DNA of 64,000 bases from Candidatus Termititenax sp. (GTDB taxonomy: Bacteria; Margulisbacteria; Riflemargulisbacteria; GWF2-35-9; DYQY01). Both the position numbers and the translations under genes were made by a program. The notes below the pieces were generated by a model. It was not told the origin of the DNA. It was given only the letters and a program-made list of their open reading frames with translations, and searched no databases. Every line of letters begins with the position of its first letter. Position 1 is the stretch's first letter. The stretch covers positions 88,277-152,276 of the forward strand of contig DYQY01000005.1 in assembly GCA_020719045.1 (NCBI GenBank). Direction: 5' to 3'. Below, in pieces: positions 1-64,000 of the stretch.

Positions 1-857
1 TTGCCTTTCTTTTCTATGATAAAATTATCGTTTAGATTAGAGAGAAATTGATCAGTTGTTAGTCCATTTAAATCCTTGATTAATCTATTATAGTCAAATA
101 TTTTTAGTTGGTTATCCGGGAATAAAACAGTTAGAAAGTAATTAAACTCCTCTTTCCCACTATAGGTTGGGTGCTTGCTTCTAAGCTCTTTTCCAACCAA
201 GGCAGCTGCAGCGCTTCTGTGGTGTCCATCAGCAACGTAGGTGTATGGAATTTTGCTAAAGATAGTAGTGATTTCAGTGATATAGCTATCATTATTAATA
301 ACCCAAAACGTGTGACTAATTCCATCTTCTGAAGTGAAATCGTATTCAGGTTTATTTGAAGTAATAGTGTCGTTAATAATTTCATCTATTCTGGAGTGAG
401 AAGGGTAAGCTAGAAATACTGGTTCAATATTGGCTTTAGTGATTCTTACATGAACCATTCTATCCTCTTCTTTGTCTTTTCTGGTAAGTTCATGTTTTTT
501 GATTTTATCAGTTAGATAGTCATCAATATTTGAGCAAGCAACTAGCCCTAATTGTGTTCTACCATCCATTGTTTGTGAGTAAACGTATAGAAGGTCTTTA
601 TCGTCTTGGATAAGCCATTTATTTTGCTTGAATTTACTAAAATTCTCGACAGCTTTATCATATACTGCCTGTGAATGTTCATCAGTGCCAGCTGGAAAGT
701 CTATTTCTGGCTTTATGATGTGGTAGAGAGACATTTCAATATCTCCAGCTTCCAAACGAGCTTCTTCTGAGTTTAATACATCATATGGACGAGATGCTAT
801 TTTTGTTTCTAATCCTTTTTGTGGTCTTATTCCTTTGAAAGCTTTAATTGTTACCAT
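1..857 (-). CDS. DUF1015 family protein, 3' end truncated by the window edge
   Basis: Open minus frame from ATG at 857 (MVTIKAFKGIRPQKGLETKIASRPYDVLN..., ...YVADGHHRSAAA...), typical of DUF1015; SD aaggag upstream. Missing from the ORF track because it runs off the edge. Confidence 0.8.
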   Translation of the reverse strand, partial: MVTIKAFKGIRPQKGLETKIASRPYDVLNSEEARLEAGDIEMSLYHIIKPEIDFPAGTDEHSQAVYDKAVENFSKFKQNKWLIQDDKDLLYVYSQTMDGRTQLGLVACSNIDDYLTDKIKKHELTRKDKEEDRMVHVRITKANIEPVFLAYPSHSRIDEIINDTITSNKPEYDFTSEDGISHTFWVINNDSYITEITTIFSKIPYTYVADGHHRSAAAALVGKELRSKHPTYSGKEEFNYFLTVLFPDNQLKIFDYNRLIKDLNGLTTDQFLSNLNDNFIIEKKG

Positions 858-978
858 GTTGGCTCCTTATTTAATCATTCTCGTTTATACGGAAATCTTG
901 TAGTGATTTTCTCACAGAGAAAGAAAATTCAAAAGTAAAAAGTTCAGCTTTCAGCTTTGAGCTTTGGGATTTTAGCTT

Positions 979-984
979 TATAAT
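979..984 (+). promoter_or_regulatory. candidate -10 box (TATAAT) 7 nt upstream of glyS ATG
   Basis: Perfect TATAAT at 979-984, ATG at 992, no SD between; TTGAGC at 957-962 as possible -35. Confidence 0.6.
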
Positions 985-991
985 ATGCGTT

Positions 992-3016
992 ATGAATTAT
1001 TTATTAGAAGTTGGTACAGAAGAAGTCCCTGCAAGGTTTTTACAAAGTTTGATGGCTGATTTGGTTGAAAATGTAACCAAGAGGCTTGATGGTATTACTT
1101 TTTCTGAGATTGAAACCTTTGTTACTTACAGAAGATTAGCATTTATTATAAAAGGGCTATCTAAAGAGCAAGCGTCAAAAGATGAAGAGATTAAGGGACC
1201 TCCTGAGAAAGTTGCAGTAAACTCCGATAGTAGTTATACCAAAGCTGGAGAAGGTTTCATGAAGAAGTTTGGTGTAACTGAAGGAGTTGTCCGTGACGGT
1301 TACTTATATGTAAGAGTTTTCGAAAAAGGCAAGCTCACTAAAGATGTATTAGCAAATATTGTACAGGACTCGCTCTCAGCTTTATATTTACCAGTTGCGA
1401 TGAAGTGGGGTAATGAGAAGCAGAAGTTTTATCGTCCTGTTCATTGGATAGTTTCTTTACTTGATGATAAAGTTTTGCCATTAGAGTTTGCAGGGATTAA
1501 AGCAGGAAATATTTCCAGAGGTCATCGTTCTTTAGTGATAGGACAAGATATAGATGGAGTGGAACTTCCAATCGATTCAGATGCAAATTATGAAAATATT
1601 TTACAAAAAAATGGAGTTATTGCTAGTTTTAACAAGAGAAGAGACATAATAGTAGATAAGTTAGGTAAAGCAACAAGTAATGTTGTGTTGGATAAGCCTT
1701 TGCTTGATGAGGTTTGTGGGTTAGTTGAAGAACCTGTTATTTTACAAGGAGAATTTGAAGACGAATTCTTGCAAATACCGGACAGAATTTTGATAACTTC
1801 TATGCAGAAGCATCAGAAGTATTTTCCAGTTATTGAAGGTGGAAAATTAACACACAAATTTTTAATTATTGCTGATAATGTGAATGATAAGAATAGTAAA
1901 AATATCATAGCAGGGAATCAGAAAGTATTAAGAGCAAGACTATGTGATGCAAAGTTTTTTTATGAAGAAGATACAAAGTATGATTTTGCACATTTTAATG
2001 AAAAGTTAAAAACCATTATGTTTCAACAGAAGTTAGGAAGTATTTTTGATAAGGTTAAGAGAAATATTTTTGTGGCTGAGTTTATTTGTGACAAGATGGG
2101 GCTTGATGTTGCTACTAGAAAGACAGTAACAACAGTCACTGAATATGCTAAAGCAGATTTATCTACAGGAATGGTGAATGAGTTTGCTGAACTGCAAGGG
2201 TATGTTGGACAGCAGTATGCTTTAAAGTGGGGCATTGATAAGCAGATAGCCGATGGAATATATGAGCATTACTTACCTGCATTTGCTGGTGATGTGTTGC
2301 CTAGTTCTTTAGTTTCATCAGTAGCATCAATATCAGACAAAGTTGAAACAATAGTTGGTCAATTTGTTATTGGGAAAATTCCTTCTGGTTCTCAGGACCC
2401 TTTTGGACTTAGACGTCAAGCAAACGGAATTGTAAGAATATTTTTTGAACAAGATTATTTCACTTTTTCATTGAAAGATTTAATTTGTTTTACGACTAGT
2501 TTATATAAGGATTTTGAAGTAACAAAAGATACAGAAGGTAAGATATATGATTTCTTTGAGCAAAGAATAGAACAGTATTTAAAGGATAAGGAAGTATCTA
2601 TTGATGTCATTGGGGCAATCAAGACCTTTGATATTATTTTACTTAAGAAAAGAGAAGTATTTATTTCTGGTTTATGTAAATTAGATAAAAAGAAATATAT
2701 TTTGGAGGCTATTGTTAGAGTATTGAATATTACAAAAGATACAAAGCTAGAAGGATTAAAAATAGTAGACCCGTTCTTATTTGAAGATGCTTCAGAGCGA
2801 GCATTATATGACACCTTTAAGAAGTTAACTAAAACAGATAGGACTTGGGACGCAAGTCTATATAAAGAATGGGAAGTTTTAGCCAAAGCCGTTAGTGAAT
2901 TTTTTGAAGCTGTAATGGTTATGGTTGATGATGAGAAAATTAAAAACAATAGACTAAGTCTTTTATGTAATTTGAGAGATTACTTTGAGCAATTTGGAGA
3001 TATGAAGCTCTTATAG
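992..3016 (+). CDS. glyS: glycine--tRNA ligase beta subunit
   Basis: 674 aa; MNYLLEVGTEEVPARFL, KMTWG-type core, DPFGLRRQANGIVRI motif of GlyS. Confidence 0.96.
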   Translation: MNYLLEVGTEEVPARFLQSLMADLVENVTKRLDGITFSEIETFVTYRRLAFIIKGLSKEQASKDEEIKGPPEKVAVNSDSSYTKAGEGFMKKFGVTEGVVRDGYLYVRVFEKGKLTKDVLANIVQDSLSALYLPVAMKWGNEKQKFYRPVHWIVSLLDDKVLPLEFAGIKAGNISRGHRSLVIGQDIDGVELPIDSDANYENILQKNGVIASFNKRRDIIVDKLGKATSNVVLDKPLLDEVCGLVEEPVILQGEFEDEFLQIPDRILITSMQKHQKYFPVIEGGKLTHKFLIIADNVNDKNSKNIIAGNQKVLRARLCDAKFFYEEDTKYDFAHFNEKLKTIMFQQKLGSIFDKVKRNIFVAEFICDKMGLDVATRKTVTTVTEYAKADLSTGMVNEFAELQGYVGQQYALKWGIDKQIADGIYEHYLPAFAGDVLPSSLVSSVASISDKVETIVGQFVIGKIPSGSQDPFGLRRQANGIVRIFFEQDYFTFSLKDLICFTTSLYKDFEVTKDTEGKIYDFFEQRIEQYLKDKEVSIDVIGAIKTFDIILLKKREVFISGLCKLDKKKYILEAIVRVLNITKDTKLEGLKIVDPFLFEDASERALYDTFKKLTKTDRTWDASLYKEWEVLAKAVSEFFEAVMVMVDDEKIKNNRLSLLCNLRDYFEQFGDMKLL

Positions 3017-3934
3017 TCCTAATCTGTCTCTGAAGTCTTGTGGTAGAGCTTCAAAAGGTTTTTGTCTAGCTCTTGATGTTCCTTGAGGATGTATTAGTTC
3101 GAATATAAGCTGATTAAATGATTGTGGTGTAAATTTAAGAGGAATCACCTCAATGCCAGCATTATGAAGAGTTTTTAGCGCTTTTTGATTATATTCCTTG
3201 GTTCCTGTTGCACTAGTAAAGTCTTCAGCATAATAGACTTTTTTCATTCCAGGTACTTTTGCTAATGCTTCAGCACAATGAATGCAAGGAAATAATGTGC
3301 AATATGCGCTCAACTCATCTTCTGGTTTTGTTTCCGGTAACCTACTTATGGCTGACCTTTCAGCACATGGTGACGGACATATTGGGAGGCTATCTTTTAG
3401 TATGCTTTTAACACTTGGTTTATCTAAATGATTATTGTGTAGTACCAGTTCAAATATCTTAGTGTTCCTAAACATTTCTTTTGCGCAATTCCCTTCATGC
3501 ATGCAAGAATTTTGCCAATGCGGAGCACCATTGTAACCAATGCTTACAATGTCATGACCTTTGACGATAACTGCTCCTGTTTTTCTAGCATAACAAGATG
3601 CGCGCATGGATGCCATTAAGGCAATGTTCATAAAATATTCTTCAAAGCTTGGTCTTTGATTAGCTGGAAATTTAAAAGTATTTTCTACAATAGCCGTAAG
3701 GTCTTCAATGTCAAATTCAGTTGAGGAGTATATTTTATTAGCTTCAAGATTAATGAATCTAGTTGCTGTCGCAAGATGGGAGACAATAAATGCTATGTTA
3801 TCCATTTGTTTTTGAGTGTCCCCTGGGAATAGACGTTGTATGCTTTGCACCATTTTGTCATAGGCGGAAAACATATCAGCAAGGACATTCCTTGCATTTA
3901 GAATAGCTATTATTTTATTTTTTATATAACTCAT
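3011..3934 (-). CDS. deoxycytidylate (dCMP) deaminase-like protein with N-terminal extension
   Basis: Zinc deaminase motifs CAERSAI and PCIHCAEALA; ~100-aa extra N-terminal region. Confidence 0.85.
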   Translation of the reverse strand: MSYIKNKIIAILNARNVLADMFSAYDKMVQSIQRLFPGDTQKQMDNIAFIVSHLATATRFINLEANKIYSSTEFDIEDLTAIVENTFKFPANQRPSFEEYFMNIALMASMRASCYARKTGAVIVKGHDIVSIGYNGAPHWQNSCMHEGNCAKEMFRNTKIFELVLHNNHLDKPSVKSILKDSLPICPSPCAERSAISRLPETKPEDELSAYCTLFPCIHCAEALAKVPGMKKVYYAEDFTSATGTKEYNQKALKTLHNAGIEVIPLKFTPQSFNQLIFELIHPQGTSRARQKPFEALPQDFRDRLGL

Positions 3935-3990
3935 GTTATTAAAATATCGAATGTAATATCTGAAAATTTCAGGTATTTTGTTTTTTAGTT

Positions 3991-4818
3991 TTAATAAACG
4001 ACTATTTCCGGTATTAGCGTAATATTCTTTTTCGTTGTTACTGTTGTTTGAATAAGAGTAAGAAGCTCAATGAAGTCTTCACTTTGTGATTCTTTGTTAC
4101 AAACAATGACGTTGGCATGTGACTCACATACCATTACCGTCTTATGAGCATATCCTTTAAATCCGCAGTCATCTATTAATTTACCTGCAGATAGACCAGG
4201 TGGGTTTTTAAAGATACTCCCGAGGGTATAAGCAAGAGGGTAGGATGATTCTCTTTTTAACTTAAATGAATCACAGGTGGCTTTAATGTCTATTTGGTGA
4301 ATGGTCTCAAGTTGAAGTAAAGCAGAGGTGATTATCAGCTCATTTGTTTTAAAGATGGAGTCTCTATATCCGAACGCGCAGTCCTCTTTTGTTAGTGTAA
4401 TAGTTTTTTTGTTTTTCAGATCAAAGCAGTGCACTTCAAGTATTAATTCGCTAATGGTTTTCTCATAAGCGCCAAAGTTTTGATAAATAGCTCCACCAAG
4501 AGTTGTTGGTATAGGATAGGTAAACTCAAGCCCCCCCAGATTAAGGGGTTTAAGCGAATTTATCAGGTTTGGTAACAGTACGCCAGTTTCAGCAAGAACA
4601 GTTTTTCCTCTAATATCAAACTTAGTAAGCTTTTTAAGAGACACAATTTGGCTTTTTTGTTTATTAACAAAAATAGTATTAGTACCATTGCCTAGAATAA
4701 AAGCATTATTCTCTAATTCATATAAGTCAGAAACGTTTTCTGGAAATAGAACAGTGTAGTTATGACCATTGCAGTGTGACGAGCTGAGTTCCTTAGCATT
4801 AGTATTGCTAATAATCAT
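3991..4818 (-). CDS. murB: UDP-N-acetylmuramate dehydrogenase
   Basis: GNGTNTIF, PTTLGGAIYQNFGAYE, YPLAYTLGSIFKNP, AGKLIDDCGFKGY; adjacent to murC. Confidence 0.92.
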   Translation of the reverse strand: MIISNTNAKELSSSHCNGHNYTVLFPENVSDLYELENNAFILGNGTNTIFVNKQKSQIVSLKKLTKFDIRGKTVLAETGVLLPNLINSLKPLNLGGLEFTYPIPTTLGGAIYQNFGAYEKTISELILEVHCFDLKNKKTITLTKEDCAFGYRDSIFKTNELIITSALLQLETIHQIDIKATCDSFKLKRESSYPLAYTLGSIFKNPPGLSAGKLIDDCGFKGYAHKTVMVCESHANVIVCNKESQSEDFIELLTLIQTTVTTKKNITLIPEIVVY

Positions 4819-6195
4819 TTATGCTTCTTCTTTTTGCATATTCAGGAGTTGTACTATTTCTTTAGATACAAAGGTAACATCTCCTGCTCCCAAGGTTATT
4901 ATTAAGTCGCCAGGTTTTGCTATTTCTGATGCTTTGGTTGCGATGTTGCTAACTTGAGGTATAAATTCGGCTTTGTTTTTTTCAAACATTGGAAGGATGT
5001 CTTTGGCTTTAATCGGTCCAGGTTCTTCACCAGCTGCATATACTTCTGTAAAGAATACTTTATCAGCTATGGATAGTGCAGAAACAAAGTCTTTGTAGAA
5101 GGCAGTAAACCTAGAGTATCTGTGTGGCTGAAAAATGGCTATAATTCTTCTGTTGTATTCTTTGGCAGCCTCGAGTGTGGATTTAATTTCTGTTGGATGA
5201 TGAGCATAGTCATCAAAGATCATAATATCGTTTACTTCACCAGCTTTATGAAACCTTCGACTAGCTCCTTCGAATGATTTAAATGAATTAACAATCTCAT
5301 TATAAGGAAGATTAAAGTGTAAGGCTAACGCAAACACGGTTAAACAATTTTCTATATTATGTTTTCCAGGTATTTTAAGTTTTATTTGTGAAGCAATTAG
5401 TTCATCATTTATATAGACATCAAATGAACTTCTTCCGTTATTTTGACTTAAGTTTCTTGCTTGAACTATATTGCTTGTATTAAATCCATAGGTAATAACT
5501 TTCTTTCCTTTTGTATTGAGCTTTTTGATGTTTTTATCATCACCATTTAGAATCAGAAGATTATTGGTTTTATCTAGTCTTTGAATAAAGCTGTTAAAAG
5601 TATTTAGGATGTCATCTAAATCACTAAACTGATCCATGTGTTCTTCTTCAATGTTAGTTATTACTATTATGGTTGGATTTAGAAAAAGAAAGGATCTATC
5701 ACTTTCGTCTGCTTCAGCCACACAGAAGTCCTTCTGCCCGAATTGAGAGGCGATATTTGTATTTTTTAGGGCTGCCCCAATGATGTAGGTAGGTTTTCTT
5801 CCTATGTTGCAAAGATAGTGAGAGATAAAGCTAGTTACTGTTGTTTTGCCGTGTGTACCTGCAACAGCGAGACGTATATTGTGTTGATCCATTATATATG
5901 AAAGTAGTTCTGCTCTTTTTAGAATAGGTATTCTTTGGTTAACTGCTTCTTTTAGCTCAACATTGTTTGGTTTGATTGCTGATGAGATTACAACAACCTC
6001 TGCAAGCCTTATGTTACTAGGCGTGTGACCATAGAAAATCTGAGCACCTTTTTCCTTTAATAGTAAAGTGTAGATATTTTCCTTCATGTCACTTCCAGAA
6101 ACAGTGTATCCCATGTCAACTAAAACAGATGCAAGTGGGTTCATTCCTGTCCCACCGATTCCTATAAAATGAATGTTTTTATTTTCTAATATCAT
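4819..6195 (-). CDS. murC: UDP-N-acetylmuramate--L-alanine ligase
   Basis: HFIGIGGTGM, VAGTHGKTTVTSF, DDYAHHPTEI, FQPHRYSR. Confidence 0.97.
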   Translation of the reverse strand: MILENKNIHFIGIGGTGMNPLASVLVDMGYTVSGSDMKENIYTLLLKEKGAQIFYGHTPSNIRLAEVVVISSAIKPNNVELKEAVNQRIPILKRAELLSYIMDQHNIRLAVAGTHGKTTVTSFISHYLCNIGRKPTYIIGAALKNTNIASQFGQKDFCVAEADESDRSFLFLNPTIIVITNIEEEHMDQFSDLDDILNTFNSFIQRLDKTNNLLILNGDDKNIKKLNTKGKKVITYGFNTSNIVQARNLSQNNGRSSFDVYINDELIASQIKLKIPGKHNIENCLTVFALALHFNLPYNEIVNSFKSFEGASRRFHKAGEVNDIMIFDDYAHHPTEIKSTLEAAKEYNRRIIAIFQPHRYSRFTAFYKDFVSALSIADKVFFTEVYAAGEEPGPIKAKDILPMFEKNKAEFIPQVSNIATKASEIAKPGDLIITLGAGDVTFVSKEIVQLLNMQKEEA

Positions 6196-7193
6196 AGATA
6201 GCCTAATCTTTTCAAAGTAGTAATGATAATACTAGTTGCATTATTAGGCAATTTATTAAGTGCTGATTGGTACTTAATAATTGAGTCATTTAGTTTGTTA
6301 ATAGCTTTTATGAAATTATCGTTGCTTAAATCTTTTTCAAGGAGCATTTCTCCTCCACCATTATCAACAACAAATTTTGCATTATATACTTGGTGGTTAT
6401 CCATAGCAAAAGGATAAGGTATATATAACGTAGGAATGTTATTAGCTGTAAGCTCAGATATACTCATTGCTCCAGAGCGACTGATAGCAAGTTTAGTGGT
6501 TGAAAGTAGCTCTGGTATGTCATTTCTAAATGGATATAATTTAATAAATGTATTGTTTATTTTGTACAAGCTTTCCTTAACTTCAAGCGACTTAATCTTT
6601 GAAATAATTTCCTTATAGGTTTTTTCTCCAGTGAGCCAAACTATGTCTAATCCAAGTTTAGCAAGTTCATCAAGGTTGTTTGTGATGAGCTCATTTATTG
6701 ATTTTGATCCTTGGCTTCCACCAAATATTAATAGTTTACTTTTCTTGCCTGTGAGTGCTGGAGAGACTGGATTTCCAGAAAAGATAGTTTTCTTTTTAGA
6801 AAAAGAAGCTATTGGGTATCCTGTAAAGATTGTTTTTGCAAATTTAGCCAAGAATCTATTTGTTCTGCCAGGTATACTATTTTGTTCCAGAAGTATAATC
6901 GGAATCCCAAGTGAAATACCAGCGATTCCAACTGGTAGAGTTACATAACCTCCAGTAGAGAATATAAACTTTGGTTTAAGTTTAGTTAAGATTTTGCGTG
7001 CTTGGAAGATACTTATAATTATATTGATAATATTTCTTTTTAGAGACGGGATACAGATGAAGTCATATTGTTTAATCATTACCTTCTCAAGTCTATCTCC
7101 ACCAATAAAGCAAATTTCTTCATTAATTTCTTTAGCAATATTAAGAGCAGGAGAGATGTGCCCTCCAGTTCCGCCGCAAGTAAATACTATCAT
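6192..7193 (-). CDS. murG: undecaprenyldiphospho-muramoylpentapeptide beta-N-acetylglucosaminyltransferase
   Basis: TCGGTGGHISPALNIA, STGGYVTLP, IFGGSQGSKSIN, ISRSGAMSISEL. Confidence 0.95.
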   Translation of the reverse strand: MIVFTCGGTGGHISPALNIAKEINEEICFIGGDRLEKVMIKQYDFICIPSLKRNIINIIISIFQARKILTKLKPKFIFSTGGYVTLPVGIAGISLGIPIILLEQNSIPGRTNRFLAKFAKTIFTGYPIASFSKKKTIFSGNPVSPALTGKKSKLLIFGGSQGSKSINELITNNLDELAKLGLDIVWLTGEKTYKEIISKIKSLEVKESLYKINNTFIKLYPFRNDIPELLSTTKLAISRSGAMSISELTANNIPTLYIPYPFAMDNHQVYNAKFVVDNGGGEMLLEKDLSNDNFIKAINKLNDSIIKYQSALNKLPNNATSIIITTLKRLGYL

Positions 7194-8327
7194 TTATAAA
7201 ACCCTTTCTTGGTATCTTGATGCGTTCATTATTATACCAGTCATTGCTAATGCCATAATTATAGATGTTCCTCCAAAGCTAATAAATGGAAGTGTTATTC
7301 CTTTGGTTGGAGCAAGATTTATCGCAACAGCAATATTAAAGACAGATTGAAATGATAACCATCCTGTTATCCCAACAATTAATAGCTTGGAGTATAGGTT
7401 TGTTTGTCGTATGGCAACAAAAAAACATTTGATATAAAACAGTGTCATTGGAAGTATAAATATTAGGATAGTAAATACAAAGCCTAATTCCTCGCAAATT
7501 ATAGCAAAAATGAAGTCTGTATACTGCTGTGTTAAGTAGAAGAATTTTTGTCTGGATTGTCCGAAGCCAAGGCCAAATAATCCGCCAGAGCCAACTGCTA
7601 TCATCGATTGAATAACATGGAATCCTTTTCCGTATTTATCAGCCCAAGGATTAAGAAATCCTTGTACTCTAGCAAGCTGATAAGGCATAGCCAGTATACT
7701 AAGGGCAAGAACTCCGAAGGCTGAACCAAGCATTCCTAAAAGCCATTCTTTACGTAAACGAAAAATAAATAGTTGCATTATAAAAACACCTCCAATAATC
7801 ATTGTTGTTCCAAGGTCTGGTTGAGTAAGAACAACAGCTGCAGAAAAACCAATTATTCCAATAAGAATAAAGAATGTTTTATAGTTGTCGTTTATTGTGC
7901 TCTTAAACTTGTCTAAGTAATCAGCGGTAACAAGTAGTGTCGCAAATTTTACAAATTCAGATGGCTGAACAGTTATTCCAAGGAAGCCAATCCATCGTGT
8001 GGAACCGCCAACGGTTATTCCTATTCCAGGTATATGGGTAAGCCCTGTTAAGAAGAGAGACCCTCCTAAGATTAACCATGAAAATCTTCGAAAGAATTGG
8101 TGAGGGATGATGTAGGTAATTAGAAATGCAATTATTCCAAGAAATATATAGATAAAGTGTCTAATAACAAAGTGGAAGCTATTGTTAAATTCTTGGTAAC
8201 CAATAACATTTGATGAACTCATAATCATTATGATTCCAAATATTACTAGCCAGCCAGCCAGTATTAGTATTTTGAAGTCAGGTTTACTAGTTGTTGGGAA
8301 TTGTTGATACAATTTGCTTATATTCAT
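7194..8327 (-). CDS. ftsW: lipid II polymerase FtsW
   Basis: SEDS family TM pattern, GFGQSRQKFFYLTQQYTDFIFAIICEELG, LPFISFGGTS. Likely start MNISKLYQ at 8327 rather than the ORF-track start 8369. Confidence 0.93.
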   Translation of the reverse strand: MNISKLYQQFPTTSKPDFKILILAGWLVIFGIIMIMSSSNVIGYQEFNNSFHFVIRHFIYIFLGIIAFLITYIIPHQFFRRFSWLILGGSLFLTGLTHIPGIGITVGGSTRWIGFLGITVQPSEFVKFATLLVTADYLDKFKSTINDNYKTFFILIGIIGFSAAVVLTQPDLGTTMIIGGVFIMQLFIFRLRKEWLLGMLGSAFGVLALSILAMPYQLARVQGFLNPWADKYGKGFHVIQSMIAVGSGGLFGLGFGQSRQKFFYLTQQYTDFIFAIICEELGFVFTILIFILPMTLFYIKCFFVAIRQTNLYSKLLIVGITGWLSFQSVFNIAVAINLAPTKGITLPFISFGGTSIIMALAMTGIIMNASRYQERVL

Positions 8328-9507
8328 GGCCGCGTTCCTCGAAGTTTTTGTACATATCAAAACTTGCACAAGCTGGGGAGAGCAGTACTACGTCTCCGCT
8401 ATTTACTTTACTATAAGCCAACTTAATTGCTTCTTCAAGATTATAGGTTTTACCTAACATCAGCGGTGAATCAGAGAGTGCTTCATAAAAGAAGTCTCTA
8501 GCACCACCGAAAGCAATGCATCTAACATTGTTTTTTCTTATTAAGCTAAACATCTGCTCGTAAGAAACAGATTTCTTCTCTCCACCTAGAAGCAGGATGG
8601 TTTTTTCTCCTGGTATTGAGTTAAGTGCAGCAATTGTTGAGTCTGGGTTAGTGGCCTTTGAGTCATTAATAAACTCAACACCATTAAGTGTTCTTACTTT
8701 TTCTAGCCTATGTGGATATGCTTTTATGTTGCGTATTTTTTCAATGGTAATAGAGTTTTTATCCATAATTAGTGAAGCATTTATCGCAGCAGATAGGTTT
8801 TCTTGGTTATGTTCGCCTAGCAGAGGCGATTCTTTTAATAAATAAGCAATCTCATCTCGTTTATGGATATCAATTAAGTTCGCAGCTATCTTATTTTTTG
8901 ATAAGAAGTCCATGGTAAAAGTATCTTTGCTGTTGTAAATAAAGTAATCTTTGTTTGTTAGTAAATGTAAGACTTTTAGCTTGATTCTTGCGTATTCTTC
9001 CATAGTACCGTGTCTTTCAAGATGGTCTTCAGTGATATTCATTAATATGTATACCTCAGGTTTAAAAGTTGGAGACATCTCTAGTTGGTAGCTTGATGCT
9101 TCGAGAGAAATCATTTTTGGAACCTTGGTAGGATTGTTTGATACAAACTCTATTAGTGGCACCCCAATGTTTCCAGCAGATGGTATGTTTAGTAGCTGAG
9201 AAATAACGTCAGTAGTAGTAGTTTTGCCATTTGTTCCAGTGATAGTAATTATTTTAGGTGGATTCTTAAAATACTGGAAAAGCAAATAGGCTAATTCCAT
9301 CTCGCTTATTACTGGCGCTGTGATTCCTAATGTATATTTTTTTGGGTCAAGACCAGGAGAGATAATCACAAGGTCAGTATTTGCAGTATCGGTTGTGATT
9401 TCAAATAGGGCTAATTCATTTAGTTTGTTAAGTACAGATTTCGCTGTTTTGCCTTCCCCTAAAACGGTGATTTTTTTAATGGAGGATATGTCGAGATGTT
9501 TAACCAA
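8287..9507 (-). CDS. murD: UDP-N-acetylmuramoyl-L-alanine--D-glutamate ligase
   Basis: TGTNGKTTTTDVI, NDSKATNPDST, LSPACASFDMYKNFEERG. Confidence 0.95.
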   Translation of the reverse strand: MVKHLDISSIKKITVLGEGKTAKSVLNKLNELALFEITTDTANTDLVIISPGLDPKKYTLGITAPVISEMELAYLLFQYFKNPPKIITITGTNGKTTTTDVISQLLNIPSAGNIGVPLIEFVSNNPTKVPKMISLEASSYQLEMSPTFKPEVYILMNITEDHLERHGTMEEYARIKLKVLHLLTNKDYFIYNSKDTFTMDFLSKNKIAANLIDIHKRDEIAYLLKESPLLGEHNQENLSAAINASLIMDKNSITIEKIRNIKAYPHRLEKVRTLNGVEFINDSKATNPDSTIAALNSIPGEKTILLLGGEKKSVSYEQMFSLIRKNNVRCIAFGGARDFFYEALSDSPLMLGKTYNLEEAIKLAYSKVNSGDVVLLSPACASFDMYKNFEERGHEYKQIVSTIPNN

Positions 9508-10435
9508 TTTTGATCGCTATTATTAACATGATTATGCTGACAATCCAGAACCTTAAAACTACTTTGTTTTCTGACCAGCCACAAAGCTCAAAATGATGAT
9601 GAATAGGTGACATTTTGAAAATTCTTTTGCCTTTAGTAATCTTAAAATAACTTACCTGAAGAATAACTGAGAGTGTTTCTATAATAAAAATTAAACCAAG
9701 CGGTATAAGTAGTAATTCTTTATGAAGAAGAATGGCAATACCAGCAAGAATAGCCCCTAGCGATAAGGACCCTGTGTCGCCCATAAATATTCTGGCAGGA
9801 TTAAGGTTAAACCAGAGGAATCCTAGTAGTGAGCCTATCATGATTAGGATAAATACAAGGATTGTAATGTTAGTGCTAACAAAGGCAAAATAAGCAAACC
9901 CCACTAGTGAAATAATTGTAGTTCCTGTAGCTAATCCGTCTAGTCCATCTGTTAAGTTGACTGCATTTGATGTGCCAACAATCATGAAGATAATGAACGT
10001 GTAGTAAATAATAGGAGGAAGGAAGTTGAGTGTTCCTTGGATAAATACAAAATTATTTGATACAGCAAGTATTCCTGCAAAGATGCTAGCAAAAGCAATC
10101 TGTAGAATAAGTTTTACTTTAGCAGTCATGCCTTTGTTGTGTCTTTTTCTTATTTTAGCTGAATCATCAATTATTCCGATTAAGGCATAGGAGACTAATA
10201 GGAACGTTAACATAAGGATATTAAAGTCAACTGCTGAATGAAAGATTGCTAGCGAAGCAAGTCCGCTTATTAGGATAGCTAACCCACCCATAGTTGGTGT
10301 GCCTTCTTTTACCATATGTGTTTCTGGTGCATCTTTTAATACATATTGTTTCATTTTTGCTTGTTTAAGAATATTGATAAGAATATTTGTTAAAAATAAA
10401 GAGAGGACGAAAGAAGCTAGTAATATATTAGTCAT
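9500..10435 (-). CDS. mraY: phospho-N-acetylmuramoyl-pentapeptide-transferase
   Basis: GTPTMGGLAI, NLTDGLDGLA, MGDTGSLSLG, SPIHHHFEL. Confidence 0.97.
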   Translation of the reverse strand: MTNILLASFVLSLFLTNILINILKQAKMKQYVLKDAPETHMVKEGTPTMGGLAILISGLASLAIFHSAVDFNILMLTFLLVSYALIGIIDDSAKIRKRHNKGMTAKVKLILQIAFASIFAGILAVSNNFVFIQGTLNFLPPIIYYTFIIFMIVGTSNAVNLTDGLDGLATGTTIISLVGFAYFAFVSTNITILVFILIMIGSLLGFLWFNLNPARIFMGDTGSLSLGAILAGIAILLHKELLLIPLGLIFIIETLSVILQVSYFKITKGKRIFKMSPIHHHFELCGWSENKVVLRFWIVSIIMLIIAIKIG

Positions 10436-11555
10436 TTTTTATTAGTTCCTTAATAATAGTCTCCATCTTTGTTGAACGTGACCCTTTGAAGAGTATTACT
10501 TTGTTTTTTGGACTTAATTCATTAATTTTGCTAGGAATCAATGTTTTGTCTGTATAATAGTAACATTTGTCGTTCTTTTTCTCAATTCGAAGATATGTGT
10601 TTCCATAAAAAATTGCTTTTTCTATTTGTTTATCATTAATAATTTTATTAATCAGCTCTTTGTGGAATAAATCTTCTTTTTTCCCTAGCTCTTTCATTTC
10701 CCCAAGAACAGTTATTATTTTATGGTTTGGGTACATAGCTTTTGTTTTGTTTATAGAAAACTCCATGCTGTTAGGGTTAGCATTGTAAGCATCATCAATA
10801 ATAATATTTCCGTTCCATTTAGTTATTTCTTCACGATGTGGACTAATGGATTTAATTTCTAGAGCATCAAGTTCTTCTTGTGTAATACCAAAGTTCATCG
10901 CCAGAGCAGATGCTAGCTTTTTGCTTGATAATAGTGGTTGTTCTTCTGTGATTGTGTTTATTATAAATTCATTCTTTTGTGCCTTTTCTTTGACGAGTTC
11001 ATAATAATCAAATTTGGTGTTTAAGTAAGCAGAATATTTTTTATTTTTATCTTTTGGAAAGTTAAAAATCTCAGACTTACCGAGTGCAATATTTTTTTGT
11101 GTTTTCATTAGCTCAAGGTGAGCAAGACCGATATTTGTGATTAGGGTTATGTCAGGTCTAATAATGTTTGATAAATAGGTTAGGTCTCCTCTGTGTCTCA
11201 TTCCCATTTCAATAATAATAAAGTCAGCATCACTTGGGGCATTAAGTAGTGTTAACGGTGCACCAACCTCGTTGTTTTGATTCTCAAAAGTGCTATGAAC
11301 TTTGTATTTGATGCTAAGTATTTGGTGAAGCATATCTTTAAGGGTTGTTTTGCCGGAGCTACCTGTAAGACCGATAACCGTTGCTTTAATGTTATTCATT
11401 CTATGATAAGTAGCATATTCAGGTAAGTCTACATCAAGCACCTTGATTTTTCTTTTAATCATTTCTGGGATAAAGCTGTGTCCATCAAAGTTTTCACCTT
11501 TAATAGGAATAAAGATATCATTTTCTTTTATGGTTCTGGTATCTATGGAATACAA
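10428..11555 (-). CDS. murF: UDP-N-acetylmuramoyl-tripeptide--D-alanyl-D-alanine ligase
   Basis: TGSSGKTTLKDML, DDAYNANPNSM; short (375 aa). Confidence 0.92.
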   Translation of the reverse strand: MYSIDTRTIKENDIFIPIKGENFDGHSFIPEMIKRKIKVLDVDLPEYATYHRMNNIKATVIGLTGSSGKTTLKDMLHQILSIKYKVHSTFENQNNEVGAPLTLLNAPSDADFIIIEMGMRHRGDLTYLSNIIRPDITLITNIGLAHLELMKTQKNIALGKSEIFNFPKDKNKKYSAYLNTKFDYYELVKEKAQKNEFIINTITEEQPLLSSKKLASALAMNFGITQEELDALEIKSISPHREEITKWNGNIIIDDAYNANPNSMEFSINKTKAMYPNHKIITVLGEMKELGKKEDLFHKELINKIINDKQIEKAIFYGNTYLRIEKKNDKCYYYTDKTLIPSKINELSPKNKVILFKGSRSTKMETIIKELIKND

Positions 11556-12703
11556 CTGGCTAGTTCCTTCACTATTTCACTGTCGTCAAAGTGGGATTTG
11601 ATATTTCCAATAATTTGGTAGTCCTCGTGGCCTTTACCAGCCAGCATTATGAAGTCATTTGCTTTGGCAAGCAGAAGCGCTTTTTTAATAGCTTCTTTTC
11701 TGTCTATTTCAATTATTAATTTGTTTTTATTTTCTATGCCAACAGTAATCTGGTCTATGATAGACTGCGGATTCTCTGTTCTTGGATTGTCGGAAGTAAC
11801 AATTATTATGTCAGCCCATTTATCTGCAATTTTGCCCATAAGTGGTCTTTTTTTGTTGTCTCTATCTCCACCAGCACCGAACACAGCAATAAGTTTATTT
11901 TTTGTAATTTTTCTTGCCTCTTTAAGAACATTGTCCAGCCCATCAGGAGTGTGCGCGTAATCAACTACTGCGGTGTATGGTTTATTTATAGCAACTTTTT
12001 CGAACCTTCCTTTTGGTGGCAAGGCGTTAGCTAGTCCATCTTTTATGGTTTGAATAGGAATACTCAGTGCCTTACAGATAGCAAAAGTAGCTTTCAGATT
12101 ATTTTCATTAAAAGCACCTATAAGTTTATGAGAGAAATCAATTTTTATTTTCTTGTAGTCAGTAGGATAGATTGTCGTACCAACTGGGTTTGTTAAGAAT
12201 TTGAATTTTGCACTAACGTAGTTCTTAAAAGTTTTGTGATAGTCTAAGTGGTCTTGAGTAATGTTCGTAAGAAGTTTAACTGTGAATGGTAATCCTGCAA
12301 TTCTATTTTCTTCAACACCAATAGAGGATACTTCCATTATTAGGTGAGTTTCATTATTCTCTATCATTTCTTTAATGATAGACACTAGGTCGAAAATCTC
12401 TGGTGTAGTCAGTGATGAGTTGATTGTTCCTATAACTCTTGGTTTTGCGCCAGCCTGTTTTAGCACTTCGTTTACTAAATAGGTTACAGTTGTTTTGCCA
12501 TTGGTGCCTGTTACGCCGATTATTTTTATTTTATTCATCGGAAGGTTCCATAGCGTGCTAAGATATCTGTAAACAAATTTTTTATCAATCTTGATGATTT
12601 TATTTGTTTTTTCTATGAGTTCCTTGGTTATGTGATTCTGACCCTTATTAATGGCTAAAAAAATGTCATTCGTGTTTATTTTTCTGGTGTCATACTGTAT
12701 CAT
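11543..12703 (-). CDS. murE: UDP-N-acetylmuramyl-tripeptide synthetase
   Basis: GVTGTNGKTTVTYL, VVDYAHTPDGLDNVL, FGAGGDRDNKKRPLMG, TSDNPRTENP; short (386 aa). Confidence 0.94.
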   Translation of the reverse strand: MIQYDTRKINTNDIFLAINKGQNHITKELIEKTNKIIKIDKKFVYRYLSTLWNLPMNKIKIIGVTGTNGKTTVTYLVNEVLKQAGAKPRVIGTINSSLTTPEIFDLVSIIKEMIENNETHLIMEVSSIGVEENRIAGLPFTVKLLTNITQDHLDYHKTFKNYVSAKFKFLTNPVGTTIYPTDYKKIKIDFSHKLIGAFNENNLKATFAICKALSIPIQTIKDGLANALPPKGRFEKVAINKPYTAVVDYAHTPDGLDNVLKEARKITKNKLIAVFGAGGDRDNKKRPLMGKIADKWADIIIVTSDNPRTENPQSIIDQITVGIENKNKLIIEIDRKEAIKKALLLAKANDFIMLAGKGHEDYQIIGNIKSHFDDSEIVKELASCIP

Positions 12704-12760
12704 ATAACAAGAATTATAAGGCTAGAATAGAAGCAATTGCAATACTGAAGAGGGGTTGTT

Positions 12761-13525
12761 TTGTTAACAGGCAAAGAATTATTTATTAAGTTCAGAGAAA
12801 CAGAAGATCCAAAGCTTAAAGATCAGATAATTGAACAACACTACAACTTAGTAATATATGTAGCTCGTAAGTTCTTAGGCAAAGGTGAGGCATTAGAAGA
12901 CCTTATTCAAGTTGGCATCATAGGTCTTATCAAGTCTATGGATAACTATGACCCTAGTTATAATGCTGAGTTTGCAACCTATGCCATGCCGATGATTGTT
13001 GGCGAGATTAAGCATTATTTTAGAGACCACGCACGTTTGGTCAAGCTACCAAGAAGACTTCACGAGCTTAACGCTCAGATTAAAAAGTTGGCTTTTGAAT
13101 TTCAACAGAATTATGACCGTTCACCAACTATTGAAGAAATAGCTAAACAGCTAAACGCTTCTGAGGAAGAAGTTCTAGAAGCGATGGAGGCTGGTGAAGC
13201 AAGTAGGGCTCTTAGTTTGGACTCTCCAGCCTTTGTAACAGAGAGAAGCGGTGAAGTGGTATCTGACGCTAGAGCGTCTTTGATGGACTCATTAGGTGTA
13301 GAGCATCTTGAGTCAAAGATAATAGATAGAGAGACTTTGAAGTTTGCAATAGCTAATATTCTTAATAGAAGAGAGCAAAGAATTATTTATATGAGATATT
13401 ATGATAATCTTTCTCAGCATGAGATTGCTACTTATCTGCGTTTATCACAGATGCACGTGTCTAGACTTATTAAAAACGCTATTGATAAATTATCCAGGTA
13501 TATTCAAAAAAATTCTATAATTTAG
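12761..13525 (+). CDS. RNA polymerase sigma-70 family factor (SigB/SigF/SigG-like)
   Basis: Regions 2 and 4 recognisable (LEDLIQVGIIGLIKSMDNYDP, FATYAMPMIVGEIKHYFRDHARLVKLPRRL); TTG start with SD gaggggt. Confidence 0.88.
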   Translation: MLTGKELFIKFRETEDPKLKDQIIEQHYNLVIYVARKFLGKGEALEDLIQVGIIGLIKSMDNYDPSYNAEFATYAMPMIVGEIKHYFRDHARLVKLPRRLHELNAQIKKLAFEFQQNYDRSPTIEEIAKQLNASEEEVLEAMEAGEASRALSLDSPAFVTERSGEVVSDARASLMDSLGVEHLESKIIDRETLKFAIANILNRREQRIIYMRYYDNLSQHEIATYLRLSQMHVSRLIKNAIDKLSRYIQKNSII

Positions 13526-13547
13526 CAGAGACTGCAGGGTGGTGGGT

Positions 13548-14525
13548 CTAACTATATTCAAGTAACATCATTGTAATGTCATCATCGGTATTGGGGCTTT
13601 TACTGTATTCTTTTATTTCATCAAGTATTTTTTGAAAAAGGTTTTCTCCAGATAACCAGCTATTTTCTTGAAGAATTTTTGTTAGTCTGCTGGCTCCAAA
13701 TAGTTCGCCATTTTCGTCTTTTGCTTCAGTTACTCCATCAGTGTATAAGAATATTTTGTCTCCTTGCTCAAGGATGATGTCTTTTTGCTCGAATTCTGGA
13801 GATTCGAACATACCAAGGAATACTCCCTCTGTTTCTAATAAGATGACTGTATTATTTTTTTTCAGTAAGATTGGTGCAGTATGTCCAGCCTTTGAATAGG
13901 TGAGCTTATTGTTTGTTACATCTAAGGTAGCACCAAAAATAGTAACAAAGTTAATCGCACTTCCTTCTGTATATTCAAGTAAGCGTTTGTTAGCTATTTC
14001 CATCATCTGTTTGGGCTGAATCTGTTGTGAAAATAGGTCTTCAAGTGTGTTTTTTGATAAAATCATAACTAGGGCAGATGCTACACCGTGGCCGGAAACG
14101 TCTCCGATAGCGAAGTTAATTGTTTCATCTTTTTTGTTTTTTAAAGTAATTACTCCTAGGTCTGGCTCAGAGGATTGAATTTTATTTTTAATATCCTTTG
14201 TCATTACAAAGAAGTCGCCTCCAATTTTCTCGGCAGGCATACAAAGGGCAGTAAGCTGATATTTTTTATATTGAATTTTATTTGTTGCAAGTAGTCCGCT
14301 TTGGATTCTTCTTGCCATGTCTAAGTCTCGTTTGTTTTTCATTTGGTTTCTATCGGTTGTCTTAATGAGTTGTAATGCCTCTTGTTTTAAGACTTCTGCA
14401 TTGTTTTTAAGAACCTCCGTTTCTTTGATAGTTTTTAGTTTTAAATCTCTCTCTCTCTTAAGGAAAAGAAGAAGTGTTGCAGAGATTGCAAAGAAAATAA
14501 GTAGATAGATGATATGAATTAACAT
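13548..14525 (-). CDS. SpoIIE/RsbU-type PP2C serine phosphatase with N-terminal TM/coiled coil
   Basis: ARRIQSGLL, KIGGDFFVM, AIGDVSGHGVASALVM, AGHTAPIL, LYTDGVTEAKD. Confidence 0.9.
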   Translation of the reverse strand: MLIHIIYLLIFFAISATLLLFLKRERDLKLKTIKETEVLKNNAEVLKQEALQLIKTTDRNQMKNKRDLDMARRIQSGLLATNKIQYKKYQLTALCMPAEKIGGDFFVMTKDIKNKIQSSEPDLGVITLKNKKDETINFAIGDVSGHGVASALVMILSKNTLEDLFSQQIQPKQMMEIANKRLLEYTEGSAINFVTIFGATLDVTNNKLTYSKAGHTAPILLKKNNTVILLETEGVFLGMFESPEFEQKDIILEQGDKIFLYTDGVTEAKDENGELFGASRLTKILQENSWLSGENLFQKILDEIKEYSKSPNTDDDITMMLLEYS

Positions 14526-14717
14526 AGTTGTTTCTAATTAGCCCCCCTAGAGTATATTTAAGGATATTAGCATCAGATATATAAAATCAATAGGGGTTGA
14601 AATAGCAAAAAAATATGGTTTAACGTAGGGTGTGGTTTTTTGTGGGAATATTATAGCGTTATCGTATTCTATTATAGAAAAGTTGACGTTTATTTGCTAT
14701 GTGATTATACTGTTAAT

Positions 14718-15155
14718 ATGATGGTTGCTCCTAGTAATAGAAAAGCCTTTATGTTACTTGAGACATTATTAGCTTTATCTATTCTATTAATATTGTTGCC
14801 AATGGTAAGTAATATTTTTTATGGGAGCGTTAAAAGATATCAATCGAATTCAGATGAGAATAAAGAGATAGCTCAGGTAGTGTTTGCAGAAATGTATCTA
14901 AACAAGATAGGCAAAGTTTCTGACTCAATTAATGTGGTTGGTGAGGTTTTGCAAATTGATAGTGGAGGCGTTATCCATGAAGTGGGAGTTAAAAATAATA
15001 AGCTGTATACTATGCAATCAGCAACTAGATACTTAACAATAGAACCAATGCAAATAAGTAGCTATCGGTTTATTAAGTTAAATGATAATTACTATCAGAT
15101 TGAGTTGCGTACAAAAACTAATAGAGAATATTTAATTCAAATGATTAGATACTAA
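14718..15155 (+). CDS. prepilin-type N-terminal methylation-like protein (orphan pseudopilin)
   Basis: RKAFMLLETLLALSILLILL class III signal-like segment; internal start at 14718 preferred over 14640. Confidence 0.65.
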   Translation: MMVAPSNRKAFMLLETLLALSILLILLPMVSNIFYGSVKRYQSNSDENKEIAQVVFAEMYLNKIGKVSDSINVVGEVLQIDSGGVIHEVGVKNNKLYTMQSATRYLTIEPMQISSYRFIKLNDNYYQIELRTKTNREYLIQMIRY

Positions 15156-15193
15156 TTAGTGTATTTGTTTGTTTACAAAAGAATATAATCTTA

Positions 15194-15223
15194 ACCCTCT
15201 CAATTCGAAAGAAAGGAGAGGGT
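15194..15223. terminator. hairpin between the pseudopilin gene and glyQ (convergent)
   Basis: ACCCTCTC - 14 nt - GAGAGGGT perfect 8-bp stem. Confidence 0.5.
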
Positions 15224-15271
15224 GCTGGTATCGTATCAATTAGAAGTTTTTGTTAGTTACAGCGGGTGAGG

Positions 15272-16141
15272 TTACTTCTTTAGTAATGGAAACCCAAGTT
15301 CTTCGCGTTTAGCAAGATACTTAACCGCACATTTTTTTGCTAAATGACGTATTTTAGTTATGTAGTTTGTTCTTTCAGTAACGCTTATAGCACCTCTTGC
15401 ATCAAGTAAGTTAAAGGTGTGTGAGCATTTTAGACAATAGTCATATGCTGGTAGAATTAGTTTTTCTTCAATGCATTTATATGATTCTTTTTCGAATTTC
15501 TGAAACATATCAGTAAGCATTTCAACGTTTGAAACTTCAAAGTTGTATTTACTTTGTTCTTGCTCATTTTGAAGGTAAATATCGCCATACTTTATGTTAT
15601 CGTTCCAGTTTATGTCATATACAGAATCTTTGCCCTGAATAAACATAGTTAATCTTTCAATGCCATAGGTTATTTCTACAGAAACCGGATCAAGTTCAAT
15701 GCCACCAGTAATCTGAAAGTAAGTGAATTGTGTTACTTCCATGCCATCTAGCCATACTTCCCATCCTAAGCCAGCTGCTCCAAGAGTAGGTGATTCCCAG
15801 TTGTCTTCAACAAAGCGTAAGTCATGTTCTGTAAGGTCAACACCAATCGCCTCTAGACTTCTTTTATATAAGTCCTGAACATTCAAAGGTGAAGGTTTAA
15901 GAATTACTTGAAATTGAAAATAGTGTTGTAGCCTATTCGGGTTTTCTCCATAACGACCATCAGTAGGTCTTCTTGATGGCTCTACGTAAGCAACGTTATA
16001 TGGTTCAGGTCCTAGAACTCTTAGGAAAGTAGCAGGGTTCATTGTTCCTGCGCCTTTTTCCATATCATATGGTTGTTGGATAATGCATCCTTGGTCTGCC
16101 CAAAACTGTTGTAAAGTTAGAATAACATTTTGAAAATTCAT
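15272..16141 (-). CDS. glyQ: glycine--tRNA ligase alpha subunit
   Basis: [63 protein letters not shown]. Confidence 0.97.
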
Positions 16142-16147
16142 GACAGT

Positions 16148-16153
16148 ATTATA
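16148..16153 (-). promoter_or_regulatory. candidate -10 box 6 nt upstream of glyQ ATG
   Basis: Minus strand reads TATAAT-ACTGTC-ATG. Confidence 0.6.
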
Positions 16154-16285
16154 CAGTTTATTTGTTGATTTGTTTATCTGTTTATTTGTTAGTATATTAG
16201 TATATATAGGAAAAGGAAAAAGTATTAAAGATAAAGTTGTTTTTCCTTTTCACCTCTCACCATTCACTTTTCACTATTTGTAATA

Positions 16286-16348
16286 GACATACCACAAGAG
16301 TGTGTTATAATCTACTTTGCTCTTTTGGCATGGTCATCATAGTAGATT
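16286..16348 (+). promoter_or_regulatory. candidate structured leader upstream of rpsF
   Basis: Two overlapping inverted repeats (16286-16300/16320-16335 and 16309-16316/16341-16348), the second followed by TTTTTC. Confidence 0.4.
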
Positions 16349-16406
16349 TTTCTTATCTTTTATGATTTAATATACCAGTTTGTAAATAATGTAGGAGGAA
16401 CAGCAC

Positions 16407-16697
16407 ATGAAATATGAGGTTTTAGCATTACTTAAACCCGAAAATACTGAAGAACAAGTAGATTCGTTAATAGAAAAAATAAAGAAGAATATTGAAGCAG
16501 TTGATGGAACTTTTATCGACGCTGAAAAATGGGGTAAGAGAGAAACTCCATATGCTTTTAAAAAGCATAAAGGTCTTAAAGAAGCATATTATGTTTTAAT
16601 TAACTTTGAAAAACTAAAAGGTGAACTTACTAGACTGAACTACAGTATAAGTATCGACGAGAACGTAGTTCGTCATATGATTACAAAAAAGGACTAA
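16407..16697 (+). CDS. rpsF: 30S ribosomal protein S6
   Basis: KYEVLALLKPE..., WGKRETPYAFKKHKGLKEAYYVL; SD aggagg. Confidence 0.95.
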   Translation: MKYEVLALLKPENTEEQVDSLIEKIKKNIEAVDGTFIDAEKWGKRETPYAFKKHKGLKEAYYVLINFEKLKGELTRLNYSISIDENVVRHMITKKD

Positions 16698-16706
16698 TAT
16701 ACTTTC

Positions 16707-17072
16707 ATGGCTCAGCTAAATAGAATAATTTTGATTGGTAGTATAGTAGACGAACCAGATTTAAAAGTTTCAACAGAAGGTAAAAGTATAGCAAAGTTTA
16801 CTATTGAAACTGAAAGATCCTTCGGAGATAAAACTGATAGGATTTCTGTTGTAGCTTGGGAAAAACTAGCTGATGCAGTTAACGAGTTTTCTAAAAACCA
16901 AGTAGTTTTGGTTGAAGGAAGAATTCAGCAAAGGAGTTTTGAGGACACTGATAAGAATACAACTTGGGTTACTGAAGTTGTTGCTTCTTCTTTAAGAAGT
17001 TTTTCAGCTGGAGGAGTTACTGTTGCTGGTGGAAAAGAACAGGATATTACAGAGGATGATATACCTTTTTAA
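16707..17072 (+). CDS. ssb: single-stranded DNA-binding protein (copy 1)
   Basis: LNRIILIGSIVDEPDLK...; acidic tail EDDIPF. Confidence 0.88.
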   Translation: MAQLNRIILIGSIVDEPDLKVSTEGKSIAKFTIETERSFGDKTDRISVVAWEKLADAVNEFSKNQVVLVEGRIQQRSFEDTDKNTTWVTEVVASSLRSFSAGGVTVAGGKEQDITEDDIPF

Positions 17073-17097
17073 AAGGTAAAAGATAAAGGTAGAAAAC

Positions 17098-17463
17098 ATG
17101 TATAATAAAGTTTTTTTAATTGGTAATTTAACAAAAGATCCAGAGATGAGATATACAGCTGCTGGCATCCCAGTTACTAGATTTACAATAGCCGTTAACC
17201 GTGGATATGGTGATAATAAACAAGTAGATTTTTTAAGAATTTCTACCTGGAGAAAATTAGCTGAGTTCTGTGGAGAATATTTAGCTAAAGGAAGATCAGT
17301 TGCAATTGAAGGTTCATTGCAATTAAGTGAGTATGAAAAAGACGGCAAAGATAGAGTGTTTGCTGAAATAATGGCAGATCGCGTTGAAGTATTAAATAAG
17401 AAAGATAGTCAGTCGGATGAAGCTCCGACCAAATCTGGCAGTGATGAAGATATACCTTTTTAA
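17098..17463 (+). CDS. ssb: single-stranded DNA-binding protein (copy 2)
   Basis: YNKVFLIGNLTKDPEMRYTAAGIPVTRFTIAVNR; acidic tail DEDIPF. Confidence 0.93.
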   Translation: MYNKVFLIGNLTKDPEMRYTAAGIPVTRFTIAVNRGYGDNKQVDFLRISTWRKLAEFCGEYLAKGRSVAIEGSLQLSEYEKDGKDRVFAEIMADRVEVLNKKDSQSDEAPTKSGSDEDIPF

Positions 17464-17503
17464 AGGTTAAAAGGTAAAAAGGCTAATAGGAGGACTTTAG
17501 AAA

Positions 17504-17752
17504 ATGGCAAAAAGAGTAGCAGAAAAAGTATCAGCGTTCAAAAGAGTAAGAAAAAAGAAGTGTTCTGTATGCGTATCACGCGTTGAAGTAGTTGATTATA
17601 AAGATATCAATACTTTAAGAAAGAACATTACTGATAGAGGAAAGATAGCATCTCGTAGGATGACAGGACTTTGTCCAAAGCACCAAAGAGCTATTGCTGC
17701 AGCTATTAAAAAAGCAAGAGAAGCAAGTTTATTGCCTCATGTAATGGATTAA
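17504..17752 (+). CDS. rpsR: 30S ribosomal protein S18
   Basis: [50 protein letters not shown]. Confidence 0.96.
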
Positions 17753-17763
17753 GGAGAAGATAA

Positions 17764-18234
17764 ATGAGGATAATATTAACAGAAGACGATGTAAGATTAG
17801 GCGATAAAGGTAGCGTTGTTAGCGTAAAAAGAGGCTATGGCGTTAATTATTTAATTCCAGAAAATAAAGCTATCATTTATAACGCTGGTAATAAGGCAAA
17901 AGTTGACAATGAAATAGGTCAGCAGTCAAAAAGAATTGCTAAAGAAAAAGCTGAGCATCAAGCTCAAGCAGATAAGTTAAAAGAAGTTGAACTTAATTTT
18001 GTTGCAAAGGCAGCATTAACAGGTCACATTTATGGTTCAATTACTAACCATGATGTTTCTGAGAAGATTAAGGAATTAACAGGATTAGATATTTCTAAAA
18101 AGAAAATCGCAATTAACACACACATTAAGACAGCTGGAAAGTATGCTGCAAATATTAAGTTATTTACAGGTATTAATGTATCAGTACCAATAATTGTTAC
18201 AATCGAAGAAGAAGAGATTAAGCTAAAAAGATAA
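17764..18234 (+). CDS. rplI: 50S ribosomal protein L9
   Basis: MRIILTEDDVRLGDKGSVVSVKRGYGVNYLIPENKAI. Confidence 0.95.
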   Translation: MRIILTEDDVRLGDKGSVVSVKRGYGVNYLIPENKAIIYNAGNKAKVDNEIGQQSKRIAKEKAEHQAQADKLKEVELNFVAKAALTGHIYGSITNHDVSEKIKELTGLDISKKKIAINTHIKTAGKYAANIKLFTGINVSVPIIVTIEEEEIKLKR

Positions 18235-18235
18235 A

Positions 18236-19828
18236 TTGTTAGCTAATATTAGTTTGCCTACATCCCCAGGAGTATACTTAATGAAAGATGCTTCTGGGGA
18301 TGTTTTGTATGTGGGCAAAGCTAAGAATTTAAACAAACGAGTAAAGAGTTATTTCCAGAAGACAGACCACCATCCCAAAATAAGCGTAATGGTAAAGAAA
18401 GTTGCTGATGTTGACTACGTATTGGTAGATAACGAAGCTGAAGCATTAATTCTTGAGAATCGTTTTATAAAAGAATATTATCCTAGATATAACACGAGAT
18501 TAAAGGACAGTAAAACCTATCCTTATTTGAAAATAGATTTAAGTGAAAGATTTCCTAGAGTAATTAAAACAAGACAGATAAGTAAGGATGGGGCTTTGTA
18601 TTTTGGTCCATATGTCCAGGGTAGTTTCTTTAAAACACTTCAAGAAATAATTAAGGAAAACTTTAGCTTGAGAAGATGCAGGGTTTTAAGTAAGAAGGGT
18701 CCTTGTTTGTATTATCATTTAGGTTCATGCAAAGCACCTTGTGATAATAAGATCTCAGAGGAATCTTATGGTCAACTAGTTGGAGATGTAGTTGCTTTGT
18801 TAGATGGTAGATATAAAGAGTTAATTGATGTTTTAAAAGATAGAATGCTTCTTGCAAGCAGTGAGCTTAGGTTTGAGGAAGCTGGGGAAGTTAAAAATCA
18901 ACTATCAGTATTAGATAATTTGCTTGTATCTCAAAGGATAGAGATTTTTAGTTTAAATAAGAATGTTGATATGTTTGTATTTGTTGAGCATTTTAATAGC
19001 GTCGTGTTTCAAGTATTTAGAGTTAAGCAAGGATACTTGGCTCAGCAGTTTATACATGAAGTCATTGTTGAAGAGGAAGATGATTTGAGTGCAGTTATTA
19101 CAAAAGCTTTGGTTCAGTTTTATTCAATGCATAATGATTATCCAGACTATGTTTATTGGCAGGGTGCTGAGATAAGTGATGAGTTGCTTAGCTTTTTTGA
19201 AGATAGGAAGATAAAGAGTTACACTAGACCATCAAAAGAACTAAGTGAGCTGTATGATATGTTGCAGAAGAATTCTTATTTTGCTGTGAAGAGGCAGCTT
19301 GAAGTTAAGTCAAATATTGATTATCCTTTGCTTTCACAAAAACTAAAAGAGTCCTTGTCTTTAAGGAAGTTACCTATGAGTGTAATTGGTTTAGATATTT
19401 CACATTTAAGTGGCGAGAACATAGTTGCATCGTGTGTGTTTTTTCAAGAAGGAGTGCCCAAAAAAGAGCTCTATCGAAAATACAATATTAAGACGGTTTT
19501 AGATAACGACGATTTTGCCTCAATGTATGAGTTAGCAACAAGGATTTTTTCTAAACTAAATATAGAAAATAGGCCTGATTTAGTTGTTGTTGATGGAGGC
19601 AAGGGGCAGTTAAGTTCAGTGCTAAAAGCATTAGATGACCTTGGCATAACTAATCAAGACATTTGTGCTTTAGCAAAAAAAGAGGAAATTATTTATTTGC
19701 CATTTCTTGATGAAGGGTTAAAATTAGATGAAAGGGATCATGGACTAAGGTTACTTCAGATGGTTAGGGATGAGGCTCATCGGTTCGCAGTAAATTTTCA
19801 AAGAAGAAAAAGGAGTTTTGTTAAATAG
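18236..19828 (+). CDS. uvrC: excinuclease ABC subunit C, C-terminally short
   Basis: GIY-YIG N-terminus (PGVYLMKDASGDVLYVGKAKNLNKRVKSYF), UVR motif, RNase H-like domain (IGLDISHLSGE, VVDGGKGQL), ends at RDEAHRFAVNFQRRKRSFVK. Confidence 0.94.
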   Translation: MLANISLPTSPGVYLMKDASGDVLYVGKAKNLNKRVKSYFQKTDHHPKISVMVKKVADVDYVLVDNEAEALILENRFIKEYYPRYNTRLKDSKTYPYLKIDLSERFPRVIKTRQISKDGALYFGPYVQGSFFKTLQEIIKENFSLRRCRVLSKKGPCLYYHLGSCKAPCDNKISEESYGQLVGDVVALLDGRYKELIDVLKDRMLLASSELRFEEAGEVKNQLSVLDNLLVSQRIEIFSLNKNVDMFVFVEHFNSVVFQVFRVKQGYLAQQFIHEVIVEEEDDLSAVITKALVQFYSMHNDYPDYVYWQGAEISDELLSFFEDRKIKSYTRPSKELSELYDMLQKNSYFAVKRQLEVKSNIDYPLLSQKLKESLSLRKLPMSVIGLDISHLSGENIVASCVFFQEGVPKKELYRKYNIKTVLDNDDFASMYELATRIFSKLNIENRPDLVVVDGGKGQLSSVLKALDDLGITNQDICALAKKEEIIYLPFLDEGLKLDERDHGLRLLQMVRDEAHRFAVNFQRRKRSFVK

Positions 19829-20955
19829 TGAAAATTATTCTACGTTTACTAATTGTATTATTGTTTAGCTTTGCTTTTTGTGCAGACTTTGACTCAAGGA
19901 TAAAAGAAAAGAAACAAGAACTTGAAAGCATCTATGATGAGATAACTAAACAAAGGGTCATGATTAATGAAACTGACCGTAAAGCAAAGCAAGTCGCAGA
20001 TGAAATAGCAGCAATTGAAAAATTACTTAGACAACAGAATATATTACTAGCAAGAGTTGAGGAACAGCAGAAAGCTGTTGAGAAGGAAGCTAATTGGTTA
20101 GAGCAAGAAATAGATAAAGACAGAAAATTGTTTAATCAAATTTTAGATGAATTAAACAGTAAATATTACTTTTATTATAAGCTAAGCAATACAGACTTAA
20201 TAGAACAGTTAGTTGAACATAGTGCGTTAACCGACCAGATTAATATCAATTATATGTTAGAGTTTTTAATAAGTATGGATGTTTCCTTTTTGACTGACAT
20301 TAAAAAGAGAAGTGATAGCTTAAAGTACAAAGGGTACAGGCTTGAGGCTCAGTTGGATATTTTAACAGAGCGTCAAATAGCTATTAACACTTTAAAAAAT
20401 AGCATACTTGATAATAATAATAAGAAGAAGAGTCTTTATAATCAGCTTTTATATCAGAAAAGTGAATATGAAAAGAAGGCTAAGAGTTTGCTAGAAGACT
20501 CCAAGAAAATTGAAGAGTTGATAGTAAGCTTACAAAAAGCTAAGCAAACAGCTCAAATGGGAGATGGAAAGTATATATGGCCTGTTCTAGGCAATATTAC
20601 TTCTTTATTCGGAGAACGGTTTCATCCAATATTAAGAGTAAAGACAACTCATACAGGGATTGATATCGGGGCTCCAAGTGGTAGGCCAGTATTCGCAGTA
20701 GATGATGGAGTTGTTTTATATTCAGGTAGATGGGGTAATTATGGCAACGTAGTTATTTTGGACCATGGTAATAATACAACGACATTATATGCTCACTTAT
20801 CAAAGTATCTTGTAAAGAACAACGTTACAGTTAAAAAGGGTACAGTTATTGGTTTAGTTGGTTCAACTGGATTATCGACAGGGCCACATCTTCATTTTGA
20901 GGTTAGAAAAAGTGGTAAAGTCCAAGATCCATTAATCTATTTACCTAAAAGATAA
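19828..20955 (+). CDS. murein hydrolase activator EnvC-like, M23 peptidase domain
   Basis: Signal peptide, coiled coil, HTGIDIGAPSGRPVFA...GPHLHFEVR. Confidence 0.88.
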   Translation: MKIILRLLIVLLFSFAFCADFDSRIKEKKQELESIYDEITKQRVMINETDRKAKQVADEIAAIEKLLRQQNILLARVEEQQKAVEKEANWLEQEIDKDRKLFNQILDELNSKYYFYYKLSNTDLIEQLVEHSALTDQININYMLEFLISMDVSFLTDIKKRSDSLKYKGYRLEAQLDILTERQIAINTLKNSILDNNNKKKSLYNQLLYQKSEYEKKAKSLLEDSKKIEELIVSLQKAKQTAQMGDGKYIWPVLGNITSLFGERFHPILRVKTTHTGIDIGAPSGRPVFAVDDGVVLYSGRWGNYGNVVILDHGNNTTTLYAHLSKYLVKNNVTVKKGTVIGLVGSTGLSTGPHLHFEVRKSGKVQDPLIYLPKR

Positions 20956-21000
20956 TGAATAGTAATTGTCAAAAGATTAAAATCTTTATAAGATACAACT

Positions 21001-22170
21001 ATGCTTAAATATAGATGGTTAATTCTGCTATCCTTTTTGTTGACTTTTGGGTTCAGTGCTAATACTAATAATCTCTCAACCACCAGCTGGAAATTACAAA
21101 TATTAAAGGTTTTTGATATTATTGAGCATCAATATGTCGAAGATAGTATAGAGGATGAACAACTTGTTCATGGTGCTATTGAAGGCATGCTTAATTCATT
21201 AAATGACCCATATACTAGATTTTTAAAACCAACAGGCTTTTCAGAATTAAAGACTAATCTTCAAGGTAATTTTTATGGTATTGGTATTCATATCGGGCTT
21301 AAAGATGGTAAGTTGGTGGTTATATCTCCAATGGAAGACACCCCAGCATATAAGGCAGGGCTTAAGTCATTTGATATAATCTCATCAATTAATAGTAAAT
21401 CAACAACAGGTATATCGTTGGAAGAAGCAGTTTCCAAGATAAGAGGAGAAAAAGGTACCTCAGTTGTATTGGGGATACATAGAGAGACTAATTCTAGTAA
21501 TTTTAATGTTCAAATTACTAGAGACATTATACAAATTAAGAGTATAAAAGAAAGTGTAATGCTTAAGAATAATGTTGGATATATCAGGTTAATGACTTTT
21601 GAGAGCAAGGATACATATACTCAACTTAAGGATGCTATCCTCAAGCTTAAGAAGGATGGAATGGAAAAGCTTATTTTAGATGTTAGGTATAATGGTGGTG
21701 GGTTATTGCACAATGCTTTGGATATAGCAGGTTTATTCATTGGTAGTAAGGTAGTAGTTAAAACAGTTGATAGAAAGGGTGACTCGTTGGAATTGCATTC
21801 TACAAAGCCAAATTCTCAAATATTTTCTGGACCTTTAATTATTCTTGTAAATGGTGCATCAGCTTCTGCATCAGAGATTCTAGCAGGTGCGATTAGGGAT
21901 AATAATAGAGGAATTGTAATGGGTACTCAAACGTTTGGTAAGGCATCTGTACAGGAAGTTATTCCATTGCAAGATGAATCTGCTATACTTCTTACAACAG
22001 CCAAATACTTAACACCAAAAGGTTCTGACATTAACAAAATTGGAATTACTCCTGATGTAGTTGTAAACATTCCATCTGAAGATATTAAACTGATTCAAGA
22101 GGGAAAGTATGAATATTCTTTAGAGAAGGACTTTCAAGTTCAGCAGGCATTAAATTATTTTAAAAAATAA
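21001..22170 (+). CDS. S41 family C-terminal processing peptidase
   Basis: PDZ region; LILDVRYNGGGLL, NGASASASEILAGAIRDNNRGIVMGTQTFGKASVQ. Confidence 0.93.
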   Translation: MLKYRWLILLSFLLTFGFSANTNNLSTTSWKLQILKVFDIIEHQYVEDSIEDEQLVHGAIEGMLNSLNDPYTRFLKPTGFSELKTNLQGNFYGIGIHIGLKDGKLVVISPMEDTPAYKAGLKSFDIISSINSKSTTGISLEEAVSKIRGEKGTSVVLGIHRETNSSNFNVQITRDIIQIKSIKESVMLKNNVGYIRLMTFESKDTYTQLKDAILKLKKDGMEKLILDVRYNGGGLLHNALDIAGLFIGSKVVVKTVDRKGDSLELHSTKPNSQIFSGPLIILVNGASASASEILAGAIRDNNRGIVMGTQTFGKASVQEVIPLQDESAILLTTAKYLTPKGSDINKIGITPDVVVNIPSEDIKLIQEGKYEYSLEKDFQVQQALNYFKK

Positions 22171-23099
22171 TGAAAAGAAAATTTAACCTTGGGCTAGGTT
22201 TATTTTTATTGTTTATATTTTTCACAGTTATTAATTCATTATTTTTTTTAGTTAAATATATTATGCTCGAGATGGAGGCTGAACAGTACATCCAAGAAGA
22301 GGTATATGTTGAGAAAGAAGTTAAGGCTACTCAAAATGTAGCTATTGTAGTTACTCCAAGCGTAGTTCCTGTTAAAAAGTCAAAAAACAAAGGTAAACCA
22401 AAGAAGATAGCGATAGTTATTAATGATCTTGGGGCAAGGACGGTAAGGTATTATCTTTTAGATTTAATGGAGAATAAGCTTAATTTAGCGATTATTCCAG
22501 GCGAGATGCATTCAGTTGATATGATTAAGTTCTATAAGATGAAGAGTAATTATGAGTTGATTATGCATATGCCAATGGGTTTTTATAATACGGATGAAGA
22601 TAAAGAAAGTCCAGGGCATAAAAGGGAGGCTTATAAGTATTTTATTCAGAATAGGGATAATAAGAAGACAATAAATAAAAAGTTAGATGATGCATACAAT
22701 GTATTGTTGGCTGCCGGTGGTGTAGTTGGAATTAATAACCATATGGGTTCTTATGTCACTTCCTCAAGAGATATGGTTAATCCGATTGTTAAATGGGCAA
22801 AGCGGAAACAACTATACGTTTTAGATAGCTTGTCCGCTCCTTCCTCTTTGCTTTATGAGCAAGCAAGAAAGACGAAGGTAAAAGCTGCGTATAATCAAGT
22901 ATTTTTGGATAGTATTGATGACCCTGAAGAGATAAAAAAACAACTAGCACAGGTTGAAAAGATAGCTGATAGTGATGGGCAGGTTATTGCTATTGGTCAC
23001 ATAGGTAAGCAGTATACAATGGAAGTTTTATTTGAGTGGATGCCTCAGGCTGTTGAGCGAGGTTACACTTTTGTGTTTGTATCAGAATTAGTACAATAA
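22170..23099 (+). CDS. divergent polysaccharide deacetylase family protein
   Basis: KIAIVINDLG, LIMHMPMG, VVGINNHMGSYVT, AIGHIGKQYT. Confidence 0.85.
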   Translation: MKRKFNLGLGLFLLFIFFTVINSLFFLVKYIMLEMEAEQYIQEEVYVEKEVKATQNVAIVVTPSVVPVKKSKNKGKPKKIAIVINDLGARTVRYYLLDLMENKLNLAIIPGEMHSVDMIKFYKMKSNYELIMHMPMGFYNTDEDKESPGHKREAYKYFIQNRDNKKTINKKLDDAYNVLLAAGGVVGINNHMGSYVTSSRDMVNPIVKWAKRKQLYVLDSLSAPSSLLYEQARKTKVKAAYNQVFLDSIDDPEEIKKQLAQVEKIADSDGQVIAIGHIGKQYTMEVLFEWMPQAVERGYTFVFVSELVQ

Positions 23100-23110
23100 G
23101 AAGTTTTTAG

Positions 23111-24112
23111 TTACTCGTGATAGTATTTCTTTGTCCAGTTAATGTGTTCTCTTTCAGTTCTGGAAAAATGATGCGTACCATCTTTATTGGACACAAAGAA
23201 TAAATAATTGTGTTTTCCTGGGTTCAGTGCTGCTTCTATTGATGCTATCCCTGGGTTGCTTATTGGAGTTGGTGGTAACCCAGAATAAATATAGGTGTTG
23301 TATGCATTTTCTATTCTTGTGTCAGTAAAAGACAGGTCAACCACTCTTGGGAGTCCTTCAAGTTTTCTTGCATAATGAATTGTTGGACAAGAGCCAAGCG
23401 TCATATTGCGATTCATTCTATTTAAGAAAACACCTGCAACCATAGCTCTTTCGTTTGCGGTAGTAGTTTCTTCTTCAACAATAGAGGCTAAGGAAATAAT
23501 GTTATAAAGTTTCAGCGGTGTTCCGTTTCTTCTTGGCAAAGTTCCATTTTGTTTACTTAATTCATATGCAGGAAGCGCTTTGTTCTTGAAGCACATTAGC
23601 ATTGCATGAACCATTTCTTCTATGGTCATGTCGTAATCTATCATATATGTGTCTGGAAACAAGAAACCCTCTAACTTGGTAATCTCAGGTTCATTGTATA
23701 GTTCTGGAATGCTTTTTAGTAAAGGTAGAAATTGGTCTCTGTTTGTTGCAAAAGCGTAGAATGCTCCTTTAGATATTAGTTCTTTTTTGACTAAAAGGTC
23801 ATCTATTTGAAATAGGTTGTATCCTTCAGGTATCGTGACTTTAGCATGCACAACGTTTTGAGGGTTTTGAAGCTGATCGATAATTTTTAGATAGCTAGTA
23901 TCTGGGTTAAGTTTGATTCTTCCAGGGATGAAGGTATGTTCTTTATTAAATACTTTTACCAATAGTTTGAACTTTAACTCACTGTTAATTATTTTATTTT
24001 CTTTGAGTATTCTTGATACACTAGATGCAGAGGCACCTTTAGGTATTTTTACATATACCGTGGAACTAAACGCGAGGTTTAGTATGAGTAATAAGCAAAA
24101 AAGCTTCTTCAT
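23111..24112 (-). CDS. mltG: endolytic transglycosylase
   Basis: YceG/MltG motifs LEGFLFPDTYMI, SLASIVEEETTTANERAMVAGVFLNRM, NPGIASIEAALNP. Confidence 0.92.
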   Translation of the reverse strand: MKKLFCLLLILNLAFSSTVYVKIPKGASASSVSRILKENKIINSELKFKLLVKVFNKEHTFIPGRIKLNPDTSYLKIIDQLQNPQNVVHAKVTIPEGYNLFQIDDLLVKKELISKGAFYAFATNRDQFLPLLKSIPELYNEPEITKLEGFLFPDTYMIDYDMTIEEMVHAMLMCFKNKALPAYELSKQNGTLPRRNGTPLKLYNIISLASIVEEETTTANERAMVAGVFLNRMNRNMTLGSCPTIHYARKLEGLPRVVDLSFTDTRIENAYNTYIYSGLPPTPISNPGIASIEAALNPGKHNYLFFVSNKDGTHHFSRTEREHINWTKKYYHE

Positions 24113-24118
24113 AAAAGT

Positions 24119-24124
24119 ATTATA
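24119..24124 (-). promoter_or_regulatory. candidate -10 box 6 nt upstream of mltG ATG
   Basis: Minus strand TATAAT-ACTTTT-ATG. Confidence 0.55.
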
Positions 24125-24229
24125 AATTCCATTTGTTTAATATACTAATCGGAATTATTTAGTTTTTATTTCAGATACTTATGCGTGGTATACTTGCTTT
24201 ATTAGATAAGCAGATGAAGGAGATATTTT

Positions 24230-24790
24230 ATGCATATTTTTAATCCAAAAGATTTTCAAAAACTACTTAGTCCTGAAAGACATAGCATTATTAATCCAGT
24301 AACTACCTTGACTCAGATAGGACTTAAAGAGGGAGATACTTTTTTGGACTTTGGTTGTGGTCCAGGGTTTTTTACGGTTCCTGCATCAAACATTGTTAAG
24401 AGTTCAGGCAAAATATTTGCTTTGGATATTTTCGATGAAATGTTGCAAGAGTTAGCAAAGAGCGAACTGAAAGCACCTACTGAATTTGTTAAGTTATTTG
24501 ATTCGACGATTCCTTTAGTTGATGAAGTTGCAAATATTGTTTTTATGGCTTTTGTTCTTCATGAGGTAATTGATAAAGAAAAGGTATTGTCAGAATTATA
24601 CAGGGTTACAATGCCAAAAGGTAAAATTGCAGTGATTGAGTGGAATGAAATACATGCTGGTAAAGGGCCAGATTTGGGTGAGAGAGTATCGTCCAAAGAA
24701 GCAATTAAAGTATTAGAAAATGCAGGATTTAAGGACATTATTTATAAAGAAATTAACCCTTATCATTATCTTGTTGTTGGCAGTAAATAG
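24230..24790 (+). CDS. class I SAM-dependent methyltransferase
   Basis: FLDFGCGPGFFTVPAS motif I; SD aaggag. Confidence 0.85.
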   Translation: MHIFNPKDFQKLLSPERHSIINPVTTLTQIGLKEGDTFLDFGCGPGFFTVPASNIVKSSGKIFALDIFDEMLQELAKSELKAPTEFVKLFDSTIPLVDEVANIVFMAFVLHEVIDKEKVLSELYRVTMPKGKIAVIEWNEIHAGKGPDLGERVSSKEAIKVLENAGFKDIIYKEINPYHYLVVGSK

Positions 24791-24793
24791 AAG

Positions 24794-24799
24794 TATAAT
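24794..24799 (+). promoter_or_regulatory. candidate promoter of the antiporter gene, 7 nt upstream of ATG
   Basis: TTGTTG(24771)-N17-TATAAT(24794)-N7-ATG(24807). Confidence 0.6.
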
Positions 24800-24806
24800 A
24801 GCTCAG

Positions 24807-25766
24807 ATGATTAATTTATTGCTTTTTATTATTGGGTTAGTGTTCCTTGTTAAAGGTGCTGATTTTTTAGTTGATGGCTCGGCATCTATTGCTAAGAAAC
24901 TTAATATTTCAAGTATAGTTATTGGTTTAACTATTGTTGCTTTTGGAACTTCTACACCAGAACTTATTGTTAATATTTTTGCAAGTGCACAGGGTAATAG
25001 CGAAATAGCCATTGGTAATGTTCTTGGTAGTAATATAGCAAACATACTCTTAATACTTGGAATCTCTGCAATTATTTTTCCAATAACGGCTAAAAAGAAT
25101 ACTGTTTTAAAAGAAGTTCCTTTTAGTTTACTAGCAATTCTTATTTTAGGTGTTATGGCTAATGATATGCTTATTGATGGCGGAACGTTTTCTGGTATAA
25201 CGAGAATAGATGGAATTGTTCTTTTGGGTTTTTTTGTTATCTTTCTTGTCTATACTTTCGGAATTACAAAGTCTGATGATGACATTGTTGAAAAAGATCC
25301 AATTAAGCTTTTTAGTTTTCCAGTTTCTATTTTTTTAATAATTGGTGGATTAATAGGGTTGATGATTGGCGGGAAGTTGATAGTTGATGCAGCAGTAAGA
25401 TTGGCTGAATTCTTTAACATTAGTCAATCATTAATTGGACTAACAGTCGTAGCGATTGGAACATCTTTGCCTGAGTTAGCTACTTCAGCTATTGCCGCGT
25501 ATAAGAAACAATCCGATATAGCTATTGGAAATGCTGTTGGATCAAATATTTTTAATGTTTTTTTAGTGTTAGGTATAAGTGCAACTATTCGTCCATTACC
25601 CTTTAGTACTAGCTCTAATGGTGATATCGCAATGACCATTTTGGCAAGTGTAGTTTTATTTGGAGTTATGGTTGTTGGTAAACGAAGAGTTATTGAGCGT
25701 TATCAAGGTGTATTGATGGTTTTAACTTATATTGCATATGTTGCAGTGTTGGTAGTCACCAAGTAA
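24807..25766 (+). CDS. calcium/sodium antiporter (YrbG/CaCA family)
   Basis: Two inverted repeats of the alpha motif: FGTSTPELIVNIFA...GNVLGSNIANI and IGTSLPELATSAIA...GNAVGSNIFN. Start at 24807 preferred over 24720. Confidence 0.92.
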   Translation: MINLLLFIIGLVFLVKGADFLVDGSASIAKKLNISSIVIGLTIVAFGTSTPELIVNIFASAQGNSEIAIGNVLGSNIANILLILGISAIIFPITAKKNTVLKEVPFSLLAILILGVMANDMLIDGGTFSGITRIDGIVLLGFFVIFLVYTFGITKSDDDIVEKDPIKLFSFPVSIFLIIGGLIGLMIGGKLIVDAAVRLAEFFNISQSLIGLTVVAIGTSLPELATSAIAAYKKQSDIAIGNAVGSNIFNVFLVLGISATIRPLPFSTSSNGDIAMTILASVVLFGVMVVGKRRVIERYQGVLMVLTYIAYVAVLVVTK

Positions 25767-25772
25767 CGCTTT

Positions 25773-25800
25773 TAATAAGGGCTCATTGCCGCCCTTATTA
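25773..25800 (+). terminator. hairpin downstream of the antiporter gene
   Basis: TAATAAGGGC-tcattgcc-GCCCTTATTA, perfect 10-bp stem, no long T-tract. Confidence 0.5.
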
Positions 25801-25828
25801 ATCCTGCTAGCACTGAGGCTTCAGTTCT

Positions 25829-25936
25829 TAGATTAAGTAAATCTTATTCCACTAATGGACAAATTCGCCTGTCCTGGCTCAGTTGTCCTGAAAAATCGTC
25901 CTGATTTTTCTACGCTTTATTCGCTAACTTAATCTA
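25829..25936. repeat. multi-branched structured intergenic element
   Basis: 10-bp closing stem TAGATTAAGT/ACTTAATCTA enclosing hairpins GGACA/TGTCC and GAAAAATC/GATTTTTC. Confidence 0.55.
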
Positions 25937-26021
25937 CAGCACTTCTCGCACAGTGACTAATGAATAGTGGGAAACCGTTTATTTTGCCATAATTGTTTTA
26001 TGTATAAGCTTAACCTATAAT

Positions 26022-26648
26022 GTGATTATGGAACGATTAATGATGATTATACAAAAAATAGAAAAACATCCGATTTATATTCTTATAGGAATACTGGTAA
26101 CAATTTATACTTTTGTTCAACCTTTTAGAGAGTTAATAAAATATTTAGTAATTGGAAGTATAAATGTAATAATATTTGTTTTAAAACAAGCAATAGTTCC
26201 TATTCCAATAAATGGATTATTTATAATAATTTATAGTTTTTTTATGATGGGGGTCATATATTTGTTTTTTTTAAGAAAGTCTAAACAACGAGACAAATTA
26301 GAGGACTCACATATAGTAGAAAACTTAGTTGAATTACCTAAAGAAAATTTAGTTGATAAAACGGAAAAACCAAAAAGATTTAGTATGGTAATTGAAGATA
26401 TATTGTGGGAATTTGTTTATGATGGTGGAAATGTTTATCCGTTTTGTAATAAATGTCAAACACCACTTAAATTTAATGAATACCATAATTTAAATTCAGG
26501 TTATTACGATACAAGTTTATTTTGTGATACATGCAAAGGCATACAGCACACTTATAAAAACTCATTTAAAAGTGGTGTGGTTGAGTCTATTAGAAATCAA
26601 ATTGCTGGAGAACTTCGTAGAAGAGCTAAAGATAATAAAAGTGAATAA
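26022..26648 (+). CDS. hypothetical membrane protein with C-terminal 4-Cys (zinc-ribbon-like) region
   Basis: Two hydrophobic segments then CNKC...CDTC; GTG 26022 or ATG 26028; TTGTTT-N17-TATAAT upstream. Confidence 0.7.
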   Translation: MIMERLMMIIQKIEKHPIYILIGILVTIYTFVQPFRELIKYLVIGSINVIIFVLKQAIVPIPINGLFIIIYSFFMMGVIYLFFLRKSKQRDKLEDSHIVENLVELPKENLVDKTEKPKRFSMVIEDILWEFVYDGGNVYPFCNKCQTPLKFNEYHNLNSGYYDTSLFCDTCKGIQHTYKNSFKSGVVESIRNQIAGELRRRAKDNKSE

Positions 26649-26688
26649 TAAAGTTTGATTATAGAAAGCTATAAATTGAGAAGGAAAA

Positions 26689-27306
26689 TTGGCTCCATTT
26701 AAATATTTAAAAAAATGTTATGCTAATTCTTTATGTGAATCTGGCATGATTCGTCTTGGTACATTATATGAGTATCGGGATACTGAGAGGTATGGGAATA
26801 ATATAGGTGATAAATATGAAGGAACAGGCGGGAAACAGTGGAATCTAAACGGTGAAACATATGGTGGAAATCAATTACCAGAAAAAGTTAAACAAATAGG
26901 GAGAATTAGAGTATATTCTTCTTTAAAAGGTGATGGTTCTATAGTATTTAGTGAGACTTGTCCTAATTTTTATATTTATTCAGTTTGTGCAACATTTTTT
27001 GATTCTGTCTCAGACTTTATGGATCCGGAATACGATTCTTGTGTTGAAATTTTAAATCAAGAGCTGTTTGCTGCAATAGTTACAAAAGAGTTAGACTTGC
27101 CTTTTTTGCATTGGTCTCCGTGTAAATATCAAAATCGTATTAAGAATATTTTTGACGATGGAATAATTGATTATTCAGTTATTAAGGAAACAAAATATGT
27201 ACAACAGAATGAGGTTAGAGGGATTTGGGGTCCAATAGCTAGTCAAGAAAAAGCAAGGATACTTTCAGTTCCAGAAATTGCTCAATTTTGTAAAAGAAAA
27301 TATTAG
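26689..27306 (+). CDS. hypothetical protein (GTLYEYRD...EGTGGKQ type)
   Basis: 205 aa, TTG start with SD gagaagg, follows the preceding gene by 40 nt. Confidence 0.7.
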   Translation: MAPFKYLKKCYANSLCESGMIRLGTLYEYRDTERYGNNIGDKYEGTGGKQWNLNGETYGGNQLPEKVKQIGRIRVYSSLKGDGSIVFSETCPNFYIYSVCATFFDSVSDFMDPEYDSCVEILNQELFAAIVTKELDLPFLHWSPCKYQNRIKNIFDDGIIDYSVIKETKYVQQNEVRGIWGPIASQEKARILSVPEIAQFCKRKY

Positions 27307-27319
27307 TTATTTAATTGCT

Positions 27320-27538
27320 GGCTGAGCAACTGTTTGAACGAATTAAAATTGTAGAAATTTTGAAATCATTTAACGACAATTTATCAGAATAGTATAGTTT
27401 AGCAATTCTCCCGAAGGTTGAATTGTTTGTACTGGAAATAGTAATAGCTCACAGGGTGATGAAAAATTTTCCAAATTTAAATGAGTGAGTTTTGCGAAGT
27501 CTTGATTTTTGAGTTACTTTTTATCAAGAAAAAGTAAC
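27320..27538. repeat. dispersed structured element, copy B
   Basis: Shares CAAYTGTTTGARCGAATTA and GAGTTTTGNNAAGTCTTGATTTTTG plus terminal hairpin GTTACTTTTT-ATCAAG-AAAAAGTAAC with copy A at 53951-54145. Confidence 0.75.
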
Positions 27539-27542
27539 AAAG

Positions 27543-27579
27543 ATTATTTTTTGTCTAAGAAGCTCTGTAATATCTGTGT
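27543..27579. repeat. direct repeat of the ruvX 3' end (copy 1)
   Basis: Exact 37-bp match to 28166-28202 (41/42 over 42 bp). Confidence 0.9.
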
Positions 27580-27631
27580 AGCTTTAAACCACCTAGAATT
27601 ATTGACGCTTTATTATTTATTATTTTATTTA

Positions 27632-27660
27632 TTGACCTAATGTTCGTTTTATACTAAAAT
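27632..27660 (+). promoter_or_regulatory. candidate promoter of ORF6N gene
   Basis: TTGACC-N17-TAAAAT, then 6 nt to ATG 27667. Confidence 0.6.
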
Positions 27661-27666
27661 ATATTT

Positions 27667-28164
27667 ATGGATATTATAGTTCCTAAGGAAGTAATTGAGT
27701 CAAGAATATACTTGATAAGAGGGAGTAAGGTCATGCTTGATAGAGGCCTTGCTGAGCTTTACCAAGTCGAGACAAGGACGTTAAATCAGTCTGTTAAAAG
27801 AAATATTAGTAGGTTTCCTGAAGATTTTATGTTTCAGTTAACAGATAAAGAGTTTTCTAACTTGAAATCACAATTTGTGATTTCAAGTTGGGGAGGAGCT
27901 AGAACATTACCTTTTGTTTTTACAGAGCATGGAGTAGCAATGCTTTCTAGTGTACTGAGAAGCGAAAGGGCAGTTCAGATAAATATCCAGATTATGCGTG
28001 CTTTTACAAAATTAAGAGAAATGATGAAAAGTCATAAGGAATTGTTGGATAAAGTTAATGAGTTAGAAAAAAGGTATGATTATAATTTTCAAATAGTTTT
28101 TGAAGCAATTGACCAGTTGCTGGCTGTGCCAGATAAAAATGTAATGAAAATAGGGTTTATTTAA
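27667..28164 (+). CDS. ORF6N domain-containing DNA-binding protein
   Basis: VIESRIYLIRGSKVMLDRGLAELYQVETRTLNQSVKRN...FPEDFMFQLT...LPFVFTEHGVAMLSSVLRSERAVQINIQIMRAF. Confidence 0.9.
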   Translation: MDIIVPKEVIESRIYLIRGSKVMLDRGLAELYQVETRTLNQSVKRNISRFPEDFMFQLTDKEFSNLKSQFVISSWGGARTLPFVFTEHGVAMLSSVLRSERAVQINIQIMRAFTKLREMMKSHKELLDKVNELEKRYDYNFQIVFEAIDQLLAVPDKNVMKIGFI

Positions 28165-28165
28165 T

Positions 28166-28202
28166 ATTATTTTTTGTCTAAGAAGCTCTGTAATATCTGT
28201 GT
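28166..28202. repeat. direct repeat of the ruvX 3' end (copy 2, in the intact gene)
   Basis: Exact 37-bp match to 27543-27579; covers the ruvX stop and last 12 codons. Confidence 0.9.
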
Positions 28203-28568
28203 TGCTTCTAAAGCGTCTTTGATTTCTCTTTGTTTTTTTTGATTTATACCTTGAGCTATTAGTTGTTTACCAACGAAGGATGAAGTTAGCCTTTCGTCTT
28301 GGAAGATGATTGGAACAGTTACATGCTTTTCCAGTTCTGCTTTAAACTCTTTAACAAGTCCAGTCATAGCAGTTTCGTTGCCTTTTAATGCTCTAGGTAA
28401 ACCAAGCACTATTGATTCTATGGTTTCTTCTTCAAGTATTTCTTTGATTTTAGTAAATGCTTTGTTCGGTTCTATTTTCCCATAAGGAAAAGCGATTGAT
28501 TTAAACGGATCAGATAAAGCAATCCCAATATATTTTGTCCCAAAATCTAATCCCAACACTTTTTTCAT
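28167..28568 (-). CDS. ruvX: Holliday junction resolvase RuvX (YqgF)
   Basis: LGLDFGTKYIGIALSDP, FQDERLTSS, DALEATQILQSFL. Confidence 0.93.
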   Translation of the reverse strand: MKKVLGLDFGTKYIGIALSDPFKSIAFPYGKIEPNKAFTKIKEILEEETIESIVLGLPRALKGNETAMTGLVKEFKAELEKHVTVPIIFQDERLTSSFVGKQLIAQGINQKKQREIKDALEATQILQSFLDKK

Positions 28569-28611
28569 GCTGTCATTTTATCATAATTTTATTTATTTGA
28601 TTTATATTAAT

Positions 28612-28656
28612 CCTTCCCTTTTCAAGGGAAGGTGTCAGCTATGCTGACGGAAGGGT
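28612..28656. repeat. two-hairpin palindromic repeat, copy 1 (at alaS 3' end)
   Basis: CCTTCCCTTttcAAGGGAAGG-tg-TCAGCtatGCTGA-CGGAAGGGT. Confidence 0.75.
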
Positions 28657-28657
28657 A

Positions 28658-30979
28658 TTAGCAAACACTAGACCCTAAAGTAAACTTCAAATAAGTAACC
28701 GCTTTTTCAATAGCCTTTGGCAACATGCTAGAATCTTCACCAGATCCTTGTGCTAAATCAGGACGTCCGCCACCTTTTCCGTTAATAATAGGTGTAACTT
28801 CTTTTACTAGGTTGCCTGCATTAAATAAGTTTACTGGAATACCAGGAGTGCTTTTAACGATTATTTGAATTTTATTAGTTTTAGTATTGTGTATAAAGAT
28901 ACAAACGATACCATTAGTTTTTTCTTGTACTTTATCTGCAATAGTTTTTAAATCAACCTTTAGTTCTTCAATAATATCTATTTTAGAAATGAAAGCAGTA
29001 AGAGCTCCAAATGTTATGGTCTCTGATTCTTTGCTAGAAATAACTTGCTCAGTAAGAATGTTTTCAGCCATTTTTGCATTTGTTTTTTTCAGCTCATCAA
29101 GTTCAGATTGGATATCTTCTATTTTTTGTTCAAGTTGTTCTGCTGAAGTTTTGTATTTTGCAGAAATATTTCTAACTACTTTTAAGTTATTATTTAGGTA
29201 ATCAAAAGCATATGTTCCAGTAAGTGCTTCGATTCTTCTAACTCCACTACTAATGGAAGCTTCAGATATAATTTTGAATAGTCCAATATCTCCGGTTCTT
29301 TCTACGTGGGTTCCACCACAAAGTTCTTTGGAATCACCCATAGTTACAACTCTTACTTCATCTCCATACTTTTCAGTAAAGAGAGCAACAGCTCCACTAT
29401 CTAGCGCTTCCTGTAAACTTAATGTGCAGAAGTCTACTAAATGGTTTTCTAAGATAGCTTCGTTTACAAGTCTTTCGATTTCTTCGATTTGTTCATCAGT
29501 TAGGCCTTTAGGTGTTGTGAAATCAAACCTGAGCCTTTCTGGTGATACCATTGAACCAGCTTGAGCTATATGTTTGCCCATTACTTTCTTAAGTGCATCT
29601 TGCAAAAGGTGAGTTGCACTGTGGTTTCTAGCCATTTCTATTTTGTCTTTTTCATCTTTAGCAATTATTGCTTCGCCGCCAATAGGCTTTTCGCCTTCTT
29701 TATAAAAAGTAGAGTTTTCTCTAGAACGTTCTTTTTGTTGTTCCATAAGTTTTTCAAAGCCAACTACATCAAGCTTTACATTATTCTTTCTTGCTAAATC
29801 TTGTGTTAGTTCAAGTGGAAAGCCATAGGTATCAAATAATTTAAAGGCATGCTCACCAGAGATAGCATTATGTTCAGCAATAACTTCTTTTATAAGTTCA
29901 AGACCGTATTCTAAAGTTTTAGAGAAGTTAGCTTCTTCAGTTGCGATTATTTCATGTATCATTTTCTTGTTTTGCTCAAGTTCTTTATAGAATGAACCAT
30001 ATTCCTTAATAACTAAATCAGCAAGAATAGTTAGGAAATGATTTGTGATTCCAAGTTGTTTACCATGGAGAATAGCTCTACGCATAATTTTCTTTAAAAC
30101 ATATCCACGTCCATCGTTCCCAGGGAAAACATTATCTGCAATCATGAAGGTAATAGCGCGAATATGGTCTGCAATAACCTGTGATGATTCTCTGTTTTGA
30201 GTAGTTGCAAGTTCGTTTATTTTATCAATGATTGGTGTAAACAAGTCTGTTTCAAAATTTGATTTTACGTTTTGAATTACAGTACTGATTCTTTCAAGCC
30301 CCATCCCAGTATCGATATTCTTTTTAGGTAACGGACTTAATTCGCCTTTATCGTTTTTGTTGTATTGCATAAAGACAAGGTTCCAAATCTCGAGAAATCT
30401 GTTGCAGTCACACCCTGGAGCGCATTTGGTTTTTTCTGGGCAGTTTTCATCTTCACCAGTATCGTAATATATTTCTGAACATGGTCCACATGGTCCAGTT
30501 GGTCCAGCTTCCCAAAAATTATGCTCAGCACCTAGCCTCGAAATTCTGTCATCAGAAATTCCTGTTTCAGATTTCCACAAGTTTGCTGCTTCTTCATCAT
30601 CTTTAAAAACAGAGATGTATAGTTTATCTTTGTTAAGCCCCAATTCTTTGGTAAGAAACTCCCAAGCAAAAGAAATGGCATCTTTTTTAAAATAGTCACC
30701 GAAAGAGAAGTTCCCTAACATTTCAAAGAAAGTATGATGTCTAGGTGTTTTCCCAACGTTGTTTAAGTCATTTGTTCTGATACACTTCTGGCAAGATGTT
30801 GCCTTTGAGTATGGAGCTTCTTTTTTGCCTAAAAAGTATGGCTTAAATGGTACCATCCCAGCAATAGTAAGAAGCAGGGTAGGGTCAGGAGGTACTAGTG
30901 AAGCACTTTCCTGAAACTTGTGACCTTTGCTAATGAAGTAATCTATATATCTTTGCCTGATGGCAGAAGCTTTGATCAT
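28658..30979 (-). CDS. alaS: alanine--tRNA ligase (internally shortened)
   Basis: IRQRYIDYFISKGH, NHSATHLLQDAL, ELCGGTHVERTGDIG, GKGGGRPDLAQGSG; 773 aa. Confidence 0.97.
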   Translation of the reverse strand: MIKASAIRQRYIDYFISKGHKFQESASLVPPDPTLLLTIAGMVPFKPYFLGKKEAPYSKATSCQKCIRTNDLNNVGKTPRHHTFFEMLGNFSFGDYFKKDAISFAWEFLTKELGLNKDKLYISVFKDDEEAANLWKSETGISDDRISRLGAEHNFWEAGPTGPCGPCSEIYYDTGEDENCPEKTKCAPGCDCNRFLEIWNLVFMQYNKNDKGELSPLPKKNIDTGMGLERISTVIQNVKSNFETDLFTPIIDKINELATTQNRESSQVIADHIRAITFMIADNVFPGNDGRGYVLKKIMRRAILHGKQLGITNHFLTILADLVIKEYGSFYKELEQNKKMIHEIIATEEANFSKTLEYGLELIKEVIAEHNAISGEHAFKLFDTYGFPLELTQDLARKNNVKLDVVGFEKLMEQQKERSRENSTFYKEGEKPIGGEAIIAKDEKDKIEMARNHSATHLLQDALKKVMGKHIAQAGSMVSPERLRFDFTTPKGLTDEQIEEIERLVNEAILENHLVDFCTLSLQEALDSGAVALFTEKYGDEVRVVTMGDSKELCGGTHVERTGDIGLFKIISEASISSGVRRIEALTGTYAFDYLNNNLKVVRNISAKYKTSAEQLEQKIEDIQSELDELKKTNAKMAENILTEQVISSKESETITFGALTAFISKIDIIEELKVDLKTIADKVQEKTNGIVCIFIHNTKTNKIQIIVKSTPGIPVNLFNAGNLVKEVTPIINGKGGGRPDLAQGSGEDSSMLPKAIEKAVTYLKFTLGSSVC

Positions 30980-30981
30980 TC

Positions 30982-31185
30982 TTATTTATTCTTCTTTGAA
31001 AAAATCTCCATAGGAGCTTTTTTGATTAAGCTTATCCAGAAAGATATTGTTGCTACTTTATGAGCAAGATTCTTCCAAGCATTAACTGCTCCGATAGCGG
31101 TTATTACTAAAGCAATAAGTAAAATTAAAAATAGAATAATTAATACATTAACAATAAGTTGGCTTAGAAGAGTTGCAAATACCAT
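30982..31185 (-). CDS. small hypothetical membrane protein
   Basis: 67 aa, hydrophobic N-terminal segment, between ytxH-like gene and alaS. Confidence 0.6.
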   Translation of the reverse strand: MVFATLLSQLIVNVLIILFLILLIALVITAIGAVNAWKNLAHKVATISFWISLIKKAPMEIFSKKNK

Positions 31186-31190
31186 GATTA

Positions 31191-31460
31191 TTACTCCTTA
31201 TCAGCTTTAGAGTTATCAATCTTTTCTGCTATGCTTTGTGAAACGTTTTCAATCATATCTTCTATTTGTACCTTTGTTTTGATAATTAAGTTTTCAGCTG
31301 TTTCTTTAGTTTTTTCGAAAATTTCTTTATTATCATCTAAAGTTTTCTTTAAAAATTCTCTTGTTTCTTTACCGCTTTTTGGTGCAAATATTATGGCAAT
31401 AAGTGACCCTACTAATAATCCAAGTATAAAAAATAATCCTTTGTTTGAACGATTGTTCAT
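31191..31460 (-). CDS. YtxH domain-containing protein
   Basis: GLLVGSLIAIIFAPKSGKETREFLKK; SD aaaaggag. Confidence 0.85.
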   Translation of the reverse strand: MNNRSNKGLFFILGLLVGSLIAIIFAPKSGKETREFLKKTLDDNKEIFEKTKETAENLIIKTKVQIEDMIENVSQSIAEKIDNSKADKE

Positions 31461-31598
31461 GTTACATCTCCTTTTAAGTTATTTATTTGGAATTATTGTA
31501 CATCTAAGGCATTTGCTGGGCAAGTGAAAACTCCCTTGCTCCCTCAGTGCTCCCTCAGTCACCTTCGGTGTGGTTGAAGAAGCTTTTGTAATTTTTAT

Positions 31599-31652
31599 CC
31601 TTCCCTTTTCAAGGGAAGGTGTCCTATACTTTAAAGTATAGGACGGAAGGGT
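31599..31652. repeat. two-hairpin palindromic repeat, copy 2
   Basis: CCTTCCCTTttcAAGGGAAGG-tg-TCCTATACTTTAAAGTATAGGA-CGGAAGGGT. Confidence 0.8.
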
Positions 31653-31655
31653 GTT

Positions 31656-32300
31656 ATGCGAATATTAGCCACGATTTGGTACTTAGTTATTTCTATGTTA
31701 GAGTTTTTGTTTGTCATCACAAAACCAAAACTATGGCGCTTTTATTTCTACTTTAGTTTGGAGTATTTCTTTTTTTCCCCATATTATTTTGCAGACAAAA
31801 AAGCTGATGATGATTTTGTTTTCGGGTTTACTCCATTATTTAGTTTTAATACGATTTTCAAAAAAGCTAGGGTACATTACTATCAGAAAACCGAGTATCC
31901 ATTAGCTTTTTGTGATGCTGGATGTGGTGATGGTAGAGGTGTTTTTTTAGTGAATCAATTATATGACAGACCTGTTTGTGGTATGGAGATAAATGAGAAG
32001 TTTGTTCAAAAAATAATGTTTATGAAATCCTTTGTGAAAGGTAATTTGCTTATTATCGGTGATGATATGTTTAATTCAGAGTTTCAAGGGTATGGTATAA
32101 TTTTTATTACTTGGACAACGTTTAAAGATGAGACCGAAAAAAGGCTTATTGCTAAACTGGAAAAGGAAGTAATGCAGAATGCTATTGTTGTGACCTTGAG
32201 TTATCCAATTAGTTCTGATTATTTTGAGTTGATTGAGAAGAAGAGAATATTGGTTTCTTGGGGAAAGTCAGATGCGTACTTTCATAGAAAGGTTAAATAA
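31656..32300 (+). CDS. methyltransferase-like protein
   Basis: FCDAGCGDGRGVFLVNQ motif I; N-terminal hydrophobic segments. Confidence 0.65.
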   Translation: MRILATIWYLVISMLEFLFVITKPKLWRFYFYFSLEYFFFSPYYFADKKADDDFVFGFTPLFSFNTIFKKARVHYYQKTEYPLAFCDAGCGDGRGVFLVNQLYDRPVCGMEINEKFVQKIMFMKSFVKGNLLIIGDDMFNSEFQGYGIIFITWTTFKDETEKRLIAKLEKEVMQNAIVVTLSYPISSDYFELIEKKRILVSWGKSDAYFHRKVK

Positions 32301-33106
32301 TGAAAATTGGTCTTTATAGAAAGAGCAACAAACAATATTTAGAAAAAGATATTGAAAATATAAAAGATATTGTCAAATCAAATGGATTTGAATTTACAGA
32401 TATAAGCCAGCATAGGGAAAAAGTAGATTTGATTCTCGTTTTAGGTGGAGATGGCACAATCCTTCAGGCAGCAATGATATCTTTGGAAATGAATGCTCCT
32501 ATGCTTTGCGTAAGTGGAGGATACTTAGGTTTTCTTGCAGAGATTGGTCTGAGTGGATTGTCTGATGCTCTAGTGAAAATAAATAAAGAAGAATTCTTTT
32601 ATGACGATAGAAATTTATTAAGCGTTAAAAGTAAGGACAAGGAGTATCTTTGTTTAAATGAAGTTGTTGTTAAGGGAGATGCTTTTAAACTGGTTGATTT
32701 AGATGTTTATTTGAATGATAATTTTTTGTCTTCTTATAAAACAGACGGTGTAATTATCGCAAGTTCCACAGGTTCAACGGCTTATAATTTATCAGCAGGT
32801 GGGCCAATTATATTCCCAGACACAGAAGCGATTATCATTACTCCAGTGTGTTCACATAGCTTAACAATAAGACCATTGGTAGTTTCAGCAAAAGATAAAA
32901 TAAAAGTTACATCCTCAGATGAGAATTGTGCTTTTTCAGTTGATGGTAGTCCAGAAGTAAGAGAAAGTGCATTATCACTTCAGGTGGAGATTTCTAAAAA
33001 GAAAGTAAGGTTTATTAGGTTTGATAAATACAGTTTTATTAAAGGGCTACAACACAAATTAAACTGGAGTGGTAAGTTTAGTAAGTCAGATGATAAGAAA
33101 ACTTAG
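32300..33106 (+). CDS. nadK: NAD kinase
   Basis: LILVLGGDGTILQA, TDGVIIASSTGSTAYNLSAGGPI, ITPVCSHSLTIRPLV. Confidence 0.96.
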   Translation: MKIGLYRKSNKQYLEKDIENIKDIVKSNGFEFTDISQHREKVDLILVLGGDGTILQAAMISLEMNAPMLCVSGGYLGFLAEIGLSGLSDALVKINKEEFFYDDRNLLSVKSKDKEYLCLNEVVVKGDAFKLVDLDVYLNDNFLSSYKTDGVIIASSTGSTAYNLSAGGPIIFPDTEAIIITPVCSHSLTIRPLVVSAKDKIKVTSSDENCAFSVDGSPEVRESALSLQVEISKKKVRFIRFDKYSFIKGLQHKLNWSGKFSKSDDKKT

Positions 33107-34667
33107 GATACTTAATTATCTTTTTATAAAAGACCAGACAATCAACTTCAATCCTGGCATGAATGTTTTTATTGGTGAATCAGGAGTCGGAAAGAGTCTC
33201 ATTGCGAATATTTTAATGATCCCTGAAAAGAAACCCAAGAAAGAAATGGTAGGTAAATGGGGAGAAGAAGCCATAATTGAGCTTGAAATTACAAGGGACA
33301 GCTCCTTAGAACAAGTTAAGTTTATTATATCTGATAAGCTAACTTTTTATATAAAGGGTGAGATTGTTACCCAAAAAAAAATGAAGGATTATTGGCAGGA
33401 GGTAGTGGATGTTCATTCCCAAGGAAACTATCAGTTATTATATAGCTCTCAGTTAGAGATAATAGATTCTTTTATGACAGACCGTGAAAAGAATATTAAA
33501 CAAAAGTATCTTGAAAAATATTTAGAATACGATAAAAAAAGAGAAGAGATAAAAGAGTTACAGTCATTGCTTATAACAGACTCAGATAAAGAACTGTATA
33601 CATATCATCTGGCAGAAATAGCTAAGATTTCGCCAAAACAAAATGAAGATGAAGAGTTATTCGTAAAGCTAAAGCAAATTAAGAATAAGCTTGACCTTGA
33701 GCGGTCAGTAAATAAGATAAAGAGTGGTTTAGAGCAAGCTGGAGAAGGGTTGCAGACTGCTGTTCTTGAAGCAGATAAGATGTTTAATTCAGGGCTTTTG
33801 GGTAAAGAACTAGTGGATAAGATAAACGAAGTTTTTGCTTTGCAAGAAGATGTTTTGTGGCAAGTAACAAAATCAACCGACATGGATAGGATTGAAGACA
33901 TCGGAGATATTGAGGATAGACTTTCTGATTTAGAAAGTTTGAAAGGAAGATTCAAAAGAAGCATAGAAGAAATAATTTTATATCAAGAAAAAATAAAAGA
34001 TCAGCTGGATAATCGAGATTATTATCAGGCAAAAATGGAAAAGAAAGAAAAGGAACTGCTAGAAGAGAAATCCAGGTTAGTGCCTATTGCTGATGAGCTA
34101 ACAAACACCAGAAAATTAGTTTTAGAGAGAGTGTTAACTCAAATAAGAGAATCCTTAAGAATGCTTAAATTAGACAAGACCGAATTATCATATGTTTTAA
34201 AAAAGAAGGATACTTTTGATAGTTCTGGAAATGATGAGCTGGAGCTACTTATTAAGGTTAATGTTGGGTCAAGTTTTGTTAGTCTTACAGAACTTTCTGG
34301 TGGAGAGACCTCTAGGGTATTGCTTGCATTTAAGTCAGTTCTTTTAAAAATATCACCGATTTGTACATATGTTTTTGATGAAATAGATAGTGGGGTTAGT
34401 GGAGACATAGCCTTTAAAGTTATGGAGGTTATGCGAAGTATGGCAAGCGCTAAACAGCTAATTGTAGTAACTCATTCGCCAATGATAGCAGTAAATACAG
34501 ATGTGCTTTTTATGATAAAGAAAAGCTTTATGGATAATCACACGGTTATCAATGTTGAGCAGTTTATTTCGCAAGATGATATTTTTAAAGAGGTTTCTAT
34601 TTTGGTGACCGACAAGTCATCTGAGGAGGCTCAGGCATACGTTAAGTCTTTAGTTAGAAAACGTTGA
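33090..34667 (+). CDS. recN: DNA repair protein RecN
   Basis: MIRKLRILNYLFIKDQTINFNPGMNVFIGESGVGKS, LSGGETSRVLLAFK, FDEIDSGVSGDIA. Start at 33090 preferred over 33069. Confidence 0.93.
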   Translation: MIRKLRILNYLFIKDQTINFNPGMNVFIGESGVGKSLIANILMIPEKKPKKEMVGKWGEEAIIELEITRDSSLEQVKFIISDKLTFYIKGEIVTQKKMKDYWQEVVDVHSQGNYQLLYSSQLEIIDSFMTDREKNIKQKYLEKYLEYDKKREEIKELQSLLITDSDKELYTYHLAEIAKISPKQNEDEELFVKLKQIKNKLDLERSVNKIKSGLEQAGEGLQTAVLEADKMFNSGLLGKELVDKINEVFALQEDVLWQVTKSTDMDRIEDIGDIEDRLSDLESLKGRFKRSIEEIILYQEKIKDQLDNRDYYQAKMEKKEKELLEEKSRLVPIADELTNTRKLVLERVLTQIRESLRMLKLDKTELSYVLKKKDTFDSSGNDELELLIKVNVGSSFVSLTELSGGETSRVLLAFKSVLLKISPICTYVFDEIDSGVSGDIAFKVMEVMRSMASAKQLIVVTHSPMIAVNTDVLFMIKKSFMDNHTVINVEQFISQDDIFKEVSILVTDKSSEEAQAYVKSLVRKR

Positions 34668-34712
34668 CTATGATAGCTAGATAGAAATACAATCAGATAT
34701 AGAGGTTAATTT

Positions 34713-35177
34713 ATGCAGGAAGAAAAGGTAAGCAAAATAGAGGAGAAAAATGACGAACTGTTACAGTTTGTTACTTTTTTCATTGGTGAAGAGCTTTATG
34801 GGGTAGATATTTATAAAGTTCGTGAAGTTATTAAGCTAATAAGTATTACCTCTGTTCCGAGAAGCACTGAATATGTTGTTGGTGTTATTAATCTAAGAGG
34901 TCAAGTTATTCCAGTTATTGATTTAAGGCTTAGATTTTCTCTTACTGCCAAAGAATATGATAAGCATACACGTATTATTATTTGCGATGTAAAAGGCAAA
35001 AAAGTAGGTATGATTGTGGATAAAATGAATAAGGTTGAACGAATCCAAGAAAGTAAAATGAAAAAAGAGACTAATGTTATTTCTAGTATTGATGCTGATT
35101 TTATCGATCGTATAGGTAAAATAGGTGAAAATATTATGGTTGTTATCGATCTTGAACTGCTTTTTGGAAAAATGTAA
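34713..35177 (+). CDS. cheW: chemotaxis protein CheW
   Basis: FFIGEELYGVDIYKVREVIK, VPRSTEYVVGVINLRGQVIPVIDLR. Confidence 0.93.
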   Translation: MQEEKVSKIEEKNDELLQFVTFFIGEELYGVDIYKVREVIKLISITSVPRSTEYVVGVINLRGQVIPVIDLRLRFSLTAKEYDKHTRIIICDVKGKKVGMIVDKMNKVERIQESKMKKETNVISSIDADFIDRIGKIGENIMVVIDLELLFGKM

Positions 35178-36328
35178 TGTTTGATCGCTGGTATTTTGAG
35201 AGTAGGGAGATAAGAGAACTTAAACCCTACGCAATCTACGCTAGAAACTCCAAAGGACGTAAGTACACAGAGGACCCAGATGAGCAAAGGACCTGCTTTC
35301 AACGGGATAGAGACAGAATAGTTCACTCAAAAGCTTTCCGTAGGCTTAAACATAAAACACAAGTATTTGTCTCAAACGAAAACGATCATTTTAGAACAAG
35401 GCTTACACATACACTTGAGGTTTGTCAGATTGCTAGGCATATTGCAAGAGTGCTTGGATGTAACGAGGATTTAGTAGAATCAATAGCTTTGGCACATGAC
35501 TTAGGGCACACTCCTTTTGGGCATGCTGGTGAAGAGATGTTAGATGAACTTTTGGTTAATCACGGTGGGTTTGAACATAATAACCAAAGTAAACGAGTAG
35601 TAGAGTTATTGGAGAATAAGTATCCTTGGTTTACAGGGATTAATTTAACGATTGAAGTTTTAGAAGGTTTAATGAAGCATCATACTCCTTTTGATAATCC
35701 ACAGAATTTAGCAGAAAACGAACTGATTCATCCATCCATGGAAGCTCAGATTGTTAACTTGGCTGACCAGCTTGCCTATATTAACCATGACCTAGATGAT
35801 GGATTGTCGTCTGGTATCTTGAATCACGAGGAGCTTATTTCAGAGGTGGAATTATGGAGGGAAGCTCAGATTGTTAATGAGCATAGGTTTGAAATGTTAA
35901 GGGAAGAACAAAAACGTTTCTTAAATGTTAGATATTTAATTAACACAATGATAAATGAAGCTGTAGCAAATAGTGAAAGATTGATTAGTGAGTTTGGGAT
36001 ATTAACAGTGGATGACGTTTATAATTGTGATCAAATAATAATTGATTATACAAGCGATTTTAAGCAGAAATTGGGGTTCATGCAGAAGTATTTGTATGAG
36101 AAGTTCTATTCTGACTATCGAGTTTTACAGATGTCAATTAAGGGTAGAAATATTATTAAAGAATTGTTTGAGTTTTATTTAGCAAATATTGAGACGTTGC
36201 CTGTTGAGATGCGGAATAAGATTGGACAAGAAGGCTTCTCTGCTCATAGAGTTATTGCTGATCATATTGCGTTAATGACAGACAATTATGTTATTTCAGA
36301 GCATGCAAGATTAATAATTAAGTCTTAA
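35177..36328 (+). CDS. dgt: deoxyguanosinetriphosphate triphosphohydrolase-like protein
   Basis: HSKAFRRLKHKTQVF, DHFRTRLTHTLEVCQIAR, ALAHDLGHTPFGHAGE, YINHDLDDG. Confidence 0.92.
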   Translation: MFDRWYFESREIRELKPYAIYARNSKGRKYTEDPDEQRTCFQRDRDRIVHSKAFRRLKHKTQVFVSNENDHFRTRLTHTLEVCQIARHIARVLGCNEDLVESIALAHDLGHTPFGHAGEEMLDELLVNHGGFEHNNQSKRVVELLENKYPWFTGINLTIEVLEGLMKHHTPFDNPQNLAENELIHPSMEAQIVNLADQLAYINHDLDDGLSSGILNHEELISEVELWREAQIVNEHRFEMLREEQKRFLNVRYLINTMINEAVANSERLISEFGILTVDDVYNCDQIIIDYTSDFKQKLGFMQKYLYEKFYSDYRVLQMSIKGRNIIKELFEFYLANIETLPVEMRNKIGQEGFSAHRVIADHIALMTDNYVISEHARLIIKS

Positions 36329-37431
36329 TTTGTATTAGTTTTATTTTTTTCGAATTCTGCTTTTAGTTTCATTGTATCTCCGATTATGTCTGAGATGTTT
36401 TGTTGCATTTTTGCAATTTTTTGTTTTTGTGCTAGTTCTTCTTTCATCTTGAGAGTATCGCCAACGATGTTTTTAATGGATTCTTTCAGCTTAGCTTGGT
36501 CGATTCCTGCCATACCTTTATTGTCCTTGTCTAGCATGCCTTCGGCTTTGAGTTTAGCAATAAGCTTAGCTTTAACATCATCTTTAACGCCTTTAAGTTT
36601 TAAGTCTTTTTCTGTAATTGATGTTTTATTATTAATAGAAGCGGTGATTGCTTCCATGGTTGTTTCTATATAGTATGCATAGCAGATAGTAGTTATTTTT
36701 GCAGACAACTTTGCTAGTTCTTTGTGTTGTGCTTTTGTTAGTTTTCCACTACTTTGTTTGGATAATTCTTCATAAAATTTTGTACCTAAATATTCTTTAT
36801 TTCTTAAAGCCATAAGTGTATTAAGTGAACAACCAGCGATTACATTTTCATCAGAAACAAGTAATAATGATATTAGTGTTTCGTCTGCAAGTGGTTTTGC
36901 ATCAGGTGCAAGTCTGCTAAGTAGCGATATTTTTTTAGCGTTAGATAAATTTTCTGGGGCGTAGAATTTAAGCGAAGTTTTTATGGTTAGAGCATCAACA
37001 TAGGGTAGGACTGCATCTAGTACTTTCTCAGAGTGAGCACAGGTATCTTTGTAAGTTTTTATAAGGAACTCTACCTTTTTATTTTTATTAATTTTATTAA
37101 ATGAATTAAGGTCATTACTAAGTATTTTAGTAGATAAAACCTTGTATTCTTCTTCTGACATAAACTCTTCAGAGTTTAAGGAGTTTTCAACTTCCGATTC
37201 AAGTTGATTTAATAATATTTTTTCTTTCATAAGTTGTTGTTGAGGGTTATCAGCGATAACTGGATTGTTTGTTTGTTTGGAAATAATAGCAGAATCTGCT
37301 TCTTCTTTTTCATTGTATTCTTGGGTAACTTTAATATTTCTGAGAGTTTTAGTTTTAAGCTCAAGTTTGATTTCTTCGCCTACGGTTGCGTTAATCTGTG
37401 CTTGGTTTATGGCTGCATTTTCTATAGTCAT
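36325..37431 (-). CDS. hypothetical protein, no signal peptide, C-terminal repeat
   Basis: 368 aa; strong SD AAAGGGG; duplicated segment NIVGDTLKMKEEL / DIIGDTMKLKAEF. Confidence 0.75.
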   Translation of the reverse strand: MTIENAAINQAQINATVGEEIKLELKTKTLRNIKVTQEYNEKEEADSAIISKQTNNPVIADNPQQQLMKEKILLNQLESEVENSLNSEEFMSEEEYKVLSTKILSNDLNSFNKINKNKKVEFLIKTYKDTCAHSEKVLDAVLPYVDALTIKTSLKFYAPENLSNAKKISLLSRLAPDAKPLADETLISLLLVSDENVIAGCSLNTLMALRNKEYLGTKFYEELSKQSSGKLTKAQHKELAKLSAKITTICYAYYIETTMEAITASINNKTSITEKDLKLKGVKDDVKAKLIAKLKAEGMLDKDNKGMAGIDQAKLKESIKNIVGDTLKMKEELAQKQKIAKMQQNISDIIGDTMKLKAEFEKNKTNTN

Positions 37432-37443
37432 TTATTTTCCCCT

Positions 37444-38481
37444 TTATGATGCAACATTATATATTTTATATACTTTTCCCTGAAGTTCTAGTTTTTCTAA
37501 ATCTTCAAGTTGATTAATCATTATTATTTCACCAGTTAGAGATTCAACTGCTAATGTAACAATTTTGTCGCTATGAAGTGGGTGAGTAGCCTTATATATA
37601 TTGATGCCAGATTTGTCAGCAGCAGAAATTATCTTCTCATTATTATGTATTTCTTTAATTTTATTAAGATTAAGTTCCTTATTTAGTTTTGTTCGGAACT
37701 GTTCAATATCATCCCAACCAAGGCACTCAAGTGTTTCTTTTGCATCAACGAAGCCTGTATTATCATCATAGATTAGCATTTCTGGTGAGTATCTTTGGTT
37801 AAACGTTTTAAGATTTTTTAGGTAGCGTAGTGATGCTTGCATGTTTAAGCTAAAAAGCTGCTGTTGTTTAACTAGTGAACTGTTTTTAATTTGACCAGCT
37901 TTTTGTGAATTATTAGCTTGGGTATCGTTATCCGTCAGAATGGAGTCTTCAACTTCTTCTGTATCCGCGATGTCTTCGGCCCCACCAGGTTTGCTTTGTA
38001 CTTTTTTAAACCAACCTTTAAATAGAGCAACATTAGAGGCTAGATTTAATGGGTTTAATGTTGATTCTTTGCTTTCTCCAAGCAGTTTATTCTGAAGATT
38101 TGATTTGTTATCTTTAGCCTGTTCTTTAAGTTTATTTAGTTGAGTGTCCTGTAAAAATTCAGCAATATTTGCTTTTGCTGCTGTTAGTGTGTGTGAATCA
38201 GGTTTCTGAATAAGTTGCTGAACATTTTTCATAACCTCAGCTTGATTATTTTTATTTTGAGTTGTTTGGTTTTCTGTTTTTGAGCTTATCTCACTATAGG
38301 TGCGCTGTGTTTCTTGAGACTCTTCTTGTTTAACAACCTCTTTTAGTTGTTGCTGAATACTGTCTGGATTAACTTTGTGCTTTTGGCTTGGTAAATTTAG
38401 TTTGCCAGCAAAATCATTGCCAGATTGAACCTGTTTATCATAAGAAATATTATAACTATTTTGCACATTTCCTATATCCAT
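37444..38481 (-). CDS. hypothetical protein, no signal peptide, Q/N/K-rich
   Basis: Start MDIGNVQ at 38481 has SD GGGGG; ORF-track start is 38511. Confidence 0.75.
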   Translation of the reverse strand: MDIGNVQNSYNISYDKQVQSGNDFAGKLNLPSQKHKVNPDSIQQQLKEVVKQEESQETQRTYSEISSKTENQTTQNKNNQAEVMKNVQQLIQKPDSHTLTAAKANIAEFLQDTQLNKLKEQAKDNKSNLQNKLLGESKESTLNPLNLASNVALFKGWFKKVQSKPGGAEDIADTEEVEDSILTDNDTQANNSQKAGQIKNSSLVKQQQLFSLNMQASLRYLKNLKTFNQRYSPEMLIYDDNTGFVDAKETLECLGWDDIEQFRTKLNKELNLNKIKEIHNNEKIISAADKSGINIYKATHPLHSDKIVTLAVESLTGEIIMINQLEDLEKLELQGKVYKIYNVAS

Positions 38482-38612
38482 ATATATATCCCCCATAATA
38501 TATACGCCCAAAAACCAATATTTTATTCATTAATAATTTTCGATACATTTATTTATAGATTCTTGGCGATACTAGATATGTTAGTAGAAAATTGTATATA
38601 GGGGGAAAAGAG

Positions 38613-39053
38613 ATGACAGACATAAATAGTACTAATAATGATATAACTTTTTCAAAGTATTTATCTGGCACTGCTTATGTTGATATAACTGAGCAGAGTA
38701 AAACTCTTTTAAGTGATAATAAGCTTGATGAGCAAGAGATTCTTGGAATGACACTCATGTATGAAGGTGCGGAGACTACTGTTGGTAATTTATTATCAGA
38801 AAAAAAGGCTGAAGGTCAGGAAGTAAGCCTCAACTTTTTGTTTGGTGGTGAGGTTGACTCAACGAAGGTAAGTATCTCTGATATGTCTACATATGGAGCA
38901 TCAAAGAGTAATGGTAAAATGAGTTGTACTTTAACACAGGAAGATATATATAATCAGTTGATTGATGATATGATTTGGGATCAGTTGAAGGATAGCCTTA
39001 AGGAAGTTGCTAGCCAAGGACTAGGAACATTTTCTTACGATAAAGATAATTAA
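38613..39053 (+). CDS. hypothetical protein, no signal peptide
   Basis: 146 aa from ATG 38613 with SD gggggaaaag. Confidence 0.75.
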   Translation: MTDINSTNNDITFSKYLSGTAYVDITEQSKTLLSDNKLDEQEILGMTLMYEGAETTVGNLLSEKKAEGQEVSLNFLFGGEVDSTKVSISDMSTYGASKSNGKMSCTLTQEDIYNQLIDDMIWDQLKDSLKEVASQGLGTFSYDKDN

Positions 39054-39071
39054 CAAGAGGAGGGGATTTAG

Positions 39072-40223
39072 ATGGTAGATTTTATTAATAATATCGGAAT
39101 AGATGCACAAGGAGGAGTTGGACAAATCCCTCTGGATAATGCACTTCAAGAAGAAGGATTGGTGCAAGAATCAGTAGAGATGGAGTATAGTTATACTGGC
39201 GCTACAACAACAAAGAATAATGATTATCAGCTTGTTAAACTAAGTATTAATGGTCAGCAGTATACTGGGATACCAGATATCTTCCAGTCAAATGATCCGG
39301 CAATTAAAACAATGTTTGATGCTCTTAGGTCAGATTCTGTAATAACTGATGATATGACTCTTGAAGATCAAAAAATGATTATGTCATATTTAGTTTCACT
39401 ATCTAACACTGTGCAAGAGAATTCAGGCACCAATAAGGCTACGGCATTTAATGGGACTGAGAATGTTTCCGTAACTTCTTTTATTGAGCCACAAGATGAA
39501 GCTGTATCAAGTCTAGCTTCTCAGCTTCAAGCACAGGGAATAATTACATCATCAATGTCAGACGCAGAGAAATTAGCAGCAATTACTAGCTATGTTAATG
39601 CAAATGTAAGTTATGAGACAGATGCTGTAGGAGAAGGTTGGAGCACAGCTGCAAATACTATTGCATCAGGGTCAGGCGATTGTGAGGATATGGCAGTATT
39701 AGTTGCAAGTTTAGCTATTGCTTGTGGTGTAGATGAGTCAAATGTTCAGGTTTGTGTTAAAGCTGGAAGTGCAGATAATCAAGGTCACGTTGTTGTTGGT
39801 TTATTTAATAGTAATGGTCAAATATCAACGTTTGACGCAATAACAAATGAGAAATCAAGCGCTACTTCATCTGACTTTACTTTTACATTTAGCACTACAA
39901 CGGTAACTAGTGGAGATGGTTCTGTTGGTAATGGGTGGGCAATGGAAGATGCTAGTAACGCAAATAGTTTATATACTGCGGCATCTGTTGTTTCACAAGT
40001 AAGAAATACTATAGCTAATGCAATAGATGGAACCTATAGTAGTATGTTAGATTATGCTAATAAGTTGGATCAATATACAGACCCTGGTAAGTTATTTATA
40101 CTGCAACAGGAATTGCAGACGATGAAAGATATGATTGCAACCTATACTGCTGTTGGTAAAATGATTGGTGATACATTATCAGAAGCAATGCAGAGCTTCG
40201 CTTCTGCACTAAATAACAGTTAG
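39072..40223 (+). CDS. transglutaminase-like cysteine peptidase domain protein
   Basis: GSGDCEDMAVLVASLA (Cys), NQGHVVVGLF (His), FDA (Asp) triad-like motifs; SD gaggagggg. Confidence 0.75.
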   Translation: MVDFINNIGIDAQGGVGQIPLDNALQEEGLVQESVEMEYSYTGATTTKNNDYQLVKLSINGQQYTGIPDIFQSNDPAIKTMFDALRSDSVITDDMTLEDQKMIMSYLVSLSNTVQENSGTNKATAFNGTENVSVTSFIEPQDEAVSSLASQLQAQGIITSSMSDAEKLAAITSYVNANVSYETDAVGEGWSTAANTIASGSGDCEDMAVLVASLAIACGVDESNVQVCVKAGSADNQGHVVVGLFNSNGQISTFDAITNEKSSATSSDFTFTFSTTTVTSGDGSVGNGWAMEDASNANSLYTAASVVSQVRNTIANAIDGTYSSMLDYANKLDQYTDPGKLFILQQELQTMKDMIATYTAVGKMIGDTLSEAMQSFASALNNS

Positions 40224-40789
40224 TTGTTAACGGTGCTAATTAGATGATTGTAGCAATCTAAAGATTGCTTATCAATAAAGCGTTCTGTTTCAATAAGTCT
40301 ATTCATTGAGTATTTAACAGCAATTATCATTGTTTTGTTGATGTCTTGAAAGACCAAATCTTTCATTATTTGTGCTTCTGGGTATTTTCTGCCAGATTCA
40401 GCTTTATCGGCAATAAAGATTATTTTTTCTAGCAAGCTCATGTTTGTTTTTCCTGTTGTGTGCCAGTGGATTGCTTCAATAATATCTTTATCATTTATGT
40501 GAAGTTCATGTTCAATAATTAAAGCCCCGATTGGAGCGTGAAGGAGTTTCTTGTTTAGTATTTCAGACTCAGAAAGTGTGTAGTTATGTTCACGAGCAGT
40601 GATTATAGATTTTTCGAAAGTGTACTCTTTTGCAATGTCATGGAGAATACCAGCAGTATAAGCTTTTTCTGAACTAATACCATAATGCTTGGCTATGTCT
40701 TTGGCTAATTCAGCAACACGATACGAATGATTAATTCTATCCTCAGAGTGAAGATATTCACGAATAATGTCTTTTAGATCTTTTTCCAT
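40220..40789 (-). CDS. yqeK: YqeK-type HD-domain hydrolase
   Basis: HSYRVAELAKDIAKHYG, AGILHDIAKEY, HAPIGALIIEHEL, AIHWHTTGKTNMSLLEKIIFIADKAE. Confidence 0.92.
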   Translation of the reverse strand: MEKDLKDIIREYLHSEDRINHSYRVAELAKDIAKHYGISSEKAYTAGILHDIAKEYTFEKSIITAREHNYTLSESEILNKKLLHAPIGALIIEHELHINDKDIIEAIHWHTTGKTNMSLLEKIIFIADKAESGRKYPEAQIMKDLVFQDINKTMIIAVKYSMNRLIETERFIDKQSLDCYNHLISTVNN

Positions 40790-40807
40790 TTAGCGAATTA
40801 TAAATTT

Positions 40808-41044
40808 TTAGTTGACTATCAGTTCTCTGCCATTAAGTTCATAGCCATGCATTTTTTTAATTATTGTTTCAGCATGCTCATTTGGAACTTCAATAAAGGC
40901 AAATCCTCTTGGTTGACCTGTTAGTGTGTCTGTTTCTATTTTTGCTCTAATATTATCAACTTCGTTAACGTCTTTGAATAAAGCAGCTAGTTCTTCTTCT
41001 GTTGTTTCCCAAGAAAGGTTTCCTACGTATAGACTTGTACTCAT
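40808..41044 (-). CDS. RRM-domain RNA-binding protein
   Basis: SLYVGNLSWETTEEEL (RNP2), GQPRGFAFIEV (RNP1); SD aaggagg. Confidence 0.95.
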   Translation of the reverse strand: MSTSLYVGNLSWETTEEELAALFKDVNEVDNIRAKIETDTLTGQPRGFAFIEVPNEHAETIIKKMHGYELNGRELIVN

Positions 41045-41201
41045 AATGTTCCTCCTTCTGCTTTGTATTTAAATTATAGTTAAAATATCACTAAAAATCA
41101 AACCCTATAAACGTATATTCCTTACAATTAGTTTACTATTTTATGGGTTTTGTTCTAGTTAATTGAATACAAAGATTGGCTTGCTATGTTATTATTTCTC
41201 T

Positions 41202-43295
41202 ATGGAAAAATCAGTAGCAAGTAATAAGGCAGGAATATTTAACGATCTATTTATGGTCTTTGGGGTTTTTGCAATTTTGATAATGATATTAATTCCACTG
41301 CCAGCTTTTTTGATTGATATTGTTGTTTCACTGAATTTTACAATTTCTGTTTTGATTCTTTTGGTTACAATGAATACAAAAGACGCAGTTCAGTTTAATG
41401 TTTTTCCAACATTTTTATTAATTATTACTTTATTTAGATTGGCTTTAGGTATTTTGATAACTAGGTCACTTATGTTAACTGCTTCTGCTGGAAGTATAGT
41501 TTCAACTTTTGGACAGTTTGTTGTTGGAGGTAACTATGTAGTTGGTATTATGATTTTTATGGTTTTAGTTATTATTCAGTTTGTGGTTATCACTGGTGGT
41601 GCACAGAGAGTTGCGGAAGTTGCAGCAAGATTTACTTTAGATGCTATGCCAGGTAAACAGATGGCAATCGATGCTGATTTGAATGCAGGTCTTATTGATG
41701 AGGAAACCGCTAAGAGAAAAAGATTAGATATTGCCAAAGAAGCTGACTTTTATGGTTCTATGGACGGTGCTACCAAATTTATTCGTGGGGACTCCATTGC
41801 TTCAATTATTATTATTTTGGTAAATATTTTTGGAGGTTTTGTTATCGGTGTTGTTCAGTTAGGTATGCCACTTATTCAAGCTTTGCAGGTGTATACTCTT
41901 CTTACTGTCGGAGCAGGTATTGTTTTGCAGGTTCCAGCTTTATTAATATCGTCAGCTGCAGGTATTATTGTAACTAAGGCATCATCAGAAGTTAGTTTAG
42001 CTGCTGATATTAGAGACCAGATGTTTTCTCAACAGAAGGTTATGTATATTGCTTCAGCTCTTTCGGTATTGGCAATGCTTATACCTAGTATGCCAAAGCT
42101 TCCTTTTTTGGCTTCAGCTGTTTTCTTTTGGTATTTAGGTAATTCATTTAAGAAAATCGCCAAGGAAGAGGAGCATAAAAAGCCAGCTGACAGTCCAGCC
42201 CTAGGAAAAGGCGATGCAGGAAAAGAAGCTGCACCAGAAAAAATTGTTCCTAAAGTTGATGTTGATTTATTGGAGCTGGAAATAGGTTATGGTGTAATAC
42301 CACTAGTTGATCCTAAACAAGGCGGAACTTTACTTGAAAATATTACTTCAATGAGAAAGAAGTTGGCTTCTGAGCTTGGAATAATAATTCCTCCAATACG
42401 GATAAGAGACAACATAAGTCTTAAACCTAATCATTATGTAGTGAAGATTAAGGGCGCAGAAATGGCTTCAGGTGAAGTTATGAACGATAGACTTCTCGCA
42501 ATGGACCCAGGAGGGGTAACAGATAGAATTTCTGGTTTTGAGACAGTTGAGCCAGCGTTTGGACTTAATGCAATTTGGATAGTGTCAGCCGACAAGGAGA
42601 GGGCACAGGTTTCAGGGTATACAGTAGTTGATGCTGCAACAGTAATTATTACTCATATTACAGAAATTATTAGAAAGCATGCAGCAGAATTGTTGGGACG
42701 ACAGGAAGTCAAAATCTTAATAGATAACATTAAAGAAAAATATCCTGCTGTAATCGAGGAGCTAATTCCAACATTACTTACAATTGGGGAAGTTCAGAAG
42801 GTTTTAGGACAGTTATTAAATGAAAGAATACCAGTCAGAAATTTAGTTACCATTCTTGAGATACTTGCCGATAATGCTAGGATAAGTAAAAACGTTGATA
42901 ATCTGACATCAAATTGTAGACAAGGGCTTGCACGCCAGATAACTAAACAATATCAGACGCCAAAAGGTATTATTGTTGCAATTACACTTGACCCTTCCTT
43001 AGAACAGAAAATAGCAGACTCTATTCAATATACAGAACAGGGCTCATTTACTTCACTTAGTCCAATGTCTATCCAGCAGGTATTTCAGGGGCTTTCTGTT
43101 GAGATGGAAAAAGTAGTTAATATGGGTTATCAGCCGATAGTGTTATGTTCAACAAGCGTAAGACCTCATTTCAGAAAAATGACAGTTCGTACATTTCCCA
43201 ATTTAGTTGTATTGGCGTATAATGAGATATTAGCTGAAGTAGAGATTCAAGCTATAGGTTTAGTGAGGTTAATCAATGAGGATAAAGAAGTATGA
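41202..43295 (+). CDS. flhA: flagellar biosynthesis protein FlhA
   Basis: FHIPEP family: NVFPTFLLIITLFRLALGILITRSLM, DAMPGKQMAIDADLNAGLI; followed by flhF/flhG. Start 41202 preferred over TTG 41163. Confidence 0.92.
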   Translation: MEKSVASNKAGIFNDLFMVFGVFAILIMILIPLPAFLIDIVVSLNFTISVLILLVTMNTKDAVQFNVFPTFLLIITLFRLALGILITRSLMLTASAGSIVSTFGQFVVGGNYVVGIMIFMVLVIIQFVVITGGAQRVAEVAARFTLDAMPGKQMAIDADLNAGLIDEETAKRKRLDIAKEADFYGSMDGATKFIRGDSIASIIIILVNIFGGFVIGVVQLGMPLIQALQVYTLLTVGAGIVLQVPALLISSAAGIIVTKASSEVSLAADIRDQMFSQQKVMYIASALSVLAMLIPSMPKLPFLASAVFFWYLGNSFKKIAKEEEHKKPADSPALGKGDAGKEAAPEKIVPKVDVDLLELEIGYGVIPLVDPKQGGTLLENITSMRKKLASELGIIIPPIRIRDNISLKPNHYVVKIKGAEMASGEVMNDRLLAMDPGGVTDRISGFETVEPAFGLNAIWIVSADKERAQVSGYTVVDAATVIITHITEIIRKHAAELLGRQEVKILIDNIKEKYPAVIEELIPTLLTIGEVQKVLGQLLNERIPVRNLVTILEILADNARISKNVDNLTSNCRQGLARQITKQYQTPKGIIVAITLDPSLEQKIADSIQYTEQGSFTSLSPMSIQQVFQGLSVEMEKVVNMGYQPIVLCSTSVRPHFRKMTVRTFPNLVVLAYNEILAEVEIQAIGLVRLINEDKEV

Positions 43296-44505
43296 AGCAA
43301 ATAGCATGAATGATGCTGTTAGAATGATCAAAAAGGATTTTGGTCCTGATGCGGTCATTCTTCATTCAAGAACGATTAACAAAGGTGGAATGTTCGGGTT
43401 ATTTGGTAGAGACGTAGTTGAGGTAATGGCCGGTATTGATGTAAACATCGTTGAAAAGAAACAAAACCAAGAAGCTAGAAAGCCAGTTGCAGCTCAGATT
43501 CCAACTCAACAGTATCCAAAAGAGCAAGTAGCTCAACAGAGAAATATTTATGCCCCAAGGGAAGAAACTAAGCAGTATTTTAGAGAACTTACTCAAGAGA
43601 TATCTCCAATAACCTCTAGTCTAGAACAGAAGGTTACAACTCTTACAAGGGAAATGGATGATATAAAAGAAACCTTAAACATCATTGTTCGAAAGGTGGC
43701 TAATTCTCCTCATCCAATGATTTCTCCAAAGCTGATGGGATACTATAAGCAGTTAGAGTCCAAAGGGATTAGCGAGGATTTGATAGTTAGCATTCTTCAA
43801 AATATTGAAAATGATTTTGAAGATAAAGATTTAGATAATAAACAAAGAATTAATGACTATATTCGCGGTAAGGTTATTGAGATGTTGGGAACTACAAATC
43901 AAATTGATCTTGATGCACCAGATGCGAAGAAGATTATTGCGCTAGTTGGTCCAACAGGTGTTGGTAAGACAACTACTATTGCAAAAATGGCTGCAAATTT
44001 TAGTTTAATCCAAAAAAAGAAAGTTGCACTTATAACTATCGATACATTTAGGGTTGCGGCTATAGAACAATTGAGAAACTATTCTAATATAATAGGAATT
44101 CCTATGGAGGTTGTTTTTAATATCGAGGACTTTACTCAGGCACTTAGAAAACATAAGGATATGGATATAATTCTTATTGATACTGCAGGTCGCTCGCCAA
44201 ATAATAGATCACAAATCTTAGAACTTAAGAAGTTTTTAAGAAACAGTTTTGTTGATACCTATTTGGTTTTAAGTGTAACCTCTAAATCAAAAGATATATA
44301 CAACACTATTCAGATATATAGTGCGATATTTGATGATAAGATTATTTTTACTAAGGTAGATGAGACAGATTCACGAGGTGTTATTCTGGATGTAGTTCAG
44401 AAATACCATAAAAAGTTGAGCTATTTTACAAATGGACAGAATGTCCCAGATGATTTTGAAGTCGCAAATCCTGGTAAAATTGCTGATTTGATTTTTGATG
44501 TTTAG
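43276..44505 (+). CDS. flhF: flagellar biosynthesis SRP-like GTPase FlhF
   Basis: MRIKKYEANSMNDAVRMIKKDFGPDAVILHSR; LVGPTGVGKTTTIAKMAA; LIDTAGRS. Confidence 0.94.
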   Translation: MRIKKYEANSMNDAVRMIKKDFGPDAVILHSRTINKGGMFGLFGRDVVEVMAGIDVNIVEKKQNQEARKPVAAQIPTQQYPKEQVAQQRNIYAPREETKQYFRELTQEISPITSSLEQKVTTLTREMDDIKETLNIIVRKVANSPHPMISPKLMGYYKQLESKGISEDLIVSILQNIENDFEDKDLDNKQRINDYIRGKVIEMLGTTNQIDLDAPDAKKIIALVGPTGVGKTTTIAKMAANFSLIQKKKVALITIDTFRVAAIEQLRNYSNIIGIPMEVVFNIEDFTQALRKHKDMDIILIDTAGRSPNNRSQILELKKFLRNSFVDTYLVLSVTSKSKDIYNTIQIYSAIFDDKIIFTKVDETDSRGVILDVVQKYHKKLSYFTNGQNVPDDFEVANPGKIADLIFDV

Positions 44506-44513
44506 ATAGTTTT

Positions 44514-45425
44514 TTGGGGGAAATTATGGATCAGGCGGATTCGCTAAGACAATTAGTTAGGTCACAGGGCAGAAACGATGTTGGTGTTGTCGTGTCTAAA
44601 AAAGAGGCAAATACACGTATAATCGCTGTTACTAGTGGTAAGGGTGGAGTTGGAAAGTCAAACCTTTCTCTTAATCTAGGATTAGCTATTGCTAAGAGCC
44701 AAGCTAAAAAAGTTCTTATTCTGGATGCTGACTTTGGTACTGCCAATGTTGATATTTTGATGGGTGTTTTCCCGAAATATAACATTAGTAATGTTATTTA
44801 TGATCAGATTCCTATCGAGGAAGTTATCGTTGAAGGACCTTATGGTGTTAAAGTACTGCCAGGTGTTTCTGGTGTTGCACAATTAACGTCACTTACAGAG
44901 AACCAAAAACAATTCTTTTTCGAACAGTTAGAGCTTTATCAAGATAAACATCATCCAGATATTATTATTATTGATACTGGTGCAGGTGTTGGTAATACTG
45001 TTATGAATTTTTTGTTGTCAGCTGACGAGGTTATTGTAGTTTTAACTGCAGAACCAACGTCGCTTTCTGACTCATATGCAGTTATCAAGACACTCCATCA
45101 ATACAATTCAGAGATGAAGGTTAGTATTATTGCAAATATGGTTAATAGTGAAAATGAGGCATTAAAGGTATATTCTCTGCTTCAAAATGTTTGTAGTAAA
45201 TTCTTAGCAAAAAGCATTGAGTATTTGGGGCATGTAAGTGCAAGTAAAACACTTTGTTCAGCGGTTAGGGAGCAGCGACCTGTTTTGGTTAATTATCCTA
45301 ACGCTACTGTTTCATATGAGATTATTAAACTTGCAAAGAAAATTGTTAGTATTGATCCAGCTGGTAAGAAAAGTTTCTCAAACTTTTTTTCATTAGCAAC
45401 AAAGTACTTTGGATGGAATGATTAA
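44514..45425 (+). CDS. flhG: MinD/ParA-like ATPase FlhG
   Basis: IAVTSGKGGVGKSNLSLNLGLAIAK; VLILDADFGTANVDILMG; next to flhF. Confidence 0.93.
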   Translation: MGEIMDQADSLRQLVRSQGRNDVGVVVSKKEANTRIIAVTSGKGGVGKSNLSLNLGLAIAKSQAKKVLILDADFGTANVDILMGVFPKYNISNVIYDQIPIEEVIVEGPYGVKVLPGVSGVAQLTSLTENQKQFFFEQLELYQDKHHPDIIIIDTGAGVGNTVMNFLLSADEVIVVLTAEPTSLSDSYAVIKTLHQYNSEMKVSIIANMVNSENEALKVYSLLQNVCSKFLAKSIEYLGHVSASKTLCSAVREQRPVLVNYPNATVSYEIIKLAKKIVSIDPAGKKSFSNFFSLATKYFGWND

Positions 45426-45663
45426 GAAGTATAGTTTATATTTTGCTAATACGGCTACGATAGTAGTTTTCTCTGCTAGCCTTTATAATGGTGTTTCTTT
45501 TTCCACTTTAGTTATTAGGACTGTCATCACTTTTTTTGTTTGTTACTTTTTAGCATTATTGTTAGGTATTATCACAATAGAAACGTTGTTAGATAGTCAG
45601 ATGAGAAAGATTGAGACTCGGAAAGAGCAGAAGAGAGCAGAAGAAAAGAACAAAAAGGCTTAG
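45409..45663 (+). CDS. small hypothetical membrane protein between flhG and sigma-28
   Basis: 84 aa, two hydrophobic segments then charged tail. Confidence 0.65.
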   Translation: MDGMIKKYSLYFANTATIVVFSASLYNGVSFSTLVIRTVITFFVCYFLALLLGIITIETLLDSQMRKIETRKEQKRAEEKNKKA

Positions 45664-45678
45664 GTTTTTATAAGGAGA

Positions 45679-46413
45679 ATGATGCTTAAAAAGGGTAATC
45701 CTTATGATAAAGATAAAACCAGTGAAGAGATTGAGCGACTGGTACTGAGCAATCTTGCCTTAGTGAAACACATAATTTCAAGAATGGAAATGAATCTTCC
45801 TTACGGAATGGATAAAGAAGACCTTGTTAGTGTTGGCAACATTGGTCTGCTAGAGGCAGCTCAGAATTATGATAGTTCCAAAAATGTTCAGTTTCAGACC
45901 TATGCCTACATTAAGGTTCGAGGAGCTGTGCTAGATGAGATTAGAAAAGTCAGCTTCGGTGGACAATCAATCATCAGAAAACATAAAAAAATATCCGATG
46001 CCTATAAAACACTTGAGCAGAAACTTGCTAGAATGCCAAAAGATAGCGAGGTTGCTGAAGAGCTAGGCCTTAGCGAAGATAAGTTTGATAAACTGGTTGA
46101 CGAGACTAGCGGTGCTTATTTGATGTCTTTAGACGACTTCACTGATGATGAAGATAATCTAAGGTTTATTGACCAGTTGTCCGACGATGAAGACCATTTA
46201 GGTGAAATCATTGAACAGGAGAAGGTAGACATACTGGTGAAAGCAATAGATGACTTGCCAGAAAAAGATAGGATTATACTCAGTCTCTACTATGAACAGA
46301 GATTGTCACTAAAAGAGATAAGTCTTATAATGAATTTATCTGAATCTAGGATATCTCAGGTTCATAAAAAAGCTGTAGTCGCCATACGTGCGTTTATACA
46401 AAATAGGATGTAG
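45679..46413 (+). CDS. fliA: FliA/WhiG-family sigma factor (sigma-28)
   Basis: YGMDKEDLVSVGNIGLLEAAQNYDSSKNVQFQTYAYIKVRGAVLDEIRK; end of flh cluster. Confidence 0.9.
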   Translation: MMLKKGNPYDKDKTSEEIERLVLSNLALVKHIISRMEMNLPYGMDKEDLVSVGNIGLLEAAQNYDSSKNVQFQTYAYIKVRGAVLDEIRKVSFGGQSIIRKHKKISDAYKTLEQKLARMPKDSEVAEELGLSEDKFDKLVDETSGAYLMSLDDFTDDEDNLRFIDQLSDDEDHLGEIIEQEKVDILVKAIDDLPEKDRIILSLYYEQRLSLKEISLIMNLSESRISQVHKKAVVAIRAFIQNRM

Positions 46414-46453
46414 GAATACCTTTTTTTAGAGCATACCAAAGGAGCAAAGTTAG

Positions 46454-49189
46454 ATGGAGAAAACATATAAAGATACGTTGAATTTACCTCATACAGAGAT
46501 GCCTATGAAGGCTGGTCTTGTAAATATCGAGGCCGGTATTATTGATGGCTGGGAAAAAAATGATATTTATAAGAAACGCTTAGAAGAGAACAAGAATAAC
46601 AACGCTTTTATTCTTCACGATGGACCACCATATCCAAACGGAAATATTCATTTAGGGCATGCTTTAAATAAGATACTTAAAGATATTGTAGTTAAGTACC
46701 ATTTAATGAAGGGTGATTATACTCCTTTTATTCCAGGTTGGGATTGTCATGGTCTTCCAATTGAAACTCAGCTTCTGAAGGAACTAAAGAAGAAAGAAGT
46801 AAAACCTGAGGAGATAAATGAATTCAGAAATCAGTGTAAGGAATATGCTTTAAGATACGTTGATTTGCAAAAAGAGCAATTTAAAAAAATGGGTATTTTT
46901 GGGGATTTTGATAATCCTTATTTAACACTAACCCCAGAATACGAAAAAGGTGTTATTGAACTTTTTGGTAAGATGGCTGAAAAGGGTGTTATTTATCAGG
47001 GAAGAAAACCAATTCATTGGTGTATGCATTGTACAACTGCTCTAGCAGAGGCAGAGATAGAGTATGCTGACGAGAAATCACCATCAGTTTATGTTAAGTT
47101 TACTCTTGAGAAAGATTTAGATGGACATAAAGACGTGTCTCTGATTGTTTGGACCACAACTCCTTGGACGCTACCTGCGAATGTAGGCGTTGCAGTTAAT
47201 AATACATTTGAGTATGTTTTATTTGAAGTAAATGGCGAGAAGTTTATTTGTGTGCAAGATTTACTACCAAAGATAAAGGAAGTAATGGAGTGGGATGAAG
47301 TTAAGACTATTAGTTATTACAAAGGTGAAAAGCTAGTTGGTCTTAATTATTCGCATCCATTTGTTAATAGATTATCACCAATAATATCTGCTGATTTCGT
47401 ATCTAATGAAGATGGAACAGGGTTAGTTCATATTGCTCCAGGTCATGGTTATGATGACTATGTAGCAGGGCTTAAGTTTAATCTTCCTGTAATCATGCCA
47501 GTTGATAATAACGGTATATTTACTGAGGAAGCTGGTAAGTATCAAGGTATGAAGGTATTTGATGCGAATAAAGAAATAGTTCAGGACATGGAAGCGTCAG
47601 GTAAATTACTAAAGATGCAATGGTTAAAGCACTCATATCCACATTGTTGGAGATGTCAGAGCCCAGTTATTTTTAGAGCAACTGAGCAGTGGTTTGTAAG
47701 AATGGACGGAGATTATGACTTAAGGGGAAAAGCTTTAAAGCAAATAGCCGAGATTGATAAGAATGAAGGCTGGATTCCTGCTTGGGGTGAAAAACGCATA
47801 AGAGGAATGGTAGAAGGAAGACCAGATTGGTGTATTTCTCGTCAGAGAAGCTGGGGCATTCCTATACCAGTCTTTTATTGTGAGAAATGTAATGAGCCAC
47901 ATTATACAGGCGTGTTTAATCAAGCTGTGGCTGAGATTGTAGGTAAGGAAGGAACAAATTCTTGGTTTACTAAGTCCGCAGAGCAGATTCTTCCAAAAGG
48001 TACAAAGTGTTCAAAGTGCGGCAATTTAGCTTTCTATAAAGACTCAAATATCATGGATGTTTGGTTAGAGTCAGGTTCTTCGCACGAAGCTGTTATAAGA
48101 ACCAGAAAAGAGCTTTCGTATCCTGCTGATTTGTATTTAGAGGGAAGTGACCAACATCGTGGTTGGTTTCAATCATCATTACTTACATCAGTGGCAGCTT
48201 ATGATAAAGCACCATATAAACAAGTATTAACGCATGGTTTTACCATAGATGAAAAGGGTCAAAAGATGAGTAAGTCTAAGGGTAATGTTATTGACCCACT
48301 TAAGGTTGTTGGACAGCACGGAGTAGATATCCTTCGTTTGTGGGTAAGTTCTACAGATTTTAGGAATGACGTAGCTTTATCTGAAAATATTGTTAGTCAG
48401 ATTAAAGATGCTTTCTCTAAGATAAGAAATACTTTAAGGTTTATGATTAGCAATTTTTATGATTTTAATCCAGCAACGGATGCAGTTGAAGAGAAAGATT
48501 TGTTGCCAATAGATAAGTATATAGTTTCAGAGTTCAGGACTGTAATTTATGAAGCAGACAAAGCTTATGATGCTTATTATTTTCATCAGATATATAGAAA
48601 GATTTATGAGTTCTGTGTTGGTCAGCTTAGTTCTTTTTATTTAGATGTGCAAAAGGATAATCTTTATTGTAATGGGGCTGATTCTAAACAAAGAAGATCT
48701 TCACAGTCAGCTATGTTTTTAATTTCCCTTGATATGGTTAAGATATTGGCTCCGATATTAAGCTTTTCTATGGAAGATATTTATCAGTATTTGCCGATTA
48801 AAGATAAAAAAGAATCAATATTATTAGAGAAATTGCCAGTCGGTTCTGCAAGTGCAGACTCAGAACAAAAAGAGGTTATAAGAATAAGGCAAATAGTCTC
48901 AGAAGGTGTTCGTTCATTAATTAATGTTGAGCTAGAAAAAGCTAGAAAAGATAAAACAATTGGTAGTTCCTTAGATGCCAAAGTTATTCTGTATACAGCC
49001 AAGGATATAACAGCAGAAGACATTATGAGTATTATGGTTCTTAGCCAAGTAGAAGTTAAGAGTATCAAGGGTGAGGATAAGGTAGAGGTCTTTGTTGCAG
49101 ATGGCGGGAAATGTGAACGTTGTTGGAAATATGCTACATTAACAAAAGATGGTCTCTGTCCAAGGTGTGAATCAGTAGTAAATGCTTAG
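46454..49189 (+). CDS. ileS: isoleucine--tRNA ligase
   Basis: HDGPPYPNGNIHLGHALNKILKD, KMSKSKGNVIDP, C-terminal zinc motif CERCWK...CPRC. Confidence 0.97.
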   Translation: MEKTYKDTLNLPHTEMPMKAGLVNIEAGIIDGWEKNDIYKKRLEENKNNNAFILHDGPPYPNGNIHLGHALNKILKDIVVKYHLMKGDYTPFIPGWDCHGLPIETQLLKELKKKEVKPEEINEFRNQCKEYALRYVDLQKEQFKKMGIFGDFDNPYLTLTPEYEKGVIELFGKMAEKGVIYQGRKPIHWCMHCTTALAEAEIEYADEKSPSVYVKFTLEKDLDGHKDVSLIVWTTTPWTLPANVGVAVNNTFEYVLFEVNGEKFICVQDLLPKIKEVMEWDEVKTISYYKGEKLVGLNYSHPFVNRLSPIISADFVSNEDGTGLVHIAPGHGYDDYVAGLKFNLPVIMPVDNNGIFTEEAGKYQGMKVFDANKEIVQDMEASGKLLKMQWLKHSYPHCWRCQSPVIFRATEQWFVRMDGDYDLRGKALKQIAEIDKNEGWIPAWGEKRIRGMVEGRPDWCISRQRSWGIPIPVFYCEKCNEPHYTGVFNQAVAEIVGKEGTNSWFTKSAEQILPKGTKCSKCGNLAFYKDSNIMDVWLESGSSHEAVIRTRKELSYPADLYLEGSDQHRGWFQSSLLTSVAAYDKAPYKQVLTHGFTIDEKGQKMSKSKGNVIDPLKVVGQHGVDILRLWVSSTDFRNDVALSENIVSQIKDAFSKIRNTLRFMISNFYDFNPATDAVEEKDLLPIDKYIVSEFRTVIYEADKAYDAYYFHQIYRKIYEFCVGQLSSFYLDVQKDNLYCNGADSKQRRSSQSAMFLISLDMVKILAPILSFSMEDIYQYLPIKDKKESILLEKLPVGSASADSEQKEVIRIRQIVSEGVRSLINVELEKARKDKTIGSSLDAKVILYTAKDITAEDIMSIMVLSQVEVKSIKGEDKVEVFVADGGKCERCWKYATLTKDGLCPRCESVVNA

Positions 49190-50543
49190 AAAATTCTTTT
49201 CTGATAACAAACTATTTAACAAGAAGAAAATTGTAGCAGCCTATGTTGCTACTTTTTTTGTTACAGTTATTGTTGGATTATATTTGGGTTTGTTATTAAG
49301 TCAGTGGAATTTAGTTAATTATTTAATCCATGTATTACCTCAAACAAAACTCAGTCCTGCTGATAATATTTTGGTTTTGGGGCTTGATAATGTTAAGGAC
49401 AGTAGTCGTTCAGATACCATAATGGTAATTAATGTGAACAGATTAACAAAAAAGCTTGGAATACTTTCTATCCCAAGAGATTCTCGGATTGATATTAGAG
49501 GACGAGGACCTGATAAGATAAATCATGCATATGCTTATGGAGGAGTAGATTTAGTTAAAGAATCCTTGTCCGCTTTTTTGAGGGTTCCGATTAAATACCA
49601 TGTTGTTCTTAAGCTCGATGGGGTTAAGGGTGCAATTGATGAAATTGGTGGTATTGATATGGATATACAGAAACGCATGTACTATATGGATAAAGCCGGC
49701 GACTTATACATTGATTTTAAACCAGGCAAACAAGTATTAAATGGGGAACAAGCTACTTCATTTTTAAGGTTTAGACATGATGCTCAAGGAGATATGGGGA
49801 GAATTAGTAGACAACAGCAGTTTGTTAAGGCAGTAGTTAGTAAAATGTTGCAACCTCAAAACTTGGTTAAGTTACCCAAACTTGTTTCAGATAAGGAAAA
49901 GTATGTTGATACAAACTTATCTGTTGGGCAGATATTGGGTTTAGCAAATGAGTTTAAGAGTACTATTGAGCGTGGTGATTTGAATGTTAACACACTTCCT
50001 GGAGAGGTTTTATTCCTGAATGGTCTTTATTATTGGAAGGTTGATTTAGCTTCTTCTTCCAAAATGATAGATGATACATTGCACGGTTTTAAAGAAATAA
50101 AGATTGTTAAGAAAGAAGTAGTAACTTCCAACATTAAACTTGCTAACGAAGAGTTTGGTAAGCCAAAAGTGCTAACTTTAGTTGAGATTAAGAAGTTTAT
50201 GCCAGAAGAAGAAAAAACTAATAATATGATATTTGAAAAGGGTATTGAAGTTAGCGTTGAGGTATTAAATGGTAATGGTATTACAGGTTCTGCTACAGTC
50301 GTTGGAGATATTCTTAAGAAGAGAGGAATAGTTGTCGCTAGAGTAAATAATGGTGCGCATTTCCAATACGAGAATACAGTTATCGTAGATTGGAAAGGTA
50401 AGACAAACGAGTCTTTAAAATTAGCTAAAGCAATGAACATTAATCCAGCAAATATTATTTCCTACAGCTTACCAGCAAAAACTATCGACATGTGCGTAGT
50501 TCTAGGTAAGGACTGGGAGAAGCTTACAGGAGTAAAGAAATAA
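49182..50543 (+). CDS. LytR-CpsA-Psr family protein
   Basis: SRSDTIMVINVN, SIPRDSRIDIRG, DKINHAYAYGG, FLRFRHDAQGDMGRISRQQQF; LytR_C-like tail. Confidence 0.92.
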   Translation: MLRKFFSDNKLFNKKKIVAAYVATFFVTVIVGLYLGLLLSQWNLVNYLIHVLPQTKLSPADNILVLGLDNVKDSSRSDTIMVINVNRLTKKLGILSIPRDSRIDIRGRGPDKINHAYAYGGVDLVKESLSAFLRVPIKYHVVLKLDGVKGAIDEIGGIDMDIQKRMYYMDKAGDLYIDFKPGKQVLNGEQATSFLRFRHDAQGDMGRISRQQQFVKAVVSKMLQPQNLVKLPKLVSDKEKYVDTNLSVGQILGLANEFKSTIERGDLNVNTLPGEVLFLNGLYYWKVDLASSSKMIDDTLHGFKEIKIVKKEVVTSNIKLANEEFGKPKVLTLVEIKKFMPEEEKTNNMIFEKGIEVSVEVLNGNGITGSATVVGDILKKRGIVVARVNNGAHFQYENTVIVDWKGKTNESLKLAKAMNINPANIISYSLPAKTIDMCVVLGKDWEKLTGVKK

Positions 50544-50588
50544 CCCCCTCTGTCTCGCTAGCGAGACATCTCCCCACTAAGGGGGAGA
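50544..50588. repeat. two-hairpin palindromic repeat, copy 3
   Basis: CCCCCTC-TGTCTCGCTAGCGAGACA-TCTCCCCactaaGGGGGAGA; 18-nt perfect palindrome in the middle. Confidence 0.7.
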
Positions 50589-50595
50589 ATTTAGT

Positions 50596-50615
50596 AACAA
50601 ACCTGTTTGTTTTTT
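50596..50615 (+). terminator. candidate intrinsic terminator
   Basis: AACAAA-cctg-TTTGTT followed by TTTT. Confidence 0.5.
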
Positions 50616-50663
50616 GAATAACTTTCGTTTGTCTTGATCGTATATGTCCTGTCGAGCGGTAGA

Positions 50664-53600
50664 CTATGCTTCAGTAATTCTTTTAACAACAGGCTCAATA
50701 CCTATTATTTTATTAATTTGACTAATAACTCCATTTTTAATTTCTTCAATCTTATTGTATTTCTGTGAGATTTGTTTTTGCTTTGTTGTATCAATTTTAT
50801 TTAGACTATACGGAATGGGAATTTTAAATCCTTTCATAAGATCAACAGTAACACGTTTGTTTTGTTCACCGACAGCTATTTTTTTTAAGTTATTCTTTAA
50901 GTAGTGATAAACATAAGATAAATCAATTGATTGAATATATTCATCTTTCAGAATTAAAGCACCACAATGAGTTGTCATACAAAACTTGCCATCTCTAATA
51001 AAAACAGTACCAGCATGAATTCCGTCAGTAGTCCACGTTAAGCAGGGTGTATCTAAATCAAATGAATTAATTCTTCCCAATATTCCATCATCTGATGTTT
51101 GGGATGAATAAACAGGGTATTCTCCTACATTAGATTTTATATATTTATTGGTATATTTAGGGTTTCCTTTTTCAATATTGAAGTATTTTGTTATTGAAAA
51201 AAATTTATACTCAGATTCATCTTCATATATTTTTATTTTTAAGTTTTTTAAATTTTCAACTGTTTCATTTATTTCATGTTTTAAATCCATAATAAACTTA
51301 TACTCATTAATTATTTCAATTTGAAGTGTTTCTGATATTTCAGTTCCATCCATTGGAACAGGTATTTCTTGTTCTTCAATTATTGATAAATATAATTTGG
51401 TAAACTCATCTTTTCCTGCCGTATCTCTTCTTCCAATTGCAATATTTCGTAGAATAGGCTCAAGTACAAATTTAACATATTCTACATTTATCTTTGGATT
51501 TATTGGGATTAGGATTCCGCGATCATAATTAACTGAGAATTTTCCATCAGTTGCTTTCATATAGCCGGCAAAACCATTACGTGCCCATGTTAAGTGAGGA
51601 CCATCATAGTCATATGTTGAAATATGAGTTAAAGGTTCGTTATTACTAGCAGCATAAACAGGATATTCTCCTTTATTCAGTTCTCCATATTTTTTTGTAT
51701 ATTTAGGATCGCCAAGTTTCGGATCAAACAATTCAGGTATTCTATATAATTTAAAGTTTATTTTTTCGTTTTTTTTTTCATCCAATTCTGTAAGTTCATT
51801 CTGATAATCTAATAGGGTTGTTGATATTTCTCCAATAAGCATAGAAAATTCAGGTATATCAAATATCTTATCTGCTTTTAATAAACCTAAAGCAATACGT
51901 TCTTTTTCAGACCAATAATTATCAATAATCCAACTGCGAGTATAACTATTCTCAAATTCTGAATAGTCGATTATTTTACATCGAGGATCTTTGTTTATTG
52001 AGTTAAAAGCATTTTTATTACCTTTAAAAAAAGAAAACATTGTAACCGCTTCTTGTAGGTCATTTTGATCTATATCAAATCTGTTAACATCTCTAGTTTC
52101 ACCTATTTCACTCACTAAATAGGTGAATATAGGTTCTTTTTGAATCAATTCTTTTTCATGCTTTTTTGTTATACATAAAATATATGTTTTTTTATTTGTT
52201 GTAAAAAAAGTGTTAATTGGTAAAGAGATAATTCCTTCAATAAAACATTCATCTAAAATATATTTTCTTAAGTGTTTATCATGTTGTCTATTGAGAATTC
52301 CATCTGGTATTACAACAAAAGCTTTTCCTCCTGGTTTTAGGGCTTTAACAATCCACTCCATAAAGAGACCCTCAACACCTAAAGCATTAATCTTGAAGTA
52401 TTTCTCCAGATCACCGTCTTTTTTTATTTCTTCTTTTAAATTGCTACTACCGCTTGTAACGTAAGGTGGATTTGTAAGAATTAAGTCGTATTCGTTCTCT
52501 ATTGGTTCAGACAATGTACCCAAAATAGAATTTGTTTTTAAGACAAAGCTTTCATTGAATACTCTTGAGAATTCTTCTGTTAAACCTGAATTTTCTTTTA
52601 TTAAATCAGAAAAATATATAAGCATATTTGCTTTAGCCAAAATAATAGTTTTTTGCTCATCTTTATCAAAACCTTTGTCGAAACCATGTAATGTAATTTT
52701 TGGTTCCAACTTGCCATTAGATATTTTATAGAACTGATTTAACCTCGTAATAATTGGTTCAAGTAAAAATTTTCCAACGCCACATGCCGGATCACAAATT
52801 TTTATGCCTTCCTTGATATCATCTTTGGCAATTTCAACTATTGCTCTTACAACCTTTAGAGGGGTAAAAAACTGCCCCCAATTTTTTTTACTTATGCTTT
52901 CTTTAAGAAAACTTTCAAATAGTTGACTTTTAAAATCATAATCTATATTCTCAAGTTTTCCATAATCTCTGAATTTTCCGAGAATTTTTTTGAAAACTGC
53001 ACTGTAGCCTCTTACTGCTTTTTGATCTTTGCTTACGAAAATAGTACCATTAATGATTGTAGTTTTATCAAGGACATTTTCAGGAAATAATTTTTTTATT
53101 TTAGGTCGAATGATGCTTGCATAAGTTTCAAGTACTTCATCTTCTGTATTTGAGATAAAACTATCATATAATGTATCAAAATTGTACATTCCTTGGAGGA
53201 CATTTAAATCACTTAGATATTTGAAAATAAAAAGTTCAACAAATGTATAGAGACAGTTTTCAGGAGTAGCACCACTGACAGACCAAATATCTTGCCATAT
53301 TTGTTTGGCTAAATCTGTTGGATTAACAAGTTCCTTTGGCTTTATTTGATCATTTAATTCATTTACAGAGTAAATAATTTTTTCTATTAGTTTCGGAAGA
53401 TTCTCATCTTTGGGATTAAATAATTGAATAATGGGGTTGCCATCTTCATTAAGAATTTGATTGCCTGTATTAACATTAATCCAAAGAGTATCTACAGTAT
53501 CAGTTGCAATAAGAATATTTGTTCTTAATTTTCTGGCGACTTCAAGTTCTTGTTTTACAGCTTTTTCCTTCTGTGTTGGTGTTTTAAATTCAGAAGGTTT

Positions 53601-53807
53601 TTTATACTCAATAATAGCAATTACTTTCTTTTCTTGAACAATAATGCCATCTACTTTTTTTCTTTCTTCAATACCATAATCTACATTTCTAATGATATTA
53701 TGTTCTTTTAATGCCTTAACAGTAGTTGCTCCAATGCTATAGAAGTCCCATTTGCCAATTTTCTGAGGATTTTTTATTAAATCTCGTTGTAATAATTCTT
53801 CACTCAT
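50664..53807 (-). CDS. single-chain restriction-modification protein: HsdR-N-like nuclease, N6-adenine methylase, two TRDs (type IIG-like)
   Basis: DGIIVQEKKVIAIIEYKKP; DPACGVGKFLLEPI; LILTNPPYVTSG; two GxPKYTxKY...GEYPVY specificity repeats. Start at 53807 (SD aaagga) preferred over 53867. Confidence 0.88.
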   Translation of the reverse strand: MSEELLQRDLIKNPQKIGKWDFYSIGATTVKALKEHNIIRNVDYGIEERKKVDGIIVQEKKVIAIIEYKKPSEFKTPTQKEKAVKQELEVARKLRTNILIATDTVDTLWINVNTGNQILNEDGNPIIQLFNPKDENLPKLIEKIIYSVNELNDQIKPKELVNPTDLAKQIWQDIWSVSGATPENCLYTFVELFIFKYLSDLNVLQGMYNFDTLYDSFISNTEDEVLETYASIIRPKIKKLFPENVLDKTTIINGTIFVSKDQKAVRGYSAVFKKILGKFRDYGKLENIDYDFKSQLFESFLKESISKKNWGQFFTPLKVVRAIVEIAKDDIKEGIKICDPACGVGKFLLEPIITRLNQFYKISNGKLEPKITLHGFDKGFDKDEQKTIILAKANMLIYFSDLIKENSGLTEEFSRVFNESFVLKTNSILGTLSEPIENEYDLILTNPPYVTSGSSNLKEEIKKDGDLEKYFKINALGVEGLFMEWIVKALKPGGKAFVVIPDGILNRQHDKHLRKYILDECFIEGIISLPINTFFTTNKKTYILCITKKHEKELIQKEPIFTYLVSEIGETRDVNRFDIDQNDLQEAVTMFSFFKGNKNAFNSINKDPRCKIIDYSEFENSYTRSWIIDNYWSEKERIALGLLKADKIFDIPEFSMLIGEISTTLLDYQNELTELDEKKNEKINFKLYRIPELFDPKLGDPKYTKKYGELNKGEYPVYAASNNEPLTHISTYDYDGPHLTWARNGFAGYMKATDGKFSVNYDRGILIPINPKINVEYVKFVLEPILRNIAIGRRDTAGKDEFTKLYLSIIEEQEIPVPMDGTEISETLQIEIINEYKFIMDLKHEINETVENLKNLKIKIYEDESEYKFFSITKYFNIEKGNPKYTNKYIKSNVGEYPVYSSQTSDDGILGRINSFDLDTPCLTWTTDGIHAGTVFIRDGKFCMTTHCGALILKDEYIQSIDLSYVYHYLKNNLKKIAVGEQNKRVTVDLMKGFKIPIPYSLNKIDTTKQKQISQKYNKIEEIKNGVISQINKIIGIEPVVKRITEA

Positions 53808-53950
53808 ATTGAATCCTTTTGTGATTTTAACTAATTTAAGTATATAAAACTTATTGCTTTTTTCCAATCAAAATTTGTTTCTGAGAGATATCCAAGAAAA
53901 TACATTATCTCCTTATTTTGTCTATTAGACCGAATACGTATTTAAATGTG

Positions 53951-54145
53951 GACTTTCCAATTGTTTGAGCGAATTACTTAGACAAATAATCATCCTGAAG
54001 TGTTTTGCACAGGATGTGCAACTGCACCTTCACAGGAGCCATGGAGGGCGAGAGGTGAAGGCACGAAGGTGATTATTATGTATAAGTTTGAGAGAGTTTT
54101 GGAAAGTCTTGATTTTTGCAATACTTTTGATTAAGCAAAAGTATT
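53951..54145. repeat. dispersed structured element, copy A
   Basis: Nested inverted repeats (GACTTTCCAA/TTGGAAAGTC, AATAATCA/TGATTATT, TTGCAC/GTGCAA, CCTTCAC/GTGAAGG) plus terminal hairpin AATACTTTTG-ATTAAG-CAAAAGTATT. Confidence 0.78.
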
Positions 54146-56381
54146 AAAATAAGATTTCTCTTTTTCCGCCGTCATCCGTTTCAGAAAGAACACCTGCCTC
54201 AACCATTTCCTCCATGATTCTAGCAGCTCTATTGTAGCCTATTTTCAATCTTCTTTGAATGAATGATACAGAGGTCTTCTTTGTGCTTAGAACTATCTCT
54301 TTTGCCTCTTCAAAGAACTCATCACGTTCTTCCCCGTCAACTGAAACAGTGTTTCCTTTCTTAATAGCTTCTAAGTCCTCTGGTCGCAAATCAACTACTT
54401 CTTGTAGGTATTCAGGTTGACCTTGTGATTTAACAAAATCAACTACTCGATGAACTTCTTGGTCAGAGAGGAATACTCCTTGTATACGAGTAGGTCTCAT
54501 GGCTCCTACAGGTTTGTAAAGCATGTCGCCTTTACCTAGTAACTTTTCTGCTCCCATAGAGTCAAGAATGGTTCTACTATCAATCTGAGAAGATACAGCA
54601 AAGGAAATCCTAGATGGAACATTTGCCTTGATAAGACCAGTAATAACATCAACAGAAGGTCTTTGTGTCGCGATAACAAGGTGTATGCCAACTGCTCTAG
54701 CCATTTGAGCGATTCTAGCTATGCTGGACTCTACCTCTGAGGCAGCTGCCATCATTAAGTCAGCTAATTCGTCTAATACAATTACAATATACGGATATTT
54801 TTTGGGAATATAAAATTCTTGTTGTTCTTCTGCTGAAAGCTTGTTTCTGTCTTCTCTTAGTTCTTCAATTCTTTGGTTAAACCCTTCAATGTTTCTTACG
54901 CCTAATTTTGCTAATTCATCATATCTTCTTTCCATCTCCATAACGCACCATCGTAGAGTAACTGCTGCTTTTTTCGCATCGGTAATAACTGGCGCAATCA
55001 AGTGAGGGATATCATCATAGATATTAAGTTCAACTTTTTTTGGGTCGATTAGAATCATTCTTACTGTTGAAGGTGTGTTCCTTAGTAGAAGGCTTATTAG
55101 TATTGAGTTAACGCAGACTGATTTACCTGAGCCAGTTGCTCCAGCTACTAGTAAATGTGGCATTTTGCTTAAGTCTAGATAAGAAGTTGATCCTTCTATA
55201 TCTTTTCCAAGCGCAATTAATAGCGGAGCACTAGAGTAGATAAATTTTTCTTCTTTAGCAAGAGGGAGCATGTTTACAATGCTTGATGTTTTGTTTGGGA
55301 TTTCTATGCCCACTACTGACTTACCAGGAACAGGCGCTTCTATTCTTACTCCCTTGGCTGCTAAGTTAAGGGCAATATCATCGGCAAGATTAACTATTTT
55401 GCTTACTTTAACGCCAAATCCAGGTTGAATCTCGTATCGTGTAACATTTGGTCCTTGGCTGGTGTTAACTACTTTTGCATTAACCTTGAAGCTATCTAGT
55501 GTTTCTTCTAGTTTTTGGATAGTCTCTTGGATATCAGATTCAACTTTCTTTAAGTGTTCTTTGTTGGTTGTTGGTGTGCTTAATAGCTTTAAATCAGGAA
55601 GCAGAAAATTTTCATTATTAGATTCTATTCTAACAATATCATTTAGTTCTTTTTGAGTAACTGTTGGTTCTTTTTTGACTTCTTCAGGTGTCGCCATGTT
55701 CCTATTACTAATAATCTCTTTTACTATTGGAGGTTCAATGTTTTGTTTTGTTTCTTGTATTTCTTTTTTTGGTTCTAGAATCTCTACTTCTTGTTTTTCT
55801 GTTTTGCTTTTCTCAAGGCTTTCTTTTGATTTGTTAAAAAGTATTAGGAAAATCTTTTTAAGGAAAATCAAAGTATCGCTAAGAGTTACCTTGAATATTA
55901 GTAGAAAACAAATAAATATTGAGGAGACAATTAGGATTTTAATCCCAGCGCTACCTAGTAGATTCTTAAATGAAAAGGCTAATAGATAACCAACTAAACC
56001 TCCAGGGTGTTCTAAAATTGGTCTTAAAATAAGCTTATTTGTTATGTCTGTTTTTTGGAGTTCAAGAACAATTAAGTGAATAGAAAAAGCATAGGTGATT
56101 CCTGGAAGGACTGTTCTTTCTCTTGTAATACTTCTACCAAAAAGTAAGAGTAGTCCAGCTATGCCAACAAAAAAAGGTAAAAGCATCTTGCCTTCGCCAA
56201 TAAAAAATCTAAGTAAAGGTACAAAAATCTTTTCACCAATAAATCCAGTAGAAGCAGTATATTGATTAATAAAGAAGAAGAAGCCAGCAACAGCTAAAAC
56301 AATAATACCAATAATTTCTCTGCGAAACTGGTCTGGGATAGAAGGATTAAAGCTTTTTAATTTTTTCTTATTTTTAGACAT
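54144..56381 (-). CDS. ftsK: DNA translocase FtsK/SpoIIIE
   Basis: HLLVAGATGSGKSVCVNSILISLL, DPKKVELNIYDDIPHL, ATQRPSVDVITGLIKANVPSRISFAVSSQIDSRTILD, C-terminal gamma winged helix. Confidence 0.97.
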   Translation of the reverse strand: MSKNKKKLKSFNPSIPDQFRREIIGIIVLAVAGFFFFINQYTASTGFIGEKIFVPLLRFFIGEGKMLLPFFVGIAGLLLLFGRSITRERTVLPGITYAFSIHLIVLELQKTDITNKLILRPILEHPGGLVGYLLAFSFKNLLGSAGIKILIVSSIFICFLLIFKVTLSDTLIFLKKIFLILFNKSKESLEKSKTEKQEVEILEPKKEIQETKQNIEPPIVKEIISNRNMATPEEVKKEPTVTQKELNDIVRIESNNENFLLPDLKLLSTPTTNKEHLKKVESDIQETIQKLEETLDSFKVNAKVVNTSQGPNVTRYEIQPGFGVKVSKIVNLADDIALNLAAKGVRIEAPVPGKSVVGIEIPNKTSSIVNMLPLAKEEKFIYSSAPLLIALGKDIEGSTSYLDLSKMPHLLVAGATGSGKSVCVNSILISLLLRNTPSTVRMILIDPKKVELNIYDDIPHLIAPVITDAKKAAVTLRWCVMEMERRYDELAKLGVRNIEGFNQRIEELREDRNKLSAEEQQEFYIPKKYPYIVIVLDELADLMMAAASEVESSIARIAQMARAVGIHLVIATQRPSVDVITGLIKANVPSRISFAVSSQIDSRTILDSMGAEKLLGKGDMLYKPVGAMRPTRIQGVFLSDQEVHRVVDFVKSQGQPEYLQEVVDLRPEDLEAIKKGNTVSVDGEERDEFFEEAKEIVLSTKKTSVSFIQRRLKIGYNRAARIMEEMVEAGVLSETDDGGKREILF

Positions 56382-56483
56382 CAGATAGCTATATTATAGC
56401 AAAGTTGTTGTTTATTCTAAAGAAGGCTTATGGTATGACTTTCCGCCATTAGCAATTTTAAATATTTCTTGTATAATTGAAAC

Positions 56484-59231
56484 ATGTTAAGGAAAAAAAA
56501 CGAACTTCTTTTGGCCCGCAAGGTTCAAGAAATATCAAGAAATTATGAAGGACAAATAGATATAAGACAAATTCTCTTATATTTAATTACCTGTATTTCA
56601 AGAAATATTGATTTAGAAAACATTTTATTCTTACTACATAACTTAAACTCTGAAGAGTTTGAACTAAAAGAATCTATCAAGTTTAAGAAAAGATTCTTAT
56701 CCTTTTCGAAGAACGAAGCGTTTATTCAATATTTCTTTAACAAAAAAGAGCCACTTATTTTAAAGAACCTTCAAGTTGCTTACGAAAAACTAAGCAGGAG
56801 CTCGGATGCAAAGGAAACGAAAGTAAGCCTACTTGCTGCATTAATTGCTTCACTAGAGGAAATTCAGACAGAGATAGCAGTTCCTTTTTATGTAGATAAT
56901 GAGTGTATTGGTATTCTGTGTGTAGGAAAGAAAGTTGGCAAAGTGTTCTCTTCTGATGATTTGTTCTTTTTAAATGAAATGGCAATAGAGTTTTCTCAAA
57001 AGATTTATTTTGCTATGCGTTATGAAGAGGCGCTAACTAAAGAGAAAGAGATTACCTCTTTATATGAAGTAGGTAAGGTTATCAGTTCGTTATTTGATTT
57101 TAATAAGACTTTTGACATTATAGTTAGGAATGCTTCAATTATTTTGAAAGCGCCAAAGATTGTGGTTTTACTAAAAGATGATTCTGATAATGTTTTTAGC
57201 ATTAAGAAGGAGTTTGGTTTTACAGAGTTTCAGCTCGCAAGAATAGACGAAACACCGAAGTTTAGAGAATGTTTACAGCTATCGAATGATGTTTCTGAAG
57301 GCATTTTAGTAAAGAGTTACGAGGACAACGTATTCTTTGTGCAGTCATTTTTGCAGGATTTAGGCGTCTACTCTATGCTTTCTGTTCCTTTATATGATGA
57401 TGACCTTAACATTATTGGTGAATTAAGGGCAATGAGACCAATAACTCAGGTGTGCTTTACCAGAAGAGACTTAGGGATTGCATCAAGTTTAGCCAATAAC
57501 ATTGTTTTAGCGTTAAACAACTCCAAAAGATATCAGAAATCAGAGGAACATTTAATTGAGCTATCAACTGTATACAATGTTATCAAATCATTAACCTCTG
57601 AGTTTGAATTAGAACGAATAATGGAAAGAATTTGTTCGATTTTTACAGAAGAATTAAATTTCACGAGATCAATTCTGTATATGTATGAGGACAATAGATA
57701 TCTTGTTGCCAAAGCAGCAAGTAGATTAGATGATGTTTCCATTGAATCTCTTAAGCTAGACATTTCCAGAACCATAGAAGGTAAAGCGCTTATTGAAGGA
57801 AGAATCATCCAAATGAGCGTGAATGATTTAGATGATTATCATGATAAATCAATTGTTAATATTGGCATGAACAATTTTGTAGCAATCCCATTACTGCTAA
57901 GCAGCAAGAAAGCTATTGGCGTTTTAGTTATTGATATTGGACAGGATTCTACTAAACAGACGAACATCAGATTGCTAACTGCGATAGCTAACCAGTCTGC
58001 AGTTATTTTAGAAAATGCTAGGTTATATAAGAAGAGCGAAGAGCTAAACAAACAGCTTAGAATAGAACAATCAAGAACAGCAAAAGAACTACAAATGGCA
58101 AGATACATTCAACAGGGCATGTTATCTGCAGACTTGCCTAAAACAGAAGCAGTTAAGATAGCTGCTAAGAATATACCTTGTAGGTCGGTTGGTGGTGACT
58201 TTTATAACTTTATTGAAAGACCAGATAACAAGCTTGGAATTGTTATTGGTGATGTTTCTGGTAAAGGTATTCCAGCAGCACTGCTTATGACTATGACGAA
58301 TAGTATTTTTTCTGAGTATGGACAAAGATATTTATCAACAGAGGAAGTGCTTAATCATACAAACTTTGCGCTTCAGCATTATTTAAGTAAGTCACCAATT
58401 TTCTATGTTACAGCTTTCTATGGGGTAATAGACATTGAGAAAAATATAATTAGATACTGTAAAGCAGGGCATAATCCACCAATTTTATATAAGCAAGAAA
58501 CAAACGAGATTTTGTTTTTAGATGGGGAAGGAACATATCTTGGTACTTTTGATGAAGGTGGGTATATTGAGAAGAATGTTGTTGTTAGCAAAGGCGATAA
58601 GCTTGTTATGTATACTGATGGCATAACGGAAGTTCGTAATGAAGAGAAGAAGATGTTCACAAAGGAAAGACTAGCTAACTTAGTAAAGGAACACCATTCT
58701 TTACCAGTTGATAAGCTACTTAAGATTCTAATTAGGGAATCAGAAATCTATGGTGGTTCAACTGAGTTCGCTGATGATATTACTCTTGTTATTATTGATT
58801 TTGATAAGTTAGATCCAGTTGAAGAAAAAATAATTTATAAGGTTGATTACAAAATAAAGAGTACACTGGAAGATGTAAAAGTAGTAATTGCAGAGTTTTT
58901 AAAGAAGCTTCAAAAGCTAGAGATTAACAAAAGATTATTTAATCATATTAGATTAGCTTTGTCAGAAGCCTTGATGAATGCCTTCGAGCATGGTAATAAA
59001 AAGAATAAGGAGAAGTTTGTTTATCTTAAGGGGAAAGTTACAGATATGAAGATAGAGTTGTCTGTAATTGATGAGGGACTAGGCTTTGATATAAAGGGAT
59101 TGCAATTTTATGAGAATCAACAAGAGATTAATCATCGCGGAAGGGGTATAATGGCGATGATGGCTTGTATGGATAGTGTAAAGTTTAGTGAAAAAGGTAA
59201 TATTTTGACTTTTACCAAGTATATAATTTAA
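56484..59231 (+). CDS. multi-GAF / SpoIIE phosphatase / RsbW-like HATPase fusion protein
   Basis: GAF-like repeats; ARYIQQGML, VGGDFYNFI, IGDVSGKGIPAALLM, MYTDGITEVRN; HATPase ALSEALMNAFEHGN, DEGLGFD, GRGIMAM. Confidence 0.88.
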   Translation: MLRKKNELLLARKVQEISRNYEGQIDIRQILLYLITCISRNIDLENILFLLHNLNSEEFELKESIKFKKRFLSFSKNEAFIQYFFNKKEPLILKNLQVAYEKLSRSSDAKETKVSLLAALIASLEEIQTEIAVPFYVDNECIGILCVGKKVGKVFSSDDLFFLNEMAIEFSQKIYFAMRYEEALTKEKEITSLYEVGKVISSLFDFNKTFDIIVRNASIILKAPKIVVLLKDDSDNVFSIKKEFGFTEFQLARIDETPKFRECLQLSNDVSEGILVKSYEDNVFFVQSFLQDLGVYSMLSVPLYDDDLNIIGELRAMRPITQVCFTRRDLGIASSLANNIVLALNNSKRYQKSEEHLIELSTVYNVIKSLTSEFELERIMERICSIFTEELNFTRSILYMYEDNRYLVAKAASRLDDVSIESLKLDISRTIEGKALIEGRIIQMSVNDLDDYHDKSIVNIGMNNFVAIPLLLSSKKAIGVLVIDIGQDSTKQTNIRLLTAIANQSAVILENARLYKKSEELNKQLRIEQSRTAKELQMARYIQQGMLSADLPKTEAVKIAAKNIPCRSVGGDFYNFIERPDNKLGIVIGDVSGKGIPAALLMTMTNSIFSEYGQRYLSTEEVLNHTNFALQHYLSKSPIFYVTAFYGVIDIEKNIIRYCKAGHNPPILYKQETNEILFLDGEGTYLGTFDEGGYIEKNVVVSKGDKLVMYTDGITEVRNEEKKMFTKERLANLVKEHHSLPVDKLLKILIRESEIYGGSTEFADDITLVIIDFDKLDPVEEKIIYKVDYKIKSTLEDVKVVIAEFLKKLQKLEINKRLFNHIRLALSEALMNAFEHGNKKNKEKFVYLKGKVTDMKIELSVIDEGLGFDIKGLQFYENQQEINHRGRGIMAMMACMDSVKFSEKGNILTFTKYII

Positions 59232-59247
59232 GAAGGAGTAACAGGTT

Positions 59248-59583
59248 ATGAAACAGCTTATAAAGGAAAAGAAGGGGGAAGTTGTTATTTTCAAGATTGA
59301 TGGAGATGTTGAATTTGACGATTCTATTCAATTAAACGAAACATTTTCGCAGACAATAGCTGAAGGAAGCTCAAAAATAGTTATAGACCTTGGTGAATGT
59401 AATTACATTGATAGTTCTGGATTAGGTGCATTAGTTGAGGGGCTTAAATCAACTCAGAAAGCTAACGGAGATTTAAGGTTAGCAGGTCTTAATGAGGATT
59501 TTAAGGAAATTCTTATGATGACTAGAATAATTAAATATTTTCAGATATTTGATAACACTGAAAGTGCAGTAAGTAGCTTTTAA
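59248..59583 (+). CDS. STAS-domain anti-sigma factor antagonist
   Basis: IVIDLGECNYIDSSGLGALVEGLKST; SD aaggag. Confidence 0.93.
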   Translation: MKQLIKEKKGEVVIFKIDGDVEFDDSIQLNETFSQTIAEGSSKIVIDLGECNYIDSSGLGALVEGLKSTQKANGDLRLAGLNEDFKEILMMTRIIKYFQIFDNTESAVSSF

Positions 59584-59605
59584 TCGTTAATTGACTGGGG
59601 GGAAA

Positions 59606-61270
59606 ATGAAATCTTTAGACGAAGCATTAGTTGATGCTAATTTAGTTACTATTAATCAGCTCCAAGAAGTTTATAAGCAAATGGCTATCCAAAATCAAGG
59701 ATTAGTTCGTGCTCTTGTAAGTAATGGTCATTTAGATGAACTCCAATTAGCAATGTTTATGGCTAAGTTCTTAGATGTTCCTTTTATAGGCTTAGCAAGT
59801 AGAAAAACAGACAGATCAATCATCAATGTTTTACCAGAAAAAATTATAAGAAAACACATGGTTTTCCCAATGTTTAAAGTATTAGATTCTTTAACTTTAG
59901 CTATGTTAGACCCCCAGAGTAAAGAAGTTATAGATGAAGTTACTGCGTATACTAAATTAAGAATAGAACCAGTTGTTGCAACTTTTTCAGACTTAGAAGA
60001 AGTGATTAATAGATGGTTTGGTGCTAATACAACAATCAAAGACCTTATTGAAACATACAGCACTTCAGATATAAATTTATCTTTTGTTGAAGAGAATGCC
60101 ATCTTTAAGGAAAAAGATGAGCTTGGTCCAATTAATAAGCTAGCTCATTTAATTATTACAACTGCCATTAAGGATAATGCTTCTGATGTCCATCTTGAGT
60201 CAAAAGAAAGTGGTATGGAAGTAAGGTTTAGGTTAGATGGTGTTTTGCATAAGAAATGGTCATTACCACTTAACCTTAGTCAACCGCTTATTTCAAGTAT
60301 AAAGATATTAGCAAAGATGGATATTGTTGAACGAAGATTGCCACTTGATGGAAGCTTTCGTATACAAGCTGAGCAGAGACTTATAGATGTGCGTGTTTCT
60401 AGTTATCCAATGTTGTATGGTGAGAAGCTTGTGCTTCGTTTACTTGATCAAGATAACATGGTTTTTGATTTAGAGAAGTTAGGAATGGACTATGAGCTAT
60501 ATATTAAACTAAGATCAATAATTCAAAATAATTATGGGATATTTTTAGTAAGTGGGCCAACTGGAAGCGGCAAAACAACTACTTTATATTCGGTACTAAA
60601 TGAAATAAAGAGTAGCGACAAGAATATTGTTACAATAGAAGACCCAGTTGAGTACCATATAGACTTAATTAACCAAAGCGAGATTAATCCAAAGTGTGGA
60701 TTAACGTTTGCAAGGGGGCTTCGTTCTGTTTTAAGGCAAGATCCAGACATAATACTTATTGGTGAAATTAGAGACAAAGAAACAGCAGAGATAGCTTTTC
60801 AAGCAGCACTTACTGGACACTTAGTATTATCAACACTACATACAAACGATACAGCATCTTCTGTTGCAAGACTTATTGATATGGGTGTAGAACCATACTT
60901 AATATCTTCAGTACTACTTGGCGTGTTGTCTCAACGACTGGTTAGAAAAACATGTTCAAAATGCAGAGATATTTATACTTCAGAACAAGAGTTAGTTGAT
61001 TGGGGAAGTTTAAGTAATGATGATGTATACGTTAGAGGCAAGGGATGCAGTACTTGTAGAAGCACAGGTTATAAAGGTAGAACAGGCTTATTTGAACTGC
61101 TAACAATGGATGATACTTTAAAACAGATGATTAATAAGTCCATGTTTTCAGAACTTGATATTAGAAAATATCAAGAGTCAGTTGGAACAAAATTCCTTAA
61201 AGATGATGGTATTGCCAAGGTGCGACAGCAGATAACAACAATCGAAGAGGTAGCCAGAGTTGTTAGGTGA
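59606..61270 (+). CDS. GspE/PilB-family secretion ATPase
   Basis: VSGPTGSGKTTTLYSVLNEI, IEDPVEYHI, RSVLRQDPDIILIGEIRDKETAEIA, zinc tetracysteine motif. Confidence 0.95.
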   Translation: MKSLDEALVDANLVTINQLQEVYKQMAIQNQGLVRALVSNGHLDELQLAMFMAKFLDVPFIGLASRKTDRSIINVLPEKIIRKHMVFPMFKVLDSLTLAMLDPQSKEVIDEVTAYTKLRIEPVVATFSDLEEVINRWFGANTTIKDLIETYSTSDINLSFVEENAIFKEKDELGPINKLAHLIITTAIKDNASDVHLESKESGMEVRFRLDGVLHKKWSLPLNLSQPLISSIKILAKMDIVERRLPLDGSFRIQAEQRLIDVRVSSYPMLYGEKLVLRLLDQDNMVFDLEKLGMDYELYIKLRSIIQNNYGIFLVSGPTGSGKTTTLYSVLNEIKSSDKNIVTIEDPVEYHIDLINQSEINPKCGLTFARGLRSVLRQDPDIILIGEIRDKETAEIAFQAALTGHLVLSTLHTNDTASSVARLIDMGVEPYLISSVLLGVLSQRLVRKTCSKCRDIYTSEQELVDWGSLSNDDVYVRGKGCSTCRSTGYKGRTGLFELLTMDDTLKQMINKSMFSELDIRKYQESVGTKFLKDDGIAKVRQQITTIEEVARVVR

Positions 61271-62291
61271 TCTAGAACTCATGTGGTTTTTTAGGCAAGT
61301 TCAGTACTTGCTAAACAGTGGCATTTCTTTATATCCAAGTATCTCAATAATCTATAATGATGCAGAGGATAAGAGGATTAAGAAGGTTATCAAAGAAATT
61401 GTGCTTAGTTTAAAAGAGGGTAATACGTTTTCTAATGTTTTGCATGAGAAGTTACACACTGGAGTATTTATCACAAACATTATAAAGGTTGGTGAGCACA
61501 AAGGAACACTTGACCATGCCTTAAATAAGGCTATTGATTATTTGCAAAGAAAAATAGAGCTAAAAAGAAAGCTCATTAACGCAATTAGTTACCCAACGTT
61601 ACTTACAATTCTAAGTGTTGCAATTTTGTTTTGGGTCAATATTCAGATTATTCCAAATTTTCAGGAAGTCTACCAGCAGGCAGGCGTAGATTTGCCGTTG
61701 CCAACTAGAATCCTATTTTTTATGCACGGTTTTTTCGTGAATAATTGGTTGAGATTTTTGCTAATGTTTGTTGTTCTTATCTCTGTTAGTTTGTTTTTGA
61801 TTAGGAAAGATATAAAGATGTTTTTAGCTAAAACTCAGTTTGTATTGCCTGTTTATGGAAAGATATATTATTTCTTTACTATGCTAGTGTTTTTATCTGA
61901 TTTTGGTACGCTTCAACAGTCAGGTATTACTGTAATAAAGTCATTAAGGCTTAGTGTTGACTCTGTTACTAATATTTTCTTTAAGGAGAAAATGGAATTA
62001 GTTTACAACAAAGTACTTGAAGGTTCAAAAGTATCCAAAGCGTTAGAGGAATCAAAGTTTTTCCCAAACATGGTTGTTCAGATGCTGGCTATTGGTGAAG
62101 AATCTTCTGCTTTAGGAGATGTTTGTTCAAAGGTATCAGAACATTTAGATAACGAAATGGATGTTTTAATTCATCGGCTTATTGGGTTAATAGGACCAAT
62201 ATCGTTGGTGATAATTGGAGTATTTGTAGCATTTGTAAGTATTTCATTTCTATTGCCTTTGTTCAGGATGACATCAGTAATTCATGCATAG
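61260..62291 (+). CDS. type II secretion system F / PilC family protein
   Basis: LLNSGISLYPSISII, IKVGEHKGTLDHAL, MLAIGEESSALGDVC. Confidence 0.9.
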   Translation: MLGDLELMWFFRQVQYLLNSGISLYPSISIIYNDAEDKRIKKVIKEIVLSLKEGNTFSNVLHEKLHTGVFITNIIKVGEHKGTLDHALNKAIDYLQRKIELKRKLINAISYPTLLTILSVAILFWVNIQIIPNFQEVYQQAGVDLPLPTRILFFMHGFFVNNWLRFLLMFVVLISVSLFLIRKDIKMFLAKTQFVLPVYGKIYYFFTMLVFLSDFGTLQQSGITVIKSLRLSVDSVTNIFFKEKMELVYNKVLEGSKVSKALEESKFFPNMVVQMLAIGEESSALGDVCSKVSEHLDNEMDVLIHRLIGLIGPISLVIIGVFVAFVSISFLLPLFRMTSVIHA

Positions 62292-62586
62292 AAGAACAGG
62301 ATTTCTTTTATTAGAAGTTATTATTGTTCTATTCATTCTTTCTTTAGTGGTTATTCCTTGGACAACTTTTATGGGAGCAATCCAGAAAAATCAAACTAGT
62401 GAACAGCTAAGTGAATATTTCTTAACTAAAGAAGTATTTCTTAAAGCCTATAATGGTGAGATAGCCGAGAATAACTATGTTAGTGCTGGAAAAAAGTTTT
62501 CTATAATTAAGGAGCAGGATATGCTTTTTGTTCGTTTGATTGATGGAGAGATTGTCAAGGAAGAGATAAAGGGGAAGCTGCTATGA
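62284..62586 (+). CDS. pseudopilin
   Basis: RRTG/FLLLEVIIVLFILS class III signal with Glu+5. Confidence 0.8.
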   Translation: MHRRTGFLLLEVIIVLFILSLVVIPWTTFMGAIQKNQTSEQLSEYFLTKEVFLKAYNGEIAENNYVSAGKKFSIIKEQDMLFVRLIDGEIVKEEIKGKLL

Positions 62587-62849
62587 GAAAGGGAATAACC
62601 TTGCTTGAGACTTTAATCGTGCTTACCTTGTCAGCTTTTATTTTACCATTCTTGTTTAGAATGATTTCTACCACCTTTATTGTTGTAAGGGAGGAACTAG
62701 ACTCAAGGAATAAGCTAAAGAAAGACTTGGCTTTTGTTTTAGAAAAAGAAAGAGTCTTAACCAGTATTTCGGCATCAGAAAATATTAAATATTTTGTTAA
62801 AAAAGGTGAAGCAGGAGTGGAAATGGTGATTTTAGGGGAAGATAAATGA
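62583..62849 (+). CDS. pseudopilin
   Basis: MRKG/ITLLETLIVLTLSAF class III signal with Glu+5. Confidence 0.8.
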   Translation: MRKGITLLETLIVLTLSAFILPFLFRMISTTFIVVREELDSRNKLKKDLAFVLEKERVLTSISASENIKYFVKKGEAGVEMVILGEDK

Positions 62850-63004
62850 GAAAAGGTTATTTACTTCTGTATATGATGATTGTTTTGTTCCTGTTCGGTG
62901 TAACGGGACTGGGTTTAAGGAGTGTTTTATATTCAAAGCAAGCCATGATAGTTGACTTCATAGAGCAAGATAAGCAGATTATTATGCAGGCGACTGAGAA
63001 GTAA
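62846..63004 (+). CDS. very small pseudopilin-like protein lacking Glu+5
   Basis: ATGA overlap with upstream gene; MRKGYLLLYMMIVLFLFGVTGLGLR..., 52 aa (below ORF-track cutoff). Confidence 0.6.
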   Translation: MRKGYLLLYMMIVLFLFGVTGLGLRSVLYSKQAMIVDFIEQDKQIIMQATEK

Positions 63005-63068
63005 TGATTGCAACATGTAATGATTAGAAGTTATAAGATATAATATGTTTTATTAAGGAGATTTAACA

Positions 63069-64000
63069 ATGACAAAGAAAATATTAGTAACTGGTGGTTC
63101 AGGTTTTTTAGGTTCCCATTTATGTGAGAGACTTCTTAAGGAAGGTAATGAAGTTCTGTGTGTAGATAATCTTTTTACTGGTCAGAAGAAAAACATTCTT
63201 CCTTTACTGGATAATCATAATTTTGAGTTTATGAGACATGATGTTTGTTTCCCATTATATGTTGAAGTTGACGAGATTTATAATTTAGCTTGCCCAGCAA
63301 GTCCTGTCCATTATCAGTTTGACCCTGTTCAAACGACTAAGGTTTCTGTTTCTGGTGCTATAAATATGCTTGGGTTAGCAAAAAGAGTTAAAGCAAAGAT
63401 TTTGCAGGCATCTACTAGTGAAGTCTATGGTGATCCAGAGGTTCATCCTCAACCAGAGAGTTACAGAGGCAATGTAAATACTATCGGACCAAGAGCTTGT
63501 TATGATGAGGGCAAGAGATGTGCGGAAACTTTGTTTTTTGATTATTTCCGTCAACATAAACTTAGAATAAAAGTTATGAGAATATTTAATACTTATGGTC
63601 CAAGAATGCACCCTAACGACGGCAGGGTTGTCAGTAATTTTATAATGCAAGCACTTCATAATAAAGATATAACTATTTATGGTGATGGCTCACAGACAAG
63701 AAGTTTCTGTTATGTAGATGATTTAATCGACGGAATGATTAAGCTAATGAATAGTAGAGATGAGTTTACTGGACCAGTAAATATTGGGAATCCTGGTGAG
63801 TTTACGATTAAGCAACTAGCTGAGATGGTAATAAAACTTACTAATTCAAATAGTAAGCTTATTTATGAGTCTTTACCACAGGATGATCCTTTGCAGAGAA
63901 AACCAATAATTGATCTTGCAAAGAAAGAGTTAGGATGGGAACCAAAGATAAAGTTAGAAGAAGGACTTAAGAAGACGATTGCGTATTTTGAGGGAGTTTA
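63069..64000 (+). CDS. NAD-dependent epimerase/dehydratase, UDP-glucuronate decarboxylase-like (ends at or just past the window edge)
   Basis: [39 protein letters not shown] (YxxxK), [15 protein letters not shown]; final bases gttTA consistent with a stop one base outside. Confidence 0.92.

Follow-up and report, generated by a model that had tools for sequence, protein, structure and literature searches.

Our results suggest that the 623-bp unit lying between two copies of the end of ruvX is probably a horizontally acquired ORF6N cassette that bears the tail of its target gene. Its cargo would be a helix-turn-helix protein that, as a dimer, binds a palindrome located in its own gene. The palindrome inside the ORF6N open reading frame is the most telling feature of the locus, and it is a larger result than the repeat that encloses it. 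In the following, the window refers to the whole 64-kb stretch of DNA that was analysed, and the coordinates of its features are collected in Table 1.

Table 1. Features of the window, followed by comparable ORF6N loci and upstream palindromes in other sequences
Feature	Position or genome	Strand	Basis or detail
About 4 kb separating ruvX from mltG in this genome	24113..28166	.	Sister-family comparison
Dispersed repeat (element B) adjoining the displaced tail	27344..27540	.	Includes TTACTTTTT-AAAAAGTAA hairpin
Displaced copy of the ruvX 3' end	27543..27579	.	Exact over 37 bp; similarity over 27540-27588
Sigma-70-like promoter (TTGACC-17-TAAAAT) ahead of ORF6N	27632..27660	+	Consensus match only
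ORF6N gene, 165 aa	27667..28164	+	PF10543, E=1.3e-36; convergent with ruvX
Predicted helix-turn-helix, codons 25-45	27739..27801	+	AlphaFold model; covariation
Residue 37, Arg	27775-27777	+	Coupled to base -7
Residue 41, Gln	27787-27789	+	Coupled to inner bases
31-bp perfect palindrome AACTTGAAATCACAA-T-TTGTGATTTCAAGTT in ORF6N coding sequence	27859..27889	.	
Second 37-bp copy, ruvX stop and last 12 codons	28166..28202	.	ruvX on minus strand
ruvX, 133 aa, target gene, intact	28167..28568	-	Pfam RuvX PF03652, E=2.3e-35
ORF6N at ilvD 3' end	G011		41-bp repeat
ORF6N at proB 3' end	G050		42-bp repeat
ORF6N at trxB 3' end	G031		106-bp repeat
ORF6N at pyrE 5' end	G046		104-bp repeat
ORF6N with intergenic repeat	G028		70-bp identical repeat
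Palindromes upstream of ORF6N starts	L135:2765 and 5219; L106:1814; L243:2915; L231:1091; L323		L323: about 14 bp before start

The arrangement of the locus agrees with the original prediction in its main points, namely an exact 37-bp duplication, a second copy formed by the stop and last 12 codons of ruvX, and a single ORF6N gene between the copies. In a sequence comparison across the 64-kb window, the two copies were identical and no further copy was found when up to 3 mismatches were allowed. At the composition of the window, about 6e-12 exact 37-mer pairs would be expected by chance in 64 kb. When the repeat was extended, 43/45 positions matched without gaps (27540-27584 and 28163-28207), while a gapped alignment of the two tails reached 94% identity over 50 columns. 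Homology ends shortly beyond 45 bp, and an extension to about 110 columns was discarded as weak, AT-rich, and not convincing. The enclosed gene scores 125.2 bits against the PF10543 profile, for which the curated cut-off is 27.8, and is thus a member of the ORF6N family. It is the only gene in the unit of about 0.6 kb, with no integrase beside it, and its TAA stop falls 2 bp short of the ruvX stop, making a near-exact junction. The promoter of its own that had been proposed for this gene does match the sigma-70 consensus, but such sites are at least as common in shuffled sequence as in the real sequence.

The surroundings of the unit also differ from those in the sister family. Specifically, ruvX and mltG are adjacent in five sister-family genomes, while the gap between them here contains a methyltransferase, a Na/Ca exchanger, two unknown ORFs, a dispersed repeat, the displaced tail, and the ORF6N gene. 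The dispersed repeat is the structured element B that had been noted beside the displaced copy. It does adjoin that copy, but it belongs to a repeat family: a query with positions 27300-27600 matched this genome at 14 places and the congener at 9, mostly in element B. Because it is dispersed, and lies on the other side of ruvX in the congener, element B was ruled out as part of the unit. One repeat of this type is found in the congener between alaS and ruvX.

That congener, G001, was the only one compared, and its ruvX protein is 89% identical to that of the window. At the 3' end of its ruvX, another convergent gene stands in the place of ORF6N, with a stop that overlaps the ruvX stop. The 234-aa product had no Pfam or NCBIfam match, and no NCBIfam model matched in a scan of three proteins. 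The first 35-39 codons of this gene (L036:9897-10598) are common to four loci (L147-L150), three of them in G001 and one in the genome of the window, which suggests that the gene belongs to a family with a conserved 5' end. A diverged ruvX tail occurs at the end of G001 contig C120, on the side of the Na/Ca exchanger, and ruvX itself is on a separate contig; we infer that these two contigs face each other. The original prediction had held that a relative without ORF6N that still carried both repeats would speak against insertion. G001 does have the displaced tail, but it lies across a contig break and with a different insert in place. A ruvX search of the GTDB collection returned distant homologues only (27-36% identity) and no nearer empty site, and the genomes compared, some of which are fragmentary assemblies, gave no near-relative evidence for an empty ruvX site.

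Gene-end insertion with a duplicated tail and no integrase, as first read from this locus, is a design that recurs in relatives. ORF6N genes were present in 43/55 phylum genomes searched. Direct repeats bridge 31 of the 122 unique ORF6N genes having enough flank, compared to 12/447 control ORFs (p 1e-13), and 13/122 were still bridged when tandem-ORF6N repeats were left out (p 6e-4). A search for further ORF6N genes with duplicated gene ends, which the original prediction had recommended, found them at ilvD, proB, trxB, and pyrE, with duplications of about 40-110 bp. In addition, an identical 70-bp direct repeat (L101:1136-1205 and 1894-1963) surrounds an ORF6N gene beside what by eye is a tRNA-like gene, and this insertion may be the most recent of the set. 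Uninterrupted sites were found in relatives for ilvD, which is directly followed by ilvB, without ORF6N, in G024, G051, and G035; at ruvX, the sole congener carries another insert. Furthermore, G048, a member of another genus, has a different single convergent gene together with a displaced ilvD tail. ORF6N is thereby ruled out as the sole cause of the repeats, given that other single genes occupy the same position at ruvX in G001 and at ilvD in G048. Mobility is thus not special to ORF6N, and cassette exchange at gene ends is not limited to this family. At the same G011 locus that carries ORF6N at ilvD, there is an ORF (L117:2885-3255) whose first nine residues match the start of ilvB (MEISGAQAL) and whose remainder looks, by eye, HEPN-like, which suggests another insertion that captured a gene start.

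The origin of the duplicated tails can be read from the way in which the copies differ. Across five informative comparisons, differences at codon positions 1/2/3 numbered 7/9/48 (p 1e-11). The copies therefore diverged while both were coding, and they did so in different genomes, meaning that they are homologous gene ends from separate sources rather than the outcome of tandem duplication and decay. This codon-position bias rules out duplication of the target followed by decay in five cases, and with differences mainly at third positions, the tandem duplication that had been offered as the alternative is disfavoured. The ruvX copies are nearly identical and, taken by themselves, would fit a recent slippage duplication of the ruvX tail, with ORF6N either arriving afterwards or evolving between the copies. 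Such a history is nevertheless extremely unlikely when set against the third-position divergence in five homologous cases, the empty ilvD sites without ORF6N, and the near-exact junctions at stop or start codons.

In two cases the paired tails also bear on which copy was imported. The displaced ilvD tail of G048 agrees with that of G011 at 39/48 and with its own intact tail at 33/48, while the intact tail agrees with G019 at 44/48. Similarly, the displaced tail of G011 agrees with G051 at 39/48 and with its own intact tail at 36/48. On these comparisons, the displaced ilvD tail would be foreign and the intact ilvD resident, clearly in G048 and weakly in G011. It had been proposed that the unit brought its own replacement ruvX tail; in both ilvD cases it is instead the displaced copy that appears foreign, and the ruvX copies are too alike to tell foreign from resident. 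Where cargo and target gene are convergent, the foreign tail is found beyond the cargo. This permuted order points to a circle, or to an exchange of equivalent effect between repeats.

We propose that an ORF6N gene moves together with a short segment homologous to a target gene's end, and that this segment would recombine with the resident ruvX 3' end by way of an intermediate that is circular or permuted. The outcome would be an intact gene at one end of the insert and a displaced tail at the other, an arrangement that resembles both attL/attR sites and a long target duplication. The enzyme involved could be the RecA of the host or an integrase supplied in trans. Yet an argument can be made that no dedicated mobile unit is needed. 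A linear foreign fragment with an accessory gene could enter by recombining homologously at the gene end and joining illegitimately at its other end, a process known from three naturally competent species and, with low efficiency, from conjugation in E. coli (PMC3240628). The coding-type divergence of the copies, the varying length of the repeats (41-106 bp), and the diversity of the cargo all favour this possibility. However, a colinear fragment does not give the permuted order, in which the foreign tail lies beyond the cargo in convergent cases. The re-entry points are also concentrated at distances of up to about 110 bp from gene ends, although selection against larger repeats could explain that clustering. 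We regard entry as a linear fragment as possible, though unlikely.

It is rather improbable, in our judgement, that the repeats are the attL and attR of a tyrosine-recombinase element, with an integrase supplied in trans or a larger element reduced to ORF6N. In its favour, the gene regains its 3' end along with an identity block; the comparable block at icd can be up to about 250 bp long (PMC10111431). The genome also has two tyrosine recombinase genes (PF00589, on contigs C4 and C6), but their number and size are as expected for host Xer proteins. No integrase lies in or near the unit, and neither an integrase nor a shared core motif was seen at the ruvX, ilvD, proB, trxB, and pyrE repeats. 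Furthermore, one would hardly expect several elements all to have shrunk to one gene while keeping both repeats. A cassette that imports the tail of its target gene remains the reading we prefer.

The cargo gene of this putative cassette contains a perfect 31-bp palindrome, AACTTGAAATCACAATTTGTGATTTCAAGTT (27859-27889). At up to 3 mismatches, the only match to its 25-bp core in the genome is its own site, which rules the palindrome out as an operator used elsewhere in the genome. A palindrome is found at the same place among 116 ORF6N genes, mostly centred 15-17 codons before an FTE motif, and in 90/116 its score is above that of all 100 synonymous shuffles. The mean score is 10.5, compared to 4.2 in shuffles and 4.0 in the neighbouring region, and about one-quarter of the ORF6N genes are without a significant palindrome. 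The sequences differ between genes while the arms covary: in 111 genes, the variable arm positions ±4, 5, 10, 11, and 12 pair in 93-98%, as opposed to about 36-48% if they were independent. Twelve genes read the palindrome in a different frame (LVTNCDRF versus SQIVTSS is one example), so the DNA is kept even where the peptide is not. The majority of the phage and plasmid ORF6N genes examined carry the palindrome as well. Two tandem palindromes occur in ORF6N genes of L090 (two genes), L108, L127, and L181; the inner bases differ in several of them, as if specificity were being exchanged. Elsewhere in the genome of the window, a truncated second ORF6N gene (L037:4524-4877, on contig C28) keeps its palindrome (TTGATGTTCCATTTTGGAACTTCAA) and lies near a DNA cytosine methyltransferase-like gene.

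The bases of the palindrome can be predicted from another part of the protein. When protein columns outside the palindrome were scanned for information about its bases, residue 41 was associated with the inner bases, residue 37 with bases 7-9, and residues 76-80 with the outer bases. Among the phylum genes, residue 41 predicts the inner base pairs in 104/109 (111 genes were counted, two rows being gapped at this residue). Gln41 accompanies CA in 45/45 genes, Lys41 accompanies TC in 23/23, and Glu41 accompanies CG in 23/23, while Arg41 with GC (13/18) is less strict than the other three. Similarly, Lys37 occurs with G at -7 in 60/60. The window gene obeys the code, with Gln41 and CA, and with Arg37 and A at -7. 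Held-out phage genes, and held-out genes on plasmids of Bacteroidota, Campylobacterota, Pseudomonadota, Fusobacteriota, and Bacillota, behaved in the same way, residue 41 being correct on at least one arm in 56/56 and on both arms in 52/56. In a phylogeny from which the helix, palindrome, and wing columns had been left out, residue 41 and the inner bases underwent 53 changes each; among the supported independent pairs, the counts of concordant and discordant ones were 9/0 for Q, 8/0 for K, and 7/0 for E. The pairing of Gln with A, Glu with C, and Lys or Arg with G is familiar helix-base chemistry.

In the AlphaFold model (pLDDT 81), residues 36-45 form the second helix of the helix-turn-helix and include residues 37, 38, and 41, while the residues coded by the palindrome lie at a helix end and in a low-confidence loop. 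A long coiled coil spans residues 100-152. A PDB sequence search for ORF6N gave nothing meaningful and no solved relative, and the best Foldseek matches, to Ski/Sno/Dachshund domains and MarR proteins (all E > 0.02), point to a helix-turn-helix-like fold in general terms only.

A palindrome might also be maintained without protein binding, either because it forms a hairpin in the mRNA or because quasi-palindrome (template-switch) repair preserves it. The window palindrome folds strongly as RNA (-23.7 kcal/mol, z -7.5), and template-switch repair can copy one palindrome arm into the other. But neither process can explain how a helix residue about 27 codons upstream predicts palindrome bases in phylum and held-out genes alike, or why the pairings show the chemistry typical of helix-base contacts. 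Both leave the palindromes ahead of ORF6N starts unexplained, and G-U pairs, which bear on a hairpin, are without enrichment at most positions. We therefore consider it very unlikely that the palindrome is kept in either of these ways.

Taken together, the covariation between helix residues and palindrome places a cognate palindromic site, as a computational result, in the gene of the protein itself. ORF6N proteins very probably bind the palindrome inside their own coding sequence, and this self-recognition is strongly supported by coevolution. The cargo would be a helix-turn-helix protein of the dimer type whose recognition helix specifies the inner base pairs through residue 41 and base ±7 through residue 37, with residues 76-80 going with the outer bases.

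Autoregulation is the likeliest use of the palindrome, in our inference. A minority of ORF6N genes have an ORF6N-type palindrome just upstream of the start codon, which favours an operator role. The specificity of this upstream site equals that of the internal one in L231, L243, and L323 and differs from it in L232, L235, L245, and the second gene of L135; no upstream palindrome precedes the window gene. An operator located inside a bare open reading frame would travel wherever the gene lands, and paralogues whose palindromes differ would come under separate control. Autoregulation of this kind would be well matched to a gene that arrives at gene ends as no more than an ORF. Alternatively, self-recognition and mobility could be one mechanism, in which ORF6N acts on its own palindrome and so drives copying, excision, or replacement at gene ends. 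A direct part for the palindrome in movement is conceivable but lacks support, and we hold such a single mechanism to be quite doubtful. If it operates, ORF6N genes would be one-gene selfish elements with the recognition site inside their sole ORF, would change specificity by swapping helix and palindrome together, and would act on incoming or paralogous copies too.

ORF6N genes are widespread in phages, plasmids, and bacterial genomes, yet they form an uncharacterised family with hardly any literature. The covariation would give them a concrete role, the sequence-specific binding of a palindrome in their own gene, with residue 41 serving as a readable four-letter recognition code. It is unusual for a DNA site to be protein code and at the same time the target of that same protein, and this dual use explains the high variability of that stretch of the protein. 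More generally, the recurrence of single genes with imported tails points to a common entry route for small accessory genes into conserved operons.

Set beside what has been described, the window gene is a plain member of its family (PF10543), with the domain, the coiled coil, and a conserved RIGF-like end. The palindrome within the coding sequence and the helix recognition code set it apart from ORF6N proteins as described so far; we found no description of them among 5.39 million open-access papers, although absence there is not proof of novelty. Like the autoregulatory helix-turn-helix repressors of phages and plasmids, the product is a predicted helix-turn-helix dimer with a palindromic site inside its own gene or close to it. 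Unlike the site of those repressors, that of ORF6N lies about 200 nt inside the coding sequence, codes for part of the protein, and is kept across the family even though its sequence varies. Integron cassettes were also considered, an idea that arose from ORF6N arrays spaced 500-650 bp. They were provisionally set aside: no shared boundary site was seen beyond the conserved ends of ORF6N itself, and the boundary repeats came from unrelated gene ends, with no common site of the attC kind visible by inspection.

Two kinds of insertion come closer. Islands of tyrosine integrases restore the 3' end of the protein-coding genes icd and fis (PMC10111431), and the unit resembles them in its flanking direct repeats, with an identity block at the 3' end of a gene that is restored and still functional. 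It differs from them in its size of about 0.6 kb, in having no integrase within the element, and in showing no shared core motif. Restriction-modification genes of Helicobacter pylori, to the extent that the work of Nobusato et al. (2000) is represented in PMC1643837 and PMC2749054, have likewise inserted with long target duplication. As in those accounts, a single accessory gene or module is here flanked by a long direct duplication of the target, without a transposase, although the cargo is ORF6N or another single gene and not a restriction-modification system. Origin from one target sequence may also separate the two: the ruvX copies are near-identical, whereas in five other cases the copies have diverged in the manner of coding sequence, such that at least one of them was imported and not duplicated on the spot, as compared with the H. 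pylori insertions as those sources present them.
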